Shown: positions 1-64,000 of the stretch, piece by piece
Layout: every line of letters begins with the position of its first letter
Numbering within the stretch: position 1 is the stretch's first letter
Assembly: GCF_000182565.1 (NCBI RefSeq)
Contig: NW_015971538.1
Location: forward strand, 775,736 to 839,735
DNA: 64,000 nt
Source of the DNA: Spizellomyces punctatus DAOM BR117
Taxonomy: Eukaryota; Chytridiomycota; Chytridiomycetes; Spizellomycetales; Spizellomycetaceae
Direction of reading: 5' to 3'
Made by a program: the position numbers and the translations under genes
The notes under the pieces: generated by a model
Databases searched by the model: none
Told to the model about the DNA's origin: nothing
What the model saw: the letters and a program-made list of their open reading frames with translations, nothing else

Positions 1-2237
<2,237 letters not shown>

Positions 2238-2454
2238 CGGTGATGTACTACTAATATTCCGGAAATATATCACACTTGCTTTGATTTCTTGAGTGTGCAT
2301 CCTTTTACTGGTGTGGACTTTTCATGTGATCAAAGCCTTGCACAGGCACGCTCGGTAAAATCCTCACCAGAAATCAAAGGATATTGGCAAGAGGGCCTCC
2401 ACGGCGAAATGATTATAATGTAATGTACAACGGAAAATTGAAGCCCGTCCATCA

Positions 2455-2908
2455 TCATGCGGACTTGTCGGCAGAGGATGGTGGAGGCATTGGAATGTTA
2501 TCAAAATCGTCACGGCCCGTCTTGTACATTGAATAACCAACTAGATTTGAGCGTTCCAGAGTGTGAGTCCAGGACATCCCAACCATAAACTCCAAGGTCA
2601 TGAGCAACAGCCAACTTACATATAGCCAGCGTTCCTCCCAAAAGAATTCCTCCCACTATCATATTCCTCTTACGGTACGGCCGCATAATCTCCATTTTGG
2701 CGGCCATGAGCTGCTCGGGCGTCATGCTACGTTGGTAGGCGTTCAAATGTCTGTACGCTTCCTGAACTGGCATCTATACTCAACCATGTTAGTGATTGCA
2801 TTAATTGCAAGTGTCAATGCGCGGTATATGCGATTAACTCACGTTATGGAAATCAAAAGGGTGAGCAGGCTGTTGAGGTGCTGTCGGAAGGGGCGGAGGA
2901 TGAGCCAT
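2455..2908 (-). CDS. COA3: COA3, cytochrome c oxidase assembly factor 3
   Basis: Coa3 is a small single-pass inner mitochondrial membrane protein that regulates translation and early assembly of Cox1. Three exons, 2908-2843, 2773-2620 and 2540-2455, encode about 101 residues, and both junctions keep phase. The protein has a proline-rich start, a basic stretch before the membrane (EIMRPYRKRNM), one hydrophobic segment (MIVGGILLGGTLAIFGYSMY) and a short acidic/proline tail (DDFDNIPMPPPSSADKSA). This order, with RKRN just before the helix and Y-x-M-Y after it, is the Coa3/CCDC56 pattern. The start ATG is 19 bases from the stop codon of the upstream Fanzor-like ORF on the same strand. The COA3 promoter and 5' UTR therefore must lie inside or very close to that ORF. 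Assignment rests on a short family and is good but not certain. Confidence 0.82.
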
Positions 2909-2927
2909 TTTGGTGATTTCCAAAGCG

Positions 2928-4730
2928 TTAACTTGCAAGCGAACTAGTTGCTTGTTCACTGTGCGCGTTGCCAGGACACCCAGAGATGCTAGTGACGTGG
3001 TCATATAGTGTGCCCCGTTTGTGGACTTTTTCAACCTTGCCTTCTCGTCGTCGATAAGGTCTTGAATGAGGTCGTTCTTTGAATTTTTTCTCCACAAACT
3101 CAGATGAGGAACAGCGAGGGCAAACAGATGAGGTCTTGTACTCGTCGAGAAGGAAACAATCAATGCGGTTGCGCTTAAAGAGGGTGCTCCAGCCTTTCGT
3201 CTTTGATGAGGTCTGAAATCTCGCAGTTCGACCAGCGTCGCTCCAATCACCCATCACAATGGTAAAGTTCCCAAACTTGTTGCGCAAGTTGGATATGAGG
3301 TTCGATTCGCTTCGCTGCCGATTGATGAAGGAGTGCCATTTCCATCGCATGTGGGCAGGGTGGGAGTAGAATTCCTTGCGACGATCCCAATCAGCGCGGC
3401 GAACGAGAAGGTAGCGAGTGAAGTCCATGAGGTTCATTGTTTTGTGGGATGGTATTCGTGATTCTATGAGATCAACTCCAGCTTCTTCCTTCATTGCTTC
3501 TCGTCTCTTTGCAAATCGCCGGCTACCTGTCTCCACGGCTCGCTGGTTGGCGGTGTAGCGAAATGTCGTACCACTGTTGTCTTGGCAGTAGAGAAGATCG
3601 CGCTTGTTTGGGTCGATAACGATGACATTTTCTGCTGCTCGACAAGCAGGCAAGTTTTTCTCCACATATTGCGCTTTAACGTCGTCCTCTAAACTCTTTG
3701 CTGACTTTCTCGCTCCGCGCTTTCCACACTTGTCTGCTTCTGGGTGCTTTAGGTATACAGACACCGAGGTTCCGTCCGTCGTGATCGAGCCTTCAAAACA
3801 CATTCCATGACGAGATCTAAAAGCCTTGTTCTGCAGATTACAGATGCGCAACCATAAATCGACCTTCTCTACGGCTTCTGCTTCTCGTCGCGTGATGCAG
3901 AGGATGTGGGCGTAGAGAATGAGCGTGTCGATGCGAATATGGGACTGAATCAGAGACCGATGAAGAGGGATTGCACTGAACCGACGGAAGCCATGTCGTT
4001 CATACAGCCCAGAGAGTTTGCAGTATGCAGGAAAGAAAGCGAGAGGGTCTACAGCAACCGAATATGCGAACGGCTGGTCAGAAAGGGGAATGAAGGACCA
4101 CATCTCTTCTAGAAGTTCACTCTCTTTAGCAGTCAAGTCATCAAGTGACTCGGGCACAATATCAAAAAGGAAAATTGACTTCAAGTAGCGTAGCCGAGCA
4201 AAGAAAGCTTTCCGCGCTTCACTCTTTGGAGGCCCTTTCCGTCCCTTCACGTCGAGCCGCAGATTGATATACCGAAGGAGCATCTGCATGAAATGCTCTT
4301 GAACGTTGACTTTCAGGTTCGTCATCATACTCACTGTCAGGTAATTGACTGATTGCTGCTCGCCTCGTAGATTTGGGTGAACAAAGCCGACGATTTGGCA
4401 GTACCGTTGAACATATGGCAGCAAACAATCCCGCCATGCCTTCTTTGCTTCCTTTCTTGGATGCCAAGCCTCCCCCTTGTTGAGAAGATAGAGAATCGCT
4501 TCGATTGTATCTTCATTTACCGTGGGAAAGGTTGGTGCAGATAGGATGTAGAATTTGAGAGCGTGGGAAGCGTGGTCGGCGAGTTGATGGATGATGGCGA
4601 TGTAATCTAAAAGCCGTTGGCAGTAGATGTCGTTTGGCAGGAAAGCTTTTGCAAAGGAAGTCTTGTTGCAGGTATGTAAGCAAGTAGGTTTGTCGAGTTT
4701 TTCGAGCCTTTGCTTTTTCTTTGGTGGCAT
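2928..4730 (-). CDS. Fanzor-like TnpB-related RNA-guided nuclease
   Basis: Single uninterrupted 600-residue ORF, unlike the intron-rich neighbours. The start chosen, ATG at 4730, gives MPPKKKQRLEK, which resembles a nuclear localisation signal, and lies about 41 bases below a TATA-like box. The same frame opens further to ATG 4805. A RuvC-type core is visible: RuvC-I VIVIDPNKRDLLY with Asp about 373; RuvC-II FLLDEYKTSSVCPRC with Glu about 530; and the first zinc knuckle Cys537-x2-Cys540. This spacing (E followed by Y-K-T-S-x2-C-x2-C) is characteristic of Fanzor and TnpB. The basic, tyrosine- and leucine-rich N-terminal 370 residues fit the RNA/DNA-binding lobe. The last 60 residues are odd: the second Cys pair and a clear RuvC-III Arg-Asp-x2-Ala motif are not recognisable, only YDHVTS. 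The 3' end may be frameshifted or decayed. Fanzors act with an omega RNA usually encoded at or after the ORF end; none could be verified here. Confidence 0.85.
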   Translation of the reverse strand: MPPKKKQRLEKLDKPTCLHTCNKTSFAKAFLPNDIYCQRLLDYIAIIHQLADHASHALKFYILSAPTFPTVNEDTIEAILYLLNKGEAWHPRKEAKKAWRDCLLPYVQRYCQIVGFVHPNLRGEQQSVNYLTVSMMTNLKVNVQEHFMQMLLRYINLRLDVKGRKGPPKSEARKAFFARLRYLKSIFLFDIVPESLDDLTAKESELLEEMWSFIPLSDQPFAYSVAVDPLAFFPAYCKLSGLYERHGFRRFSAIPLHRSLIQSHIRIDTLILYAHILCITRREAEAVEKVDLWLRICNLQNKAFRSRHGMCFEGSITTDGTSVSVYLKHPEADKCGKRGARKSAKSLEDDVKAQYVEKNLPACRAAENVIVIDPNKRDLLYCQDNSGTTFRYTANQRAVETGSRRFAKRREAMKEEAGVDLIESRIPSHKTMNLMDFTRYLLVRRADWDRRKEFYSHPAHMRWKWHSFINRQRSESNLISNLRNKFGNFTIVMGDWSDAGRTARFQTSSKTKGWSTLFKRNRIDCFLLDEYKTSSVCPRCSSSEFVEKKFKERPHSRPYRRREGKVEKVHKRGTLYDHVTSISGCPGNAHSEQATSSLAS

Positions 4731-4770
4731 GATGATATCTGTAGAAAAGCCTGGGAAAATGGGCGACGAC

Positions 4771-4778
4771 TTATATAG
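4771..4778 (-). promoter_or_regulatory. TATA-like box of the Fanzor-like gene
   Basis: On the minus strand the sequence reads TATATAAG within CCTATATAAG, about 41 bases upstream of the ATG at 4730. It implies a very short leader and supports 4730, not 4805, as the start, because an ATG at 4805 would lie upstream of the box. The placement is by eye only. Confidence 0.5.
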
Positions 4779-4805
4779 GATTTTTTGGATCAAACCATAA
4801 TTCAT

Positions 4806-5152
4806 GAGTCTAAATCGAGTAAAATTATGATTAAATTGGTTGGAATCTCTGTACTAGTACCAATACCAATCGGCTCCGCACTATGTATTCCGTTCACACG
4901 GATGGCATATCTGTTTTTCCTCGTAGACATATATATATCGGCGGCGCCTCAGATACTTGTCACCTTCAACTGCTATAGAATTATCTTTTTATTGAATTTG
5001 CTCCCAAGTCCTTTCGTTATAATTGGTGTGCAGTATAAGGTCCGGATAACTTGGCAGCTAAAGATTTTCTGCATACCATGGACAAATTGTGGACAATAAA
5101 GTCTAGTCTTGCAGAGGGTAGAATACTCACATGGTCTGCAAGAAATAAAGTC
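4806..5152. other. intergenic, AT-rich, no gene seen
   Basis: About 350 bases between the 5' side of the Fanzor-like ORF and the 3' end of the derlin gene. Short ORFs here have no family features. I saw no terminal inverted repeats that would mark the edge of a transposon, although this is where the upstream boundary of a Fanzor-carrying element would be expected. Confidence 0.5.
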
Positions 5153-6119
5153 CTATATCTCAATCATTCTCTTTAAAAACTCAGGGGCGCGGAGAAGCCT
5201 TCGTCCTTCAGAGATCTCCATTCTCGGATAGACATCATCGAGAAAATAGTATACATGCCCCACAGCCAGCCCCATGAGGTCGCCTGCCGGCCATTGGTTG
5301 TTCAGGAGGATGGTAAACCCGAGTAGCACCCATGGCAGGTACGGAGCAGTAAAAGTGAAGATCCCCAGAAAGTTCATTCGAATGAATGCATTTCGTCGTG
5401 ACCAGACGTAAACGAGCATGAAAGTTAGAGGAGAAGAGAGGAACGGGATGGAGGTACGAGCAGGGAGTAGAGGCGACATGCCCTGAGAAGAAAAGGTTGG
5501 TTACTATTACATGACTTTTTGACGTATATCACGTCAAACTTTTCCGACGTAAGCTTACGATTGTTGCCAGCATTCCAAATAATAGAAACCATAGGAAGTC
5601 AGCCGTCCTCCCACGGAAAGAGCCTTCCTCCAACATACGGCTATATCGGACGCTGGAAAAACAACATTTGAGCATTTGCTTGTCCGCTTCACCAGACTAA
5701 CACTAGCCATACGTACAGGAAGAACATGTGGAAGAGGAAGTCGAGCGAAAAGTTTCCAAAGTACAGGAAGCTTGTGATAAGTCGCCACCACTGTGATGCA
5801 CCAACCAAATCAGTCACACACCAACAATCATTAATGGTGGACCAACAGGGACGCAGAAAGCTGCCTCAAAGCCTCATGTACTTACTTGTCTGGATCGCCA
5901 TATCAGCGTCCAGTTGAAGTAAAGGTGAAAGGGCGACACGAGATCCAGTTGCTACATGAATGCAATTGTGATAGATCCGTCGGTGATCGATTCCATTGTG
6001 CCAAGGGAAACCCCACATACTGAACTTACGCAGGCAAGGGTGGTCAACACCACAGCGGTAACATATGTCCGTGTGATGACCGGTACTTCATAGTACCACT
6101 CTTCTATAGGAAATGGCAT
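5153..6119 (-). CDS. Derlin (Der1/Derlin-2 family), ER-associated degradation
   Basis: Derlins are rhomboid-like pseudoproteases of the ER membrane that help retrotranslocate misfolded proteins with the Hrd1 complex. Five exons (6119-6030, 5951-5886, 5790-5717, 5652-5559, 5482-5153) encode about 217 residues with intact phase throughout. Family landmarks occur in order: N-terminal [19 protein letters not shown], the [19 protein letters not shown] loop, [45 protein letters not shown], and the helix-turn [14 protein letters not shown]. It ends at EFLKRMIEI, shorter than metazoan Derlin-2, as in some fungi. The gene is divergent from SEC4, with about 740 bases between the two start codons. Confidence 0.95.
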
Positions 6120-6856
6120 GCCGAACTATCTTTGCCCAGGCTTGGAGTCGGGTCGCGGATCTGTGTTATCCACCACCATGACGTGTTCCTTGTGCTTGGT
6201 ACTCACGTGTCAAGCAAGCGAGAACTACAAACTGCATCTACTCCACACAGCGATAATGCCCAGCTCTTTCCAAAACATCTTTTTTAAACCAAGAGATATG
6301 CTCCAGGTAGATGATGTGATGATGATGGATTTGAGTGCATTGCTGTCATCGGCGGATGAATCATTTCACATCTATGCAAACCAATGCACGCTTGCAAATT
6401 TCCAATAGTCTTTTGACATGAGTATCCAACCCATATCTTAACATTTGCAGTTTGAGCAGTTTTGCATGACAAAAGCGCCCGTTGAATGAAGCCTTGTTTA
6501 CATGCCGCAGTCATCATGGCCGTGGCACAGGCATCGGAATGTGTATGACTGTGCCATTATGGCTATTGGGTCACAAGCGGGCGGCAAGAGGTCAGCAATT
6601 GTGGTCTCAGAACGGCTTCAGGGCTTTCAACAACATCTTACGTGCTCGTCCTAGATTCCGCCACGTCTGAGAACGAGCGTTCTGCCAACGCATCTCGTGT
6701 CGAATACTTTTAAACAGCATACTCTCTGTTTTCTTACACTCTTGGCTGTCAGTCTCGGAGTGAGCGTTACGTGACCCTGCTCGATCCCGCCTCCTGCGCA
6801 TCTCGCGTTTGTGACCTTTCCCTCAAAACAACGTTACCCTTTCTTTTCTGGCAACA
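6120..6856. other. divergent promoter region between derlin and SEC4
   Basis: About 740 bases without a supportable gene. Several short ORFs exist on both strands but none shows conserved motifs or splice-consistent extensions. It should hold the 5' UTRs and promoters of both flanking genes. No TATA box was convincing. Confidence 0.5.
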
Positions 6857-7996
<1,140 letters not shown>

Positions 7997-8493
7997 GAGC
8001 TGGATTGGGTGGTGAGGGACGAGTTTGTTGCACATTTGTCGCATTATAATGACGGTGATTAAGCGTGGTGATAGAAAAATGGCCGTCTGCGTGTGGTTGA
8101 GGTTCTCTTATGCTGTTAACTGTTCAAATACCAGAATATTGTCTTCTTTTTATATTCGCCCTATTGATCATTTTGCCATCTGTTGCCTCTGCTCGTGCCA
8201 ATCGAGCGCTCTTCCCGCGGGCCAAATTTCAGATCCGCTTTTTGAACCCTTTTTCGCGCCCACCTTTCAAACTCTGGGACAAAACTCACGTGCCTCGCCT
8301 AGCAACAAAGGCAAAGCTTTAAAGCGTCGATTCAATTCATGACTTGCAAAGCGGAGTTTTTGGGGGTTAGGGGGCATGGCATGGGGCAACAGTTTGCGAC
8401 CTTGCACTGCCAGAACACTGCCTCACCCCGTCTTTTCCCATTCATCATTAAGCATTTTCCTTTCCTTGAGTTGTGTACTTGTGTTTACCCATC
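7997..8493. other. intergenic between SEC4 and GTP cyclohydrolase
   Basis: About 500 bases with no gene that I can support. Pyrimidine-rich stretches close to 8460 precede the FOL2 start codon. The overlapping short ORFs at 8025-8342 and 8110-8322 lack any recognisable feature. Confidence 0.5.
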
Positions 8494-9529
8494 ATGTCTA
8501 CCGAGGCCGCGAATGTAAAGAACAGCACGGTAAAGGAGCCTGGCTCACCCGAAAAGCCATTTGACTCAACAGGAAGTGAAACAAGTGATGGAAGACCCTC
8601 TCTTATCACTCGGTTCCACTCGTCGGTTCTGGATCCAGAGAGAAGTTCATCTCCTTACCGCGTAGCGGAGGCAATCGACCGTGAGGGTGGCTTGCTCTGG
8701 CCATCAAAGGGCACCAAATTGCGCAAAGACGAGTCACCCGAAGAGAGGAAAGAGCGCCTCGAGCGGATGGCGGGTGCTATAAAAACAGTTATTGAATGTG
8801 TGGGGGAAGACCCGGACCGTGAAGGGGTTATGAAGACACCCATGCGCTACGCCCAAGCTCTCATGTTCTTCACTCAGGGATATGAGCAGAATATGAAAGA
8901 CATTATCAATCAGGCTGTCTTTGAGGAGGATCATGACGAAATGGTCATTGTCAAGAACATAGACATCTTCTCTTTGTGCGAGCACCATATGGTCCCCTTT
9001 GTGGGAAAGGTGAGCTGGGCATCGCACATTGAAAGTGTGTCTCATCCTCTAACTCTAACACACTTTTTCAGGTCAGCATCGGATATATACCGGATAAGCG
9101 CGTGCTCGGTTTGAGCAAACTGGCTCGGATAGCCGAAATGTTCAGCCGCCGTTTACAGGTACAGGAGCGACTTACAAAGCAGATCGCCATGTCGCTTCAG
9201 GAGATCTTAAAACCGCAAGGCGTTGCTGTCACAATGGAAGCATCGTGAGTGCCGATGCTTTGCACTGTGTGCTACAAAGTTGTGAGATGTGCGAGATCTT
9301 TAATGCGGCGAATATTGCAGGCACATGTGTATGGTCATGCGTGGTGTGCAGAAACCGGGCAGTAGCACTGTCACAAGTTGCATGCTTGGTGTCTTTAGAG
9401 AGGACCCGAAAACCAGGGAAGAGTTCTTAAGAGTGAGTATACCTGTCCCTCACTTGCCATTGCAGCCATGCGAACAATCACTGATGCATCTTTTTGCGAC
9501 CATAGCTCATCCGATCCCAGGGGCTGTAG
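8494..9529 (+). CDS. FOL2: GTP cyclohydrolase I
   Basis: Catalyses the first step of folate and tetrahydrobiopterin synthesis, GTP to 7,8-dihydroneopterin triphosphate, as a cytosolic homodecamer. Four exons (8494-9009, 9072-9244, 9321-9432, 9506-9529) encode 274 residues. A serine-rich N-terminal extension of about 85 residues precedes the conserved domain. Domain motifs: [16 protein letters not shown], the zinc/catalytic segment [33 protein letters not shown], the [10 protein letters not shown] helix, and [17 protein letters not shown] with the second zinc cysteine. It ends TREEFLRLIRSQGL, the usual family end, the last eight codons being a separate 24-base exon. Phase is kept at all junctions. 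Confidence 0.97.
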
Positions 9530-10043
9530 AAAGGATGTAGAACATATACCCATATACGGCGAATGCTCTTGAGCATTTTACCGTGACCATAGTCTTCATA
9601 AGTGGTTCATGTGGTCCCGTAACTGATTGGTTGCAAAGACTCTTTTGTTCAAATGTACAAGTGTTAAAGTGCTAAATAACGTCATAAAAAATATAAAACA
9701 GGCTCAAACGTCCTTCCGATCAGTCACTAATGATTGAGTGGCTCAACGACCTTTCCTTCCGATCGTGGTCCATTCATTGAAAATCTCAAGGAAAACAAAC
9801 GGACAAAGGAGGATATTTACCCTCGGCAATCGACGTGATGACGAACGAAATACGTGATCGCACTAATAGACCCTTTGTTTGGATTGCTTTCAGTTGGGTC
9901 GTCTCTCCATGACTGTGCATCTAAGATCACGTGGTACATTTCTTTTTGCGCCCGCATTTCGTCCCCCGTTGAGGTTTTCCTTCCTTTTGCAGCCCGCTAT
10001 TGACAATCCCCAACCTTCAGTTTGTCAACGCTAAACAGTAGCC
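9530..10043. other. intergenic with a duplicated eS21 intron/exon segment
   Basis: About 510 bases between FOL2 and the eS21 gene. Most shows no gene. Positions 9721-9755 nearly repeat 10106-10140, which lies in the eS21 first intron (see the repeat entries). The region just before the eS21 ATG is pyrimidine-rich, as is common for ribosomal protein genes. Confidence 0.6.
9721..9768 (+). repeat. upstream copy of the eS21 intron-1/exon-2 junction
   Basis: The 35 bases 9721-9755 match 10106-10140 with only two differences, and the similarity resumes at GATCGTGG (9761-9768) against GATCGTTG (10147-10154). The downstream copy spans the branch-point-like CACTAATGA, the pyrimidine tract and the 3' splice site of eS21 intron 1. 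In this upstream copy the acceptor TTGCAG is changed to TTCCG, so it should no longer splice. It looks like a local duplication. Confidence 0.8.
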
Positions 10044-10446
10044 ATGGAAAACGAGAAGGGCCAGGTACGGTCCTGATTCTGAATGGCATTTGTCGTATCA
10101 CCAGCCAGTCACTAATGATTGATTGCCTCAACGACCTTTCATTGCAGATCGTTGACCTTTACATTCCCCGCAAGTGCTCTGCCACTGGACGCCTCATCAC
10201 CGCCAAGGACCACGCCTCCGTCCAAATCAACGTTGGCGATGTTGACGCTTCTGGCCGTCTCACAGGTACCTTCCAGACCTATGCTCTGTCCGGATTTGTG
10301 CGTTCCATGGGAGAGTCCGACGACTCTGTCAACAGACTCGCTACTGCTGATGGATACCTTAAGGGGTGGGTTCTTTTCAAAGGATAAAAGGTGTTTTTAA
10401 GACTTACTCATTCTCTACGTGCAGTGTCTGGAGCTACCAGCAGTAA
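10044..10446 (+). CDS. RPS21: 40S ribosomal protein eS21
   Basis: Small ribosomal subunit protein. Three exons (10044-10064, 10148-10365, 10425-10446) encode 86 residues, the family length. The protein starts [20 protein letters not shown], continues [34 protein letters not shown] and LKGVWSYQQ, all matching eS21. The first exon is only seven codons long, typical for fungal ribosomal protein genes with an early intron. Part of intron 1 is duplicated about 385 bases upstream. Confidence 0.98.
10106..10154 (+). repeat. downstream copy of duplicated segment (eS21 intron 1/exon 2 border)
   Basis: Partner of 9721-9768. Here the sequence holds the working intron end: CTAATGA branch-like element, then TTTCATTGCAG and the first codons of exon 2. 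Confidence 0.8.
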
Positions 10447-10883
10447 ATGTTGACTCGTCACGTAAACCCGGCACACGCACGTTCGTGGGAGTTGTTGGAG
10501 GGTGGGAATCTGTAGATATGCCTAATGTACTGATGGTATCCTCAGTGAATACACGACTGTCCTTTGTCGAACTTGCTTCTAGTGTTGAATTGCAACGGAA
10601 CAATATGAAGGGGCCGCAACATTTTTTGGATGCGTACAGGACTGGGAGAAATACGACATCATCAAATGGAAGTGGAAAGTTGGGATTGGCCAAGACAATC
10701 TAATCTCATATAATGATCCTCAAGGGGATAAGGGGGTATAATTGCAAGGAGACTAATACTGGAAGTAGTTCACTTTGATAAAGGTTGGCGTATTGGCAAC
10801 ACATTAGATATGTACCCTAGGCCGGTCGATAGTCTCCCTCCAAGTAAACCACAGTGCCGGACTTGTGACGCGGTGAATCTTCG
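10447..10883. other. convergent 3' region between eS21 and SEC15
   Basis: About 440 bases between two gene ends facing each other. ORFs on both strands (for example 10415-10693 and 10419-10703) mirror one another and lack motifs. I see only 3' UTR-type sequence. Confidence 0.5.
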
Positions 10884-13800
10884 CTATTTCGTTGGTGACG
10901 ATGATTGCTGGGTTTTGATACCCTTTAGAACTGTATCAATGCTCTTCCTCTTGGCTTTCTCTGCCGGAGTCGATTTTGCAAATACAGAGGTATCGCCCTT
11001 CATTCTTGAAGGATAGCATATCGTGATTAATAGAATAATCAACAGTCAAATGCGCATCTCACTCACTTTTCAAGCACAACAGCGAGGTTGTTGAATTTGA
11101 TACGCGAATATCTCTTGTCCCTAATCGCCGGATTCAGAATGTCCTCGTAGTTGGATGACTTTAGTAGAAGAATAGTCTGGTTTTCATAATGATAAATAAT
11201 CCAAGATATGTCATTCGCACGCTAGTATCACCTATAGATCGTACCTGTCTCAGTTCTGCGAAAGCATCAGTGACACTGGCTTCTCCCACACCCGCCGCAA
11301 ACTTTTCCAAGAATGCGACATCGTTATCGAATATGTCGATTATTCCAGGGCTGAGGCGTTTAATATCAGGATCTAATAGGAGACCCTGACGTCAAATGTT
11401 ATTAGTAAGAAGCAAGATTGCATTTGAAAACAGAACCTCACATAAATTGCGGATGCTAGGTGCTTAAATGCGCCTAGGTAGATTTGGCTGCGCATGTTAG
11501 AGGGAAGGTTGATCAATGTTGACGTGATAATGGCGTTCATGAAGGTGACCAGGTCTAAGCAGGATCTAGGGTCAATATATCACCATACATCACAAATCGA
11601 ATTTGGTAGGTCTAGACATTCACCATCCAAGTATGCGCTGTGACCATCTTGGCTTTTGGCTGGGAGCGGGTTGTTCCTATAGTAATATTCAGAAACTGCA
11701 AAGTATCAGCCCAAACAGATCCATACCAATCGTAATCCGCAAGTTCCAAGAATTCGTCCATTTTCATGTTTAGCAGCTCAAACAGGCGTTTCTCTGCCAA
11801 AATTCGGGATTCTTTAAATACTTGGGTCGCGGATAGCCGAATGATACCCGCTTTATGTGCTGTCCTAAGGACACAACATAATTATGAGCATCAAATGGTA
11901 TGGGAACACCAGTGCCTCAGATACCTGTTTTCCATCAGAAGCTGCTCAAACTCCGCGCATGCCATCTCGAAGTACTCGAGATTGATCATTATTTGAACGA
12001 CTTGAGACATGTTATTCACCATTATCTTCCTCATTAAGGTGCCATTGAGCGTCTGCACCAAAAGATTCTCCAAAGATTTTTTGAGCAAATCGTCCATTTC
12101 GTTGTACTGTTGCTCGAAGCCCTCTGCAAATCTGTAGAAACCGGTAATGAATTGCTTGATGCGGTCGCAGCATTGTGGAAAGCCTTTGGAGAAGGGTAAA
12201 GTTTTCGGAAATCTGGGGTCCGACATGATTTCGGTGAGACCAGCTGGATGACATAAACGGAGCAGAAGAAAAACTAACCGGATGCTAGACGCCCATTCTT
12301 TGGACACATATTTGAGATTTCTCGTCTTGGAATCGTCTTTGAGTTTGAAAGCGACGGTAACTTTGTCATATTCTTGTTGGTCATTGACAATCATGGGGGC
12401 GTACTCGTCCTCTTCTACAGTCTGCGTGATCGTTGAGCCAATGCTCCAACGCTCCATTTCGGCATTACCGCAGGAAATGAGAAATGACACTCACCTCAAC
12501 TAAGCTCTCGCTACACTTTGATTTCATCAGTTCACCGTAGCGATCAAGTAGAGATAGCATCAAATCCATGAGGCTAGTCACTGCAAAGCCGTACGACTAG
12601 TATGGTGACATTATCGGCATTTAGTCCCCGTGAACTCAAGTGCTTGGCATACGTTATCTTCCCTAAACAAAACATACCTCCATAGTGTCAATGAAGTTCA
12701 CAACTCGGAGCTTAATGGCCAGGAACAGGTCAGGGTCTCGGCAGTCCTGCAAACTATCCGTAATAACCTCGTTCATTTTATCGGTTGCATTGGACCACAG
12801 ACTTTCTACCTATTATAAAGCAGTAAGGACGAAGCACAAATGCAAATGAGTGAACATCTGCTTACGCCGCTTCGCGAACGAAAGTTCTGGGTAGAATTCA
12901 TGACGATTGCCTCAATGATAAAGAAGCCGACAACGTCGTGAAGGTATCTATCAAATCCGGAAAGGTCGCCAGTCTCAAAAGAGAATCGTTGTCCCACCAG
13001 CAAGCGCGCTTGCATCTGTGATAGGCTGCGTTAAACGACTATTCCCCGTTTCCTCGCGCAATCGGACTCCAACATGTATTTACTCTTCTCTTCTCTTCAT
13101 AGAGGCTTCGGAAATCATTTCTTTTGTCCAGTACTTCATGGATATGCAAACATTGATACAAGGGTCTGAAATCAATCCTCGTTTCGTCGTTTTCGTGGTC
13201 GTCACCTATAAAGAGTTATCGTAAGATTATGTTGAATGAGATCATATAAAGGCGGCTTTATACCATGATCAGCGAGCAGCTCCAGTGATTGGCCGAGATT
13301 AAGGCTACTAGCAGAAACGGACATTCCCCGCGCAAGCTTTCCGGCTTTATCCTTTGCTTTGTCTTGCTTTGCAGCTATGTGCTCCAATGCCATTTTCCCT
13401 ATTCCTCGGGTGTTTTCCCGTATACTGTTGTGCATTATTAATTGTTTGTTTCGGCCTGTTAGGATCTCCGGTAGACGACATGCAGATGATGCTCACTTGA
13501 CTAGCCATTCTTGCATTTCCTCCAATACAGCCTCGCGGATGTTTTCCTGCATAATGGGAATGTACTCCTCTATTGATGCTGCTAGTGAACTTTTTGTCCA
13601 AAGTGGTTCACCTGTATTCTCTTACTCACGCATGTGTTTGGCAAAACTGTATTGTGTCACCGGCCGCAAATGTGTTGCCTGCAGCTCCTCCAACATCTGC
13701 CACGGAGACCATCAGATCACGCCAGGCACTCCAGCAGGACGCTAATGTACCTTCAGCGCGGAATAATACTTGCGGCTTTCGATGCTTGCATTCACTTTGT

Positions 13801-14449
13801 TGGCAATATCCAGTACAAATAAGCATGACTGTAGGGATTCGACAGCAAGCTCGATATTCAACAACGTCTGCCGACTTTCTATGATTTCCTTTTTCTATCG
13901 CCATGAAGAAAAGCAGATATCAGGAAATGGGAATTCAAAAACTTTTGCCACAGGTATATTTCTCTGTTTATGCCGACAGAATAAGCAAATGATGACCTTG
14001 GCAATAGTCTTACTGCCAGATGATTGCATCTGTTCATTGAGATCTTTTATTTTATCCTTTAACGTAACCGTCCCTTGCCTCACTTTCAGGAGCTGATCAA
14101 CGGATTGTACGAATTCCTGCGAATTCGGACGAAGGGTATTAACAAATTGCTAGTTCCTGACCGTACCGCTTCCTAAAGCACAACTATAATTCACCTGATA
14201 ATGGAAGACGCACATCTTCTCGATCTCTGCCTCCTTCCTATGAATAAACCCCGTCAGCTGGTCGGCAAAGACATCTTCTTTTCCAGTTTGCAGGATTTGT
14301 TTGATGACGTATGATATTTGATCAAAATTCTCAGTTCCATCAGAACCCACTCCGCCGTCGGATATTGCTAGCTCACGGAGGAGTTGTTGGAAGTGAGCCG
14401 CTTCTTCTTTTGGGGTTAGTTCTATCGGCTGTTTTGACGCATCCGCCAT
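10884..14449 (-). CDS. SEC15: SEC15, exocyst complex subunit (EXOC6)
   Basis: Exocyst subunit that tethers secretory vesicles and binds Sec4-GTP in yeast. Start ATG 14449 gives MADASKQPIELTPKEEAAHF; stop TAG at 10884-10886. About 15 exons, among them 14449-14195, 14116-13997, 13894-13751, 13696-13630, 13581-13497, 13424-13264 and 12596-12495, join in phase. Landmarks in order: LEELQATHLRPVTQYSFAKHM, IRENTRGIGKMALEH, RIDFRPLYQCLHIHEVLDKR, YLHDVVGFFIIEAIVM, MDLMLSLLDRYGELMKSK, EYAPMIVNDQQEYDKV, VVQIMINLEYFEMACAEFEQ, LLNMKMDEFLELADYDW, LDDLVTFMNAIITSTLINLP, AIRDKRYSRIKFNNLAVVLE. These match the EXOC6 helical bundles across the whole length. The tail AKSTPAEKAKRKSIDTVLKG corresponds to the conserved C-terminal end. 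The intron at about 13629-13582 is short (48 bases). Confidence 0.93.
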
Positions 14450-14965
14450 TCTGTAACCACGAGGGAAGCGTACTAGCAAGAAGGTTCTATATTAACCCTC
14501 GCGATGACTGCGTCTTGAAGACCCATCCAATTCCTCAGCGCATTTCAAGTTGACAGTCGGATTGCTGGAGCTCAACGCGCAGTAACTCGGTGTGGCGCAG
14601 TCCCTGGTTATGCTGACGTTGTTGGCCTCTCGTGCACTGAGCTGAAGATAAATATAGAAAACCTTTCACCGTAAACTTGTGTTGAAAGTGATGCAAGTTC
14701 TCCCCCAGTGCTGAGATACATCCTTGACTAGCTTTCTAATTTCTATACATCTTTAAGCGAGCAGTCCATATACTCTTAGCTTCTAAATATTGATAAAAAT
14801 CTCCCAATGTCCTTCTTGAGGCGATTATGGGACATGTAGGGAGCAAAAGCCACTATTATTGCCGCTGAGATGGAACTGGACCTAAAAAAGGGAGACGACA
14901 GTTCCAAAGAAAGCAACTGTCAACATGAAGGGCACTCGCTAAGACCATAAAACCAGCAGGGTAGA
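14450..14965. other. SEC15 upstream region, no gene seen
   Basis: About 515 bases between the SEC15 start and the 3' end of the next minus-strand gene. No ORF with recognisable features was found; it presumably contains the SEC15 promoter. Confidence 0.5.
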
Positions 14966-15421
14966 TTAAGAAAGTTGATGTGCTTCTAGGAAGCCTCGGA
15001 ACTCCAGTCGAGGCGTCATGTTCCACCTCATTCCATATCCCAGCTCATTCCGAATCTCGTAGACCACAACGTGTTTATTCAAACGATGAATGTTCCTCCA
15101 CACTGTTCTTCTTAGCATATCGTCCAGTTGCCTTCTCGCGTCTTCAGACTTTTGCACCTCGGAGCCTCGAGGGGCAAGCCAAAACGGATGTGTTTCCATG
15201 ATGGGTCCTTTCCGTGCAAAATGTTTGCATAATGCCTTTGCACCCACGCTCAGATTTGTTCCTTTGTGGGTTCTGCAAAAGGTTTCATGCAGATCGGCAG
15301 CAGAGGGTTCTTCCCAAAATTCTGTGGCGATAGTCTTGACCAAGCCTTTGGCCCGATACAGAGCTTCCTGTGAAGACATTTGTTCGCTCCACGGAATTAG
15401 GAACTTGCGCAGGTCATTCAT
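14966..15421 (-). CDS. conserved fungal protein of unknown function
   Basis: Intronless ORF of 151 residues. The segment LVKTIATEFWEEPSAADLHETFCRTHKGTNLSVGAKALCKHFAR resembles a family of uncharacterised fungal proteins that I remember by its -EFWEEPS- and -LHETFCRTHKG- motifs. These are followed by a -W-R-N-x-H- segment and a closing YEIRNELGYGMRW...EFRGFLE motif, all present here. No signal peptide or membrane segment is seen. It is divergent from HOP2, with 310 bases between the start codons. I know no biochemical function and assign none. Confidence 0.75.
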   Translation of the reverse strand: MNDLRKFLIPWSEQMSSQEALYRAKGLVKTIATEFWEEPSAADLHETFCRTHKGTNLSVGAKALCKHFARKGPIMETHPFWLAPRGSEVQKSEDARRQLDDMLRRTVWRNIHRLNKHVVVYEIRNELGYGMRWNMTPRLEFRGFLEAHQLS

Positions 15422-15732
15422 ATGGCTTTCCCTTTACATCCTTTTGTTAACCAGTAGCTTTTGTGATGACCGAGAGCATCGTCTGGGTTGGACTATTGCG
15501 CATTCAAAGGTGGTTTGAGCCTCATGAGAAATATTAACAGACCAGCCACCCAGTAATGAATTTCAAGTTTGGCCTTCGAAGTCAACGAAATTCTACACAA
15601 AAGTCGTCTGCAGGTTCCCAAACACTAGCATTTCAGTATAACACTATTCACAAGAAGAAAGACCGCATTCGCAATCAGACTATCTTACTTGACACGAAAG
15701 ATTCCTTGATTTTCTGTCATATTCATTTCACA
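15422..15732. other. divergent promoter region (unknown gene / HOP2)
   Basis: About 310 bases between two divergent start codons, with no additional gene. It presumably carries both promoters. Confidence 0.5.
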
Positions 15733-16998
15733 ATGGCAAAGCCGAAGAAGCCGGCGCCAACCGCTAAAGGGGACGAGGGTAATGCTTTTAGGCATGCGCT
15801 TTTTTTTCATCATAATCAGAGTATGGTGCTAAAGCTTGTCTGATTTGATATAAAGCCAACGATGTTATCCTTAAATATTTGAAAAAGCAAAATAGGTACC
15901 GGCTTGATATAGAGAGTTTCTCCAACGCCTGATAGGAAGCCCTCGAATCCTCTATCCTACTATGCTGCAGGCCGTACAGCGCAGTGGATGTGTTCAATAA
16001 CCTCGGCGGTCAAGTGGGCAAATCAAATGTGTTGAAAGCATTGACAGCCTTGGCCGAAGAGAGTATGTTAGTCGCTTGTTCCGCTCTGGCCAGCAATCGT
16101 TTTAATTTCTGATTGTCATAACGCAAACAAAACAGAGCAGATACACGCAAAACTCAATGGTAATTGGACGATCTCTATCTCAGCTACGATCCAATAATAA
16201 CTCGAATGTATATAGGAAAGCAATGGGTGTATGTGGCCAAACAGGATGATTTGCAAGTCCCATCCAAAGAGGATCTGGATGCGATGGACTCAAAAATTGC
16301 CAAGCTGAAGGATGAACTTGCGGCGCTTAAGGAGGAGGTAAGAAGCATAATGGCCATCTGTATTCTATATGAAATGGACTCATCCTGTTGTCGGTCAATC
16401 ACAGACCAGAGAGGCACAAGCGGGTCAGTGCAACCACACAGGGGAAAGGGATGCTTCCACATCAAGACCTATTCTAATTTTCTGGTTTTCGGGCGGCTAT
16501 GGTCAGTGCTAAATGGGCTCACAAACTCGTTGACGAATGAGCAGATCGAGCAACGACTTCGCGAGCTCAAAGAAGAGGTACGTTGAAATCTCCACCACTA
16601 AAGACTCAATAGGTCTCCTCGCGCCAGATTGTTGTAAATCCCAATTCTGCTGTAAAATAGAATTCCAAACTCGAGGAACGGCTTTCATCCCTCCGTTCGC
16701 GATCGACACGGCAGCAACTGAGCGCAGAAGATCGTAAGCGAATAGATAAGAATTTGGAAGCTATGCAAAAAGAGTGGAGGAAACGTAAACGTATGTTTAA
16801 CGACATGTGGGCCGCAGTTACGGAGAATATTCAAGGAAGTCTAGCCGAATTCAGAGTAAGTACACTGCCACTGCTATTTGCGTTAGAAGACTGCATCATC
16901 GACTAATATTGCAACCGGAACAGGAGACGGTTGGAGTAGAGACTGATGAAGCTGCTGGTTTAGATATAAATGCGGACCTGTTGAAAGGACTTGTTTGA
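15733..16998 (+). CDS. HOP2: HOP2/PSMC3IP, meiotic homologous-pairing protein
   Basis: Hop2 works with Mnd1 to stimulate Dmc1/Rad51 strand invasion during meiosis. Nine exons (15733-15778, 15856-15895, 15971-16062, 16136-16159, 16216-16337, 16405-16423, 16507-16577, 16661-16855, 16924-16998) give 227 residues with phase preserved everywhere. The N-terminal winged helix contains RPYSAVDVFNNLGGQVGKSN and VLKALTALAEE. The central part is heptad-rich coiled coil (SKIAKLKDELAALKEE and RLRELKEENSKLEERLSSLR). The conserved C-terminal segment is EWRKRKRMFNDMWAAV and VGVETDEAAGLDIN, close to the human EWRKRKRM and VGIETDE. The 19-base exon 16405-16423 is needed to keep the frame. Presence of HOP2 implies meiotic recombination in this fungus. 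Confidence 0.93.
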
Positions 16999-17299
16999 AT
17001 TGACTTCAATCATACTCATAATCTAACGGTCCCATCCGCAGCAATTCCCATTGAACCATGTAAAGGGATGCACGAAGGCGGTGCCTCTTACATAATTCTT
17101 GCCAAATACAGAGAAGCAACAACGAGAAACAGAATCTCTATAATTCTACCACATGAAAAGCCTTCCCAACGCAAAGACGACATGGGCGTGACACGTGAGG
17201 ATATTCTACAGGAAAAATGTACAAAACAGAAGCATCAACCATCTACAACCCACAGATTCTGCATCTGCATCAAAGCGTCTTCGTCCCAGTCTTGTTTGT
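16999..17299. other. convergent 3' region HOP2 / USP3-like
   Basis: About 300 bases between two converging gene ends; no gene recognised. Confidence 0.5.
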
Positions 17300-20214
17300 C
17301 TATGTTCCCGCACCATCCCGTTTTCTCCGCCGTTTCCATTTGTCCAACGGTAAGTCGTCTTCGCTGTCAGAGTCCTCAACCACGAGGATTCGTTTTTTGC
17401 TTCTCTTGCCTCGCGGTGGTGCAGCTCCTGAGCTCGTTGAATCTGCTGAAGTGGACCGTTTTGGCGCTGTGCGTCGTGGACTTCCTAGGTGTCCATTAAC
17501 AGCTGATGCGACATCGTTCGGGTCCTGCGATTCAGGTCCTGCTCTCATTCGAAGCTTGATCTTCAGAGGCCGCGGATGTGCTACTGACGTGGAGGATGAT
17601 GTGGATGTGGATAACGCGGGTGACGATGATGAGTTTACTTCCGGGTCCTCAATGTGGCCGTTACCTGTAGGTATGCGCATTGACCCAACGCCTTCTTCAT
17701 CATCGGGTTCAACTTCCAGTTCCACTTCCCCGTCTACACTTTTCCTTCGCACGTAAAAGAGCATATAGGCAGACTGCTGTGCGAGGACGTCTGGTGTAAC
17801 AGGTCTGACATGTGTGTCGTTGACTTCGAACCATGTGTCGTTATCTGGACTCCATACAAAGGCAATATAGTGCCCAGACCCCGAAGAGCCATGATGTACG
17901 ATGGCAGAGTATAGGTCATAAATTGCTGGTGTCCCGCGTTGTCGCCGGTTTGTATATGGACGCATGTTGAGGCCCTCGATGGGAAATTGCACATAGGTAT
18001 CAATTTTGGAACGTGCTGCGCGTCGGTTTGTGTAGCGAAAGCGCTTAAGATGGAGGCACATAACCTTGGTTTTGCAGAAGTCTGAGTAATCGGCATCCGA
18101 AAGCTGCGGGGTTGAAGAATAATTCAAGAATTACCTCTGGCAGCTCATCAATCGACAGCCGCTTCGTGCAGGGCTGAGGTCCGCGGTTCAGGACGAGGCA
18201 ATGGGGACAGTCGTATCGCTCTGAGTCCGCGAGCTGCTCTACTTCAGTGAACGCTCTCAAGCAGTCTGTGAGGCGACGGCATTAATCAGTTAGGAGACTC
18301 TATATGTTTGCGACAAACAGATATTGGCCGCCCACCATCTATTGTACAAGGATGGACCTACAAGATGAAGCACATTAGAGCAATTCTTTTTATTACGATG
18401 ATCATGCCCGTCAGGAAAACTAACCATTTGCTCCACTTTGTTTTGCCGATTGACAAACCGTTCGGGAATAGGAAGCGAAAGGTCGAGGAAGGGATCGGTT
18501 TTCAATGAGGACTGGCCGCAATTGAGGCATTTGACCTTCGTGGTAGTGCATATCAACGACATGGCCATGAATTCTCGCTACATATGAAAGCAACCCACCT
18601 CATTGTGCAATGTACCCTGAGGAAGCACCAAATGGCAGAATGTATTGAGTATCCGGAGAATATGCGGGACACAAGCGCGGCAGAAAACGGCAGCCTACCT
18701 GAAATGTTCGGGTGATTGGTGTGGGGTTGATCTGTGTCGCTAGTTCGGTATGGATCCTGGGGTCACAATAAGATGTCATGAAATTATCGTATCGGGGCAG
18801 GGGGACTCTCCACTCACCGATCAAGTAGATATCGAATGAATTCCTGCGCATCTTGCTGCTGGTAGCCTCTGAACTGGCAAGTTCACAATAAGCGCCCAAT
18901 GTTGCATGACAGAAAAGGGTGAGCTTCGCGCAATCTCTTACCATTGGCACATTCTTCCATATGGCGTCCAAGAAGGTTCCTGGACTTACTGCCAATGCCT
19001 CATCTGTCCACATTTCGCGCAGTAAGGCTCGTGTTTCCGCCCATACGGAGCTGAGCAAAACAATCCACTACGTGTGAGCTGAGCATGGACGTCACCATTT
19101 TCCATGCGACCAATGCACGTACATGTCCTTGTTGGCGGACATTCGACGTGTTATCCGCGGCGGTGATATTTGCGGGGTAGTTGGATGAGAGTCAGCCGAA
19201 TTTGGAGTTCGTGGAGTGCGCGGAGTTGAGGGCCATATATCCAGGTAATATTGTTGAAACGTTACAGTGTGACTTTATAAACAAAGTCACATCAGCGAAG
19301 GTACAGAAGAGGAAGCAAAGATTATGTGTGGACCATACCAGAGGGTTTGCATAACGACATTCATGAAACAGGTGTTGCCTGAGAGGTCATTGGCATTGGC
19401 ATACTCAAAAGACTAAGGACAACAAATGGTATGGGAATACCTAGGTTACTCAACCCAGTTACGTGATTGTACTTCCTTTGCGGGGTCGCTGCCCTTTTTC
19501 GCCCTTTCCCTCGTCGGGGTGGTGATGGACCTGTCCTAAGAGAGAGCAAAGCAGCACGCAACATGACTATGAGCGGGTCATTATCCTGAGCGCGTTCTGC
19601 GCAAACAGCTCAGGTGGACGTCCGCGCAGCCGAACCTACCCTCGCTGAATCTGTATCGACTCGTCGCATTCTAATTCAGGTGGCGAGAGAACCCTCTCAA
19701 CCGCTCTACGCAACGTTTCCAACACATTGTCTTGACCACTTCCGTGCGCATAGTCGTCACATGCGTAACTAAATCATAGAGTGCTAGAAATTAGATCGAA
19801 CTCGACTGGTGCGTCCCGCATATTTAATTCTACCAATAGCATGCCGTAGAGTCCAAGTCAATCGCACATGGATGTTTCGTCGTGTGAAAATGTGCCAAAG
19901 CGTGTCCCTCAACAAATCTATCAATAATGCAGTACAGAGAGTTGTTAGTTTTACACGTATCGACTTACTAAAAACGAAGCACATATCGCTCGCAGTAGCT
20001 AGTATCAAGCACTACCCACTCACCGGCTACAGTTTACTTCGGCGCATGTCAAGCAAACCCAACGACCCTCTCTCGACCCACATCCAGTGCACCCCAATTC
20101 AGCGACTGCAGAACAATTGCTGGTGCCACTACTCGCACTGCTGCATTTCGAACGTTCTTCCAAAGCTTCTAGAACCTTATCGGGACGACTTTCCGTGAGG
20201 TGTGGACAGTTCAT
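17300..20214 (-). CDS. USP3-like ubiquitin carboxyl-terminal hydrolase with UBP zinc finger
   Basis: Cysteine protease that removes ubiquitin; human USP3 acts on histones H2A/H2B and related chromatin targets. About twelve exons. The start MNCPHL at 20214 begins a UBP zinc finger (CTGCGSREGRWVCLTCAEVNCSR, then GHALAHFHTTKHPC and YCYACDDYA). After a basic linker comes the catalytic Cys box GLSNLGNTCFMNVVMQTL with the Cys codon at 19368-19370. This is followed by FRGYQQQDAQEFIRYLLD, TKVKCLNCGQSSLKTDPFLD, ELPEVMCLHLKRFRYTNR, KIDTYVQFPIEGLNMRPY, and the His box VHHGSSGSGHYIAFVW (His codon 17871-17873) with WFEVNDTHV. The MNCPHL start, FRGYQQQDA and VDTYV-type sequence match USP3 better than USP22. 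The C-terminal 120 residues are low-complexity and end in basic RSKKRILVV and KRRRKRDG, probably nuclear. Confidence 0.9.
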
Positions 20215-20827
20215 GCGAATTCAGTGACAGATGCCAATGAGGACCAGGAAGTGACAAGCGCCGCTCGTTTACGTGAAATACACAGCAGAGATATGATATA
20301 TTATTATTCTTTTGTACAGTCCTCCTGCGTTGGAATTCAGAAAACTATGATATGGGCCACGGGAAGGGTTCAAGCCGGAAGGAGGGGTCAAAGGAGCTGG
20401 GGGATGACCGCGTCTTTTTAAATGACTCCAAAAACCAAACCGGGAATTTGGACAAGACGACTCTACGTTTTCTTTTTTTTTTGTTTTTGAAACTACAGAC
20501 TGCTGAACACTTTCGACAAGGTCAAATAGAGTGCATGTCGTTGATGGCGGCCAAAGTGCAAAGTGTAGTGCTGGCGCGCCTTGAAGGTCGACACGACTGT
20601 CGGCGTTATCCACATCACAGCAGACGTAAATAGCACTGGTTCATGAACAGGAGCAAATAGTTGACTTGGTTACCCATGCCCAGGGTAAAAAGCATCTGTT
20701 CAAATGAAGACAAAAGTGCCTTCGTGAAATAGTCTATTTGAACGGGCGTTGCAGTCAAGTCCCACATTGTTGCTACCTTCTACGCTACACTTGTAAAAGT
20801 CGAGATGGACTACCTACTTAGCATCAT
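20215..20827. other. intergenic with one imperfect hairpin
   Basis: About 610 bases upstream of the USP3-like gene and downstream of the next gene. A T-rich run lies at about 20465-20490. An inverted repeat pairs GTTCAAAT (20698-20705) with ATTTGAAC (20736-20743) and AGAC (20708-20711) with GTCT (20732-20735), around a 20-base loop. No gene is supported. Confidence 0.45.
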
Positions 20828-22606
20828 CTAATCACCTAGTATCCCGTTGGTGAATCCTTCTGTACCAGTTCCATCATTTCCATTTTCTTGATTCCTAGGT
20901 TCGGCTGCAACGGTTCCTCCTTCACTTACGTCCCCCTCTGGAATTGCAACGTCGTCCTCTTTATCTATTAGATCTGCGAATGTGTCTGGTGGAGCTTCGT
21001 TGGTAGTTTGAGAGAAAATTGGTTGACGCTTCGCCTGTTCAAACCCACCAAATACATGTCAGCATGCAGCCTTAACCCTTCGTCGTACAAGGCTACAATG
21101 CTCTCCATTACCTTTCCAGCACCTTCAGGTCTAGCCCGTTTCTGTTCAGTACCGCTCTTGGTGTCAATCGGCGGCAATACGGTGCTTTCCTCCTTGCTCT
21201 TGGCTTTGTATTTGCGTACCACCTGCGTGGACCGGAATGCACATGAATGCGTTGTATGCGGCTGACTAGGCAGATGGGATGATACGCTCCGATTATGCAA
21301 TGTTTTCTGTGTTGCGCTAGCCTTCTTTTTCGGCGGCGATGGTAGTGATGTGGATGTGTCGGCCCGTTTCTTGACTTGCGTTTTCTGTTGAGATATCAAA
21401 TGCCCCATCAGTCGAGTCACCGCCATGCGAGAAAATCAAGACAAAATGAAAAGACTCACGCAGTCAGGACAAACAAATCCCTTTTCACATTCTTCGTATG
21501 GAGGATCCGACGCAAAGCGGAGGGCATTGGCTATTAACCTTGGCGTCGTCGCTGTTTTGGCATCTTTTATGTCATAGGAGAAGCGAGTGGATTGGATCAA
21601 AGTATCAGACAGCGTTACCTCACGACGTACTCACCCCAGAAGTCAACCCACTGGCCCCCTTTCCTCAACTTGTCCACAGGCATTACATTCACCCATACAA
21701 CCCTTCCTTTGAGTGTATTGTCCAGCACGGTCACAAGCGGCACAGAATTCGCCCAACGCATGACGACTCGCCCCTTTGCTACGCCCACTGCATATGTTGC
21801 CCATTCCGCCCCGCCAACCTCTTCCACTCCTTCCAGCAATGGATGCATATCCTCTTTATCGACCGACAGGAATGGCTCGTGCTTGATTCGGCCTGGAACA
21901 AACGGTGCAACTTTGGGGGATAGGATGCTGTGTGTATGCGGATGCAACGTAGTGACGATCCCTCCATTGGTGCTCTCGAGGTACACGTTAAGGAGGGGAG
22001 TCAGCGTACTGGGTGGTGGAGGTCCGGGATACGGTATTATTAGGATCGCACTGTATTGCTGTAGCCCTTCCAATGTGATATGAATTTCGTGAGGATTGTA
22101 TATATCTACCTCAAACGCATTGGATCGTAAATGGTTTACAAGGACGGAGAGCGTAGCATGTGCTAGTACGGTTAGGATGAGTGTTTTGCGTATTTTGCTT
22201 GTGAGAGGGCGCAGAGGAAGACAGGTTGGATGGTAACGTCGAAGGCATTCTTGACATGGATGTGGAAGCGGCGGTAAAATTTTGGTGTCGCAGATTGTGC
22301 AGCTTGGCTGTGGTATCAACTATGTGGGAATTAACATCGGATATCCGAGACGTTTGGAACAGCAACATCTCACTCACCCATCCGTTCTGCAGACCCATCT
22401 TCTTGATTCCCTTCCTTCCAAACCACTCCCTCAGCGCAGGATCTCGAAGAGGATCATAATTGAAAGGCGGACTCGTGGTCTTGGAAAGCAAGAGTCGTTT
22501 GTGCCTAGAAAATCGTAAAGATCAACGCCTTGCTTTTGCTGCATTGTGTGCGGTGGGATACCTACGGTATGGAAGGAAGCACTATAGTCTCGATGTCTGG
22601 TGCCAT
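20828..22606 (-). CDS. unrecognised protein with a zinc-finger-like segment and a GATase-like alpha/beta region
   Basis: I do not recognise this protein. Exons that fit in phase: 22606-22566, the exon beginning at the acceptor near 22508 and ending GLQNGW, then PSCTICDTKILPPL onward to near 22110 and beyond, a further exon ending EKGFVCPDC (21433), a lysine-rich exon, and a last exon ending TNGILGD at stop 20828-20830. Visible features: FNYDPLRDPALREWFGRKGI near the N-terminus; a CTIC...PCQECLRRYHPTC cluster (C-x2-C...C-x2-C-x4-H-x2-C, PHD/RING-like); a region LILTVLAHATLSVLVNHL and ILIIPYPGPPPPSTLTPLL, with GGIVTTL, reminiscent of class I glutamine-amidotransferase-like folds; a CEKGFVCPDC pair; and a basic, proline-rich, probably disordered tail. 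Internal exon borders are uncertain. Divergence from pyridoxal kinase is excluded: both are on the minus strand. Confidence 0.6.
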
Positions 22607-22866
22607 GTCTTCTCACTATCTCTCTAGCAGAGATGCGCTGAAGTTTGATCAAGGCCATGACAATTACATGGTTAAGCCATTCAAGCCGTACCCTCAGTAA
22701 CCCCGATCGCTGATGTAAGCAAAGTTTGAGTTTGTTCACTTTTTATGGTACGTTTGTTTGCGCACTTTGATAGCCATTTGCAACGGATGGGATTCTGTAT
22801 GCCTTGTGTGTTTCGTGGTCCAACATATAAGCGACTCTATCATGACATATCCGGCTTCACTTCTAT

Positions 22867-24170
22867 TTAAATATCCGTTGCCCGACACACTGCCTTTGGA
22901 TTCTCCAACCACACTCTGGCTTGGACAATAGCCAGTTCGTGGCATCTCAAAAAAGTTGCCTTATCAGAAGATTCGCCTAACCCCATCCTCCTCGCCTTCT
23001 CTTCATTTCGCTCAACCGTCTTCTTCAACACCCCTTGCATACACGCCACTGCTCGTTCGCAGGCTCGCTTAAGATACGCTGTTTCGTCTGTATTTTGAGG
23101 TACGTCTGCAAGGTGAGCTAGTATTAACGCTGCAAAGAGGTCGCCTGTTCCAGTGAAAACCCCGCTGATTTTTTGGAATGGAATGACAAAGCGTGCTGAC
23201 GAGGGCCGATGGGAGGCGATGAGATGGAGGACGTCCGAGGTTCCTTGATCGTTTCGGTCCTGTAACTCGGCGGAGGTGATGATGACGGTGGGAACTCCTA
23301 TCTCATGAAGCTTCTCGCACGCGTCGATGGCGGTTTGCGTCGATGTCACATTTACGCCAGTAAGAAGGCTACACGTTGTGAGCAATATGCAGATGTTACT
23401 TGGCGAAGAGGTCGTCACTTACCTCGTCTCAAACCCATTGGGAGTTATGACATCTGCTAATGGACATAACACGTCCCGGTAAATCGGTACGACCTCCGCA
23501 GATACATACAACCTGCCATCATCACCCATTACAGGATCCAAAACTATATATTGCAACATTTAGTATCACTCGCGCCCGCCAATACATCGCTAACCAGGAC
23601 GTACCAAACTTTAACGCTGGATTTGCTGCCCGTAGCTTCTTCACCAAATCTGAGACAACTTCCAAGGTTGAGGCTCGGCCAATATAGCCTGTGACAAGAA
23701 CGCATGAGCCTCGGCGAGAATGGTATTTACCTCATCGCTCAGCAAGATGCAAACCTGTCAGCAGATGCGAGTATTCTTGTAGAATCCCATTAGCCTCTAA
23801 TCCTTGGACAATCTTGGCCACTTGCGCTCCCTCAAGCCGCTCCCCCGTCACTGTTGGATAACCTATCCAGAAAGTGAGAAAGTGTACCACACTCAAACGA
23901 CCACGAGAACCCACCGCCATGGTTTGAAAAATGAACTGAATTCAGAGGATCCACATCAAAGCCCAAAATTTGAAGGGGAAACGTTGCTGCCTTGTTGCCT
24001 TGTGTTTAAGGACGCAGAGAGCCTTGTATCGGTAAGTCAGAAGGACCAAGGCGGCATTCACGCACCAACTCCACCGTATACTGACCCACGTAGCCGTACA
24101 CAACATGTGATTGGATGGATAGCACCCGTCGGTTCTGCGAAACAGGAGCGGGTGCCGACACGTCTGCCAT
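22867..24170 (-). CDS. pyridoxal kinase
   Basis: Phosphorylates pyridoxal, pyridoxine and pyridoxamine to make the cofactor PLP (salvage pathway, ribokinase fold, cytosol). Start ATG 24170 gives [20 protein letters not shown]; an in-frame ATG at 24203 is an alternative. Conserved blocks: [100 protein letters not shown] and the phosphate-binding [15 protein letters not shown] with the catalytic Asp. The stop is at 22867-22869. About seven exons, phase-consistent. Equivalent to PDXK of animals and Bud16 of yeast. Confidence 0.95.
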
Positions 24171-24467
24171 GATGAAGAATCGTTTGCACGATGGTGGGAG
24201 CATCTGCCATGGCTCTAACTTAGGTCAGGCGGCACAGTCATGGCAAACTCGTAAGCGGCAAACCCTGAATAGCGAATGGGGCTTGGTCCTTTGGATGATC
24301 CGCCGCTCCGCCGCCACTATTTTTGGCTCTTGAGCGTTTTTCCGCAGGCTTTTTGGGACGGAAAACGCAGTCGCAAAAGCAGATCCATATTTCAAACGGA
24401 GGGAGAGCTCTACCAACCGGCTTATAAACATTCACCTCTATCGACCCAAGCTCATAAAGCCCTCCAG
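24171..24467. other. bidirectional promoter, pyridoxal kinase / TLC protein
   Basis: About 300 bases between divergent start codons. The plus-strand frame opens upstream to 24276, but those 64 residues show no conservation, so I take the region as non-coding. Confidence 0.5.
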
Positions 24468-25381
24468 ATGGTGTTCGCTGAAGCGTCCTGCTCTCAGACA
24501 GGTTGGCTCTACGCTCTCACCTCTGCCACGAGTTTCTACCTTCTTCGCACCCTCCTTGTTCCCGCGATATTCGCCCGGGTTTGGCCAGAATGGACTCTAA
24601 AGCGACGGAATATGTTTGCCAATCATTTCGTGTCCTGCTTGCACGCGATGACATGCAGTATTTTGGTGGTTGGCACCTTTTTCTCTTATCCTGCCTTACT
24701 GAGCGACTTGCAGGGACTCCATGTTGATGCATATGCAATGGAATTTGCGAGAGGTGTTTTGGCCTTTTCGTCGGGGTATTTTATCGGAGATTGTCTTGAT
24801 ATGGCGATAAATCGAGTTTATGCAGGAAATTTTGGAGTTTGGGCACATCACATTGTGGTAAGTCGAGAGATTGCATTTTGTTCTACCATCATTCCAAATT
24901 TCATAACTATCTGCTTTAGACAATTTTCTGCTACACCTCGGCGCTTCACAACTGCCTCCTGTACCCATATCTCATCTTCACCCTCCTCGTCGAGCTCAAC
25001 AGCATCTTCATCCACCAACGCAAACTCCTACTCTTGTATTTCGTGTCAGTACCTCAAATGCCCTCCTTCTACCGCACAATATACAAGCATGCGACTACTC
25101 TCCTCTTACTGAGCTTTCCTCCAACCCGCATTGTGGCGAACTTTTATCTGACATATCGTTTATTTGCTGATCGGGGGACATGGGTGGCGCCTGCATGGAC
25201 ATGGTGGGTTGCCACATGCGGCATGATACTGGTCGACTATTATAATATAGTCTTGTGGGGACAGGTGAAGAAGAGTGTAACGAGAGATAATAGAGCGAAA
25301 GCAGAAGAAGGAGACCATAAGAATACTAAGCAAGATAAAGGGGATTGGAAGGGGCAACAAGGGAGCGAGTTTTTGGATTAG
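24468..25381 (+). CDS. TLC-domain (TRAM-LAG1-CLN8) multi-pass membrane protein
   Basis: Two exons (24468-24857, 24920-25381) encode 283 residues with about six to seven hydrophobic segments. The TLC pattern is seen as NHFVSCLHAMTCSILVVGTF, the conserved D in YFIGDCLDMA, VWAHHIV at the exon border, LYPYLIFTLLVELNSIFIHQ, and YKHATTLLLLSFPPTRIVAN. The His in AHHIV and the -ELNSIFIH- helix are typical of TLCD/TMEM136-type proteins, not ceramide synthase, since there is no Lag1 double-His motif and no homeodomain. The tail is charged and cytosolic (KKSVTRDNRAKAEEGDHKNT). The exact subfamily and substrate are unknown; relatives influence membrane lipid composition. Confidence 0.85.
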
Positions 25382-25755
25382 ACGATTTTATTCAAAGGTT
25401 TTTGACTGTAACAGACATTGGTTATTGGGGAAATTTGGATCGCCGGGACAAATTGTGCAGGATCTTCGTAGATGTACTCTGTTGTTTTTCACTATTGAAA
25501 TTAGAGCTAGCCTCTGTGTATTTATAGATATTATTATATGAATGAAATGATAGCCGTGGACGCTTGCTGGATGGTCGCTGTCGAAGGAAAACCCTGCAGG
25601 AAAGGACCGATCCCAATGCAAATAACCGGTGACATCCATTACGTAAGTGGGTGCCCTGCATTCGGCCCTTAATTGTGACGGGTCCCTCCCAAGTTCCCAC
25701 GTCGTTGCTCGGATTGCCAGAAGGCTCGTTCTCGTGCGGAATCCTTCAAGTTACA
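25382..25755. other. intergenic, TLC gene to zinc transporter
   Basis: About 370 bases, no gene recognised. It probably contains the 3' UTR of the TLC gene and the promoter of the zinc transporter. Confidence 0.5.
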
Positions 25756-27358
25756 ATGGCGAACATCCTACTCGCAGTTGCATATGTTCTGGGCTCGACA
25801 CTTGCCTGTGTTTTGGGAGCGGCAACAATATTCATCAACAGAATACCTTTCACCCAAACCAAGCTCATAGAGTCGAGAGCTTTCATGGCTCTGGCAATGA
25901 GTATCAGTGCGGGAACACTCTTGTATACGAGTCTGGTGGATCTCATTCCAGAAGCCCAAGAGAACCTCCGAGAGAGCAAAACTTTCAAAAAGAGCGCCGA
26001 CTTCATTTTACTTGGGCTATTTATCCTCGGTGTTGGAATGACCATGGGCTTGAACAGTAACGTGTCCTTGCCACTCTGCGCGCAGTGAAGTTATCTATGT
26101 GTTCTCACCAAGCTCAATTTTACTAGAACTGCTTCTCTGGTTTAATCCTTCTGGCCACGGTTGCGCATGTCACGTCGACATAAAACCAACCGCAATTGAC
26201 GACACTTCTTCCGCAGATGACTATGATTATGACAAATCGGATGACGCTATAGGGAACGACAGGCGCTCAAGCACCTATACTGTAGATGTACGATCACTTT
26301 CTTCACGACTACCCGAATTTGCCGATAGCTGGGAAGAGGATCAATGGATACGTGAAATTGAGGCGCGGAGGAATTATGGGGCCATTCGACCATTCCCGCC
26401 ATCTTCAACAACGAAAGGGAAGCAGTCACAACCTCCTGTATCAACTCAGGATGCGGAATTGGAATATGGCAATGCGCCGCTGATCGGAGAAGATGTTGCT
26501 CATTGCAAATCTAATGGTGGCTGCGATATGGCCGGAAATTGCGCTCAACCTCCAGTGGGCGAGCTATCGCGCTCAGTTAACGTCGTCCCGACAAAACCGA
26601 ACGGAGGGCACTGCCATCATCCCAATTCACATCACCAGCACCATCATCACCATCATCATCATGATCAAAACAATCACCACCACCACCACCACGCCCATCA
26701 CCATCACCACCATTCGGATGACTATGAGGAAGAATCGTCCTCTACGCAATATGCGGCCCTGCTTGCCCCTCGTCCCAGCGCACCCACCCGAAACCCGTCC
26801 TCCAGAATGTACAGTGTCGGCCTTGCAACAGCTGTAACAATTTCCCTCCACAAACTTCCAGAGGGCTTTGTTATTTTCACAACGACAGCATTTTACTCTA
26901 ATAAAACGACTGGGGCTCTCATATTCCTAGCGTTATCCTTGCACAACCTAACAGAAGGACTTGCGATTGCGCTGCCCATATTTCTTGGGACATCGAATCG
27001 GAAACGGGCATTTGGGTATGCGGCAGCATTGGGCGGTTTGACACAGCCTCTGGGAGCTATTTTGGGATGGTTTCTGGTGTGCGTAGGGAATCCGGCGAGA
27101 ACCGCCCATTGCGCCGCGGCTCATCATGATTTGCATGGAGGAAAGGCATTACCAGGATGGGAAGCAGCCTTTGGGTGCCTATTTTCCTTTGTCTCGGGAA
27201 TGATGTTTTGGGTTGCGGCCGATGGGTTATTGCCCGCTGCATGGAGTGTGGCGGGCCGTCATGAAGAAGGCGATCGGCATGCTGGCAAAAAGTATGTGAG
27301 CATTGGGTTGGTGGTGGGTGTCGTTTTGATGATATTCTGCGAGGCGCTTATGGCGTAG
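25756..27358 (+). CDS. ZIP-family zinc transporter, ZRT3-like
   Basis: Two exons (25756-26056, 26127-27358) encode 510 residues. ZIP proteins move zinc into the cytosol; yeast Zrt3 releases vacuolar zinc. TM1-3 are near residues 1-100 (ILLAVAYVLGSTLACVLGAA, SAGTLLYTSLVDLIPEA, FILLGLFILGVGMTMG). A long hydrophilic loop of about 250 residues follows, with an extreme histidine cluster (about residues 268-298) broken only by Asp, Gln, Asn and Ala. TM4-5 carry the two metal-site signatures, ISLHKLPEGFVIF and LSLHNLTEGLAIALPIF (H-x3-EG). The last helices are FGCLFSFVSGMMFWVAADGL and IGLVVGVVLMIFCEALMA. The H-K-x-P-E-G plus H-N-x-x-E-G pair resembles Zrt3. The internal loop is much larger than in most ZIPs. 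Confidence 0.9.
26628..26713 (+). repeat. CAC/CAT-rich simple sequence encoding a histidine tract
   Basis: A run of almost pure CAC/CAT codons inside the zinc transporter loop. It encodes about 30 residues dominated by His. Slippage during replication could change its length between strains. Confidence 0.9.
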
Positions 27359-27720
27359 CAGCTTTGTATGCGTTTCAGTTTGTAAAATATTGGATCACAA
27401 CTTTGGGCCTCTGGAATTCACTGATACAGATCGTGGCTATTTTTATTAATTCCAAAAATTGTACAAAACACACCTTCCACGCAGCTTTCTCCCTTAAAAA
27501 GAAGTAGGATGCGCAGAAAACAGGTGTCCCAGCACGTGCTCAAATAATGTCGCTAATTATATTATGGATATCGTTAATGTGCATTTTTGGCTGCAATTTC
27601 TTCCTTTTCTTGATTAGTTGAGGTATGGATATCTGATGGACGAGGTATTATTTAAACAAGTTTTTGAGCTGCAGAAAAGTGACATCAGTGAACCATCACA
27701 CGAAGCACAACTGAACGGTG
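27359..27720. other. convergent 3' region
   Basis: About 360 bases between the converging zinc transporter and CRP1-like genes; AT-rich, no gene seen. Confidence 0.5.
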
Positions 27721-29444
27721 TCAATGTCTTGCCTTTTTCAGGAAGCCACCTTTCTTCTTGCCGACCGATCCAGATGTAGCGGTAGTGGGTTTCGCCTCGG
27801 GCTTTGTGAAAACGAATATACGCATCTGAGTACTATGCAAAACTAAAGATGCCTGTGCACAGAAATACCTTCTCTGCCGGAGTCTCAGTAGGAGTCGCCG
27901 TTTCCTTAGCAGCTTCCTTGGTGGTGGCAGGGGTTTCCTTGACGGGGACAGCGGGTGTAGGTGGTTCTGTTGGCACAATACTCTCCGAGGGCGGGGGAAC
28001 AGCCGCGGTCTCCGGCACACTGGTAGGAGCGGGCGCAGCCGACTCCGTCGTTTTGGGTTCTTCGGCTTCATTGCTTGCTGATGCAGCACTCGCTCTGAGG
28101 CTGTTCAAAGCAGCCTCTGTAACATTATCCGATTTTGCGGGGCTCTCTTCTTTCGCGACGGCGGTACCTTCCAGCGGAGGTGTTGCGATGGGAATCGCTT
28201 CCAACGCCAAAGGTGCTTCAGACGTAATGGCAACAGCTGCAGCGGACACAGGAGCAATTTCCGCTGCGGCAGATTTCTCCACGATAGGTTCCTCCACAGC
28301 CCCCAGTTCCTCCACGACAGGGGTGGTGGCTTCGGTAATGGGTGCAGGGGTCGCTTCCACTTTAACCGATTCGGCCGGTTCGACAATGTCTTTGATCTCC
28401 GGTACAGTAATCTCGGTGGGCCCGGGCACTTCGACAGAGGCTGGCGCAGCTTCAACTTCGACGACCTCCTCAGCGGAAGGTGTGTCAACCTTGTCCTCCA
28501 CCTTGGGCTCAACGACTTGGGTTTCGACAGGTGCAGCACTAACTTCCGGAACAGGAGCTGCCAAAACTTCAGACGGTGTATCCTCCACCTTGGGCTCTTG
28601 CACGCTAATGGCTGCGACCGGCGCAACCTCAGCCTGTGTCTCTTCGGCAGCTTCAAGAGGTTCGGGGACGACAACCTCTGCGGGTGTTTCCTCTTTGGCT
28701 TCCTCCACAGGCGCTCCACCCGTAGCAGGTTGTGTCTCTACTTCTACAGTATCTTCAGCATGTACTGGAGTGGCTTCGCTCGCTGCAGGTACTTCAGCGG
28801 GAACCTCAACAGGAGCAGACTCTGCGAGAACTTGGGGTTCTTTGGCAGTCACCTCTTCAGCCTTTTCAACAGGAGCGGGCACCGTAGTGGATTGCGGAGC
28901 GGGACCCGAGGCCGGCTCGGCAGATTCCTCAGGAAATGTGAAAACGTTGTTCTGATTGCCCTGTTCGGATGGATATTCCGGTCAGCAGCCGTGAAGAAGA
29001 GCAGATCAGGCGACATTGCAGCACTCACACTTTCATCGGTTTCAATTTCATAGTTGTCAGCATTCTTCCAATCGTCATCGACAACGAACTTGAATGCAAT
29101 CTTGGTGTTTGCGGGCAGGTCGAGCTTCGCGCGATGGATGCCGTCTTCACCCTGATAAACAACATCAATCACGTTAACGCGATTCTCGGCAAAATAGACA
29201 TATCCCCAACTCCTCTCACCTTCACCGCTACATTCTCTTGTTTCCAGTCATCAAAATCGCCAGTGAGAATGACCTAGATTGACAAAAGACCTTCACTCAG
29301 CAACGATCACTAGTATCGTGTGATAGGACACCCCTTCTGCGACATTCAGGACAACGTCGGTGGAGAGCGACCGAAACTCTCTTACGCGCCCGTAATGCGT
29401 ACCTTTTCACCGCCTTGTTTCCATTCAAATATCTGAAGAACCAT
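27721..29444 (-). CDS. CRP1/MDG1-like protein with AMPK-type glycogen-binding (CBM48) domain
   Basis: Start ATG 29444. The spliced N-terminus reads MVLQIFEWKQGGEK, then VILTGDFDDWKQENVAVK, then the exon NRVNVIDVVYQGEDGIHRAK, and LPANTK-IAFKFVVDDDWKNADNY-EIETDES. This is the early-set glycogen-binding fold of AMPK-beta type (W in FEW, G-x-FDDW, K-F-V-V-D-x-x-W). A very long Ala/Pro/Glu/Val-rich disordered region of about 320 residues follows. The protein ends in a short basic exon, GKKKGGFLKKARH. This order (N-terminal CBM48, acidic low-complexity body, KKKGGF-type basic end) is that of yeast Crp1 (cruciform DNA-binding) and Mdg1. The glycogen or DNA role here is inferred only. The border of the last exon is either 27830 or about 27803; both keep phase. 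Confidence 0.82.
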
Positions 29445-29505
29445 ATTGGTCAAACACTATTGTACTCGTTCAAAATGGACGCTGGAAAGTACGCAAGACG
29501 TTGAG

Positions 29506-29829
29506 ATGAAATCTTCTGGGGCAGCGCGCGAAGAGACTCTTCGTGGCGATAACCTACCAGTGATGAGAAGAGCGATAAAACCCGGCAATCGGTGCAAAAT
29601 GGAAGCGGGAAGAAACGATAAACAGTCGTCGGACTTGCGCTCGATAATTTTTGGCGGGACGGGCGGTTCAACTGAGCCACAGGCTACTGTGGCTGATGCG
29701 CATGTTAAAGAAGCCGCTTCTGGAAAACGCACGAGGGCTAAGAGCTCACAAGCTGTTGATTTTGTTTTGAAAGATGAACGGATTGGCATGACTTGTCCAT
29801 GGAGTGGGTTTTCGTTGGGAAACCGATGA
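29506..29829 (+). CDS. possible small basic protein, uncertain
   Basis: An open frame in the 890-base gap between divergent CRP1-like and cullin-4 genes. From ATG 29506 it reads MKSSGAAREETLRGD and about 107 residues in all, including SSDLRSIIFGGTGG and a basic GKRTRAKSSQ stretch, with no cysteine cluster or membrane segment. The IIFGG motif is faintly like those in small microtubule-associated SPIRAL1/Jupiter proteins, but this is too short to rely on. It begins only about 60 bases from the CRP1-like start on the other strand, so it could be a chance frame in a promoter. Confidence 0.3.
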   Translation: MKSSGAAREETLRGDNLPVMRRAIKPGNRCKMEAGRNDKQSSDLRSIIFGGTGGSTEPQATVADAHVKEAASGKRTRAKSSQAVDFVLKDERIGMTCPWSGFSLGNR

Positions 29830-30335
29830 TGGGTTTATTGTTATAGGTTCATACGGGCATATAGTAGTCAATACCTGTTTTTGTCGTTTACAGGCTACCG
29901 AGTTGCAAAAGCGCGCTCAGCATGTGTGTTTCCTTTCGGCACATTGTCAGCATGAGATCCTCTGATGGTTAATAGCTTGAGTGTCAGTCTGAAAGGGCAT
30001 GTCAAAGCATCAATGTTGTAAATGTATAATGTGTCTCCGAGTGTAGTTCCTGTGCTAAGAGATATTACGAACCTATGAGTCAGACCACTTCCCATCACTC
30101 TGGGTGATCGTATTCATCTGCAGTCGGGCAAGAAGGATCCATTTTATCCATGATCATAGTCTGCCTCGAAAAACAAGATTGCATTTCATACTTTATCTTG
30201 CTTCAGAACCCGGTATAGGCCAGGTTCCATCTTCGAAGGAAAAAGTGCGTGAGATAGTCGGCGCGGGTAGACCAAGAAGCCAAATTAGGAGTTGCGATAG
30301 TTGTCCCATCAAGAGGAGTGGCGAGAGGAAGTAGC

Positions 30336-33300
30336 ATGAGCACACGCCTTCGAAACTCTGGTGAGAATCTTTGACGTTATCTGCCACAAGCCCTCTCCTG
30401 GTAAGCATTCTGACGCATTCTGGGGCGGTTCCCTGTTATTTGCAGATACTAAAAAGAGGAAAACAACCGACACCCAGTTGCCAATATCGCATTTTCAGCA
30501 GTCTACACTTGACCATTTTGCCAACCGTGCTGTTGCTGACGGGTCGTCGTCACTGACCGGCGCGAAGAAGCCGAGGCTGGAGATGCAGTCAAAAGTGAAC
30601 AGCGGACCAGCACGAAACGGCGTTTATCTTGATCTGACCAGCTTGTCGCCTTCGGCAATGGAAGATTCAAAGTATGGTTGTGGCTTTGGTGGGGATGCAA
30701 AAGGCAAGGGAAAGGCTCCTGCTGGTAGGCCTGATAGCCCCATTGCTGTGACTGCACCACTAGCGCGGGGCAGAAGAGAACCTGGACAAAAGCTGGTCAT
30801 TAAAAGTTTTAAAGGTAGCTTGAGGTGGAGTATTCTGTTTTGAGTATGCTAGGCGCACTTCTGACACCATGCGCAGTAAAGCCAAAGTTACCGGAAAATT
30901 TTGTCACCGACACATGGAAAAAGCTGGAGCAGGCTGTCCATGCTGTTCATGAGAGTAGGCCCGTTGCAGATAGTCTGGAAGAACTGTACAAGGTGCGGTT
31001 AACAGCATCGGTCGTATAAGTACGTCGACGGACTCTGAGCTAAGAAGTGCGGTGGTAGGCGTGCGAAAATCTTTGTCATCACAAGAAAGCGGATGAATTA
31101 TACTCAAAATTACGGGACGTCTGTGATCAGCACATTCAAAAGGAATTAGGAAAGATTAAAAGGTAAGATTTAGGCATGCATTGGGATAGAGACTGACTTG
31201 ATACTAATTTTTGCGAAAGTACCCATGATATTTCTATATTGAAGATCGTTCACGAATGTTGGAGCAACCATTGCAGACAGATGGTATGTGATTAACAGCC
31301 GGTTAAGCTTCTAGATGATAAAACTGATCCCATCTGCAATGAAAGATCTTAATCAGGAGTATCTTCCTGTACTTAGACCGCACCTACGTCCTGCAAACAT
31401 CTGGATTGCGGTCACTATGGGACATGGGCTTGGATCTTTTTCGCGAGAGGATAATGGATGACATGCAGCCGGTAAAACTGAAAACCGTCAAAGCCCTACT
31501 GGACGAGATAGAGCGAGAAAGGTATCTAATAGCTGCCGCAACCCATACATATCTGGTCCGAATCATTGATGGCTATGGCCTCCAGAAACGGAGAACAAGT
31601 AGAGCGCGAGCTTCTCCGATCACTGCTTCGTATGTTTCTCGAGCTGTCAATATACTTTTCAGGCTTCGATGCCGCTTTTCGTGAGCGGACGGAATCGTAT
31701 TATAGAGAGGAAAGTGATAGACGGATAAATGCTCTGGACAATGAGGGATCGGGGGGAGGAAACGTAGCACGGTATTTGGAACATGTAGAGATTCGGCTTC
31801 AGCAAGAAGTTGAGCGCTGCTCCGCTGGTCTGGGATATCTTGATGCTGGCAGCAAGAAGGGACTTGTTACTGTCGTAGAGACACAACTCCTCAAAAGACA
31901 TGTCAAGACCTTGCTTGATAAGGGTAAGCACCGGCATCTTCACCTTGTAATTTCCATACGGCATACTCTAACTTCTTTCAAGGATTACATGAGCTCATGG
32001 AGGACACTCGCACCACGGATCTGGCAAGAATGTATACATTGTTCAACCGCGTAGGAGCTACAGAGGACCTTCGAAAAGCCTTTTCACAGTACATACGGGT
32101 AAGCTTTATAAAGAAATGGAGATTAGGACTCCCTGTGTGGCAATTCAGACTCCGTTTTTCCATGTAGAAAACGGGATTGACCCTCGTCAGCAGCGAAGCT
32201 CGAGATCCGACCATGGTCGATGATCTTCTCAAATTCAAAACGCGAGTAGACCATCTGTGGGAAAAATCGTTTGCCAAAAATGAAAGCTTTGGCAACGCGT
32301 TGAGAGAAGCGTTCGAATTCTTCATCAACCAACGTCAAAACAAACCTGCGGAGTTGATCGCAAAGTATGTCGATGTCAAGCTCCGAAGTGGCAAGGGGGT
32401 GACGGAAGAAGAACTTGAGGTTGCACTGGATCAGTGTCTGGTCTTGTTCAGATTTATTCACGGTAGGGGACATAAGTGCTGGTCGAACCTTTGGCCGGAA
32501 CCTGGCTAATATTGCAACAGGAAAGGACGTCTTTGAAGCTTTCTATAAGAAGGATCTGGCAAAGCGACTGCTACTCCAGCGCAGTACCAGCGTAGACGCT
32601 GAGAAGAGCATGTTGAGTAAACTGAAAACTGGTAGGTGTGGTTAACGGCCGTACTAGCGCTTGACATGACCGGTTGACCTGAATGATTTATAGAATGTGG
32701 GCCTAATTTCACATCGAAATTGGAGGGAATGTTCAAGGATGTGGAAATCTCTCGAGACTACATGACAAGTTTCCGTGAGGTGCGTTTGGCTCGTTTTCCT
32801 TTGCATGAACCCACGTGATCCCAACTGTTGGCGGTTTAGTCTCCACGATACACCAACCAGCTTGGAGCAATCGAGCTTTGTGTCAACGTGTTGACGCAAG
32901 GGTACTGGCCGACGTATCCGCCAATTAACGTCAACTTGCCAGATGAGGTTGGGATCAGATACATTGTTGATGAATTTCATTCAGAAACGGTTTTAACATG
33001 CGCATCATTCTAGTTATCACATTGCCAAGATGTATTCAAGGACTTCTACATGCATAAGCACAGCGGTAGGAAGTTGACGTGGCAGAATTCCCTTGGCACT
33101 TGCATCCTCAAGAGCAATTTCAACAAGGTAAGTGAGCGATGGAGTTCCGACAGCTTGATTTGTCCTTAACTGTCAACGTATGACTGTAGGGCAAGAAGGA
33201 GCTCTCGGTATCGCTGTTCCAAGCGATTGTCCTCCTCTTGTTCAATGACGAGACACATCACACGTACACAGAAATTCGAGAAGCTACAGGGTTAGAGGAC

Positions 33301-33774
33301 AAGGAGTTAGAGCGAACTTTGCAGTCTCTAGCATGTGGCAAAGTTCGTGTCCTAAACAAAACCCCCAAAAGCAAGGACGTCTCTCATTCCGATTCGTTCG
33401 AATTCAACGCGAGCTTCGAATATGCGTTGTATCGAGTCAAGATCAATCAAATCCAGATGAAGGAGACATCCGAGGAACAAAAGGATACTGAGGAGCGGGT
33501 TTTCCAAGACCGGCAGTACCAGGTCGATGCAGCAATTGTTCGCATCATGAAGATGCGCAAGACATTGAGTCATTCATTACTCATGACGGAACTGTTTGAT
33601 CAACTAAAGTTCCCTATTAAGGTGGGCAATGTATCTGAGGGTTGAATCAGCACTGCTTACTGAATCCCATCATATCAGGCTGCCGATCTGAAGAAAAGGA
33701 TCGAGTCCCTTATTGACCGTGATTATCTCGAGAGGGATGCCAAAGACCCGACTGTATACAACTATTTGGCCTGA
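30336..33774 (+). CDS. CUL4: Cullin-4, scaffold of CRL4 ubiquitin ligase
   Basis: Cul4 binds DDB1 at its N-terminus and Rbx1 at its C-terminus to form E3 ligases for replication, repair and chromatin substrates. The 25-base first exon (30336-30360, MSTRLRNS) joins in phase to 30446, giving [21 protein letters not shown] basic disordered leader of about 130 residues precedes [10 protein letters not shown] and the cullin repeats. Landmarks: [126 protein letters not shown] and the end [23 protein letters not shown]. The neddylation lysine lies in [11 protein letters not shown]. More than ten introns. The KLVIKSFK and QSLACGK sequences point to Cul4, not Cul3. Confidence 0.96.
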
Positions 33775-34090
33775 TCCGCGGCCTCTGGCGCTCTCAATGT
33801 AATTATGCATATATCAAATAGCCCGTTTCTTCTTGATCTGGGTTCTGGCCATTTGAAACATGGCCTTTTACATATCTCGTTGAATATATTGTGTATTGAA
33901 TTCGTTCTTTGGCGCCAATCGCCAGTGGCCGTGCAAGCCACATCCGCGCCACACCGGTTGTCGCCGTGCATGGAGATTTGGGTCGGCTCGCAAGTTGGCT
34001 TGGAAAGCTGGTCCGTGGTGGAAGGTGCGCGAATATTGGGGCCCCCCAACCAGCTAGACACTCCTGAACTTGTATCTTTCCTCTTAAAAT
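33775..34090. other. intergenic, CUL4 to NDUFA9
   Basis: About 315 bases with no gene recognised between two genes in the same direction. Confidence 0.5.
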
Positions 34091-35851
34091 ATGTTGAGGT
34101 CTTATGCTGTGCTGCCCCGCAAGACGGGAACGACCATCTTGGTGCTATCGGTACGGCCATACTCTGCCCATTTACCCAATCCTGCGAAGATGGCGGGCAA
34201 CAGTACTAACCTTGCGAGATCCGGCGTTATTTTCTATTTTACAGCGACAAGTTCACGACATTGTGAAACGTCCCGCCACCAACGAAGTCGTTGTCCAAAA
34301 GGGCCCGGGAGGTCGTTCCTCGGTCTCTGGTCACATTGCGACCGTTTTGGGATGTACGGGATTCCTAGGCCGTTATGTTGTGAATAACCTTGGTTCGTCC
34401 CATTTGTCTTTGGCCCTGTGCATGCACATGTCTGGTACTGGCGTAGGGTTGGCGCTTGCTGATGACCGTTTCACTGTGGCCGCCATGCAGGAAAATCAGG
34501 CACGCAAGTGGTTACTCCCTACCGAGGCACCGACGATGACCGGAGACATTTGAGGCTTATGGGCGATCTGGGACAGATTGTGCCACTGGTGAGGAAAGAT
34601 GAGGGATTGTAAAGACTTTACTGGGACGACGTGTTCAAAAATTACCTGCAGAGATTCGACATTCGTAACGAGGACTCCATCCGAGAAAGTGTTCGCCATT
34701 CCGATGTGGTGTACAATCTGATTGGGAAAGACTTCAAAACAAAGTATGGAGTTGGGGAATCGGTTTCCGTTATGTGAATTCTTATTGACATTTTCCAATA
34801 GGAACTTTACGTTCGAGCAAGTCCATGTAGAAGGTGCCGCGCGAATTGCGCGCATTTGCAAAGAGGAAGGTGTATCCAAACTTATCCACGTCTCGGCACT
34901 GAATGCCGATGAAAACTCGAATTCTCACTTTCTGCGGACCAAGGTATATTTATTGTGATGATCACTAAGGATGTTGTGAAGTATTGCCAATTAAACAAAC
35001 TCGCAACTCTGTGATCAAGGCCTTAGGAGAGAAGGCTGTCAAGGAAGAGTTCCCTGATGCTACGATCGTTCGCCCTGGAACGATGTATGGTCACGAAGAC
35101 AGATTCTGGAACCGGTTGGGATGTGAGTATGGTCCTGAAGGTACTCTAGTTTGTGTTCAATGTTCTCAAACGTCTTTGTAGGGTTTGTCAAATGGCTTCC
35201 TGGCGGCATCCCCATCTTGAACGGAGGGAAAACTCGCATAAGGCCCACATACGTAAGTACTAAATTCTTGATTCACTTTGTGGTCTATTAAATGAAGAAT
35301 ACCCTTTGCTGCAGGTCGGTGACGTAGCACACGTGCTTGCTAAGCTGGAAAAGGATGATCGAGCTGTTGGAAAAGTGGTGGAACTCTATGGGTGAGTTAC
35401 AAAGGACATTCTTTGAATCAGATGGTGCGCTGACGCACTTGTCAGACCAAAAGAGTACTACTATGCCTCACTAGTGGAGTTCTTCTTGGATGTTACCCGT
35501 CGTGACCTTGCCGCCGTTTACGTGCCAAAGTTCTTCGCCAAGACGGCCGCAGCTATCCTGGATAAGGGTATGGCTACCCCCATCATCGCCCCGGATGAAG
35601 TTGAGCGAGTGAGTACTTTCTGATTTTGAGGCCATGGGGACGACGCATAGCTGACATTGCGTGTATCAAAGCTTTACGTCGATGATAAGCCCACCTCTGG
35701 TGCCCTGACCTTTGCGGACTTCAACGTGAAGCCGCACACAGTAGAAGAGCAGATTGTCCGATTTGCTGGCTTGTACAGGGCACATGAATATCAACGGGCA
35801 CCATACGAGACGATTGTTCGCAAATACACGACGGAGGACGTTAAGCTTTGA
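34091..35851 (+). CDS. NDUFA9: NDUFA9, 39/40-kDa subunit of mitochondrial complex I
   Basis: Accessory complex I subunit with an atypical short-chain dehydrogenase fold that binds NADPH. Exon 1 ([20 protein letters not shown]) looks like a mitochondrial presequence. Then: [20 protein letters not shown] (dinucleotide-binding GxxGFxG), [109 protein letters not shown], and a C-terminal [20 protein letters not shown]. About nine exons join in phase; stop TGA at 35849-35851. A retained complex I indicates a respiring fungus. Confidence 0.96.
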
Positions 35852-36112
35852 GTTAAAGGGCTACGTGACAGATTACATGACTTTTTAAGACATATTCATA
35901 CCCTCATATGGTGGTTTTCAACATTTGTATGTCGCATCAGCGTTAAGTGCATCGAGCTGACAGTCAATTACAAAAAGCACATACGCACCGTAACCAGATG
36001 ACAATGCCTTAGCTACGTTAAAGATACGCAAAAACAATGAAGGGGTAGGTTCTCCGCCCTCACATCCATCTCATCCCTCCGAGCAACAGGAAAGGCACGT
36101 TGGCCATCAAAA

Positions 36113-36957
36113 CTATCTATCATCCAATTTCGTCGTACGTAAATACGGCAATACCGTCTTAAACCCCGGGAACAACCGTGCAGCCTCCTCATTGCTGACT
36201 CCATTATGTATAATCACTTCGTCTCCCTTCCCTGTCCAGTCTGCCGGTGTCGCGACCTTTCTCCTATCTCCCAATTGCAAAGAATCAATCGTTCGCAAAA
36301 TCTCGTTAAAGTTTCTTCCAGTGACAGCAGGATAAGTCATAATAAGGCGGATTTTGTTGGCAGGATCGATGATGAAGACGGAGCGAACTGTTAGAGGTAG
36401 CCCGCTTTTGTCGACATTGGACGGATCTTGATAGTCCAACATGTCGTAGAGTGTGGCAACTTTCCGATCGGCATCGGCTATAATTGGGAAGTCGACTTGA
36501 CAGCCCTGTAAATTGGATGAAAAGAGAACCTGTTGAATGTTCCTCCATCTTTCTTTATGAATACCTCAAGGGAAAAGCACATACCTGTGTTGTGTTGATA
36601 TCACTGATCCATTGTCCATGACTACTAAGATCGTTGCAAGACAATCCAATCACTTTTACATTCCGCGTTTGCCATTCTGTTCGTAGTCTTGCTACAGCAC
36701 CGAGTTCGGTTGTGCACACTGGGGCTTTTTGTAACCAACATGAGTGGTGAGGGGGAACGGATTAGTTGATAACTGTTGTACTAAACTACCACAACAAGTA
36801 AAGTGTCTCCACGTAGCCAACTGCTTTACTTACTGAAATCCTCCGGATGGGAAAATAGGATGGCCCACGCTCCTTCTTTCCAAGTATGGAATTCGACCTC
36901 GCCTTGTGTTGTCTCCGCCTTGAAATTCGGCGCTTCATCACCGAGGCGGAGGCCCAT
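36113..36957 (-). CDS. 1-Cys peroxiredoxin (PRX1/PRDX6 type)
   Basis: Thiol peroxidase that reduces hydroperoxides. Start ATG 36957 gives MGLRLGDEAPNFKAETTQG. Motifs: HTWKEGAWAILFSHPEDF, then across an intron TPVCTTELGAVARL with the peroxidatic Cys, VIGLSCNDLSSHGQWISDI, GCQVDFPIIADADRKVATLY, YDMLDYQDPSN, LTVRSVFIIDPANKIRLIMT, YPAVTGRNFNEILRTIDSLQ, and VATPADWTGKGDEVIIHNGV followed by the PYLR-containing extension typical of the Prx6/1-Cys class. No second resolving Cys is seen in the C-terminal part. About three to four exons. The start shows no clear mitochondrial presequence, unlike yeast Prx1, so a cytosolic location is possible. Confidence 0.95.
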
Positions 36958-37275
36958 TCTTGCAATGACTTTCAAGTGTGTGGAGGATGGGCAGTGCAGC
37001 CACCTTGAGTTCGCCCGTCGAGGCGGCGATGGAAATGGGCGGGAGGGATGTCTTGCAGCAGCGTGGGAAACACTTTTTTTTGTGTGTGCAGTGGTGAGAA
37101 CATTCCCCCCTACAGCCCAGCTATCGCGCAGTTAGTCATGGATATTCGCCATTTCTCACACGACCAAAGCGGTAGGTTCGATACTCGGTTGGTGCAAATT
37201 GACAATCGACATGGCAGCCTTTTTTTTTCAAGTAAAACTGGTAGAAACGATATTAGACTATGTACAATTATATTT
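36958..37275. other. intergenic, peroxiredoxin promoter / carboxypeptidase 3' end
   Basis: About 320 bases; T-rich and GT-rich runs near 37070-37085 and 37210. No gene recognised. Confidence 0.5.
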
Positions 37276-39144
37276 TTACATCGCTGGCAGTACGCTATTT
37301 CTTTCGGCATCCTCAACAAATGTATTGATCATTTGCCTAACCTGTTTTTTCTGGTCTTGCGGGGCAAAGTGTCCTGCTAATAAGATCTCCACCCTTTTGA
37401 GCTGCTGGTACTTTGTAACATATCCCGCAACGTGGCCGTCAACTTTCCAAATCTGCCTATCCGCTTTAATGTACCCTTCTCGATCCTCCCAATCCAGATT
37501 CTCGATCCATTCCGTCTGTCCCAGAACTCCATCACGGAAATCAAACTGCGCCTGATACAACAAAACGTGATAGCCGCTATTAAGCAATTCTGCAACTTGT
37601 GGGGCGGCGCTGCGCATGATATCATGTGCAAGATGGAATGCGACCGCTGGGTCGCTGTGATAAAAGCCAGGGTCGCGCCTTGGATCACCATCGCAAGATT
37701 TTCTTTGCAGATGGCCACCGCAGACATTGATAGCTTTGCGGACATCGGTACGGGAGAGAAAGGCGTCCAGGCCTTGATGACTTTTCGGTACATCGCCCTG
37801 TCTTACATCGTACACATTGATTCCGCCGGTCACATTCGCAAAGTATTCAAACATTGCTTTCCGAGCCTCTCCGGCTTCAGTCCATTCCTGACGTCCCACA
37901 TGGTCAATTGCTGCATCAGCATATTGAGTTATCCTCGTTGCTTGTAATTTGTTCACAAGTCCAACAGCAAGGGCTAGCGGTGCATGGTACTTTATCTGTG
38001 TTACCGGATCCGTGAGGCCATCGCCGATTGCAATGCCCTTCAAAGGAATTTTTGTCGGGTGCTCTGATAGTCGGTTAAAGGTGTGAATCGCTGATGCAAA
38101 ATGAGGAACATATTTTCCAGCATAAGATTCGCCTGTGAGGAACAGAGAGCTTTCAAGTTGTTCAGGGAAAATTTCGTAGAACTTCAGAAGAAAAGTGCAA
38201 AGGTCCCTGCTGACCGCGGCTTCATTGGCCGCATAGCCATTCACGTAAAGCGGACTATTTTCGTCACTTTTATCCCTTGGTTCTTCTGAGGCGCGGTCCT
38301 TATGTGCAAAGTTCTCGTCCCTGGGTGTCACATAGCTGAATCCCGTTCCAACGGGGTTGTCGATGAATAGAATAGAATAGTCCTTATTCCATGTCTGCGT
38401 GTTTCTTTCTAATTTTCCTTTTTTCACTCTCATGGGTCCCAGTTCGTCGAACAAGCCTATCATGGAGCTTGACCCAGGACCACCTTGCAACCAAATGAGA
38501 AGCGGTGGCCTGGACGTGGAAGGAGATTGAGCCGGGAAAAACCAAAAGAAAGTACTTGCGCGACCCGATGCCGTGGGGGCTGAGACGGAACTGGGCCATC
38601 CATCAGGAAAGGTTCTGATATTGTCAGAGCGCCCATTAGATACAGTGATCTGCATAAGAGAACTCACAACGTTTAATCCTCTACCAACCTGACATCAATA
38701 AATCCAGCATAGCTTCGTGTCACCGGCTTTTCTCCCTTGCTCCACGGCAACGGACCGACGGCATACTTTTCCTTAGCGGCATTCTTCAGCTTGCGAAGCT
38801 TCCCGTTGCCATATATTTCCACGTCTTGGTGCCGAATATGATTCGGGAGCAGCGCGCACAGCAGGAATATGGTGAAGACGGCAATCAAAACCGTCTTGCC
38901 ACGACTGTCCGTGGCAGGAGTTCGAGTTTAGGGATTGTACAGCAGCTCATGCTTGGAGCATCAACTATATATACCTATGCTGCACACCCTCTCTGAGCTT
39001 CCGAAGGCGGATGCCGACTGCATTAGTCGCGGTTGTCCACGGCTCCCGTTTGCCAGGTGCCCGTGCAGTATGGAGGACAGGTGGTGACAGGGACATAAAT
39101 GCAGGGAACTTTGTGTCGTCCATGTCGACGGCTTCTGTGATCAT
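37276..39144 (-). CDS. serine carboxypeptidase (S10 family, CPVL-like) with N-terminal membrane anchor
   Basis: S10 peptidases cleave C-terminal residues in secretory or vacuolar compartments. The catalytic part is one long exon (about 38651-37276). Motifs: PPLLIWLQGGPGSSSMIGLF, ILFIDNPVGTGFSY, LFLTGESYAGKYVP (nucleophile Ser), GIAIGDGLTDPV, LLYQAQFDFRDGVLG (Asp), and ILLAGHFAPQDQKKQV (His). The VAGYVTKYQQLKRV segment resembles CPVL. Upstream exons give SRGKTVLIAVFTIFLLCALL, a probable single transmembrane helix preceded by a basic, cytosol-like region, so a type II membrane protein instead of a cleaved signal peptide. The start is uncertain: ATG 39144 is the first Met in frame, but the frame remains open to about 39306 and beyond, where no ATG is seen, so a further upstream exon may exist. 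Confidence 0.88.
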
Positions 39145-39902
39145 GTTGGTGAAAATCACAGGCGTCCTTTTCACGGCATCCAGTTGACGAGAGGAGTTCT
39201 TGGGCTCACAAGCTACCGTAGCAACCTGACGCGACGCGTCCACCACGCGGGAGGGCAGGACGTTTATCTTGAAAGGTGTCGCCAACAAGCTCCCTATCGT
39301 CGTCACTTGCCACCTAATGTTTGCAAGTACTTGTAGAGGATGTCAAACGTTTCATAGTGCAGAAACAGAAGGGAGTATGGGACCTCTTGCCACGATGATA
39401 AATCGCACCTTTGTTACTCGTTAATATGGCCCACATCATTCGACAATTATGATAAATATGATGTGGAGGAGTCTCCTAAAGAGAACCGTGCCCACATTGT
39501 CCGGAAGTCAGTATGCAAGGTGTAGATAATGAAAGGGAGGGTGACCCGCTATTGCATGTTTGAGAAGCTTCTTCGGCTGTTGAATATGGAAATTCACGCA
39601 TTTGTGCAGCTTCGTTGCGGAGATAACGTTCGGCATATGGCATGCGCTTTCCTCCCTGCGACTACGTACAATGGAAAAGTGGAAGGGCAATTCATGTAAT
39701 TCAAAGTCTGTACAATATCTATTGGCCATCCCATGATCAGAGCTTCTATTAGTATAGTTGACGGAGCTTAACCTAACCTCCGGGTACGCGGCAATCTTCT
39801 GATCCGTGCCATCTTGCGGAGCGGCGACGTAAGACCGTCCTTACGTCCACGCTGCCAACCATACTGACGCATTCTAGTTATCGAATTGAGCAATTTGCCA
39901 GT
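39145..39902. other. intergenic or unresolved 5' exons of carboxypeptidase gene
   Basis: About 760 bases. The segment 39145-39306 continues the carboxypeptidase frame and may be coding. Beyond that I see no gene. A perfect 8-base inverted repeat, GACGTAAG (39826-39833) and CTTACGTC (39840-39847), could form a small hairpin. Confidence 0.4.
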
Positions 39903-40546
39903 TCAGGAATTTCTAGGGCGCTTGTTGGCATGTGCCTCCTCATGTGGTGCATCTGCCGCCTTGTTTATGGATAGATGAGAAAACTCTCGATAGATTCGGG
40001 GGAAGGATGATGGAAGACAGGAGAGGTATCGTGTAATCTCACTGCGGAGTTGTGTAGGTGTCTGATGATAAACGATGTTTAGATATTGCTATCGTTAGTT
40101 CTTTGGACCGTACCCACCATGTCAGTAAAGTCCAGATACAGGGCAAGGACGCCCGACGTTTGAAGGGCATCAATAGCTGCTTGTCGCACTTTTACATCTT
40201 CGAGTGTTCTTTCCTGAGGTCCTCTACATGCCCTCTTTACTGCTATTGCAGCGTTTGCTCCAACCAACAAAGTCTGGTGCGCCTGTGCGCCTTCCGGTAG
40301 CTTTGGGAAGTATGCAGTTATCTTAGTTGGGGCTTCAAGCGCTGATACATTGGACAGAGCAAGAGGGTAAGGGAGTGGATGCTGCGCCGGAAAGAAAGAA
40401 GAGGGCGGCCGGTGAATGGAGGTATGCTTGGATGCTGTCGAAATTGCTGCGGTCGTGCCAGAGCTCTCTTTCTCTTGAGGTATCCAGGCGGCGGTAGAGG
40501 AGCGAAGGGATTGTAGAGAGGAATTGTGAGGATTCCCAAAGGACAT
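39903..40546 (-). CDS. unrecognised protein, two exons
   Basis: Exon 40546-40118 and exon 40061-39903 join in phase 0 with a GTGGGT donor and a TCATCAG acceptor, giving about 195 residues. Reading through the intron would instead stop at 40079. The N-terminal 65 residues are Ser/Pro/Thr-rich and probably disordered (TTAAISTASKHTSIHRPPSS). The remainder looks folded and helical: ALEAPTKITAYFPKL, QTLLVGANAAIAVKRACRG, ERTLEDVKVRQAAIDALQTS, TPTQLRSEITRYLSCLPSSF. No membrane segment or cysteine motif. I do not recognise the family. Confidence 0.5.
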
Positions 40547-40838
40547 TCTTTGCCGTTGCCGTTATGAGGGCGTCAGCCGGTTATTTGGGCTACTGGTGTG
40601 CCATGTCAATCTAGTGAACAAGATCTTTTGCAAACGCGCAGATCCATTAGCAGTCCCGCTTAGTCGTTGAGCAAGCTCCAAGTAGTTTTAACACTAGGCT
40701 TTTGTCGGATCTTTATGCCAAAATCCCAATCCTGCCAAGCGTTGTTTAAAGTAATTGTTGAAAACAAAAAACATATTGTCCTCTTGTGTTTGATAAGAGT
40801 CCGTTGTTGTTGAGCACCTCCGAAGGGGGATCATTGTC
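40547..40838. other. intergenic
   Basis: About 290 bases. If the gene at 40839-41126 is spliced, one or two small downstream exons could lie here (for example ending at 40660-40662 or 40694), but the candidate donors are weak. Confidence 0.35.
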
Positions 40839-41126
40839 CTAAAATGCCATAACTCCCTTCCTGAGCGAGAATTGGAATTGGACCATGCGGCCGCTACGAT
40901 CTGGAATGCCATCATCCAAACGTCCTGCTCCATCCAAGCGTTGCCCCTGCAGGTGGGTTCCGTTCACCAGGCGGACGGAGGGGCGGACAACATCGACGAA
41001 CAAACGCGTTCCAGGAGCATCTGAGCTTAGCCGCCCCGCTGTGCGCAGGTTGGCTTTTCTCGCGCTGGCAACCCGGGTCGCAGTCCAGAGGAGTCGACGT
41101 GGGTTGTTTACCAACTCCAGCGGCAA
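40839..41126 (-). CDS. small protein with mitochondrial-type presequence, unrecognised
   Basis: ORF of 95 residues whose start, MPLELVNNPRRLLWTATRVA followed by SARKANLRTAGRLSS, is rich in Arg, Ser and Ala without acidic residues after the first few positions, as in a mitochondrial targeting peptide. The mature part contains RLDDGIPDRSGRM. The ORF as drawn ends SLRKGVMAF. A splice after ...SGRM to exons farther along is possible. It is divergent from the Clr2-like/HMG gene, with 140 bases between the starts. Function unknown; no strong evidence that it is translated. Confidence 0.4.
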   Translation of the reverse strand: MPLELVNNPRRLLWTATRVASARKANLRTAGRLSSDAPGTRLFVDVVRPSVRLVNGTHLQGQRLDGAGRLDDGIPDRSGRMVQFQFSLRKGVMAF

Positions 41127-41266
41127 CCAGTCCTACCTTACTCAGGCTCACGGAATTCCCACAACGAACAAGAAAGAAGCAAGTGAAACAACGCACCATT
41201 GTCGCGACTTGAAGTACCCCAAAGTAACCACTACATCAACAGGTGTCGAATTCCGCATCCGTTGAA

Positions 41267-43478
41267 AATGCCCCTAGTCCTGAACGAACTCCATCCTCCC
41301 GTCTTCTCAGATGGGACACCAGATTTTTACCCAACAGTCTATAAATCCCCTCGTGCACCTGCTGGTGGTTATGTTGAATGCGATCCTTCACGCGTGCAGA
41401 AATATTTGGACAAGCTCTCTATTGCTTTGAAAGACGCCTACATACAAAGCCCAGAAAAGATACCAGGCGTGGATATGGCCGAGGTTATAAGACATGGTGG
41501 AGTAGCCTTCAAGAACAATGTATTCTTGAGGCGCTTTCCCGACCATTACAGAATGTTTGAGAGTCGAAAGCCGGAACATATGCCTGGAAGTACTCCAAGT
41601 ACACCTGCTGCCTCCTCGGCTCCATCTCCCGCTGTAGGCTCTTCAACTGGCGCGAACGGTGGAACTACTATTGACGTGGAAAGTGAAGGGTCCTTGGCGG
41701 CAGCTGCGAAAACGGAGGCGGTATCTACAGAGGAGGACCCTAGTAAATCACGACTGCCAAAAAGCGAAAAGTTTCGGGCGGATGCTTTCATTTTTGGTCA
41801 CCCCAGGTGAAAACGGACACATCTGCAGTAATTGGTGAAAATACTTAATATCCTTTTGCATCTACCCATAGCGGATCAAAGTATCGATCTACAAATGAGT
41901 TTACACCACATTTGCTGTGGTTAGTGAATGACGATTCACATGACCATCGCAATTGCCCATGCAAGCTCTGTTCCAATTTCCTCAAGTCTGGCGGGTAAAT
42001 GCTTTTGAAGTTGTTTACCGCTTCTCGATCACATCTTCAACCTCATCAGCCCATCGAACAGGAAATGCTTCCCGAAAGGAAAAGGCACATCACTAGGTCC
42101 CGTCACACCTTCCACTTCTCTTAAATCCCGTTCTCAATCCGTCAAACACGATATCGAACCCAGTCCCCTTACAATCGCTTCTGTCTCGCGCACTGCATCC
42201 CCGCTAGTGCTACCCGAAGCAAAGAAACAGACGCCAAGAATAGATGACGTGTGGGAGATGGATTACAAAGTTGGTGGCAGCTTTTTGAGGAGGAGTCGTA
42301 CTGGTCTGTTGGCTAATACTGCAGTTTTTTCCTTAAGAGTTCTGCACGGACATCACCAAATCCTGCTTCTCGCGACGGGACAGATTCAGACGACGAGGGG
42401 GCTAGCATCAAAGCTCGTAAAACGAAACATAAAAGGTCAAAAGAGAGCGGCGTATACTCTGACGCAAAGTATAAAAAAAAGTATCGTGAGTTGAAGAGAA
42501 AGATTCATGAAATTGAGGAGGTAAGGATTTGGATTCCCTGTACGTTTCATTCTTTTCTATTACCTTCTGTTCTTATGGTTGGTGACTTGTGTCGGTAATA
42601 GGAAAACTCAAAAATGATAGAAGAGTACGATGTTACGAAAAAGCGTCTTTCGCGATTGCGGTTTGAGCGGGGGTGTGTACAATGCTTGCATCACCATATT
42701 TGCGACGAGGGATATCACGCAAACTTACATTTTAATCAGTCTCTTATACGAGCGACTGCAATTCGTACATCAAGGTAGCATACCTAAGGAACCTTTATCG
42801 AAAGAAGTGAGTGCCAGCAGGCAAGACAATAGGAAACTAACTTTATTAATGTCTCGCAGTCCTCACCTCCAAGTAGTCCATCCTCCGACACCGAACAAGA
42901 ACCGATCCCACCTCCATCTACTATCAAAAAACCAGTGAAGCGAAAAGAAAAGAAGCCAATCGATCCAAACGCGCCGCGACGGCCCGCAAATGCCTTTATG
43001 CTATTTTGTGACTTGAGTCGTGAGCAGTTAAAAAAGGAGCGTGAAGGGTTAGAGGAGGCCGAAATTGAGGAAAAAGGATTGACAAATCTCACAAAGGCCC
43101 TGGGTGCAAGATGGAAAGGCTTGGGCGAGGAGGAGAAAGGACGTGAGTGCCAGATTGGCTTTCCTACGAAGCTTGCTATACTTTTGTTGATATCAGTTGT
43201 CTCTGGAAACTACAGGATGGCGAGCGTTGTTCTTGGAACAGGTACAGCGTTATGATCGCGAGATGCTCGAATATCAAGGTGGGGGAAGCGGACGGGACGA
43301 TACGACGCTTGGGGTGGATCGGATGGGTGTAGGTGTTCCATCTTCTCCCGCCCTTGTACCAAATGAGGGGGCAAGGGAAGGCGAGGACGAGGTGCTAGAT
43401 GAGGAACCATTAGGAAGTGAGCTTGAAAGTGCAGCGGAGAAGGAGGATCTGATGGAAGGGGTGGAGGTTGTGAGCTGA
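41267..43478 (+). CDS. Clr2-like N-terminal domain joined to an HMG-box (Nhp10-like) protein
   Basis: About eight exons. The N-terminal part (MPLVLNELHPPVFSDGTPDF, AGGYVECDPSRVQKYLDKL, then DAFIFGHPSGSKYRSTNEF, TPHLLWLVND and RNCPCKLCSNF) resembles the N-terminal domain of Clr2-type silencing proteins, where a FGHPSG-x-RSxNEF-x-PHLxWL and CxCKxC pattern is typical. A Ser/Pro-rich linker and a lysine-rich coiled coil (KYKKKYRELKRKIHEIEEEN, then RFERGSLLYERLQFVHQ) follow. The C-terminal HMG box is PIDPNAPRRPANAFMLFCDL, SREQLKKEREG, KALGARWKGLGEEEKGRW and VQRYDREMLEY, similar to yeast Nhp10 of the INO80 complex. An acidic tail ends at TGA 43476-43478. Junction phases agree except the one near 42300-42330, which I could not settle. 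A chromatin role is inferred. Confidence 0.72.
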
Positions 43479-44136
43479 TGCGATAGAGACGGAGGTGCTT
43501 TGTATAGTTGAGATCTCGTCCTTTTAGTGGGTATTTTGCCGTGTAATTTTTTGACCACCTCTTTTTTTTGTACAAACATGTTTGTAAAGACCTTGAGGTA
43601 GCAAGCAGCAATTTTGTAATTTTGTAAAGCACGAGTTGGCCTCTACACTAACAGAGCAAGAAGCTGGATCTACATCAAGGGCCTGTCCATAGGACACCGC
43701 GGAGAAATGATTTGGATTGGAGGCAGCTGGATACTGTCTTTTACACTATCTGTCAGATTTCGTACAGCTCTGCTCATCCCAAAAGCCCCTCCTGAAAATA
43801 CGCACCAAATGCCATTACGATCGTGGCTCAGTTATGCGACATCGAGATCCCTTCAAACCGCCTGTGTCTGAGCTGCTTACAGCACGCAGGGTCTACGTAT
43901 CGGTTTGCGAAACAAAGGAATCCGGAGTTGAAGGGCGAAGAGCGGCACGATCGGCAAAGCGAGGTGTGAAAAGGGTATGGTAGTGGCTGTGAAGCGGACA
44001 CCATCCAAATCACCCACTCCCCTCTCGTATTGTCTTACCGTCTCTTCGACTGTACTTTCGAACCTTTTGATGGCAATACATATGCATTCCTGTCCTGGAA
44101 GCATCTGCCAGTTCTTAATATGTCATTCGGTCTTTC
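43479..44136. other. intergenic, no gene seen
   Basis: About 660 bases between converging gene ends. Short ORFs (for example 43717-43983 plus, 43877-44104 minus) have no motifs or splice support. Confidence 0.45.
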
Positions 44137-44466
44137 TTACGTCGTATTGGCGTTATCACCAACAGTTTCCCCTGTCCGACGTCCCAGCCCTAGTTCATCC
44201 GCCTTTGCCAGAGCCCTCAAAACCTCCAAATCATGTCTACCCATCTCTATTAAATGTTCCACCTTTTTTGGATCAGATTCTTCCCGGTAGAGCTCATACA
44301 GTTGTCGAAGGTTCGACGCTAGTTTTCGCCGGTGTGGATCGTTTCTCGCCAGTACTCTGCCTACTGTGGAGGTGGGTATGCCAAAGCCTCTTTGCAGCCG
44401 TATAACTCTCAGAGCTTCACGGAAGAGACGGAGGGAAGGAATGTGAGGTCTGTTGATGGCCGACAT
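44137..44466 (-). CDS. small LYR-like (complex 1 LYR/FMC1-type) mitochondrial protein
   Basis: Intronless, 109 residues from ATG 44466; the frame is open further upstream, but the added residues lack conservation. The N-terminal helix SLRLFREALRVIRLQRGF has the L-F-R spacing of LYR proteins, which bind acyl carrier protein and assist assembly of respiratory complexes. The rest, RRKLASNLRQLYELYREESD, PKKVEHLIEMGRHDLEVLRA, is helical with several basic residues, as in this superfamily. It is divergent from the snRNP gene, with 172 bases between the start codons. Which LYR protein it is (FMC1, SDHAF- or LYRM-type) cannot be decided by eye. Confidence 0.6.
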   Translation of the reverse strand: MSAINRPHIPSLRLFREALRVIRLQRGFGIPTSTVGRVLARNDPHRRKLASNLRQLYELYREESDPKKVEHLIEMGRHDLEVLRALAKADELGLGRRTGETVGDNANTT

Positions 44467-44638
44467 GATGGTGGGGAGACAGAGACCCTTCCAATGAGGC
44501 CTTTGCATTTGAACGATGTTGCTATGGTTACTTCCCTGGGACAGGTCAAGCGCTTGCGTCGAGATCGCCAACTTCCAACCCCACCCTTGCAGACAACACC
44601 CATCTCCCAACAGCCTCTTTGGATAGTCGTTAGCCAGA

Positions 44639-45546
44639 ATGACCTCAATACCACCAAATCAAACTCTTTACATTCGGAATCTCAACGAAAAGGTTCAGAA
44701 AGAAGGTACGATGTTGCCAAAACTTGACTCAGTGGCGGGGCATGAATCTGACTTCATCCCAGACATACGCAGGAATCTTTACTACCTTTTCTCACAGCAT
44801 GGACACGTTCTGGACGTCGTAGCACTGAAAACTATAAAAATGCGTGGTCAGGCCTTTGTTGTGTTTAGAGATATCTCAAGCGCGACGACCGCCATGCGAG
44901 CTTTACAGGAATTCCCATTTTTCGATAAAAACATGGTATGTTGGATGGTCGTGCAAGTTGACCTCTCGGGTTGCTTTGGCTACATCGGGGACGGGCACTC
45001 ACATGGGAACCTTCCATGTTAGAAAATCAGCTTTGCGAAAACAAAGTCAAATGCCGTGAGATTCCATGAGGGAGTGTACACTGCGCCAGCCAAAGAAACT
45101 GCTCCATCGACTACTCCCGCAGCACAGAAGCGACCGCGTGAGGATGAAGAAGAAAGCGAAGCAAAAAGGACACGGTCTGATCAACAGACTAGCCAAGAGG
45201 AGGAGGCCGAATCTGCTAATGGTAGGTTGCCAATATTGTCAAGGGCTCTGCAGAAGATAATCGTTGACTTGTGTCTTAAGCACAAGCATCGGATCAAACA
45301 CAAGTCAACCCTCCGAACCGGATTCTTTTCCTCACCAATTTACCCACATCCGTATCCGAAGATATGCTTGCAATGTTGTTCCAACAATATCCCGGATTCA
45401 AAGAGATTCGACTTGTTCCGGGCAAATCAGGCATTGCATTTGTCGAGTATGAGAGTGACGCCCAGGCTGAAACGGCCAAAGGCGTATTAAATGGATTCAA
45501 GCTAACCCCGACACATCCGATGACCGTTGAGTATGCCAAACGATAG
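44639..45546 (+). CDS. U1A/U2B''-type snRNP protein, two RRMs
   Basis: Spliceosomal protein that binds a U1 or U2 snRNA stem-loop. Four exons. RRM1: QTLYIRNLNEKVQKE with RNP2 LYIRNL, an intron, then DIRRNLYYLFSQHGHVLDVV and MRGQAFVVFRDISSATTAMR with RNP1 RGQAFVVF; the domain ends KISFAKTKSNAVRFHEGVY, close to the RIQYAKTKSD-type end of the family. A charged linker (KRPREDEEESEAKRTRSD) leads to RRM2: NRILFLTNLPTSVSEDMLAM, FKEIRLVPGKSGIAFVEYES and HPMTVEYAKR. Metazoan U1A and U2B'' diverged from a single ancestor, so this may be the only such gene (SNF-like). Stop TAG 45544-45546. Confidence 0.93.
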
Positions 45547-46442
45547 GGAGGTTCGTGGTTGTGTTAGAAATAGTTAGTGTACAGCGGGTGATTTGTATTA
45601 TAGGGACTGGTTTGTGCTTGATGAGCGTGTTTGTTCAAATAGAATGAACCGTATATGGTACGCATCTGCACATGTGTGGAAAGACTGCGCTCTGGTCGGC
45701 TCTCTGCACCAGTGAATTTGGTCACTGTGGTTATCTTGGGACTATCTTCCTCACCACAAACGAGCCTCAACATATGAAGGCTTTTCTTATAAGCTTTTCC
45801 AGTAAAGTCCTGACATTTTGTCTCATCAACTGGCATCATGTCGCCCATATTTCGACAAGAAGCACACTCCCGTCTAACGTGGCGACACCAGCAGAATCTC
45901 TGAATCGCCATTCGGATGTGAGCGGGTTTTCAGTTAGACGTCATGTTGGGACTCCACCACTCGTTTGACTTGTGAGAGCCAAGGAGTGCAGAAGAAACTG
46001 GCATGCCATCCAAATTGAGCTTTAGAGAGCGGGATCCGTAAACTAGTATTCGCTCACTCCATGTTACGTTCATGTAACAGCACCCTTACCATGGAGAGCT
46101 CTTCTGTTCAAGCTGCAGCTTATTCCAAGTTTTAAAATAATCACATTGTACGCTTTTTAACTCATGTAGAACACATGTCTTAAAACACCTGTGGTCAGCT
46201 ATTGACTGTTCTGTCCATGGTATCGAATATCCTATGCAACGCTATATTCGGGAACATCACGATCAGAAAATGAGGATATGTGCCGGAGGGAACAATCAAC
46301 CGTTTGCTTAACGAAGCCCCACGAGGGCATACCTCTATCGGTACCCTTTTTTTAGCGCATTATATGACAGGATGCTACGACTTCCTATTTGGATCTTTAC
46401 TCTAAACTTTTGACCTTTCAATTGTTACAAGAATATACGGCA
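45547..46442. other. intergenic, no gene seen
   Basis: About 895 bases, one of the longest gaps. No ORF with motifs, no tRNA and no obvious repeat was found. Possible promoter and UTR sequence of the flanking genes. Confidence 0.45.
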
Positions 46443-47728
46443 ATGTCGGATGCGGCTGATCCACCTCCGGCCACCGAGCAGGTACCTGCTATTGAGCAAC
46501 AGGATGAAGCAGCATTACCAGCAGAACCTCCAAAAGATCTCGATACGGCAATGTCCGTCACCCCAGCCCAAGCTATGGAGCTCAACCGTCGTGCCCAGGA
46601 AATCAAGCATGGATATGCCCTGTTGGCGATGAAGCGGATCGAGAACGCTTTTGCAGGACTGGATGACGAGAATAATATGGACCAAGGAACGGAAGTGGTA
46701 GATTTAGGTGACGAGGAAAAGAAACTGAAGTAGGTTGCCAGCATCTTTCTCTTAAATGCACAAAGCATGACTTAGTGTTCGAACATCTCATCGGCATCTA
46801 TCTGCACATGTAAAGCGAAGCTATGGCTGCCTATGCCTCGGAACTGCAATCATATGGCTTCCAGCCGGGGACAAACGACTTTGAAACCGCCATGGCGGAT
46901 CTCACTCAACCAATGGATGTGCCCAAGGAAACGGTCCAGGAACCCACTGTGCCAGTCATGCCGCCAAAAGCGGTGGACCCATTGCCATATCATAATGTGT
47001 GGAAATCAGGTGTGATGGAATTGGGCAAGGACGAGATCAACGTGGAGGAGAAGGCTGAGGAAGAGCTAGTGCCAGAGCCACCCGTTGAGGTAGAACCTAC
47101 TCCAATACCCGTTCCGCCGGAAGAAGAGAAGATAGATGAAGTCCCCGTAAAAGAGCCGGAACCCGTTTCACTCCCTCCGCCAGTACAACCACCCGTCACG
47201 GTTTCAACGTCGAAACCTCATACTCAGAAGCGCCTACCGCCGATTTTACCACGTCCAACGCTCAAAAAGCCCACCCCTGTTGTCAAACAGAGTGTTCAGG
47301 CCAGACCTCTTACACTATCGTTTACAAACTTCTCGGCCGCCTTCCCAACAGACCATTCTAATCAACCTACGCATCATCCACCCCCCTCACAGCACCATTA
47401 CCATCAGCCATCTCAGATCTCCCTTCTCCCACCGGACGCAACACCGCTCCGCGTCCTAGCTCCACAGAGAATGCAAACGAGTTACCCAGGTATTACCTCG
47501 CCGTTCATTGCTGGGCCGGTACGACCAATGCAGGCGGGTGGCGGCATGGTGCAAGCTGGTATGCAGCAAAACAAGAAAGCGAATCCAAAGTGGGCTAAAC
47601 AAGCGCAAGAGCAGCCGCCACCTTTGACCATAATGGAAGCAGTACATGGTCCATTGCCGCCTATCAAACATGCATCACAAAGAGTTTTGCAGATGAGCAG
47701 CGACAGCAGAAAGGGCCCCCGCGGTTGA
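46443..47728 (+). CDS. proline-rich protein of unknown function
   Basis: Two exons, about 46443-46730 and from about 46816 to 47728, join in phase (KKLN then EAMAAYASELQSYG), giving close to 400 residues. The N-terminal acidic part (MSDAADPPPATEQVPAIEQQ) precedes a helical segment (TPAQAMELNRRAQEIKHGYA, LLAMKRIENAFAGLD). The remaining two thirds is Pro/Glu/Val-rich, then His/Pro/Gln-rich (PTHHPPPSQHHYHQPSQ), and ends basic. Probably largely disordered. No domain recognised. Confidence 0.6.
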
Positions 47729-48188
47729 TAGTAACAGATCGGATGAGCGTTCGCATAGCGTGCTGACATAGTATAGTATGCTTATGTAGCTCCTATTCTA
47801 GGTACGACTGGATGTGTATCACGTTCTGTAGCATGTTCTGAAAGCAGATACATATCTATAGAGGGGCGTGTCTATCCGACGATTGTGAAATACGTAGTTT
47901 TCTTCAGCTCAACTGTCAGATTCTCCCTACCATATCTAAAAATTACCTCTAAAGTTGACAATGAGTCCGTTTCTACCAGCTGAAGTTGCTCCAAGCTCTT
48001 TCACATCGCGCTCAATTGTAAAGCAGAAGTCACTTTAGAAGTGGATTACCCCATTCAACGCCTTAAATTACATGAGTGCCGCTAATTTCCTGAGGACATA
48101 TCAAAGAACTTGTCGATGCTTCAGTTTCGCAAGAATCCGCCTCGAAGATTATCCCACAGGTCGCCTCCCTGAGAAGCAGGAAAGTGAT
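47729..48188. other. convergent 3' region
   Basis: About 460 bases between converging gene ends; no gene recognised. Confidence 0.5.
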
Positions 48189-49059
48189 TTAAGGTTCGCT
48201 GTAAAGTATTACAACAGCATCGTCGTTTCCGTGAAAATGTTGCAACGTCCTTGCTTGCATCTGCTTTGAATTAATAGGTATACTGTGGGTGCCGGTATGC
48301 CTTCGAAGAGTAAACTCAGAGGCGATATCGTCTATTTCATTCTTGATCTGAGTAACGGTATCTGATAGCGTGCTGGATGAAGGTACAAAAATGGCCCCAA
48401 GGAGATTCGATTCGTCTCGAGTGGATCGGTAGACCAGCAATTCTTTCTCTGTTTCTGAGATCTTTGCTGTTTTCAAGGATAAACAAAATGCGTGTTCAAC
48501 AGATGTTCAATCAACATCTCAATTACCTTGAACAGGTGCTTGATCTACAGGTGGCGGTGGTCTATTGGATACTGGCGACGATTGCACGGGAGTGGCAGCG
48601 GAGGATGCGAATGATGGTTGTTGATCCAATGGAACAGAGTAAAGGGTATCAAAGGCAGGTGCGGCGAGATAACTAGGGACGAATTTCGGTGTGTTGGATT
48701 CTTCCACAGATTCCTCTTCCGGAGAGACATTGAGAAGCTGCCGTACTTCCGCTCCCTTTGCAATATCTGCAGCCTTCTGGCCTTTTGTGTTTTGTAGATC
48801 AGTGTCCGCTCCATGGTCCAGCAGTATTCGAACAATATCTGGGTGACTCCTTTGAGCAGCCCAGTGAAGGGCCGTCCACTTATTGACCCGGTTTTGTGCA
48901 TCTACATTCACCCCAGCCGTAAGGTAGTGTTGGACAACCTTGGCATTCCCGACAGCAGCTGCTTCTCGAAGCGCCTAAGATGTTGGGATGAGAAATCTGC
49001 CGTTCGGTGAGTGAATCTCGCGGGACACTTGCCTCTTCACGAGCGTCTTCTTGCCGCAT
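48189..49059 (-). CDS. ANKRD40-like ankyrin-repeat protein
   Basis: Exons: one containing MRQEDAREE (ATG 49059), then ALREAAAVGNAKVVQHYLTA and onward to PPPPVDQAPVQ, and a last exon from AKISETEKELLVYRSTRDES to stop 48189-48191. Two ankyrin repeats are seen (LREAAAVGNAKVVQHYL with NVDAQN, and NKWTALHWAAQRSHPDIVRI with LLDHGADTDLQNTKGQKA). They are followed by KFVPSYLAAPAFDTLYSVP, which closely parallels FVPNYLANPAF of ANKRD40. The C-terminal domain begins ELLVYRSTRDESNLLGAIFV. The first visible intron would start with GC (GAG|GCAAGT) and end TTAG. The frame is open upstream of 49059 to an acceptor near 49097, so an additional 5' exon may exist. Function of the family is unknown. Confidence 0.75.
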
Positions 49060-49380
49060 ACTTTTTGCGTCAGCTCGGCTGCTAGACTGCTGGACCAAAA
49101 CCTGACAAGTTAATCTCTTTGTACAATTGCAAGCGTTTGGAGGGCTCAGTCACGGGACTTCCCAAAGATCACTTTCAAAGAACGAGGGCCATGCAAAGAT
49201 AACAGCACTGCAGGCACCAACACCTTTTATAATTCTTTATTACAATGCGTATCTATCTATCTATATATGATCCATCGCCGTTGCAGAGAAGAAACTGAAG
49301 ACGGACCAGGGTTCGGGAATTTGAGTTGGCTGATATCTCCTCCGCGCAGGATGCAAAAATGCAACCACAGCTCTTATGAC
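49060..49380. other. upstream of ANKRD40-like gene
   Basis: About 320 bases, maybe holding an undetected 5' exon of the ANKRD40-like gene. A short ATCT tetranucleotide run (TATCTATCTATCTATATA) lies near 49249-49266. No separate gene seen. Confidence 0.4.
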
Positions 49381-49467
49381 TCCCAAACGGGGAATCGAAC
49401 CCCGGTCTTCCGCGCTCTGGTCTTTTGGACTGACAGGCGGAGGTACTAGCCACTATACTATTTGGGA
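49381..49467 (-). tRNA. tRNA-Asp (anticodon GTC) with 16-base intron
   Basis: On the minus strand the acceptor stem TCCCAAA (49467-49461) pairs with TTTGGGA (49387-49381). The D-stem GTAT/GTAC, the anticodon stem TCCGC/GCGGA, and the T-arm CGGGG-TTCGATT-CCCCG are all perfect or G-T paired. The anticodon loop is CTGTCA|C with anticodon GTC. A 16-base insertion sits between positions 37 and 38, the canonical site for nuclear tRNA introns, and contains GAC, able to pair with the anticodon. Mature length is 71 without CCA. Confidence 0.95.
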
Positions 49468-50628
49468 CTTGTTATCTCCGTCGCATGGATAATATCTGTT
49501 TGAAATGTAAGAGGCTCAGATCTGAGATGTCCATTAATAGCCTTTCATTTGGACACATTGACAGTGAGATATCTGCAAAAGTGGCTAGCTTCCGTGCGTC
49601 GTGGCCTATATGCTGCTCTAGTGCGATCGTTGGGCGTTTCTTATTGTCAATAGTTGATAAAATCATACAGAATAGTCATCATTTTCGGACCTGGGGCTTG
49701 TTAATGTCGTCAAACGATTGGGTAGTCGCATCAATATCGTGTGGGATCTACCCAAGACTTGCTTGCAAAGAAGACATTGACTCCAGCAAAACGTATGTGC
49801 ACGGTCGAAGGATACACGCGGCCTCTAGCTAGTCTTTTGTATGGCAACCGCCTTTCCAGAATGCAAGATACTCCGGCATTATCCAAATTCACATGTGAGT
49901 TGATGCATTCGTGACAGGATGAAAGCAGGCTGCACATGGACAAGTTTGGGCCATCGTTCCATTTACAGATGTCGCCTCCCTGGTGAATAATCTGCATGTC
50001 ACCTCCTTGATCGTCTGATTGGCTAAGAAGGCTGCGTCTGACTGCGTCTGGCTAACAAATTCCCACCACTGAAGAAAGTGGCACAAAGGTTGGTTCTCTT
50101 TTGCATGCCGCATCATGCTCCCTCCTCACTGCTCTAGGACGCAATATTCATCCCGCTAGGTGAAAGGCTTTTGAGCGGCCGCGGGCATTTTGAAGCACAA
50201 ACTGAAAGAGTCATAGATTTAATCAAGGAATGGACATGCTTCCATATGCAGAGTTATGCGGATGCTCAATTTATTGTCCACGTATGCCTCGTTTCATTCT
50301 CCTGAATAAACTGAACAGTGGCATTATGGGAGACGGATGCGATGGGATTACGGAGAGGAGTCGATTTCTTTAGGGATCTGAATTCTGTATAGGCAGCACT
50401 GGCAGCTGTTGATGCTGAATCCTCGCTCACCCATCAGAGTTGAAAACGTTTGCAGACAAGAAGATTGTTGAAAATCGACGATTTCCATCCCAAAAATCCT
50501 CATTTGGACTGAGCGCGTTGAAATGTCGTCAGCCGAGCATGACGCGCATTTGCTCTTCGAGTCTGCGCATATAATTCCTTTCCTAACACAACTGTTCTCT
50601 ACCATCCTACCTTGTAAAAAAGAACCCA
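49468..50628. other. long intergenic region, no gene seen
   Basis: About 1.16 kb between the tRNA gene and the DUF1748 gene. Several short ORFs occur on the minus strand (49731-49997, 49889-50116, 50348-50635), but none has recognisable motifs or splice extensions. No further tRNA or repeat was recognised. Confidence 0.45.
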
Positions 50629-51241
50629 ATGCCACGCATCATTCCAGCAGCAATTGATATTCTACTCGTTGCCACATTATTGGCAGGCCTACGACGATCT
50701 GGGGATTTTGGTATGTCAAATGTGTTCTTCACCAAATTGGATGTGCATATCTACAGGAATTGACACAACTAGTGTTGGGCCGCACTTTACTCTCAATATA
50801 GAATTTGCTACAGAACATATTGGCTCCCCAGCACTCCGGTGGTTAGCCATGCAATTCCTTTTTCTGGGCGAACGTGTCCTAGATATTCTCCTAGTCCTGA
50901 CGAGAAGATATCCAACGTATTTCCGTCCTCGTATCGCAACGCATCATCCCCTACCACTTCCACATGATTTGACAGCATATCCAGCGCATGTCGCGCAATC
51001 CTATGATCTCCCACTACCCCCGCACCCTATGTATATGCAGCAGGCTCAGGCACGAATCGCAGCAGCCGTGGTACGTAGGAGACAGAGTGTGCAAACTTGG
51101 GCTGCTGGTGGTTATCACGGCGTAAAGGGACAAATCGGACAGATGGTGCCTGTGGGACCTATGGGGGCGGGAATAAATGGGCACGGGGCTGTACCTGGAA
51201 TGCCCGCAGGAAACGTGCAAAGGAAGGCGGCAGAACGATGA
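50629..51241 (+). CDS. DUF1748 small mitochondrial membrane protein
   Basis: Two exons, 50629-50710 and 50814-51241, give 169 residues. The first 80 residues match the fungal DUF1748 pattern (as in yeast Mco6): an N-terminal hydrophobic helix IDILLVATLLAGLRRSGDF, then LRWLAMQFLFLGERVLDILL and LTRRYPTYF. The rest is an unusual extension of about 90 residues rich in Pro, Ala, Gly and Met (PLPPHPMYMQQAQARIAAAV), not present in the short yeast protein. Function unknown; yeast member is mitochondrial. Confidence 0.75.
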
Positions 51242-51435
51242 CGGGAGGCTTGGCTGTAGTTTGGGTATTTTTTGGGGGGTAGATGTTTTCAGTTTTTCTT
51301 TGTTTGCGGAATCGCATCCGCTACTTGATTAAAGATGTGTTTACGATTCATGTACAATAATCTGATTATAAAATTCTGCATGGCGGTGGGCGGACGAGCG
51401 TAGATTTCAACAGTTCGATGGCCCATTGCATGCAA

Positions 51436-53567
51436 TCAATATTCTTTCCCACTCTTTGCTTTCCGGTAATATTCTCGCAGCTTTCCAAACAGCTTCTGTC
51501 TCTCTGACGCGTACCTAGAAAACCTGTCCATTACTATTTGCTTCCGCACATAGATAGTCAAAGCAGCCTTAACTTACATTAGAGCGGACGTCACAAAAGC
51601 GCATGCCCCACCGAGGAGAATATGCAAAATCTTGCTCTTCCAGGTATCCCATCCGTATAACAAAGGAAATATATACGTCACAATCCACGACACAACCAGG
51701 GTCGCATATACTTTGCCATCACCCGGAATCATTTCCTTCACCGACAGTGATCGTTTCATGTCCGAGGGCTGTTCCCACTTCCTTGACTGCAAGTAAAACT
51801 CTCGTATGAAGTGCCAGCAGAAATATATCCGCATAATCATATTGGCGATATTCGCCACAACGAGTCCTCCAGGACCCATCGTGAAAAGGTTCATCGTGAC
51901 GTAAGCCACGAGTGCGAATACCGCGGAGCACACCACAAGCCAGTAGCTTTGCTTTTTTATCGTATGGGAATCACCCACACCTTGGAGGAAGGCTTCTGTA
52001 ATACCGTTTATGCCCATTACTGGGACATAAAGGCAGTAGATGGACAGGGCAAGAACGATATCTGGTGTGGAGGCTTTGGTGTTGCCGTACAAGATACTGA
52101 TCAAGGTTCCACTGTAATTGGTAGCGAAAAAGACGAAGTAGGTGCCGAGACACAAGTGAAAGCGTATCAACGTTGATAAGAGATCTAAGGAAGTTGCGAG
52201 AGACTCTTTTCGGACGCCTATTTGTTGTTCAAGGGTTCGACAATTTGGGCTGATTCGCGCGCAATGAGAGACATCACTAACCAGTGGGATTGCTCAGTGT
52301 CCTAGAGAAAAACGCTCGAGCGGTTTCTTCCAATGGCTGGAAGACTATTCGTGCAATCAACGAGCCTGAAATTCCGAAGCCGCTTTCTTAGATGCGTCAA
52401 TAGTATGCATCCCGCGCATAACGAAACTTACCCAGGTCGGACACCATCTTATACGCGCCCTTCTCGTCATTATTGCGACCCATCCACATGAGTAGGATCC
52501 TGTCCCCTTCTGTAAGGATATACTTGAGGGCTGATTGTGCAGTAAAGCTTCCTGCTACTGACAAAAGATACGGGTCCAAGTAGAATGATTCCGTTTTCCT
52601 AAACGTGATTTCAAGGCTCTAGCTCCGGCCTTTGGATACGTTCGAGGATGCACTGTGCGCCAGATTACCCATGCCCAGTTATTTCTCTGATTTTGCAGGG
52701 ACGCAATAAATGCGATAGGCTAGCGGAGCTGGATTCAGTGCTATATGACAATCGTGACATCACGGATTGACGCTTTAAGGCGCGGACGTAACCAAGGATC
52801 AGAAAAGCTGCGTACGCCAATTGGCCCCATGCGTAGGCTTCGGCACCGCCCATTTTCAACCCAAAAATCGATGCAGACTTGAGCGACGTAATGGTCATGG
52901 TCAAAGCGAATGTCGTAACACAGCGCACTAACAGGGCCGTGCCTTCCACTTTTGCTCGAACATCATACAAGAATCTGCTTTGGCACAAGATGTACAGCGG
53001 TTCGCTTCCTAGCTCTACAATTGCAGCAAGAAGATAGACCCACAATGCACCCATTGGCCTCCCGTGCGTCGGTACTGTATAATGATAGCATAGAAACGCC
53101 GCGACGAGAAATACGCCGACCAATATAGGCAAGTAGGATAGGTTGATAAGTTTCTGTTGCTGCATTGCGTTCCCGCCCATATACTCCTCTGAGGGTTTAG
53201 GTACCGCATTACCAGTTTTCCTTTTTCGCAGGTTACCAACCAGACCATTTGCACTAACGTCCACTTCTCCCTTCGTAGACGGATCCGACACATTCGGAGA
53301 GTCGGCTTCCGTGGTCCGCAGCAGAGCCATTCTCAGATTTTCCCTCGACAAAAACAACACTGTGCCGGACAATAATTCCAAGTCCGAGGCAATCCCAACC
53401 GTTTGTATTGAGGAAACGCGTTGAACAAGATTGTTCAGTAGGAATGTGGCTGCTCTGGAGGAAAGCTGAAGCAAAAAGAGATATCCAGCGCCCTTTATGC
53501 TCGATGACAGTGCTCCACCGCTATCCTTGGTAGCCATCGCTGGCGCGTTATTTGCTGTCGCAGTCAT
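51436..53567 (-). CDS. RFT1: RFT1, ER protein required for N-glycan precursor assembly
   Basis: Multi-pass ER membrane protein of the MOP flippase superfamily, needed for the Man5GlcNAc2-PP-dolichol step of N-glycosylation. Start ATG 53567; several exons; stop TGA at 51436-51438. Motifs: GAGYLFLLQLSSRAATFLLN, NLVQRVSSIQTVGIASDLEL, LLSGTVLFLSRENLRMALLR, ELGSEPLYILCQSRFLYDVR and KVEGTALLVRCVTTFALTM. Next come the helices around FTAQSALKYILTEGDRILLM, IYCLYVPVMGINGITEAFLQ and GPGGLVVANIANMIMRIYF. The phase-consistent last exon ends FSRYASERQKLFGKLREYYR and a lysine-rich tail, a possible ER retrieval-type end. Confidence 0.95.
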
Positions 53568-53879
53568 ATTCTCAAGATCTCATCATCTTCGTCCAATGGA
53601 ACAGCTGCTGGCTGAGTGACGGACGCGTTCAAAACAACAATGGCGGGGAACCGGCAGTCTGGTAACGCTGACAGCAGCAAGGCGGCGGGAACGCTAGCGA
53701 GGGAACGCGACGGGTAGCCGATACACGCCCCCCCAGCCATCCACATCCATTCATCCATCCATCAAAGCCCTTCTATCGCATCCGCTCCTTCCATCCAGCA
53801 TCCCCTCGACGATTGCATCGACTACCGACGAATACCATCCATCCATCCATTCTGACCACCCGTTTGATCTGAGCCGGCG
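53568..53879. other. divergent promoter RFT1 / PP2A-A
   Basis: About 310 bases between divergent start codons, with two CATC-rich simple repeat clusters. No gene. Confidence 0.5.
53737..53851. repeat. CATC/ATCC simple repeat clusters
   Basis: Imperfect CATC repeats occur at 53737-53764 and 53834-53851, separated by C-rich sequence. They lie in the shared 5' region of RFT1 and the PP2A scaffold gene, close to the latter's start codon. Confidence 0.8.
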
Positions 53880-56472
53880 ATGAACCCCGAGGAAACGGAT
53901 GAGAGCTTGTACCCCATCGCGGTCCTGATTGATGAGCTAAAACACGAAGATGTCACTTTGCGTCTCGGTGCTATGCGCCGTCTGAGCACAATTGCTCTTG
54001 CATTGGGCCCTGAACGTACGCGTGAAGAACTGATACCCTTCCTTGAAGGTGGGTAGACCTAGTAAACGCGCTGCCGTCTCCGCTCCCCACGCGTTGAGTT
54101 TGAAATTTGGATAGTGGGAGGAAGTGGGATGCGGAAGAAGTTGCAGCTGTTGTAATGTGAAGTGCATCTGCCTCAATACGGGAGGCTAACGTTCTTCCTG
54201 TTTGTAGACTCGATTGATGATGAGGACGAAGTGTTGTTGGCGTTGGCGGACGAGCTTGGAAACTTTGTTGATTACCTGGGCGGACCTCACTACGGACATC
54301 TGTTACTCCCAACTCTGGAGACTTTGGCCGCTGTGGAGGAAACCGTCGTGAGGGACAAGGTGGGAATGCGGATGAGGAGCAAACTCGCCAGCTTATGCAA
54401 ACCGTAATAACCTCGTAATAGGCTGTGGAGTCAATTGCAAAGATTGGGGTAGTTCTTAGCCAGCAACAGATAGAAGAGCATTACATCCCTATGGTTAAAA
54501 GGTTGTCCATCGGAGATTGGTTCACAAGTCGGACGAGTGCGTGCGGATTGTACGCGCCTATATATAAACTCTCCACTCCCGCCACACAAGAAGAATTGCG
54601 GAGGTATCTTTCGGCGACAGTGCATCCAGTTCGATAGAATACCTGAATATGGCTAAAAAAATTGCATTACGTAGACTGTACGCGCAGCTCTGCCATGATG
54701 ATACACCAATGGTCCGGCGAGCGGCTGGAACACATTTGGCGGTAAGGATTCCCTTCTGCTGTATCGGGCAGGCGAAAAATGGATATCGACGCTGAATCTC
54801 ACCTGGATCCATCAGAAATTGACAAAACAAGTGTCCAAAGATAACGTATTGTCTGAAATGATTCCCCTTTTCAAAAACTTGGCCGCGGATGAGCAGGTAT
54901 GACGTAAGCATTTGGTGTGGTAAAAATGGACTATCGACTGATCGCGCTTAAAGGACTCTGTTCGGCTTCTGACTGTGGAGAGCTTGATTGCAATTGCAGA
55001 AGTTCTGACACCCGATGAAAACAAAACCCAAATCCTTGATACCTTGCGTACCATGTGCACGGACAAATCCTGGAGAGTACGATATATGATCGCTGACAAA
55101 TTTGTGCAGGTAATGGTTGCCCACGGTTGAATCGTATTACAGCTCTATACAAGAGAGCGACAGCCAAGGCTTAATCTATAATTCCATTTTAGCTGGCAAA
55201 AGCAGTTGGGGCGGATATTGTACGAGAGGAATTGATCACGGCTTTCGTGCATCTTCTGAAGGATGGGGAGGCTGAAGTTCGAACGGCCGCTGCAGGCCAG
55301 GTTCCAGGTGAGTCTGACCTGTGCATGCACTTACTCGTTTGGGACGACGCGGATGACCAGAATATCTGCGGTAGGCTTCAGCACGTTGATCGATCAGGAC
55401 TCCGTATTGCGGGAGATTCTACCATGCGTGAAGGAACTCGTGACTGACACTTCTCAACATGTCCGCGCCGCTCTTGCTACCCAAATCAGCGGTCTTGCAC
55501 CCTTCCTTGGAAAAGACAAGTGGGTGGCGTCTGGTCAAAGGTTTCAACTATTCTTTGAGGGTTGCGTTTAAACGTGAATCACAGCACCATCGAACACCTC
55601 CTCCCCTTATTCTTGCAATTACTAAAGGACGACGCACCGGAAGTCCGTCTGAACATCATTTCCAAGCTGGATCGCGTGAATGAAGGTTCGTCGAACGTGT
55701 GTGTTGGAGCAGAAACCCAGAGTATTAATAATGGACCAACGTAGTTATCGGCATTGATCTCTTGTCTCAGTCCCTTTTACCGGCCATCGTAGAGCTGGCA
55801 GAGGATAAGCAGTGGCGTGTGCGATTGGCTATTATTGAAAACATCCCCCTTCTGGCGAAACAGTTGGTAGGTCTCCTATCGTTATTCGAATCCAGTCCGA
55901 ATGCTTCACTGACAAATGGGGTTTCCCTCTCAACAAAGGGCGTAGAATTCTTTGACGAAAAACTAGGAAATTTGTGCATGTCATGGCTCGGTGATTGCGT
56001 GTTTTCAATCCGTGAGGCTGCGACGATAAACCTGCGAAAGCTGACGGAGGTGTTCGGAGTGGAATGGGCGAAACAGACAATTATTCCCAAGATCCTCCAG
56101 ATGGCTCAACATCAAAACTATCTTTATCGCATGACCACCGTTTTTGCGTTGACGGTAAGATGCAAACTTGATTTCATCACTTATACGGGTTCTGATTTCA
56201 GCCCTTTTCTTTAGACGTTAGCACACGCTTCCAACGGGGAGACTTTGAGAGAGTTCATCTTGCCTACCATTGGCAACTTGGCTAATGACCCTATCCCCAA
56301 TATTCGATTCAATGTGGCGAAATCTCTTGAACAAATTATTCCCCTGGCGCGGAAAGCAAATCTTTCCACTGCGGTTAATGATCAGATCAAGCCTGCGTTG
56401 GCGAAACTTGCAGAGGACAGTGACGTTGATGTGAGGTATTTTGCCCAACGTGCGACGACAGCTGCGTGGTAA
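53880..56472 (+). CDS. TPD3: PP2A 65-kDa scaffold (A) subunit
   Basis: HEAT-repeat scaffold that holds the PP2A catalytic and B subunits. Start ATG 53880 ([20 protein letters not shown]), stop TAA 56470-56472, about a dozen exons. The repeats follow the PR65 order: [209 protein letters not shown]-type [16 protein letters not shown] and [13 protein letters not shown]. The intron after LLAKQL (55868-55939) is 72 bases with no stop in frame. Removing it restores the family sequence [14 protein letters not shown]. Confidence 0.96.
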
Positions 56473-56694
56473 GGTCTAATAGCGAGCGGGACACGCAGCG
56501 TAAAAACATTAATGATTCTTTATTTCAGAGCGAATGACGATATCTCTCTAGTTGTATGGAGAGTCGTGATGTGTTAAGTCTATGGACAACCAATGAACGA
56601 AGTTCATCTGTACAGAATAAAAAATGAAAATCTACTAGTTCTGCCTAATCTATCTAAAATCGGTTCCCCTTTATCTACATTGAAGAGTGCCTTA
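56473..56694. other. convergent 3' region
   Basis: About 220 bases between the converging PP2A scaffold and BK channel genes; contains TAAT-rich 3' UTR-like sequence only. Confidence 0.5.
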
Positions 56695-59600
56695 TCACCA
56701 GATGGGAATCTTCTCCGCAAAAACATACACCAGATCGTCCTCTCGAACTCGCAACGATGGCCTGGGATTCACAACCACATATTTTACCAGGTTGTTGCGC
56801 TCCACCGTCCTCCTGTACAATCCCAATGCCAACGTTCGATGATTTCGGAGCAGAGACCTGAACAAGGCACCGTAGCTCACACCCGTGAAGCGGCCATCGC
56901 TTGGGAGCGATATCTGAAACAGATTGCCGTGGACTTGTGATTTGTCATCGGGATCGTTTTCTGGATGTGAGGGTTGAGGCGCCCTAACATGGGCAAGGTA
57001 ATTGAACCACGATGGTGCGCTATCGGAACGAAACAAGGTGGTAGGGTGGGCTTCCGCAGTGGTAGTATGTTGTGGTGGTGTATGGGTTCCGTTGAAGATG
57101 AAATGCTTATTGACAAGTTAGCGATTACAATTTTGATCAAAAGGCCCACAAGTAACTGGGTAAAGTATGCACGCCTTACCTTGAGAACATGGAGAAGATG
57201 GGGGTTATAATATGTCTGGCACAATAGAGAGGAAAACATGGCGTTGAAGAAAACGTGGCCGGCTACAAAGCACGGCATCAGGTTGTGCCCTAATTTGCAG
57301 GTCAGTCAGAATGTTCCGTCAGTTCTCTTCAAAATCAGATAGGAAACCGTACCATGTACACCATCGTTATAATATTTCTCCCCATGACCGATGAACTTGG
57401 CATTTTCTGCATGGATGAATTCTACCATTGTGAAAATGTGCCTTTCATCTACGACCGATGTCATTGCCTGCACATTCAAAACGGACAAGAGGGCTTGGGC
57501 ATCAGCCGCACGGTCTGCCACACTAATATATGGTTTAGTACACTAGCCAAGCAAACTGTTAAAACTATCATGAACACGTACTTTGGTTGTTGAGGATTAG
57601 CCATGATGACGGCCCGCCAAGCTTTCTCCACTTTAGCCCTCTGCAAATCCTTTCTTAGCAGCGGTGTGCCAACAATATAATAGACCTCCGTGAAAGCAGC
57701 CAATTTTATCCATTGATCGGCAGCAGGCTCCTCGGCGCAGAGGATCACAATAGGCCGTAGATCCTTGTGACGGAAAGGGGCGATGAAAAATGCCAGATTT
57801 TGAGGGAAAGTAGGACTCAAACTGCATATTAGCACATGATCCACGACACTATCCGGGACCGAGACTGTGGTGGGTTCTGTCGGCGCAACATCGGATTCCT
57901 TAAATTTTCCGCGTGGTAGCGCACTGCTTAGAATTGACGCGGCCGATGGCGGTTCTTGTTCAACGCTAGCAGTCGGTCGGGCCTTTTGCCCGAAACTGAT
58001 CAAATCATCCTTCGCAGACGCCGATAAAGACCCTGACGAGAAAGATTTGACTGGCGGAGATCGTGATGGGTTTTCAGTTCGATCATCGTAAAATGATGCT
58101 CCTTGTTCCTGATCGCCATCCATTTGTGATATTCCCATATCCACAGTCGCTTCCTTGCTCCAGCTTGTACCAACACCATTCCACAAAGATCCTACCGGTG
58201 TATCGGGTACGTCGTTTAGCACCACACCTTGAGTAGCAATGGTTTCGGCGACTGCACTTTGAGTGGTAATGATGTACGCAGTTTCTCCGCCCTTGATGAT
58301 ATAGTCTTGGGGATTCATCACAATCCACGGTTCAGAGTCATCTGTCTTAAACCCGACAGCAAACAAGACAGCAAAGTGGACCATATAGACTCTTTCAGCA
58401 ACCTCAGGGAAGCTCATTCCAGCGAAGGCTGAAGAAAGAGTCACCGCGTAAATCTCCATTTCTGCCCCATCCGCAAACTCATCGACCCAGGCAGCCAACC
58501 GCTTCTTGCTTTTCAGCGCTTTCTTCACGGCGTCTGGGATGGATGTGGTAAGGAGGTAGAGGAGTGTGGAGAATCCCGGTGCCAAACAACTCTGTGCTAG
58601 CATTCCAAGTTTGAACTCATCAATGCACAGTATGTGATCCGCTGAAGATTGAATTTAGCTATGCTGAAGGTTATGAAGACAGGAAAGATCTCACGCACCT
58701 AAAATCTGAAAGTGGGTTTTGTTACCGGGCAATATGACTTGCGCAAAAATGTTGGCCTTTTTATGGAATTTTTTGATGGCCTGCACGCTAATGTGAGCAC
58801 CTTGTTTTCACCAACAAACAGTGTTCATCGCGACTTACAAGGGCGGTCATTACTGTCTCGGCATCGTCCTCAACGGCGGGCTTATCCGACAACCGTGAAG
58901 CAAGTACAAAGCATGCTTTCGCAGTGGAAGCCTGTGCCTTTTCTAAAGACCTGAAAGACATCGGACTCCCTTTTACATACCGAACCCTACTCAAGTAGAG
59001 GGGATCGGCCTAAGGACAATGCATCGGTCAATAACAGCCGGCAATCATTGCACCATTATTGAACTCACGAGTAAGGCCTCCAATTCTTCGCTGGGTTCGT
59101 AGGGATTTAAAAGCACAACCTGCGTCGTCATCGTGGCTGCTCCATGATCCTAGATTCCAACTGGTGAGAACCCTCACGCAATTTGAAAAGTGCTTACAAC
59201 AAGGATATGCCAACCTCGCAAAAGAATTCCCACAGGAAGTCGCGTAATGATGTGATCTCAAAATTACCCGCAATTAGGACATGTGAGCGGTTGGTGGACT
59301 TGTATGAACGGTCGTATTTCGATTTATTACGAATCAATGCTAGAAGGTCGGCAAGATTTGTGGGAATAAATATCGCCCCCACTATCATCACGTACTATAA
59401 TGCGTTTCGTAAGTGCTTATTGCAAGCAAACACAGGCATTCGTCAAACTTACCATGATGACAATGCGACTAAATGGATTGTCTGGTATGATCTGAGTGCT
59501 CAACCCGGACGTTGAAGAGACTATACAACGTATTAATAAGAGGACCGACACACGTGAATGGTCGAAAGCCCATGGCTTTGAAATTCTTACCAGCGATTGT

Positions 59601-60671
59601 ATAAAACACATCAAAAAAACTAAGATCATAATATTTCTGGAAATCCAGATGATATGATCGTTTAAGTTTCAGTACGGTATTCACATCCAATGCAAACTAA
59701 CAGATTCCTGACCTGAATTATGTACAAACAAATATGAACCCAAGCAGTCACAGTGATTAAAGTATTGAAAATGGAGAGACCCAATCTCACGGCTTTCTGC
59801 GTGATCGGGGAGAAATTGAAGGCGACGTTTTTGCTATGGACGAAGCTATATCACTCTGAGAAGGTCCGTTATCACGGGACAGCACAGACTTACCTTGGCG
59901 TAAAGACCATCATAATGGATAAATGCATTCGCCAGAATCGTAAGGGGTAGAGGAACGCAAGAACCTGACTTGCATCAAGGTAATCTGACTTCGCGTCGTC
60001 CTTTTGAACGAACGCCCATATAACCGGCAACGTCGCCAAAAAGGACACCAGAGAGAACCATGAGACCAAGTCTGCCATTGGATCCAAAGATAAATAAACC
60101 CTCGGTAGCCATTGGGTCAGTATCGCACAAGCAAGCACCAAGTCTGCAACAAAGAGACCATCGGGCGGGGGTGCTGGTCGCTGTGGAGGAAGATTTGGGT
60201 TACCTCGCTTTGGAGCAATGATATAGGTTGTCATGTACACAAAGAGCAGAACGAATGCAACATTCAACGCGGCATCGAGAACATGCCACCTATCGGATAC
60301 AAAATTTGAGAAGCTGCCAGAAGACGTTAGAGGTTTTGCAGCTTTACTAACCATCGGCCCAGGGTTGTATAGTCCAGATAGTATGCCCAGCGCTCCCGCG
60401 CCGAAGGCTGTCTGATTTTCTCCCCTACATTTCCTGTAATTCCCGTATCCAAGTAATGACAGTCATTGTCTTCATCTTCAGAGCTACTGTCACCCCTCTT
60501 GCGCGAGACGGGCCCGTCGTCGAAATTACGTCCAGGTCGTGCTCTTGCTGTGGGTTTTTTTAGCCATTTCTTCCCGGATGGTGACCAGACCGGATGAACT
60601 CCTTTGGTCTTGGGAGCAGGAGGCCGAGAAGACACACCTGCCGATGCGAGCAGTGGTTGACGTTCTGCCAT
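56695..60671 (-). CDS. BK (Slo)-type calcium-activated channel alpha subunit with atypical filter
   Basis: Start ATG 60671 (MAERQPLLASAGVSSRPPAP), stop TGA 56695-56697, many exons. Cytosolic N-terminus of about 100 residues; S1 WHVLDAALNVAFVLLFVYMT; S2 around LVLACAILTQWLPRVYLSLD; S3 SWFSLVSFLATLPVIWAFV; S4 region VLAFLYPLRFWRMHLSIMM; pore helix LSFFDVFYTIA joined to VSSTSGLSTQIIPDNPFSRI; S6 IVGAIFIPTNLADLLALIRN. RCK1: RSHVLIAGNFEITSLRDFLW, then LAQSCLAPGFSTLLYLLTTS, EIYAVTLSSAFAGMSFPEVA; RCK2: DHVLICSLSPTFPQNLAFFI, FTEVYYIVGTPLLRKDLQRA, CFVAGHVFFNAMFSSLLCQT, YYNPHLLHVLK. This is the Slo1 architecture. Where BK channels have STVGYGDVYAKT, this gene encodes STSGLSTQIIPD, so potassium selectivity is doubtful. 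Exon borders near the pore are phase-consistent. Confidence 0.88.
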
Positions 60672-61216
60672 GTCTTGCTGTAGGCGTCGTCAACGTGAAG
60701 AAGGGCAAGCAGGTATCTTTTTCAAGCCGATGGGTTAGGTAAACCAAAGATCGCTTATAGCCACGTGATTTGCGGTCAGGACGCCGTGCGTTTCAAGGAT
60801 CATGTCCCTTATGCATGCCGTGAGGGAAGAAGGGTTACGACTTTTCGACTTTCTGGCGCGGATAAGGTGGCAAGACTTGCATGATAGTCTGGATGGCCGC
60901 GGCGACGATGTGCCAGACCCTGATCCGAAGGGCGATGAGGAGGGAGGTGAGGATGACGAGAGCGACGACGACCGGAGTGGGTCGTCCAGGCGCCGGAAGC
61001 GCCGGCACAAGAGGTCTCGGCTTCAGCGTGCTGGAGCGAAGGATCCGGTCGTCGATAGCACCGCCAAGGTTCAAGGTTGGCTTGCTCATGTAATCCAACC
61101 GGAAGGCCCAGGCGCTGCTCCTGGAGCGGAGGATCTTCCTCCCTTCGCGTCGTGATCGTTGGGGCCACCCGACTTTCCGTCCTCCAGGTAAGTATCGAGG
61201 TAAGTATGGTCTCTCC
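60672..61216. other. GC-rich region with competing ORFs on both strands
   Basis: Upstream of the BK gene. On the plus strand 60802-61155 encodes 117 residues with an acidic Asp/Glu/Gly middle and a basic KRRHKRSR stretch. On the minus strand 61098-60835 encodes 87 residues (MDYMSKPTLNLGGAIDDRIL) with one hydrophobic helix (PTPVVVALVILTSLLIALRI). They overlap almost fully, so at most one is real. The minus-strand one looks slightly more protein-like. I recognise neither. Confidence 0.35.
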
Positions 61217-61450
61217 TTCCCGAAGAGGACGTGGTAGAAACTACACAGCGCAGTGGCCTAGCGGCTGGGCGAATCTGTGGGGCCACGCTGAGGGAAGCCG
61301 ATAAGTCGCGCGATACGGTAGCAAGTTCACAGCGCAGTGGCCTAGCGGCTGGGCGAATCTGTGGCGCCGTACACCCGGTGTTATTCCCGAAGGACGTGGT
61401 AGAAACTACACAGCGCGGTGGCCTAGCGGCTGGGCGAATCTGTGGCGCCA
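61217..61450 (+). repeat. three tandem copies of a ~41-base tRNA-5'-like unit
   Basis: Copies at 61244-61285, 61328-61368 and 61409-61450 share CAGTGGCCTAGCGGCTGGGC (or CGGTGG..) and end CGAATCTGTGG-G/C-GCC. Copies 1 and 3 also share about 25 further upstream bases, including GGACGTGGTAGAAACTACA, so the larger unit is about 67 bases. The GTGGCCTAGCGG core resembles the D-arm/A-box of tRNA-Leu or tRNA-Ser (GTGGCCGAGCGG). No complete tRNA is formed. Confidence 0.85.
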
Positions 61451-61843
61451 TGCATTGTACTTTTGGAAGCAGGCGACTCTCGGGAGCACTTTGGCCGTTG
61501 AGAGTTTTCTTTCAACGGTGGAGGTGTAATGCAGCTGTACCCGTCCCAAGCCGGGGGCTCGTTTCTCCATGAAATGGGAATGCAGAGGGCATCTTCAAGT
61601 GTGGTCTAACATGTTGGGTCTAAATGTGTATTATCGGAACCGAAACGCGAGACTTCCAAGCTTTTGCGTTTTCAATACATTTGGACTTGTTGCAGACGGT
61701 GCTTGTTATTCAAATGCCTTTTGTTTTAACGCCCTCTTCCAGACGCCTCGCAACGACCAAGAAATAGCAATTAAATGTGCTGAGGAATTGTCACAAATTT
61801 ATATTGTCGAGTAGTTACATCACGTCCATCTAAATAGGGGCAC
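61451..61843. other. intergenic, no gene seen
   Basis: About 390 bases between the repeat and the 3' end of the glycogen phosphorylase gene. No motif recognised. Confidence 0.45.
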
Positions 61844-64000
61844 TATGCAAACTCCTCGGTCGTTGGAACGGGAGTTATTTTCCATATCCTTTTGGCATAA
61901 TCTTGAATGGATCTGCGCGATGTGTAACGTCAAAGAGACATCCAACGCGGTTCAAACGGTCAATTGCTAAATACCTATCAGAACTGAATTTCCCCATGCT
62001 TGCAGCAGCTGTGATGCACTTCTTGGCCCATGCAGACTTGTTCTTAAAAGCTGCATCGACGCGTTCCATCGCCTCCAAGTCTGTGTACGACCAATTAATA
62101 CCCAATGATACTTGAAGTTACGCTTTAAAATCAATTCAATCTTACATGGTGTAAAGTCCTTGCTTAACAAATAGTAATCGGAGCGAAGGGTGCCTAAGAT
62201 CACATTCGAATCGATAAGAGCTTCCTCCGCGGCCTTGTTACTAAAGTGCGAGCCTTACCGAGAAGAGGCTCAAATATGACCGAGTCCCCGTAGCGACCCG
62301 ATTGAATGCTTTTGATGACACCTTGAAGCTTGGCATCCATTGCGACGTTGTGATACATTTGGTGATGCCGGATGTCCTCCACCTCAGCTGTCAGAGCGCC
62401 AAAGAAAAAAATGTTGTCCTTGCCAACTTCTTCGCCGATCTCAATGTTGGCTGAACAGGAGGAAAAGTCAGTATGCAATGGAGCCCCATAGCAATTCAAT
62501 CATCAAATGTGCACCTCCATCAACCGTTCCCAGGATCAATCCTCCGTTTAGTACAAATTTCCTGCATGTTGGGAATTAGTCCGACTCGAAAACACAAGAT
62601 GAAAGGAGTCCAGATTGCCCCGCGTTCCTTACATGTTAGATGTGCCCGAAGCTTCAGTTCCAGCTGTTGAGATATGCTGGGAAAGATCACTTGCCGGAAT
62701 TAAGATCTCGGCAACAGAGACATTGTAGTTGGGGATAAAAATAAGCTTGAGGTATTCAGATGTCTGTGGGTCCGCATTCACAACATTCGCCACGCTGGTG
62801 ATCAGCTTGATAATGAGCTTTGCAGTGTAGTAACCTGCGCTAACGAGTGAATGGGCAACTCTTTTGACAAATTACCATATCAGCGGAAATAACAATACTG
62901 ACCTGGCGCAGCCTTGCCCGCAAAGATCACTTTTTGGAAGGACATGTGAGCGATGCTTCCATTGCCAAGCTACAGGCCATATCACATACCGACTCGCGGA
63001 ACGACTTTTTCCAATTCCGCCTTGCTCATACTCTTCAGTTTCTCATACCGATGAATGACGCCAAAGATATTCATGTGCTGACGCTTATATTCGTGCAAAC
63101 GCTTGCATTGCACGTCGAAAAGCGCATCAGGTGAGAGTGTCACACCGGTAACATCCTTGACATACTCTGCCAATCTGATTTTGTTCTTGTACTTGATGTC
63201 CATGAACCTGTTCTGAAAGCCCACGTCATCGGCAAATGCTTTGATTTTGTCCAATTGAGACAAATCCTTTAACCAAGCAGTTCCCCCCAACTTCTCGGAA
63301 ATGAGGGTACTCAACCCAGGGTTTGCTTGGTGCAGCCACCTTCTCGGGGTAACACCATTGGTCACGTTGACAAATTTCTCTTTACCAAAGAACTCAACGA
63401 AGTCAGCGAATATTGTTGTCTTCACAAGTTCAGAATGAAGCTCAGCAACACCGTTAACGTGATGGCTTCCGATCGCTGCAAGGTGCGCCATCCTCACATA
63501 CTGAGGGTGTCCTTCTTCAATGACAGACATGCGCCGCAGCCTGTCTCTGTCACCCGGGAACAACTTTTCCACACGTTGTAGGAAGTAGAGGTTGAGCTCA
63601 AAAATAATCATCATGTGACGAGGAAGTAAGTCTGAGATCAAGGGAACTGCCCATTTCTCCAGAGCTTCGGGCAAAACTGTGTGGTTGGTGTACGAATATG
63701 TGTGCGTCACTATATCCCATGCCTCGTCCCACGTAAGTCCCTCCTCGTCAATCAAAATTCGCTGCAGCTCGACAATGGAGAGGGTAGGATGCGTATCGTT
63801 CAATTGAATGGACACCTGCTGGGGGAATTCTGACCAAGGTCGGGATGTCTTCTTGAAACGCCGAATGATATCTTGCAACGTTGCGGAAACAAAGAAGTAC
63901 TGCTGCTTGAGACGCAGGACTTTGCCGACCATATGGTTATCGTTCGGATACAAGACACTTGTAATGTTTTCGGCTGCCTTCTGCTCCTCCACACTCTTAT
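61844..64000 (-). CDS. GPH1: glycogen phosphorylase (5' part outside window)
   Basis: PLP enzyme that releases glucose-1-phosphate from glycogen. The window holds the C-terminal half to two thirds. Motifs: [159 protein letters not shown], and the PLP-lysine segment [11 protein letters not shown] followed across an intron by [12 protein letters not shown]. Next come [18 protein letters not shown], then [12 protein letters not shown]. Splicing at 61959 to 61897 restores [16 protein letters not shown] and a stop at 61844-61846. Without that splice the frame ends earlier in non-family sequence. The gene continues past the right edge. Confidence 0.96.

Follow-up and report, generated by a model that had tools for sequence, protein, structure and literature searches.

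The window, a stretch of 64,000 nucleotides of the genome of Spizellomyces punctatus DAOM BR117, carries between a derlin gene and COA3 the remnant of a SPu-1 Fanzor1 element. Positions are counted from the first letter of the window, and all features of the window described here are read from the minus strand. Upstream of the element lies the 3' part of the derlin gene (5153..5479; Pfam DER1, profile positions 104-190). The remnant itself, as delimited by blastn and by comparison with 19 other copies, occupies 3021..4885 and runs from the left end to the codon of residue 570. Its left-end repeat (4854..4885) is kept intact, with 2 mismatches in 32 positions against the common left end; it starts with CATA, the CA preceding the repeat, and CATA is the TAM reported for SpuFz1 (PMC10432273). 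ORF and homology searches delimit a Fanzor1 ORF of 600 codons at 4730-2928, which starts with MPPKKKQ and has no internal stop, so that both the extent of the frame and its NLS-like start are as originally predicted; residues 1-570 belong to the element and residues 571-600 to non-element DNA. The TATA-like box that had been noticed upstream is TATATAA at 4771..4777, 47 nt 5' of the ATG. Sequence comparison of the fetched copies finds a TATA box at most 150 nt upstream in 16 of 20 SPu-1 copies, including the window copy, which makes it a family feature, and the remnant may still be transcribed from its own box towards COA3.

COA3 (SPPG_08911) is located at 2455..2908. Its exons were placed by eye, the spliced reading is 100% identical to the 101-amino acid protein, and the Pfam family Coa3_cc is recognized. 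The ATG of COA3 is found 19 nt 3' of the Fanzor stop codon and 112 bp beyond the break of the element. The database protein begins at 2908, downstream of an in-frame ATG at 3004; a start at the latter would extend the protein by 32 residues (3004-2909) whose composition resembles that of a presequence.

Judged from its sequence, the ORF is a Fanzor1 and a copy of the SPu-1 element, residing in the genome that also encodes SpuFz1. A phmmer search of the PDB gives 1122 bits to SpuFz1 (8gkh), far beyond chance, with a match confined to query residues 2-570; the Fanzor identity assigned from the letters is thereby confirmed. Compared with SPPG_07727, the ORF product is 85% identical, with 95% of the query aligned. 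Residues 1-200 of SpuFz1 are matched exactly in copy L015 (contig C17) and are absent from the other 19 fetched copies; by contig and C-terminus, L015 is SPPG_07727. The SPu-1 element is already known, an active member having been solved and assayed. AlphaFold, run with 32 sequences, predicts the structure of the ORF product with a mean pLDDT of 83.6, residues 569-600 falling below 50. The top four Foldseek matches of the predicted structure, 9cey, 9cez, 9ceu, and 8gkh, are all SpuFz1, with TM-scores of 0.77-0.79 (by query) and rmsd values of 8.4-8.9. The proposed structural check thus returned a Fanzor-like fold, in which, according to the model, the RuvC part would be present except for its last portion. 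A Pfam scan of the ORF protein with E up to 1 yielded no family; despite this empty scan, the ORF and most of its relatives carry PF26935 in the protein database.

The catalytic residues of SpuFz1 are given as D383, E541, and D606 (PMC11423790, PMC10432273). Mapping onto SpuFz1 places the equivalent of D383 at Asp373 of RuvC-I (3612..3614) and that of E541 at Glu530 of RuvC-II (3141..3143), precisely where these residues had been expected. The first Cys pair of the zinc site, likewise foreseen, is C537/C540 (3111..3122), as seen in the protein sequence and in the comparison of copies. The second Cys pair and the RuvC-III Asp are missing and YDHVTS forms the tail, as had been described; the position of D606 is gone together with its segment, and one of the two Cys pairs remains. 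The window copy thus shares with SpuFz1 the left end, the TATA box, the RuvC-I Asp, the RuvC-II Glu, and the first Cys pair. It differs from SpuFz1 in that nothing of the element follows residue 570, and in two private changes, Tyr to Cys at the position of Y345 (3726..3728) and Arg to Ser at the position of R526 (3186..3188), where Tyr and Arg, respectively, are found in 17/17 other aligned copies. Of the mapped contacts to RNA, target, and TAM, 15 of 16 are kept, the exception being the Cys in place of Y345; this count omits Q152, N159, and R514, since at these numbers the letters in the mapping disagree with SpuFz1. In SpuFz1, Y345 contacts the TAM base where unwinding begins (PMC10432273). 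With an open frame and this set of contacts, the protein could possibly still bind nucleic acids. A Fanzor does not absolutely need Asp at position 606, since GtFz1 has Asn at the equivalent position and the D606N variant of SpuFz1, where D606A was tested as well, is more active than the wild type (PMC11423790). The loss in the window copy goes beyond such a single change and affects the whole segment.

Homology to the other SPu-1 copies ends at position 3021, after the codon of His570. The other copies go on with VHGLLGCTNPNC...RYWNRD, which contains the second Cys pair and the RuvC-III Asp; this tail with its YWNRD motif is present in 17/17 of the other copies whose frame was read, a set that does not include L027 and L028. 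The omega RNA of SpuFz1 comprises 75 nt of right-end sequence and a further 14-15 nt from the flank (PMC11423790, PMC10432273). A covariance model of the right-end repeat, built from 14 of the 19 matched copies (the region of L017 being partly N), finds the repeat in 19/19 other fetched copies; across the window it gives 0 matches to the repeat and the omega-RNA region. When three SPu-1 right-end stretches of ~270 bp, beginning just after codon 570, were compared with the window by blastn, no right end was found either, the matches being the left-end repeat and chance matches of 13-16 bp. An omega RNA had been proposed at 2700-3100; it was not found there, as the window lacks the right-end stretch in which SPu-1 elements carry it. 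The DNA across the junction (2780-3021) has one match in the genome, namely, itself. A ghost-type right end at the break was considered as well, because CGGGGCACACTA just past it resembles the ACACTA of ghost ends; the genome contains this 12-mer at one other place besides the break, i.e., two times in all, versus once for a reversed-pattern control, and the resemblance is attributed to chance.

Two of the three explanations initially offered for the unusual C-terminus do not fit these data. It is not a divergent version of the family sequence, as the last 30 residues and the stop codon (2928..3020) are non-element DNA which is unique in the genome. A recent frameshift is contradicted by the stop of homology at the codon of residue 570, with SPu-1 3' sequence nowhere else in the window. 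The family-like helical sequence reported from another frame (EKARLKKS...) is the same conserved DNA read otherwise, followed by the COA3 leader; this off-frame string also ends some annotated S. punctatus models. Another frame being open across the junction, one might still think of a frameshift or an overlooked intron behind which a normal C-terminus lies close by, allowing the full protein to be made, but this idea can hardly be entertained, as both the right-end stretches and the right-end model find no such terminus in the window.

The genome has 74 stretches that match the Fanzor ORF, which were chained into 57 loci if lying within 20 kb and in order. Thirty-three loci, including that of the window, span approximately residues 1 to 570, nine hold the 3' part only, and three a middle part. 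Twelve other loci hold the 5' part only, from which it follows that loss of the 3' part is common in the SPu-1 family. For the same strain, 42 Fanzor loci have been reported, 19 of them full-length and the rest partial (PMC10432273); the two numbers of loci (42 and 57) come from different methods, and the window copy resembles the partial loci in being partial as well. The other 5'-only loci stop at residues 81-524, whereas the window copy reaches residue 570 with its frame open. The 20 copies that were fetched with 3-kb flanks are the best matches and hence biased to intact copies. Apart from SPu-1, a distant Fanzor-like stretch (G000:C7:73759-74673) shows 23% identity over residues 230-542 and an open frame of 571 amino acids.

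The locus is best explained, with a probability of about 0.88, as a young SPu-1 Fanzor1 copy between derlin and COA3 that has lost its right end and is now a non-autonomous, dead relic. The right end would have been lost by deletion. Having one end only, the remnant would be unable to transpose; since the omega-RNA region is absent, it would have no guide of its own; and because the D606-equivalent segment is missing, the zinc site is halved, and Y345 is replaced by Cys, the protein would be unable to cut DNA. The copy is thus most likely catalytically dead. Among the original options, a catalytically weakened copy comes closest, although death would be likelier than weakening. By descent, the window copy counts as a defective Fanzor1, not as a functional Fanzor. 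That a frame is open does not by itself mean that a Fanzor works, since the final 300 bp of the element hold both the guide-RNA region and the third residue of the catalytic triad.

Recency explains why the frame is still open, the copy being young and having accumulated few mutations, and selection need not be invoked for it. In 1710 nt, it has six private substitutions (i.e., bases present in no other aligned copy), all of them nonsynonymous and none synonymous. The neutral expectation for these six changes is not rejected (p 0.60; there are too few changes for power), and the chance that six neutral changes create no stop is 0.74. Five of the six hit residues that are identical in 17/17 other copies, including Y345 and R526. 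In the pooled other copies, 145 nonsynonymous and 93 synonymous changes are found, compared with which six nonsynonymous out of six has a probability of ~0.05 and would be a weak sign of relaxed constraint. The dN/dS values of 0.13-0.28 between the window copy and 17 copies are inherited from the active family. The CpG observed/expected ratio of the window copy is 1.01, like that of undecayed copies.

TldR proteins are of the TnpB type and have a broken nuclease site, which is also the situation of the window copy. They are RNA-guided transcription factors derived from TnpB (PMC13418256). By analogy, the window protein might have been co-opted as a nuclease-dead Fanzor that borrows omega RNAs from intact or ghost elements, binds DNA without cutting, and acts as a regulator or as a brake on active copies. 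The open frame, the TATA box, and the retained contacts would suit such a role, and guides could come from right ends at other places of the genome, of which there are at least 40. The private changes, however, give no sign of selection, and two of them, Y345C at the unwinding contact and R526S, alter the protein unfavorably for this role; in contrast to TldR, it is a single copy, broken by the loss of one end and without a guide or omega-RNA region of its own in the window. Guides of other elements aimed at the locus were searched for: the 29 tested, a subset of those present genome-wide, give 13 weak matches in the window, none of which lies next to CATA (at most 2 mismatches over 14 nt). 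Co-option is consequently regarded as very improbable. Slightly less credible still is the view that the junction at 3021 arose in assembly or sequencing and that the 3' end is complete in the actual genome. A repetitive family is hard to assemble, and N runs do occur beside copy L017, but the junction lies inside a 2.17-Mb contig and runs into an intact COA3, and 3' loss is anyway frequent among the relatives.

As a defective copy, the window ORF itself matters little, and the family-level by-products of its analysis are of more interest. SPu-1 copies have exchanged sequence and are mosaics of each other. In an alignment of 18 copies, from which L027 and L028 were omitted, four-gamete incompatibility (the proportion of site pairs showing all four combinations) rises with distance, from 0.24 at ≤10 bp to 0.69 at >600 bp, and the clustering of site pairs was matched in 0 of 300 shuffles. 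Fifteen clonal simulations, which give ~209 informative sites versus 383 observed and rely on a tree built from the mosaic data, remained flat at ~0.30; in them, the window copy never had an identical run longer than 102 bp nor fewer than 25 private changes. The actual window copy has 6 private changes and a 415-bp run identical to L012 (4487-4073), which is on another contig, and elsewhere it shares identical stretches of 146-152 bp with L013, L015, and L024. In a control with 11 reverse-transcriptase copies, no distance effect was seen, the control being weak with 34 informative sites and a median identity of 98%; of the two nulls, the clonal simulation is preferable.

The similarity of the S. 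punctatus copies has been read as recent duplication or strong selection (PMC10432273), to which exchange between copies is added as a third contributor; the phrase "gene conversion" has 0 occurrences in that article, and among the listed titles on Fanzor together with gene conversion or with Spizellomyces, no report of exchange among Fanzor copies was found. Because of the exchange, copy trees and dN/dS values have to be read with care. With exchange established, it becomes testable whether Fanzor cutting drives it. In such a scenario, RNA-guided breaks made by Fanzor at element sites would be repaired from other copies, the window locus being a case of incomplete repair in which the right end was lost. 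This is considered unlikely; if true, Fanzor would drive gene conversion in a homing-like manner and thereby keep the copies alike and functional.

A second by-product concerns the decay of copies. Among the 72 internal stops in the genome-wide match table, 66 are TGA, while TAA and TAG account for 3 each. Five decayed copies (L053-L057) have CpG observed/expected ratios of 0.27-0.55, whereas the 18 aligned copies range from 0.90 to 1.11; of 26 TGA stops in the decayed copies, 23 are at positions where the commonest codon of the aligned copies is CGN. Together, C>T and G>A account for 44/48 of the changes in L053, 26/28 in L054, 40/45 in L057, 21/31 in L055, and 80/260 in L056, which is a more distant copy. 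The loss of CpG in the decayed copies would fit deamination of methylated CpG.

The right ends of the other copies were also inspected for promoter elements. With the tRNA B box consensus as motif, a B-box-like string is found in 17/19 of them (e.g., L018:4862-4972). An A-box-like motif precedes it in only 10/17, and GGTTC doubles, by eye, as an arm of a 7-bp stem. Neither Rfam (3 loci, E up to 10) nor ARAGORN (10 loci) reports a tRNA. Among the ghosts L030-L041, 9 of 11 listed ghost or hybrid ends read GGTTCATTC at the same place, and 0/11 fit the B box. That the omega-RNA region holds an RNA polymerase III promoter may be taken as a lead, no more. Two right ends, L040 and L041 (C10:4855-4940 and C9:735320-735405), start like a Fanzor end and finish like a ghost end and are apparent hybrids. 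At L019:2393-2502 there is a ghost right end, followed after ~330 bp by an intact Fanzor copy, beginning with its left end. In L016, an inverted left end (oriented 4975, 5049) follows 74 bp past the right end, like a second SPu-1 piece in opposite orientation.
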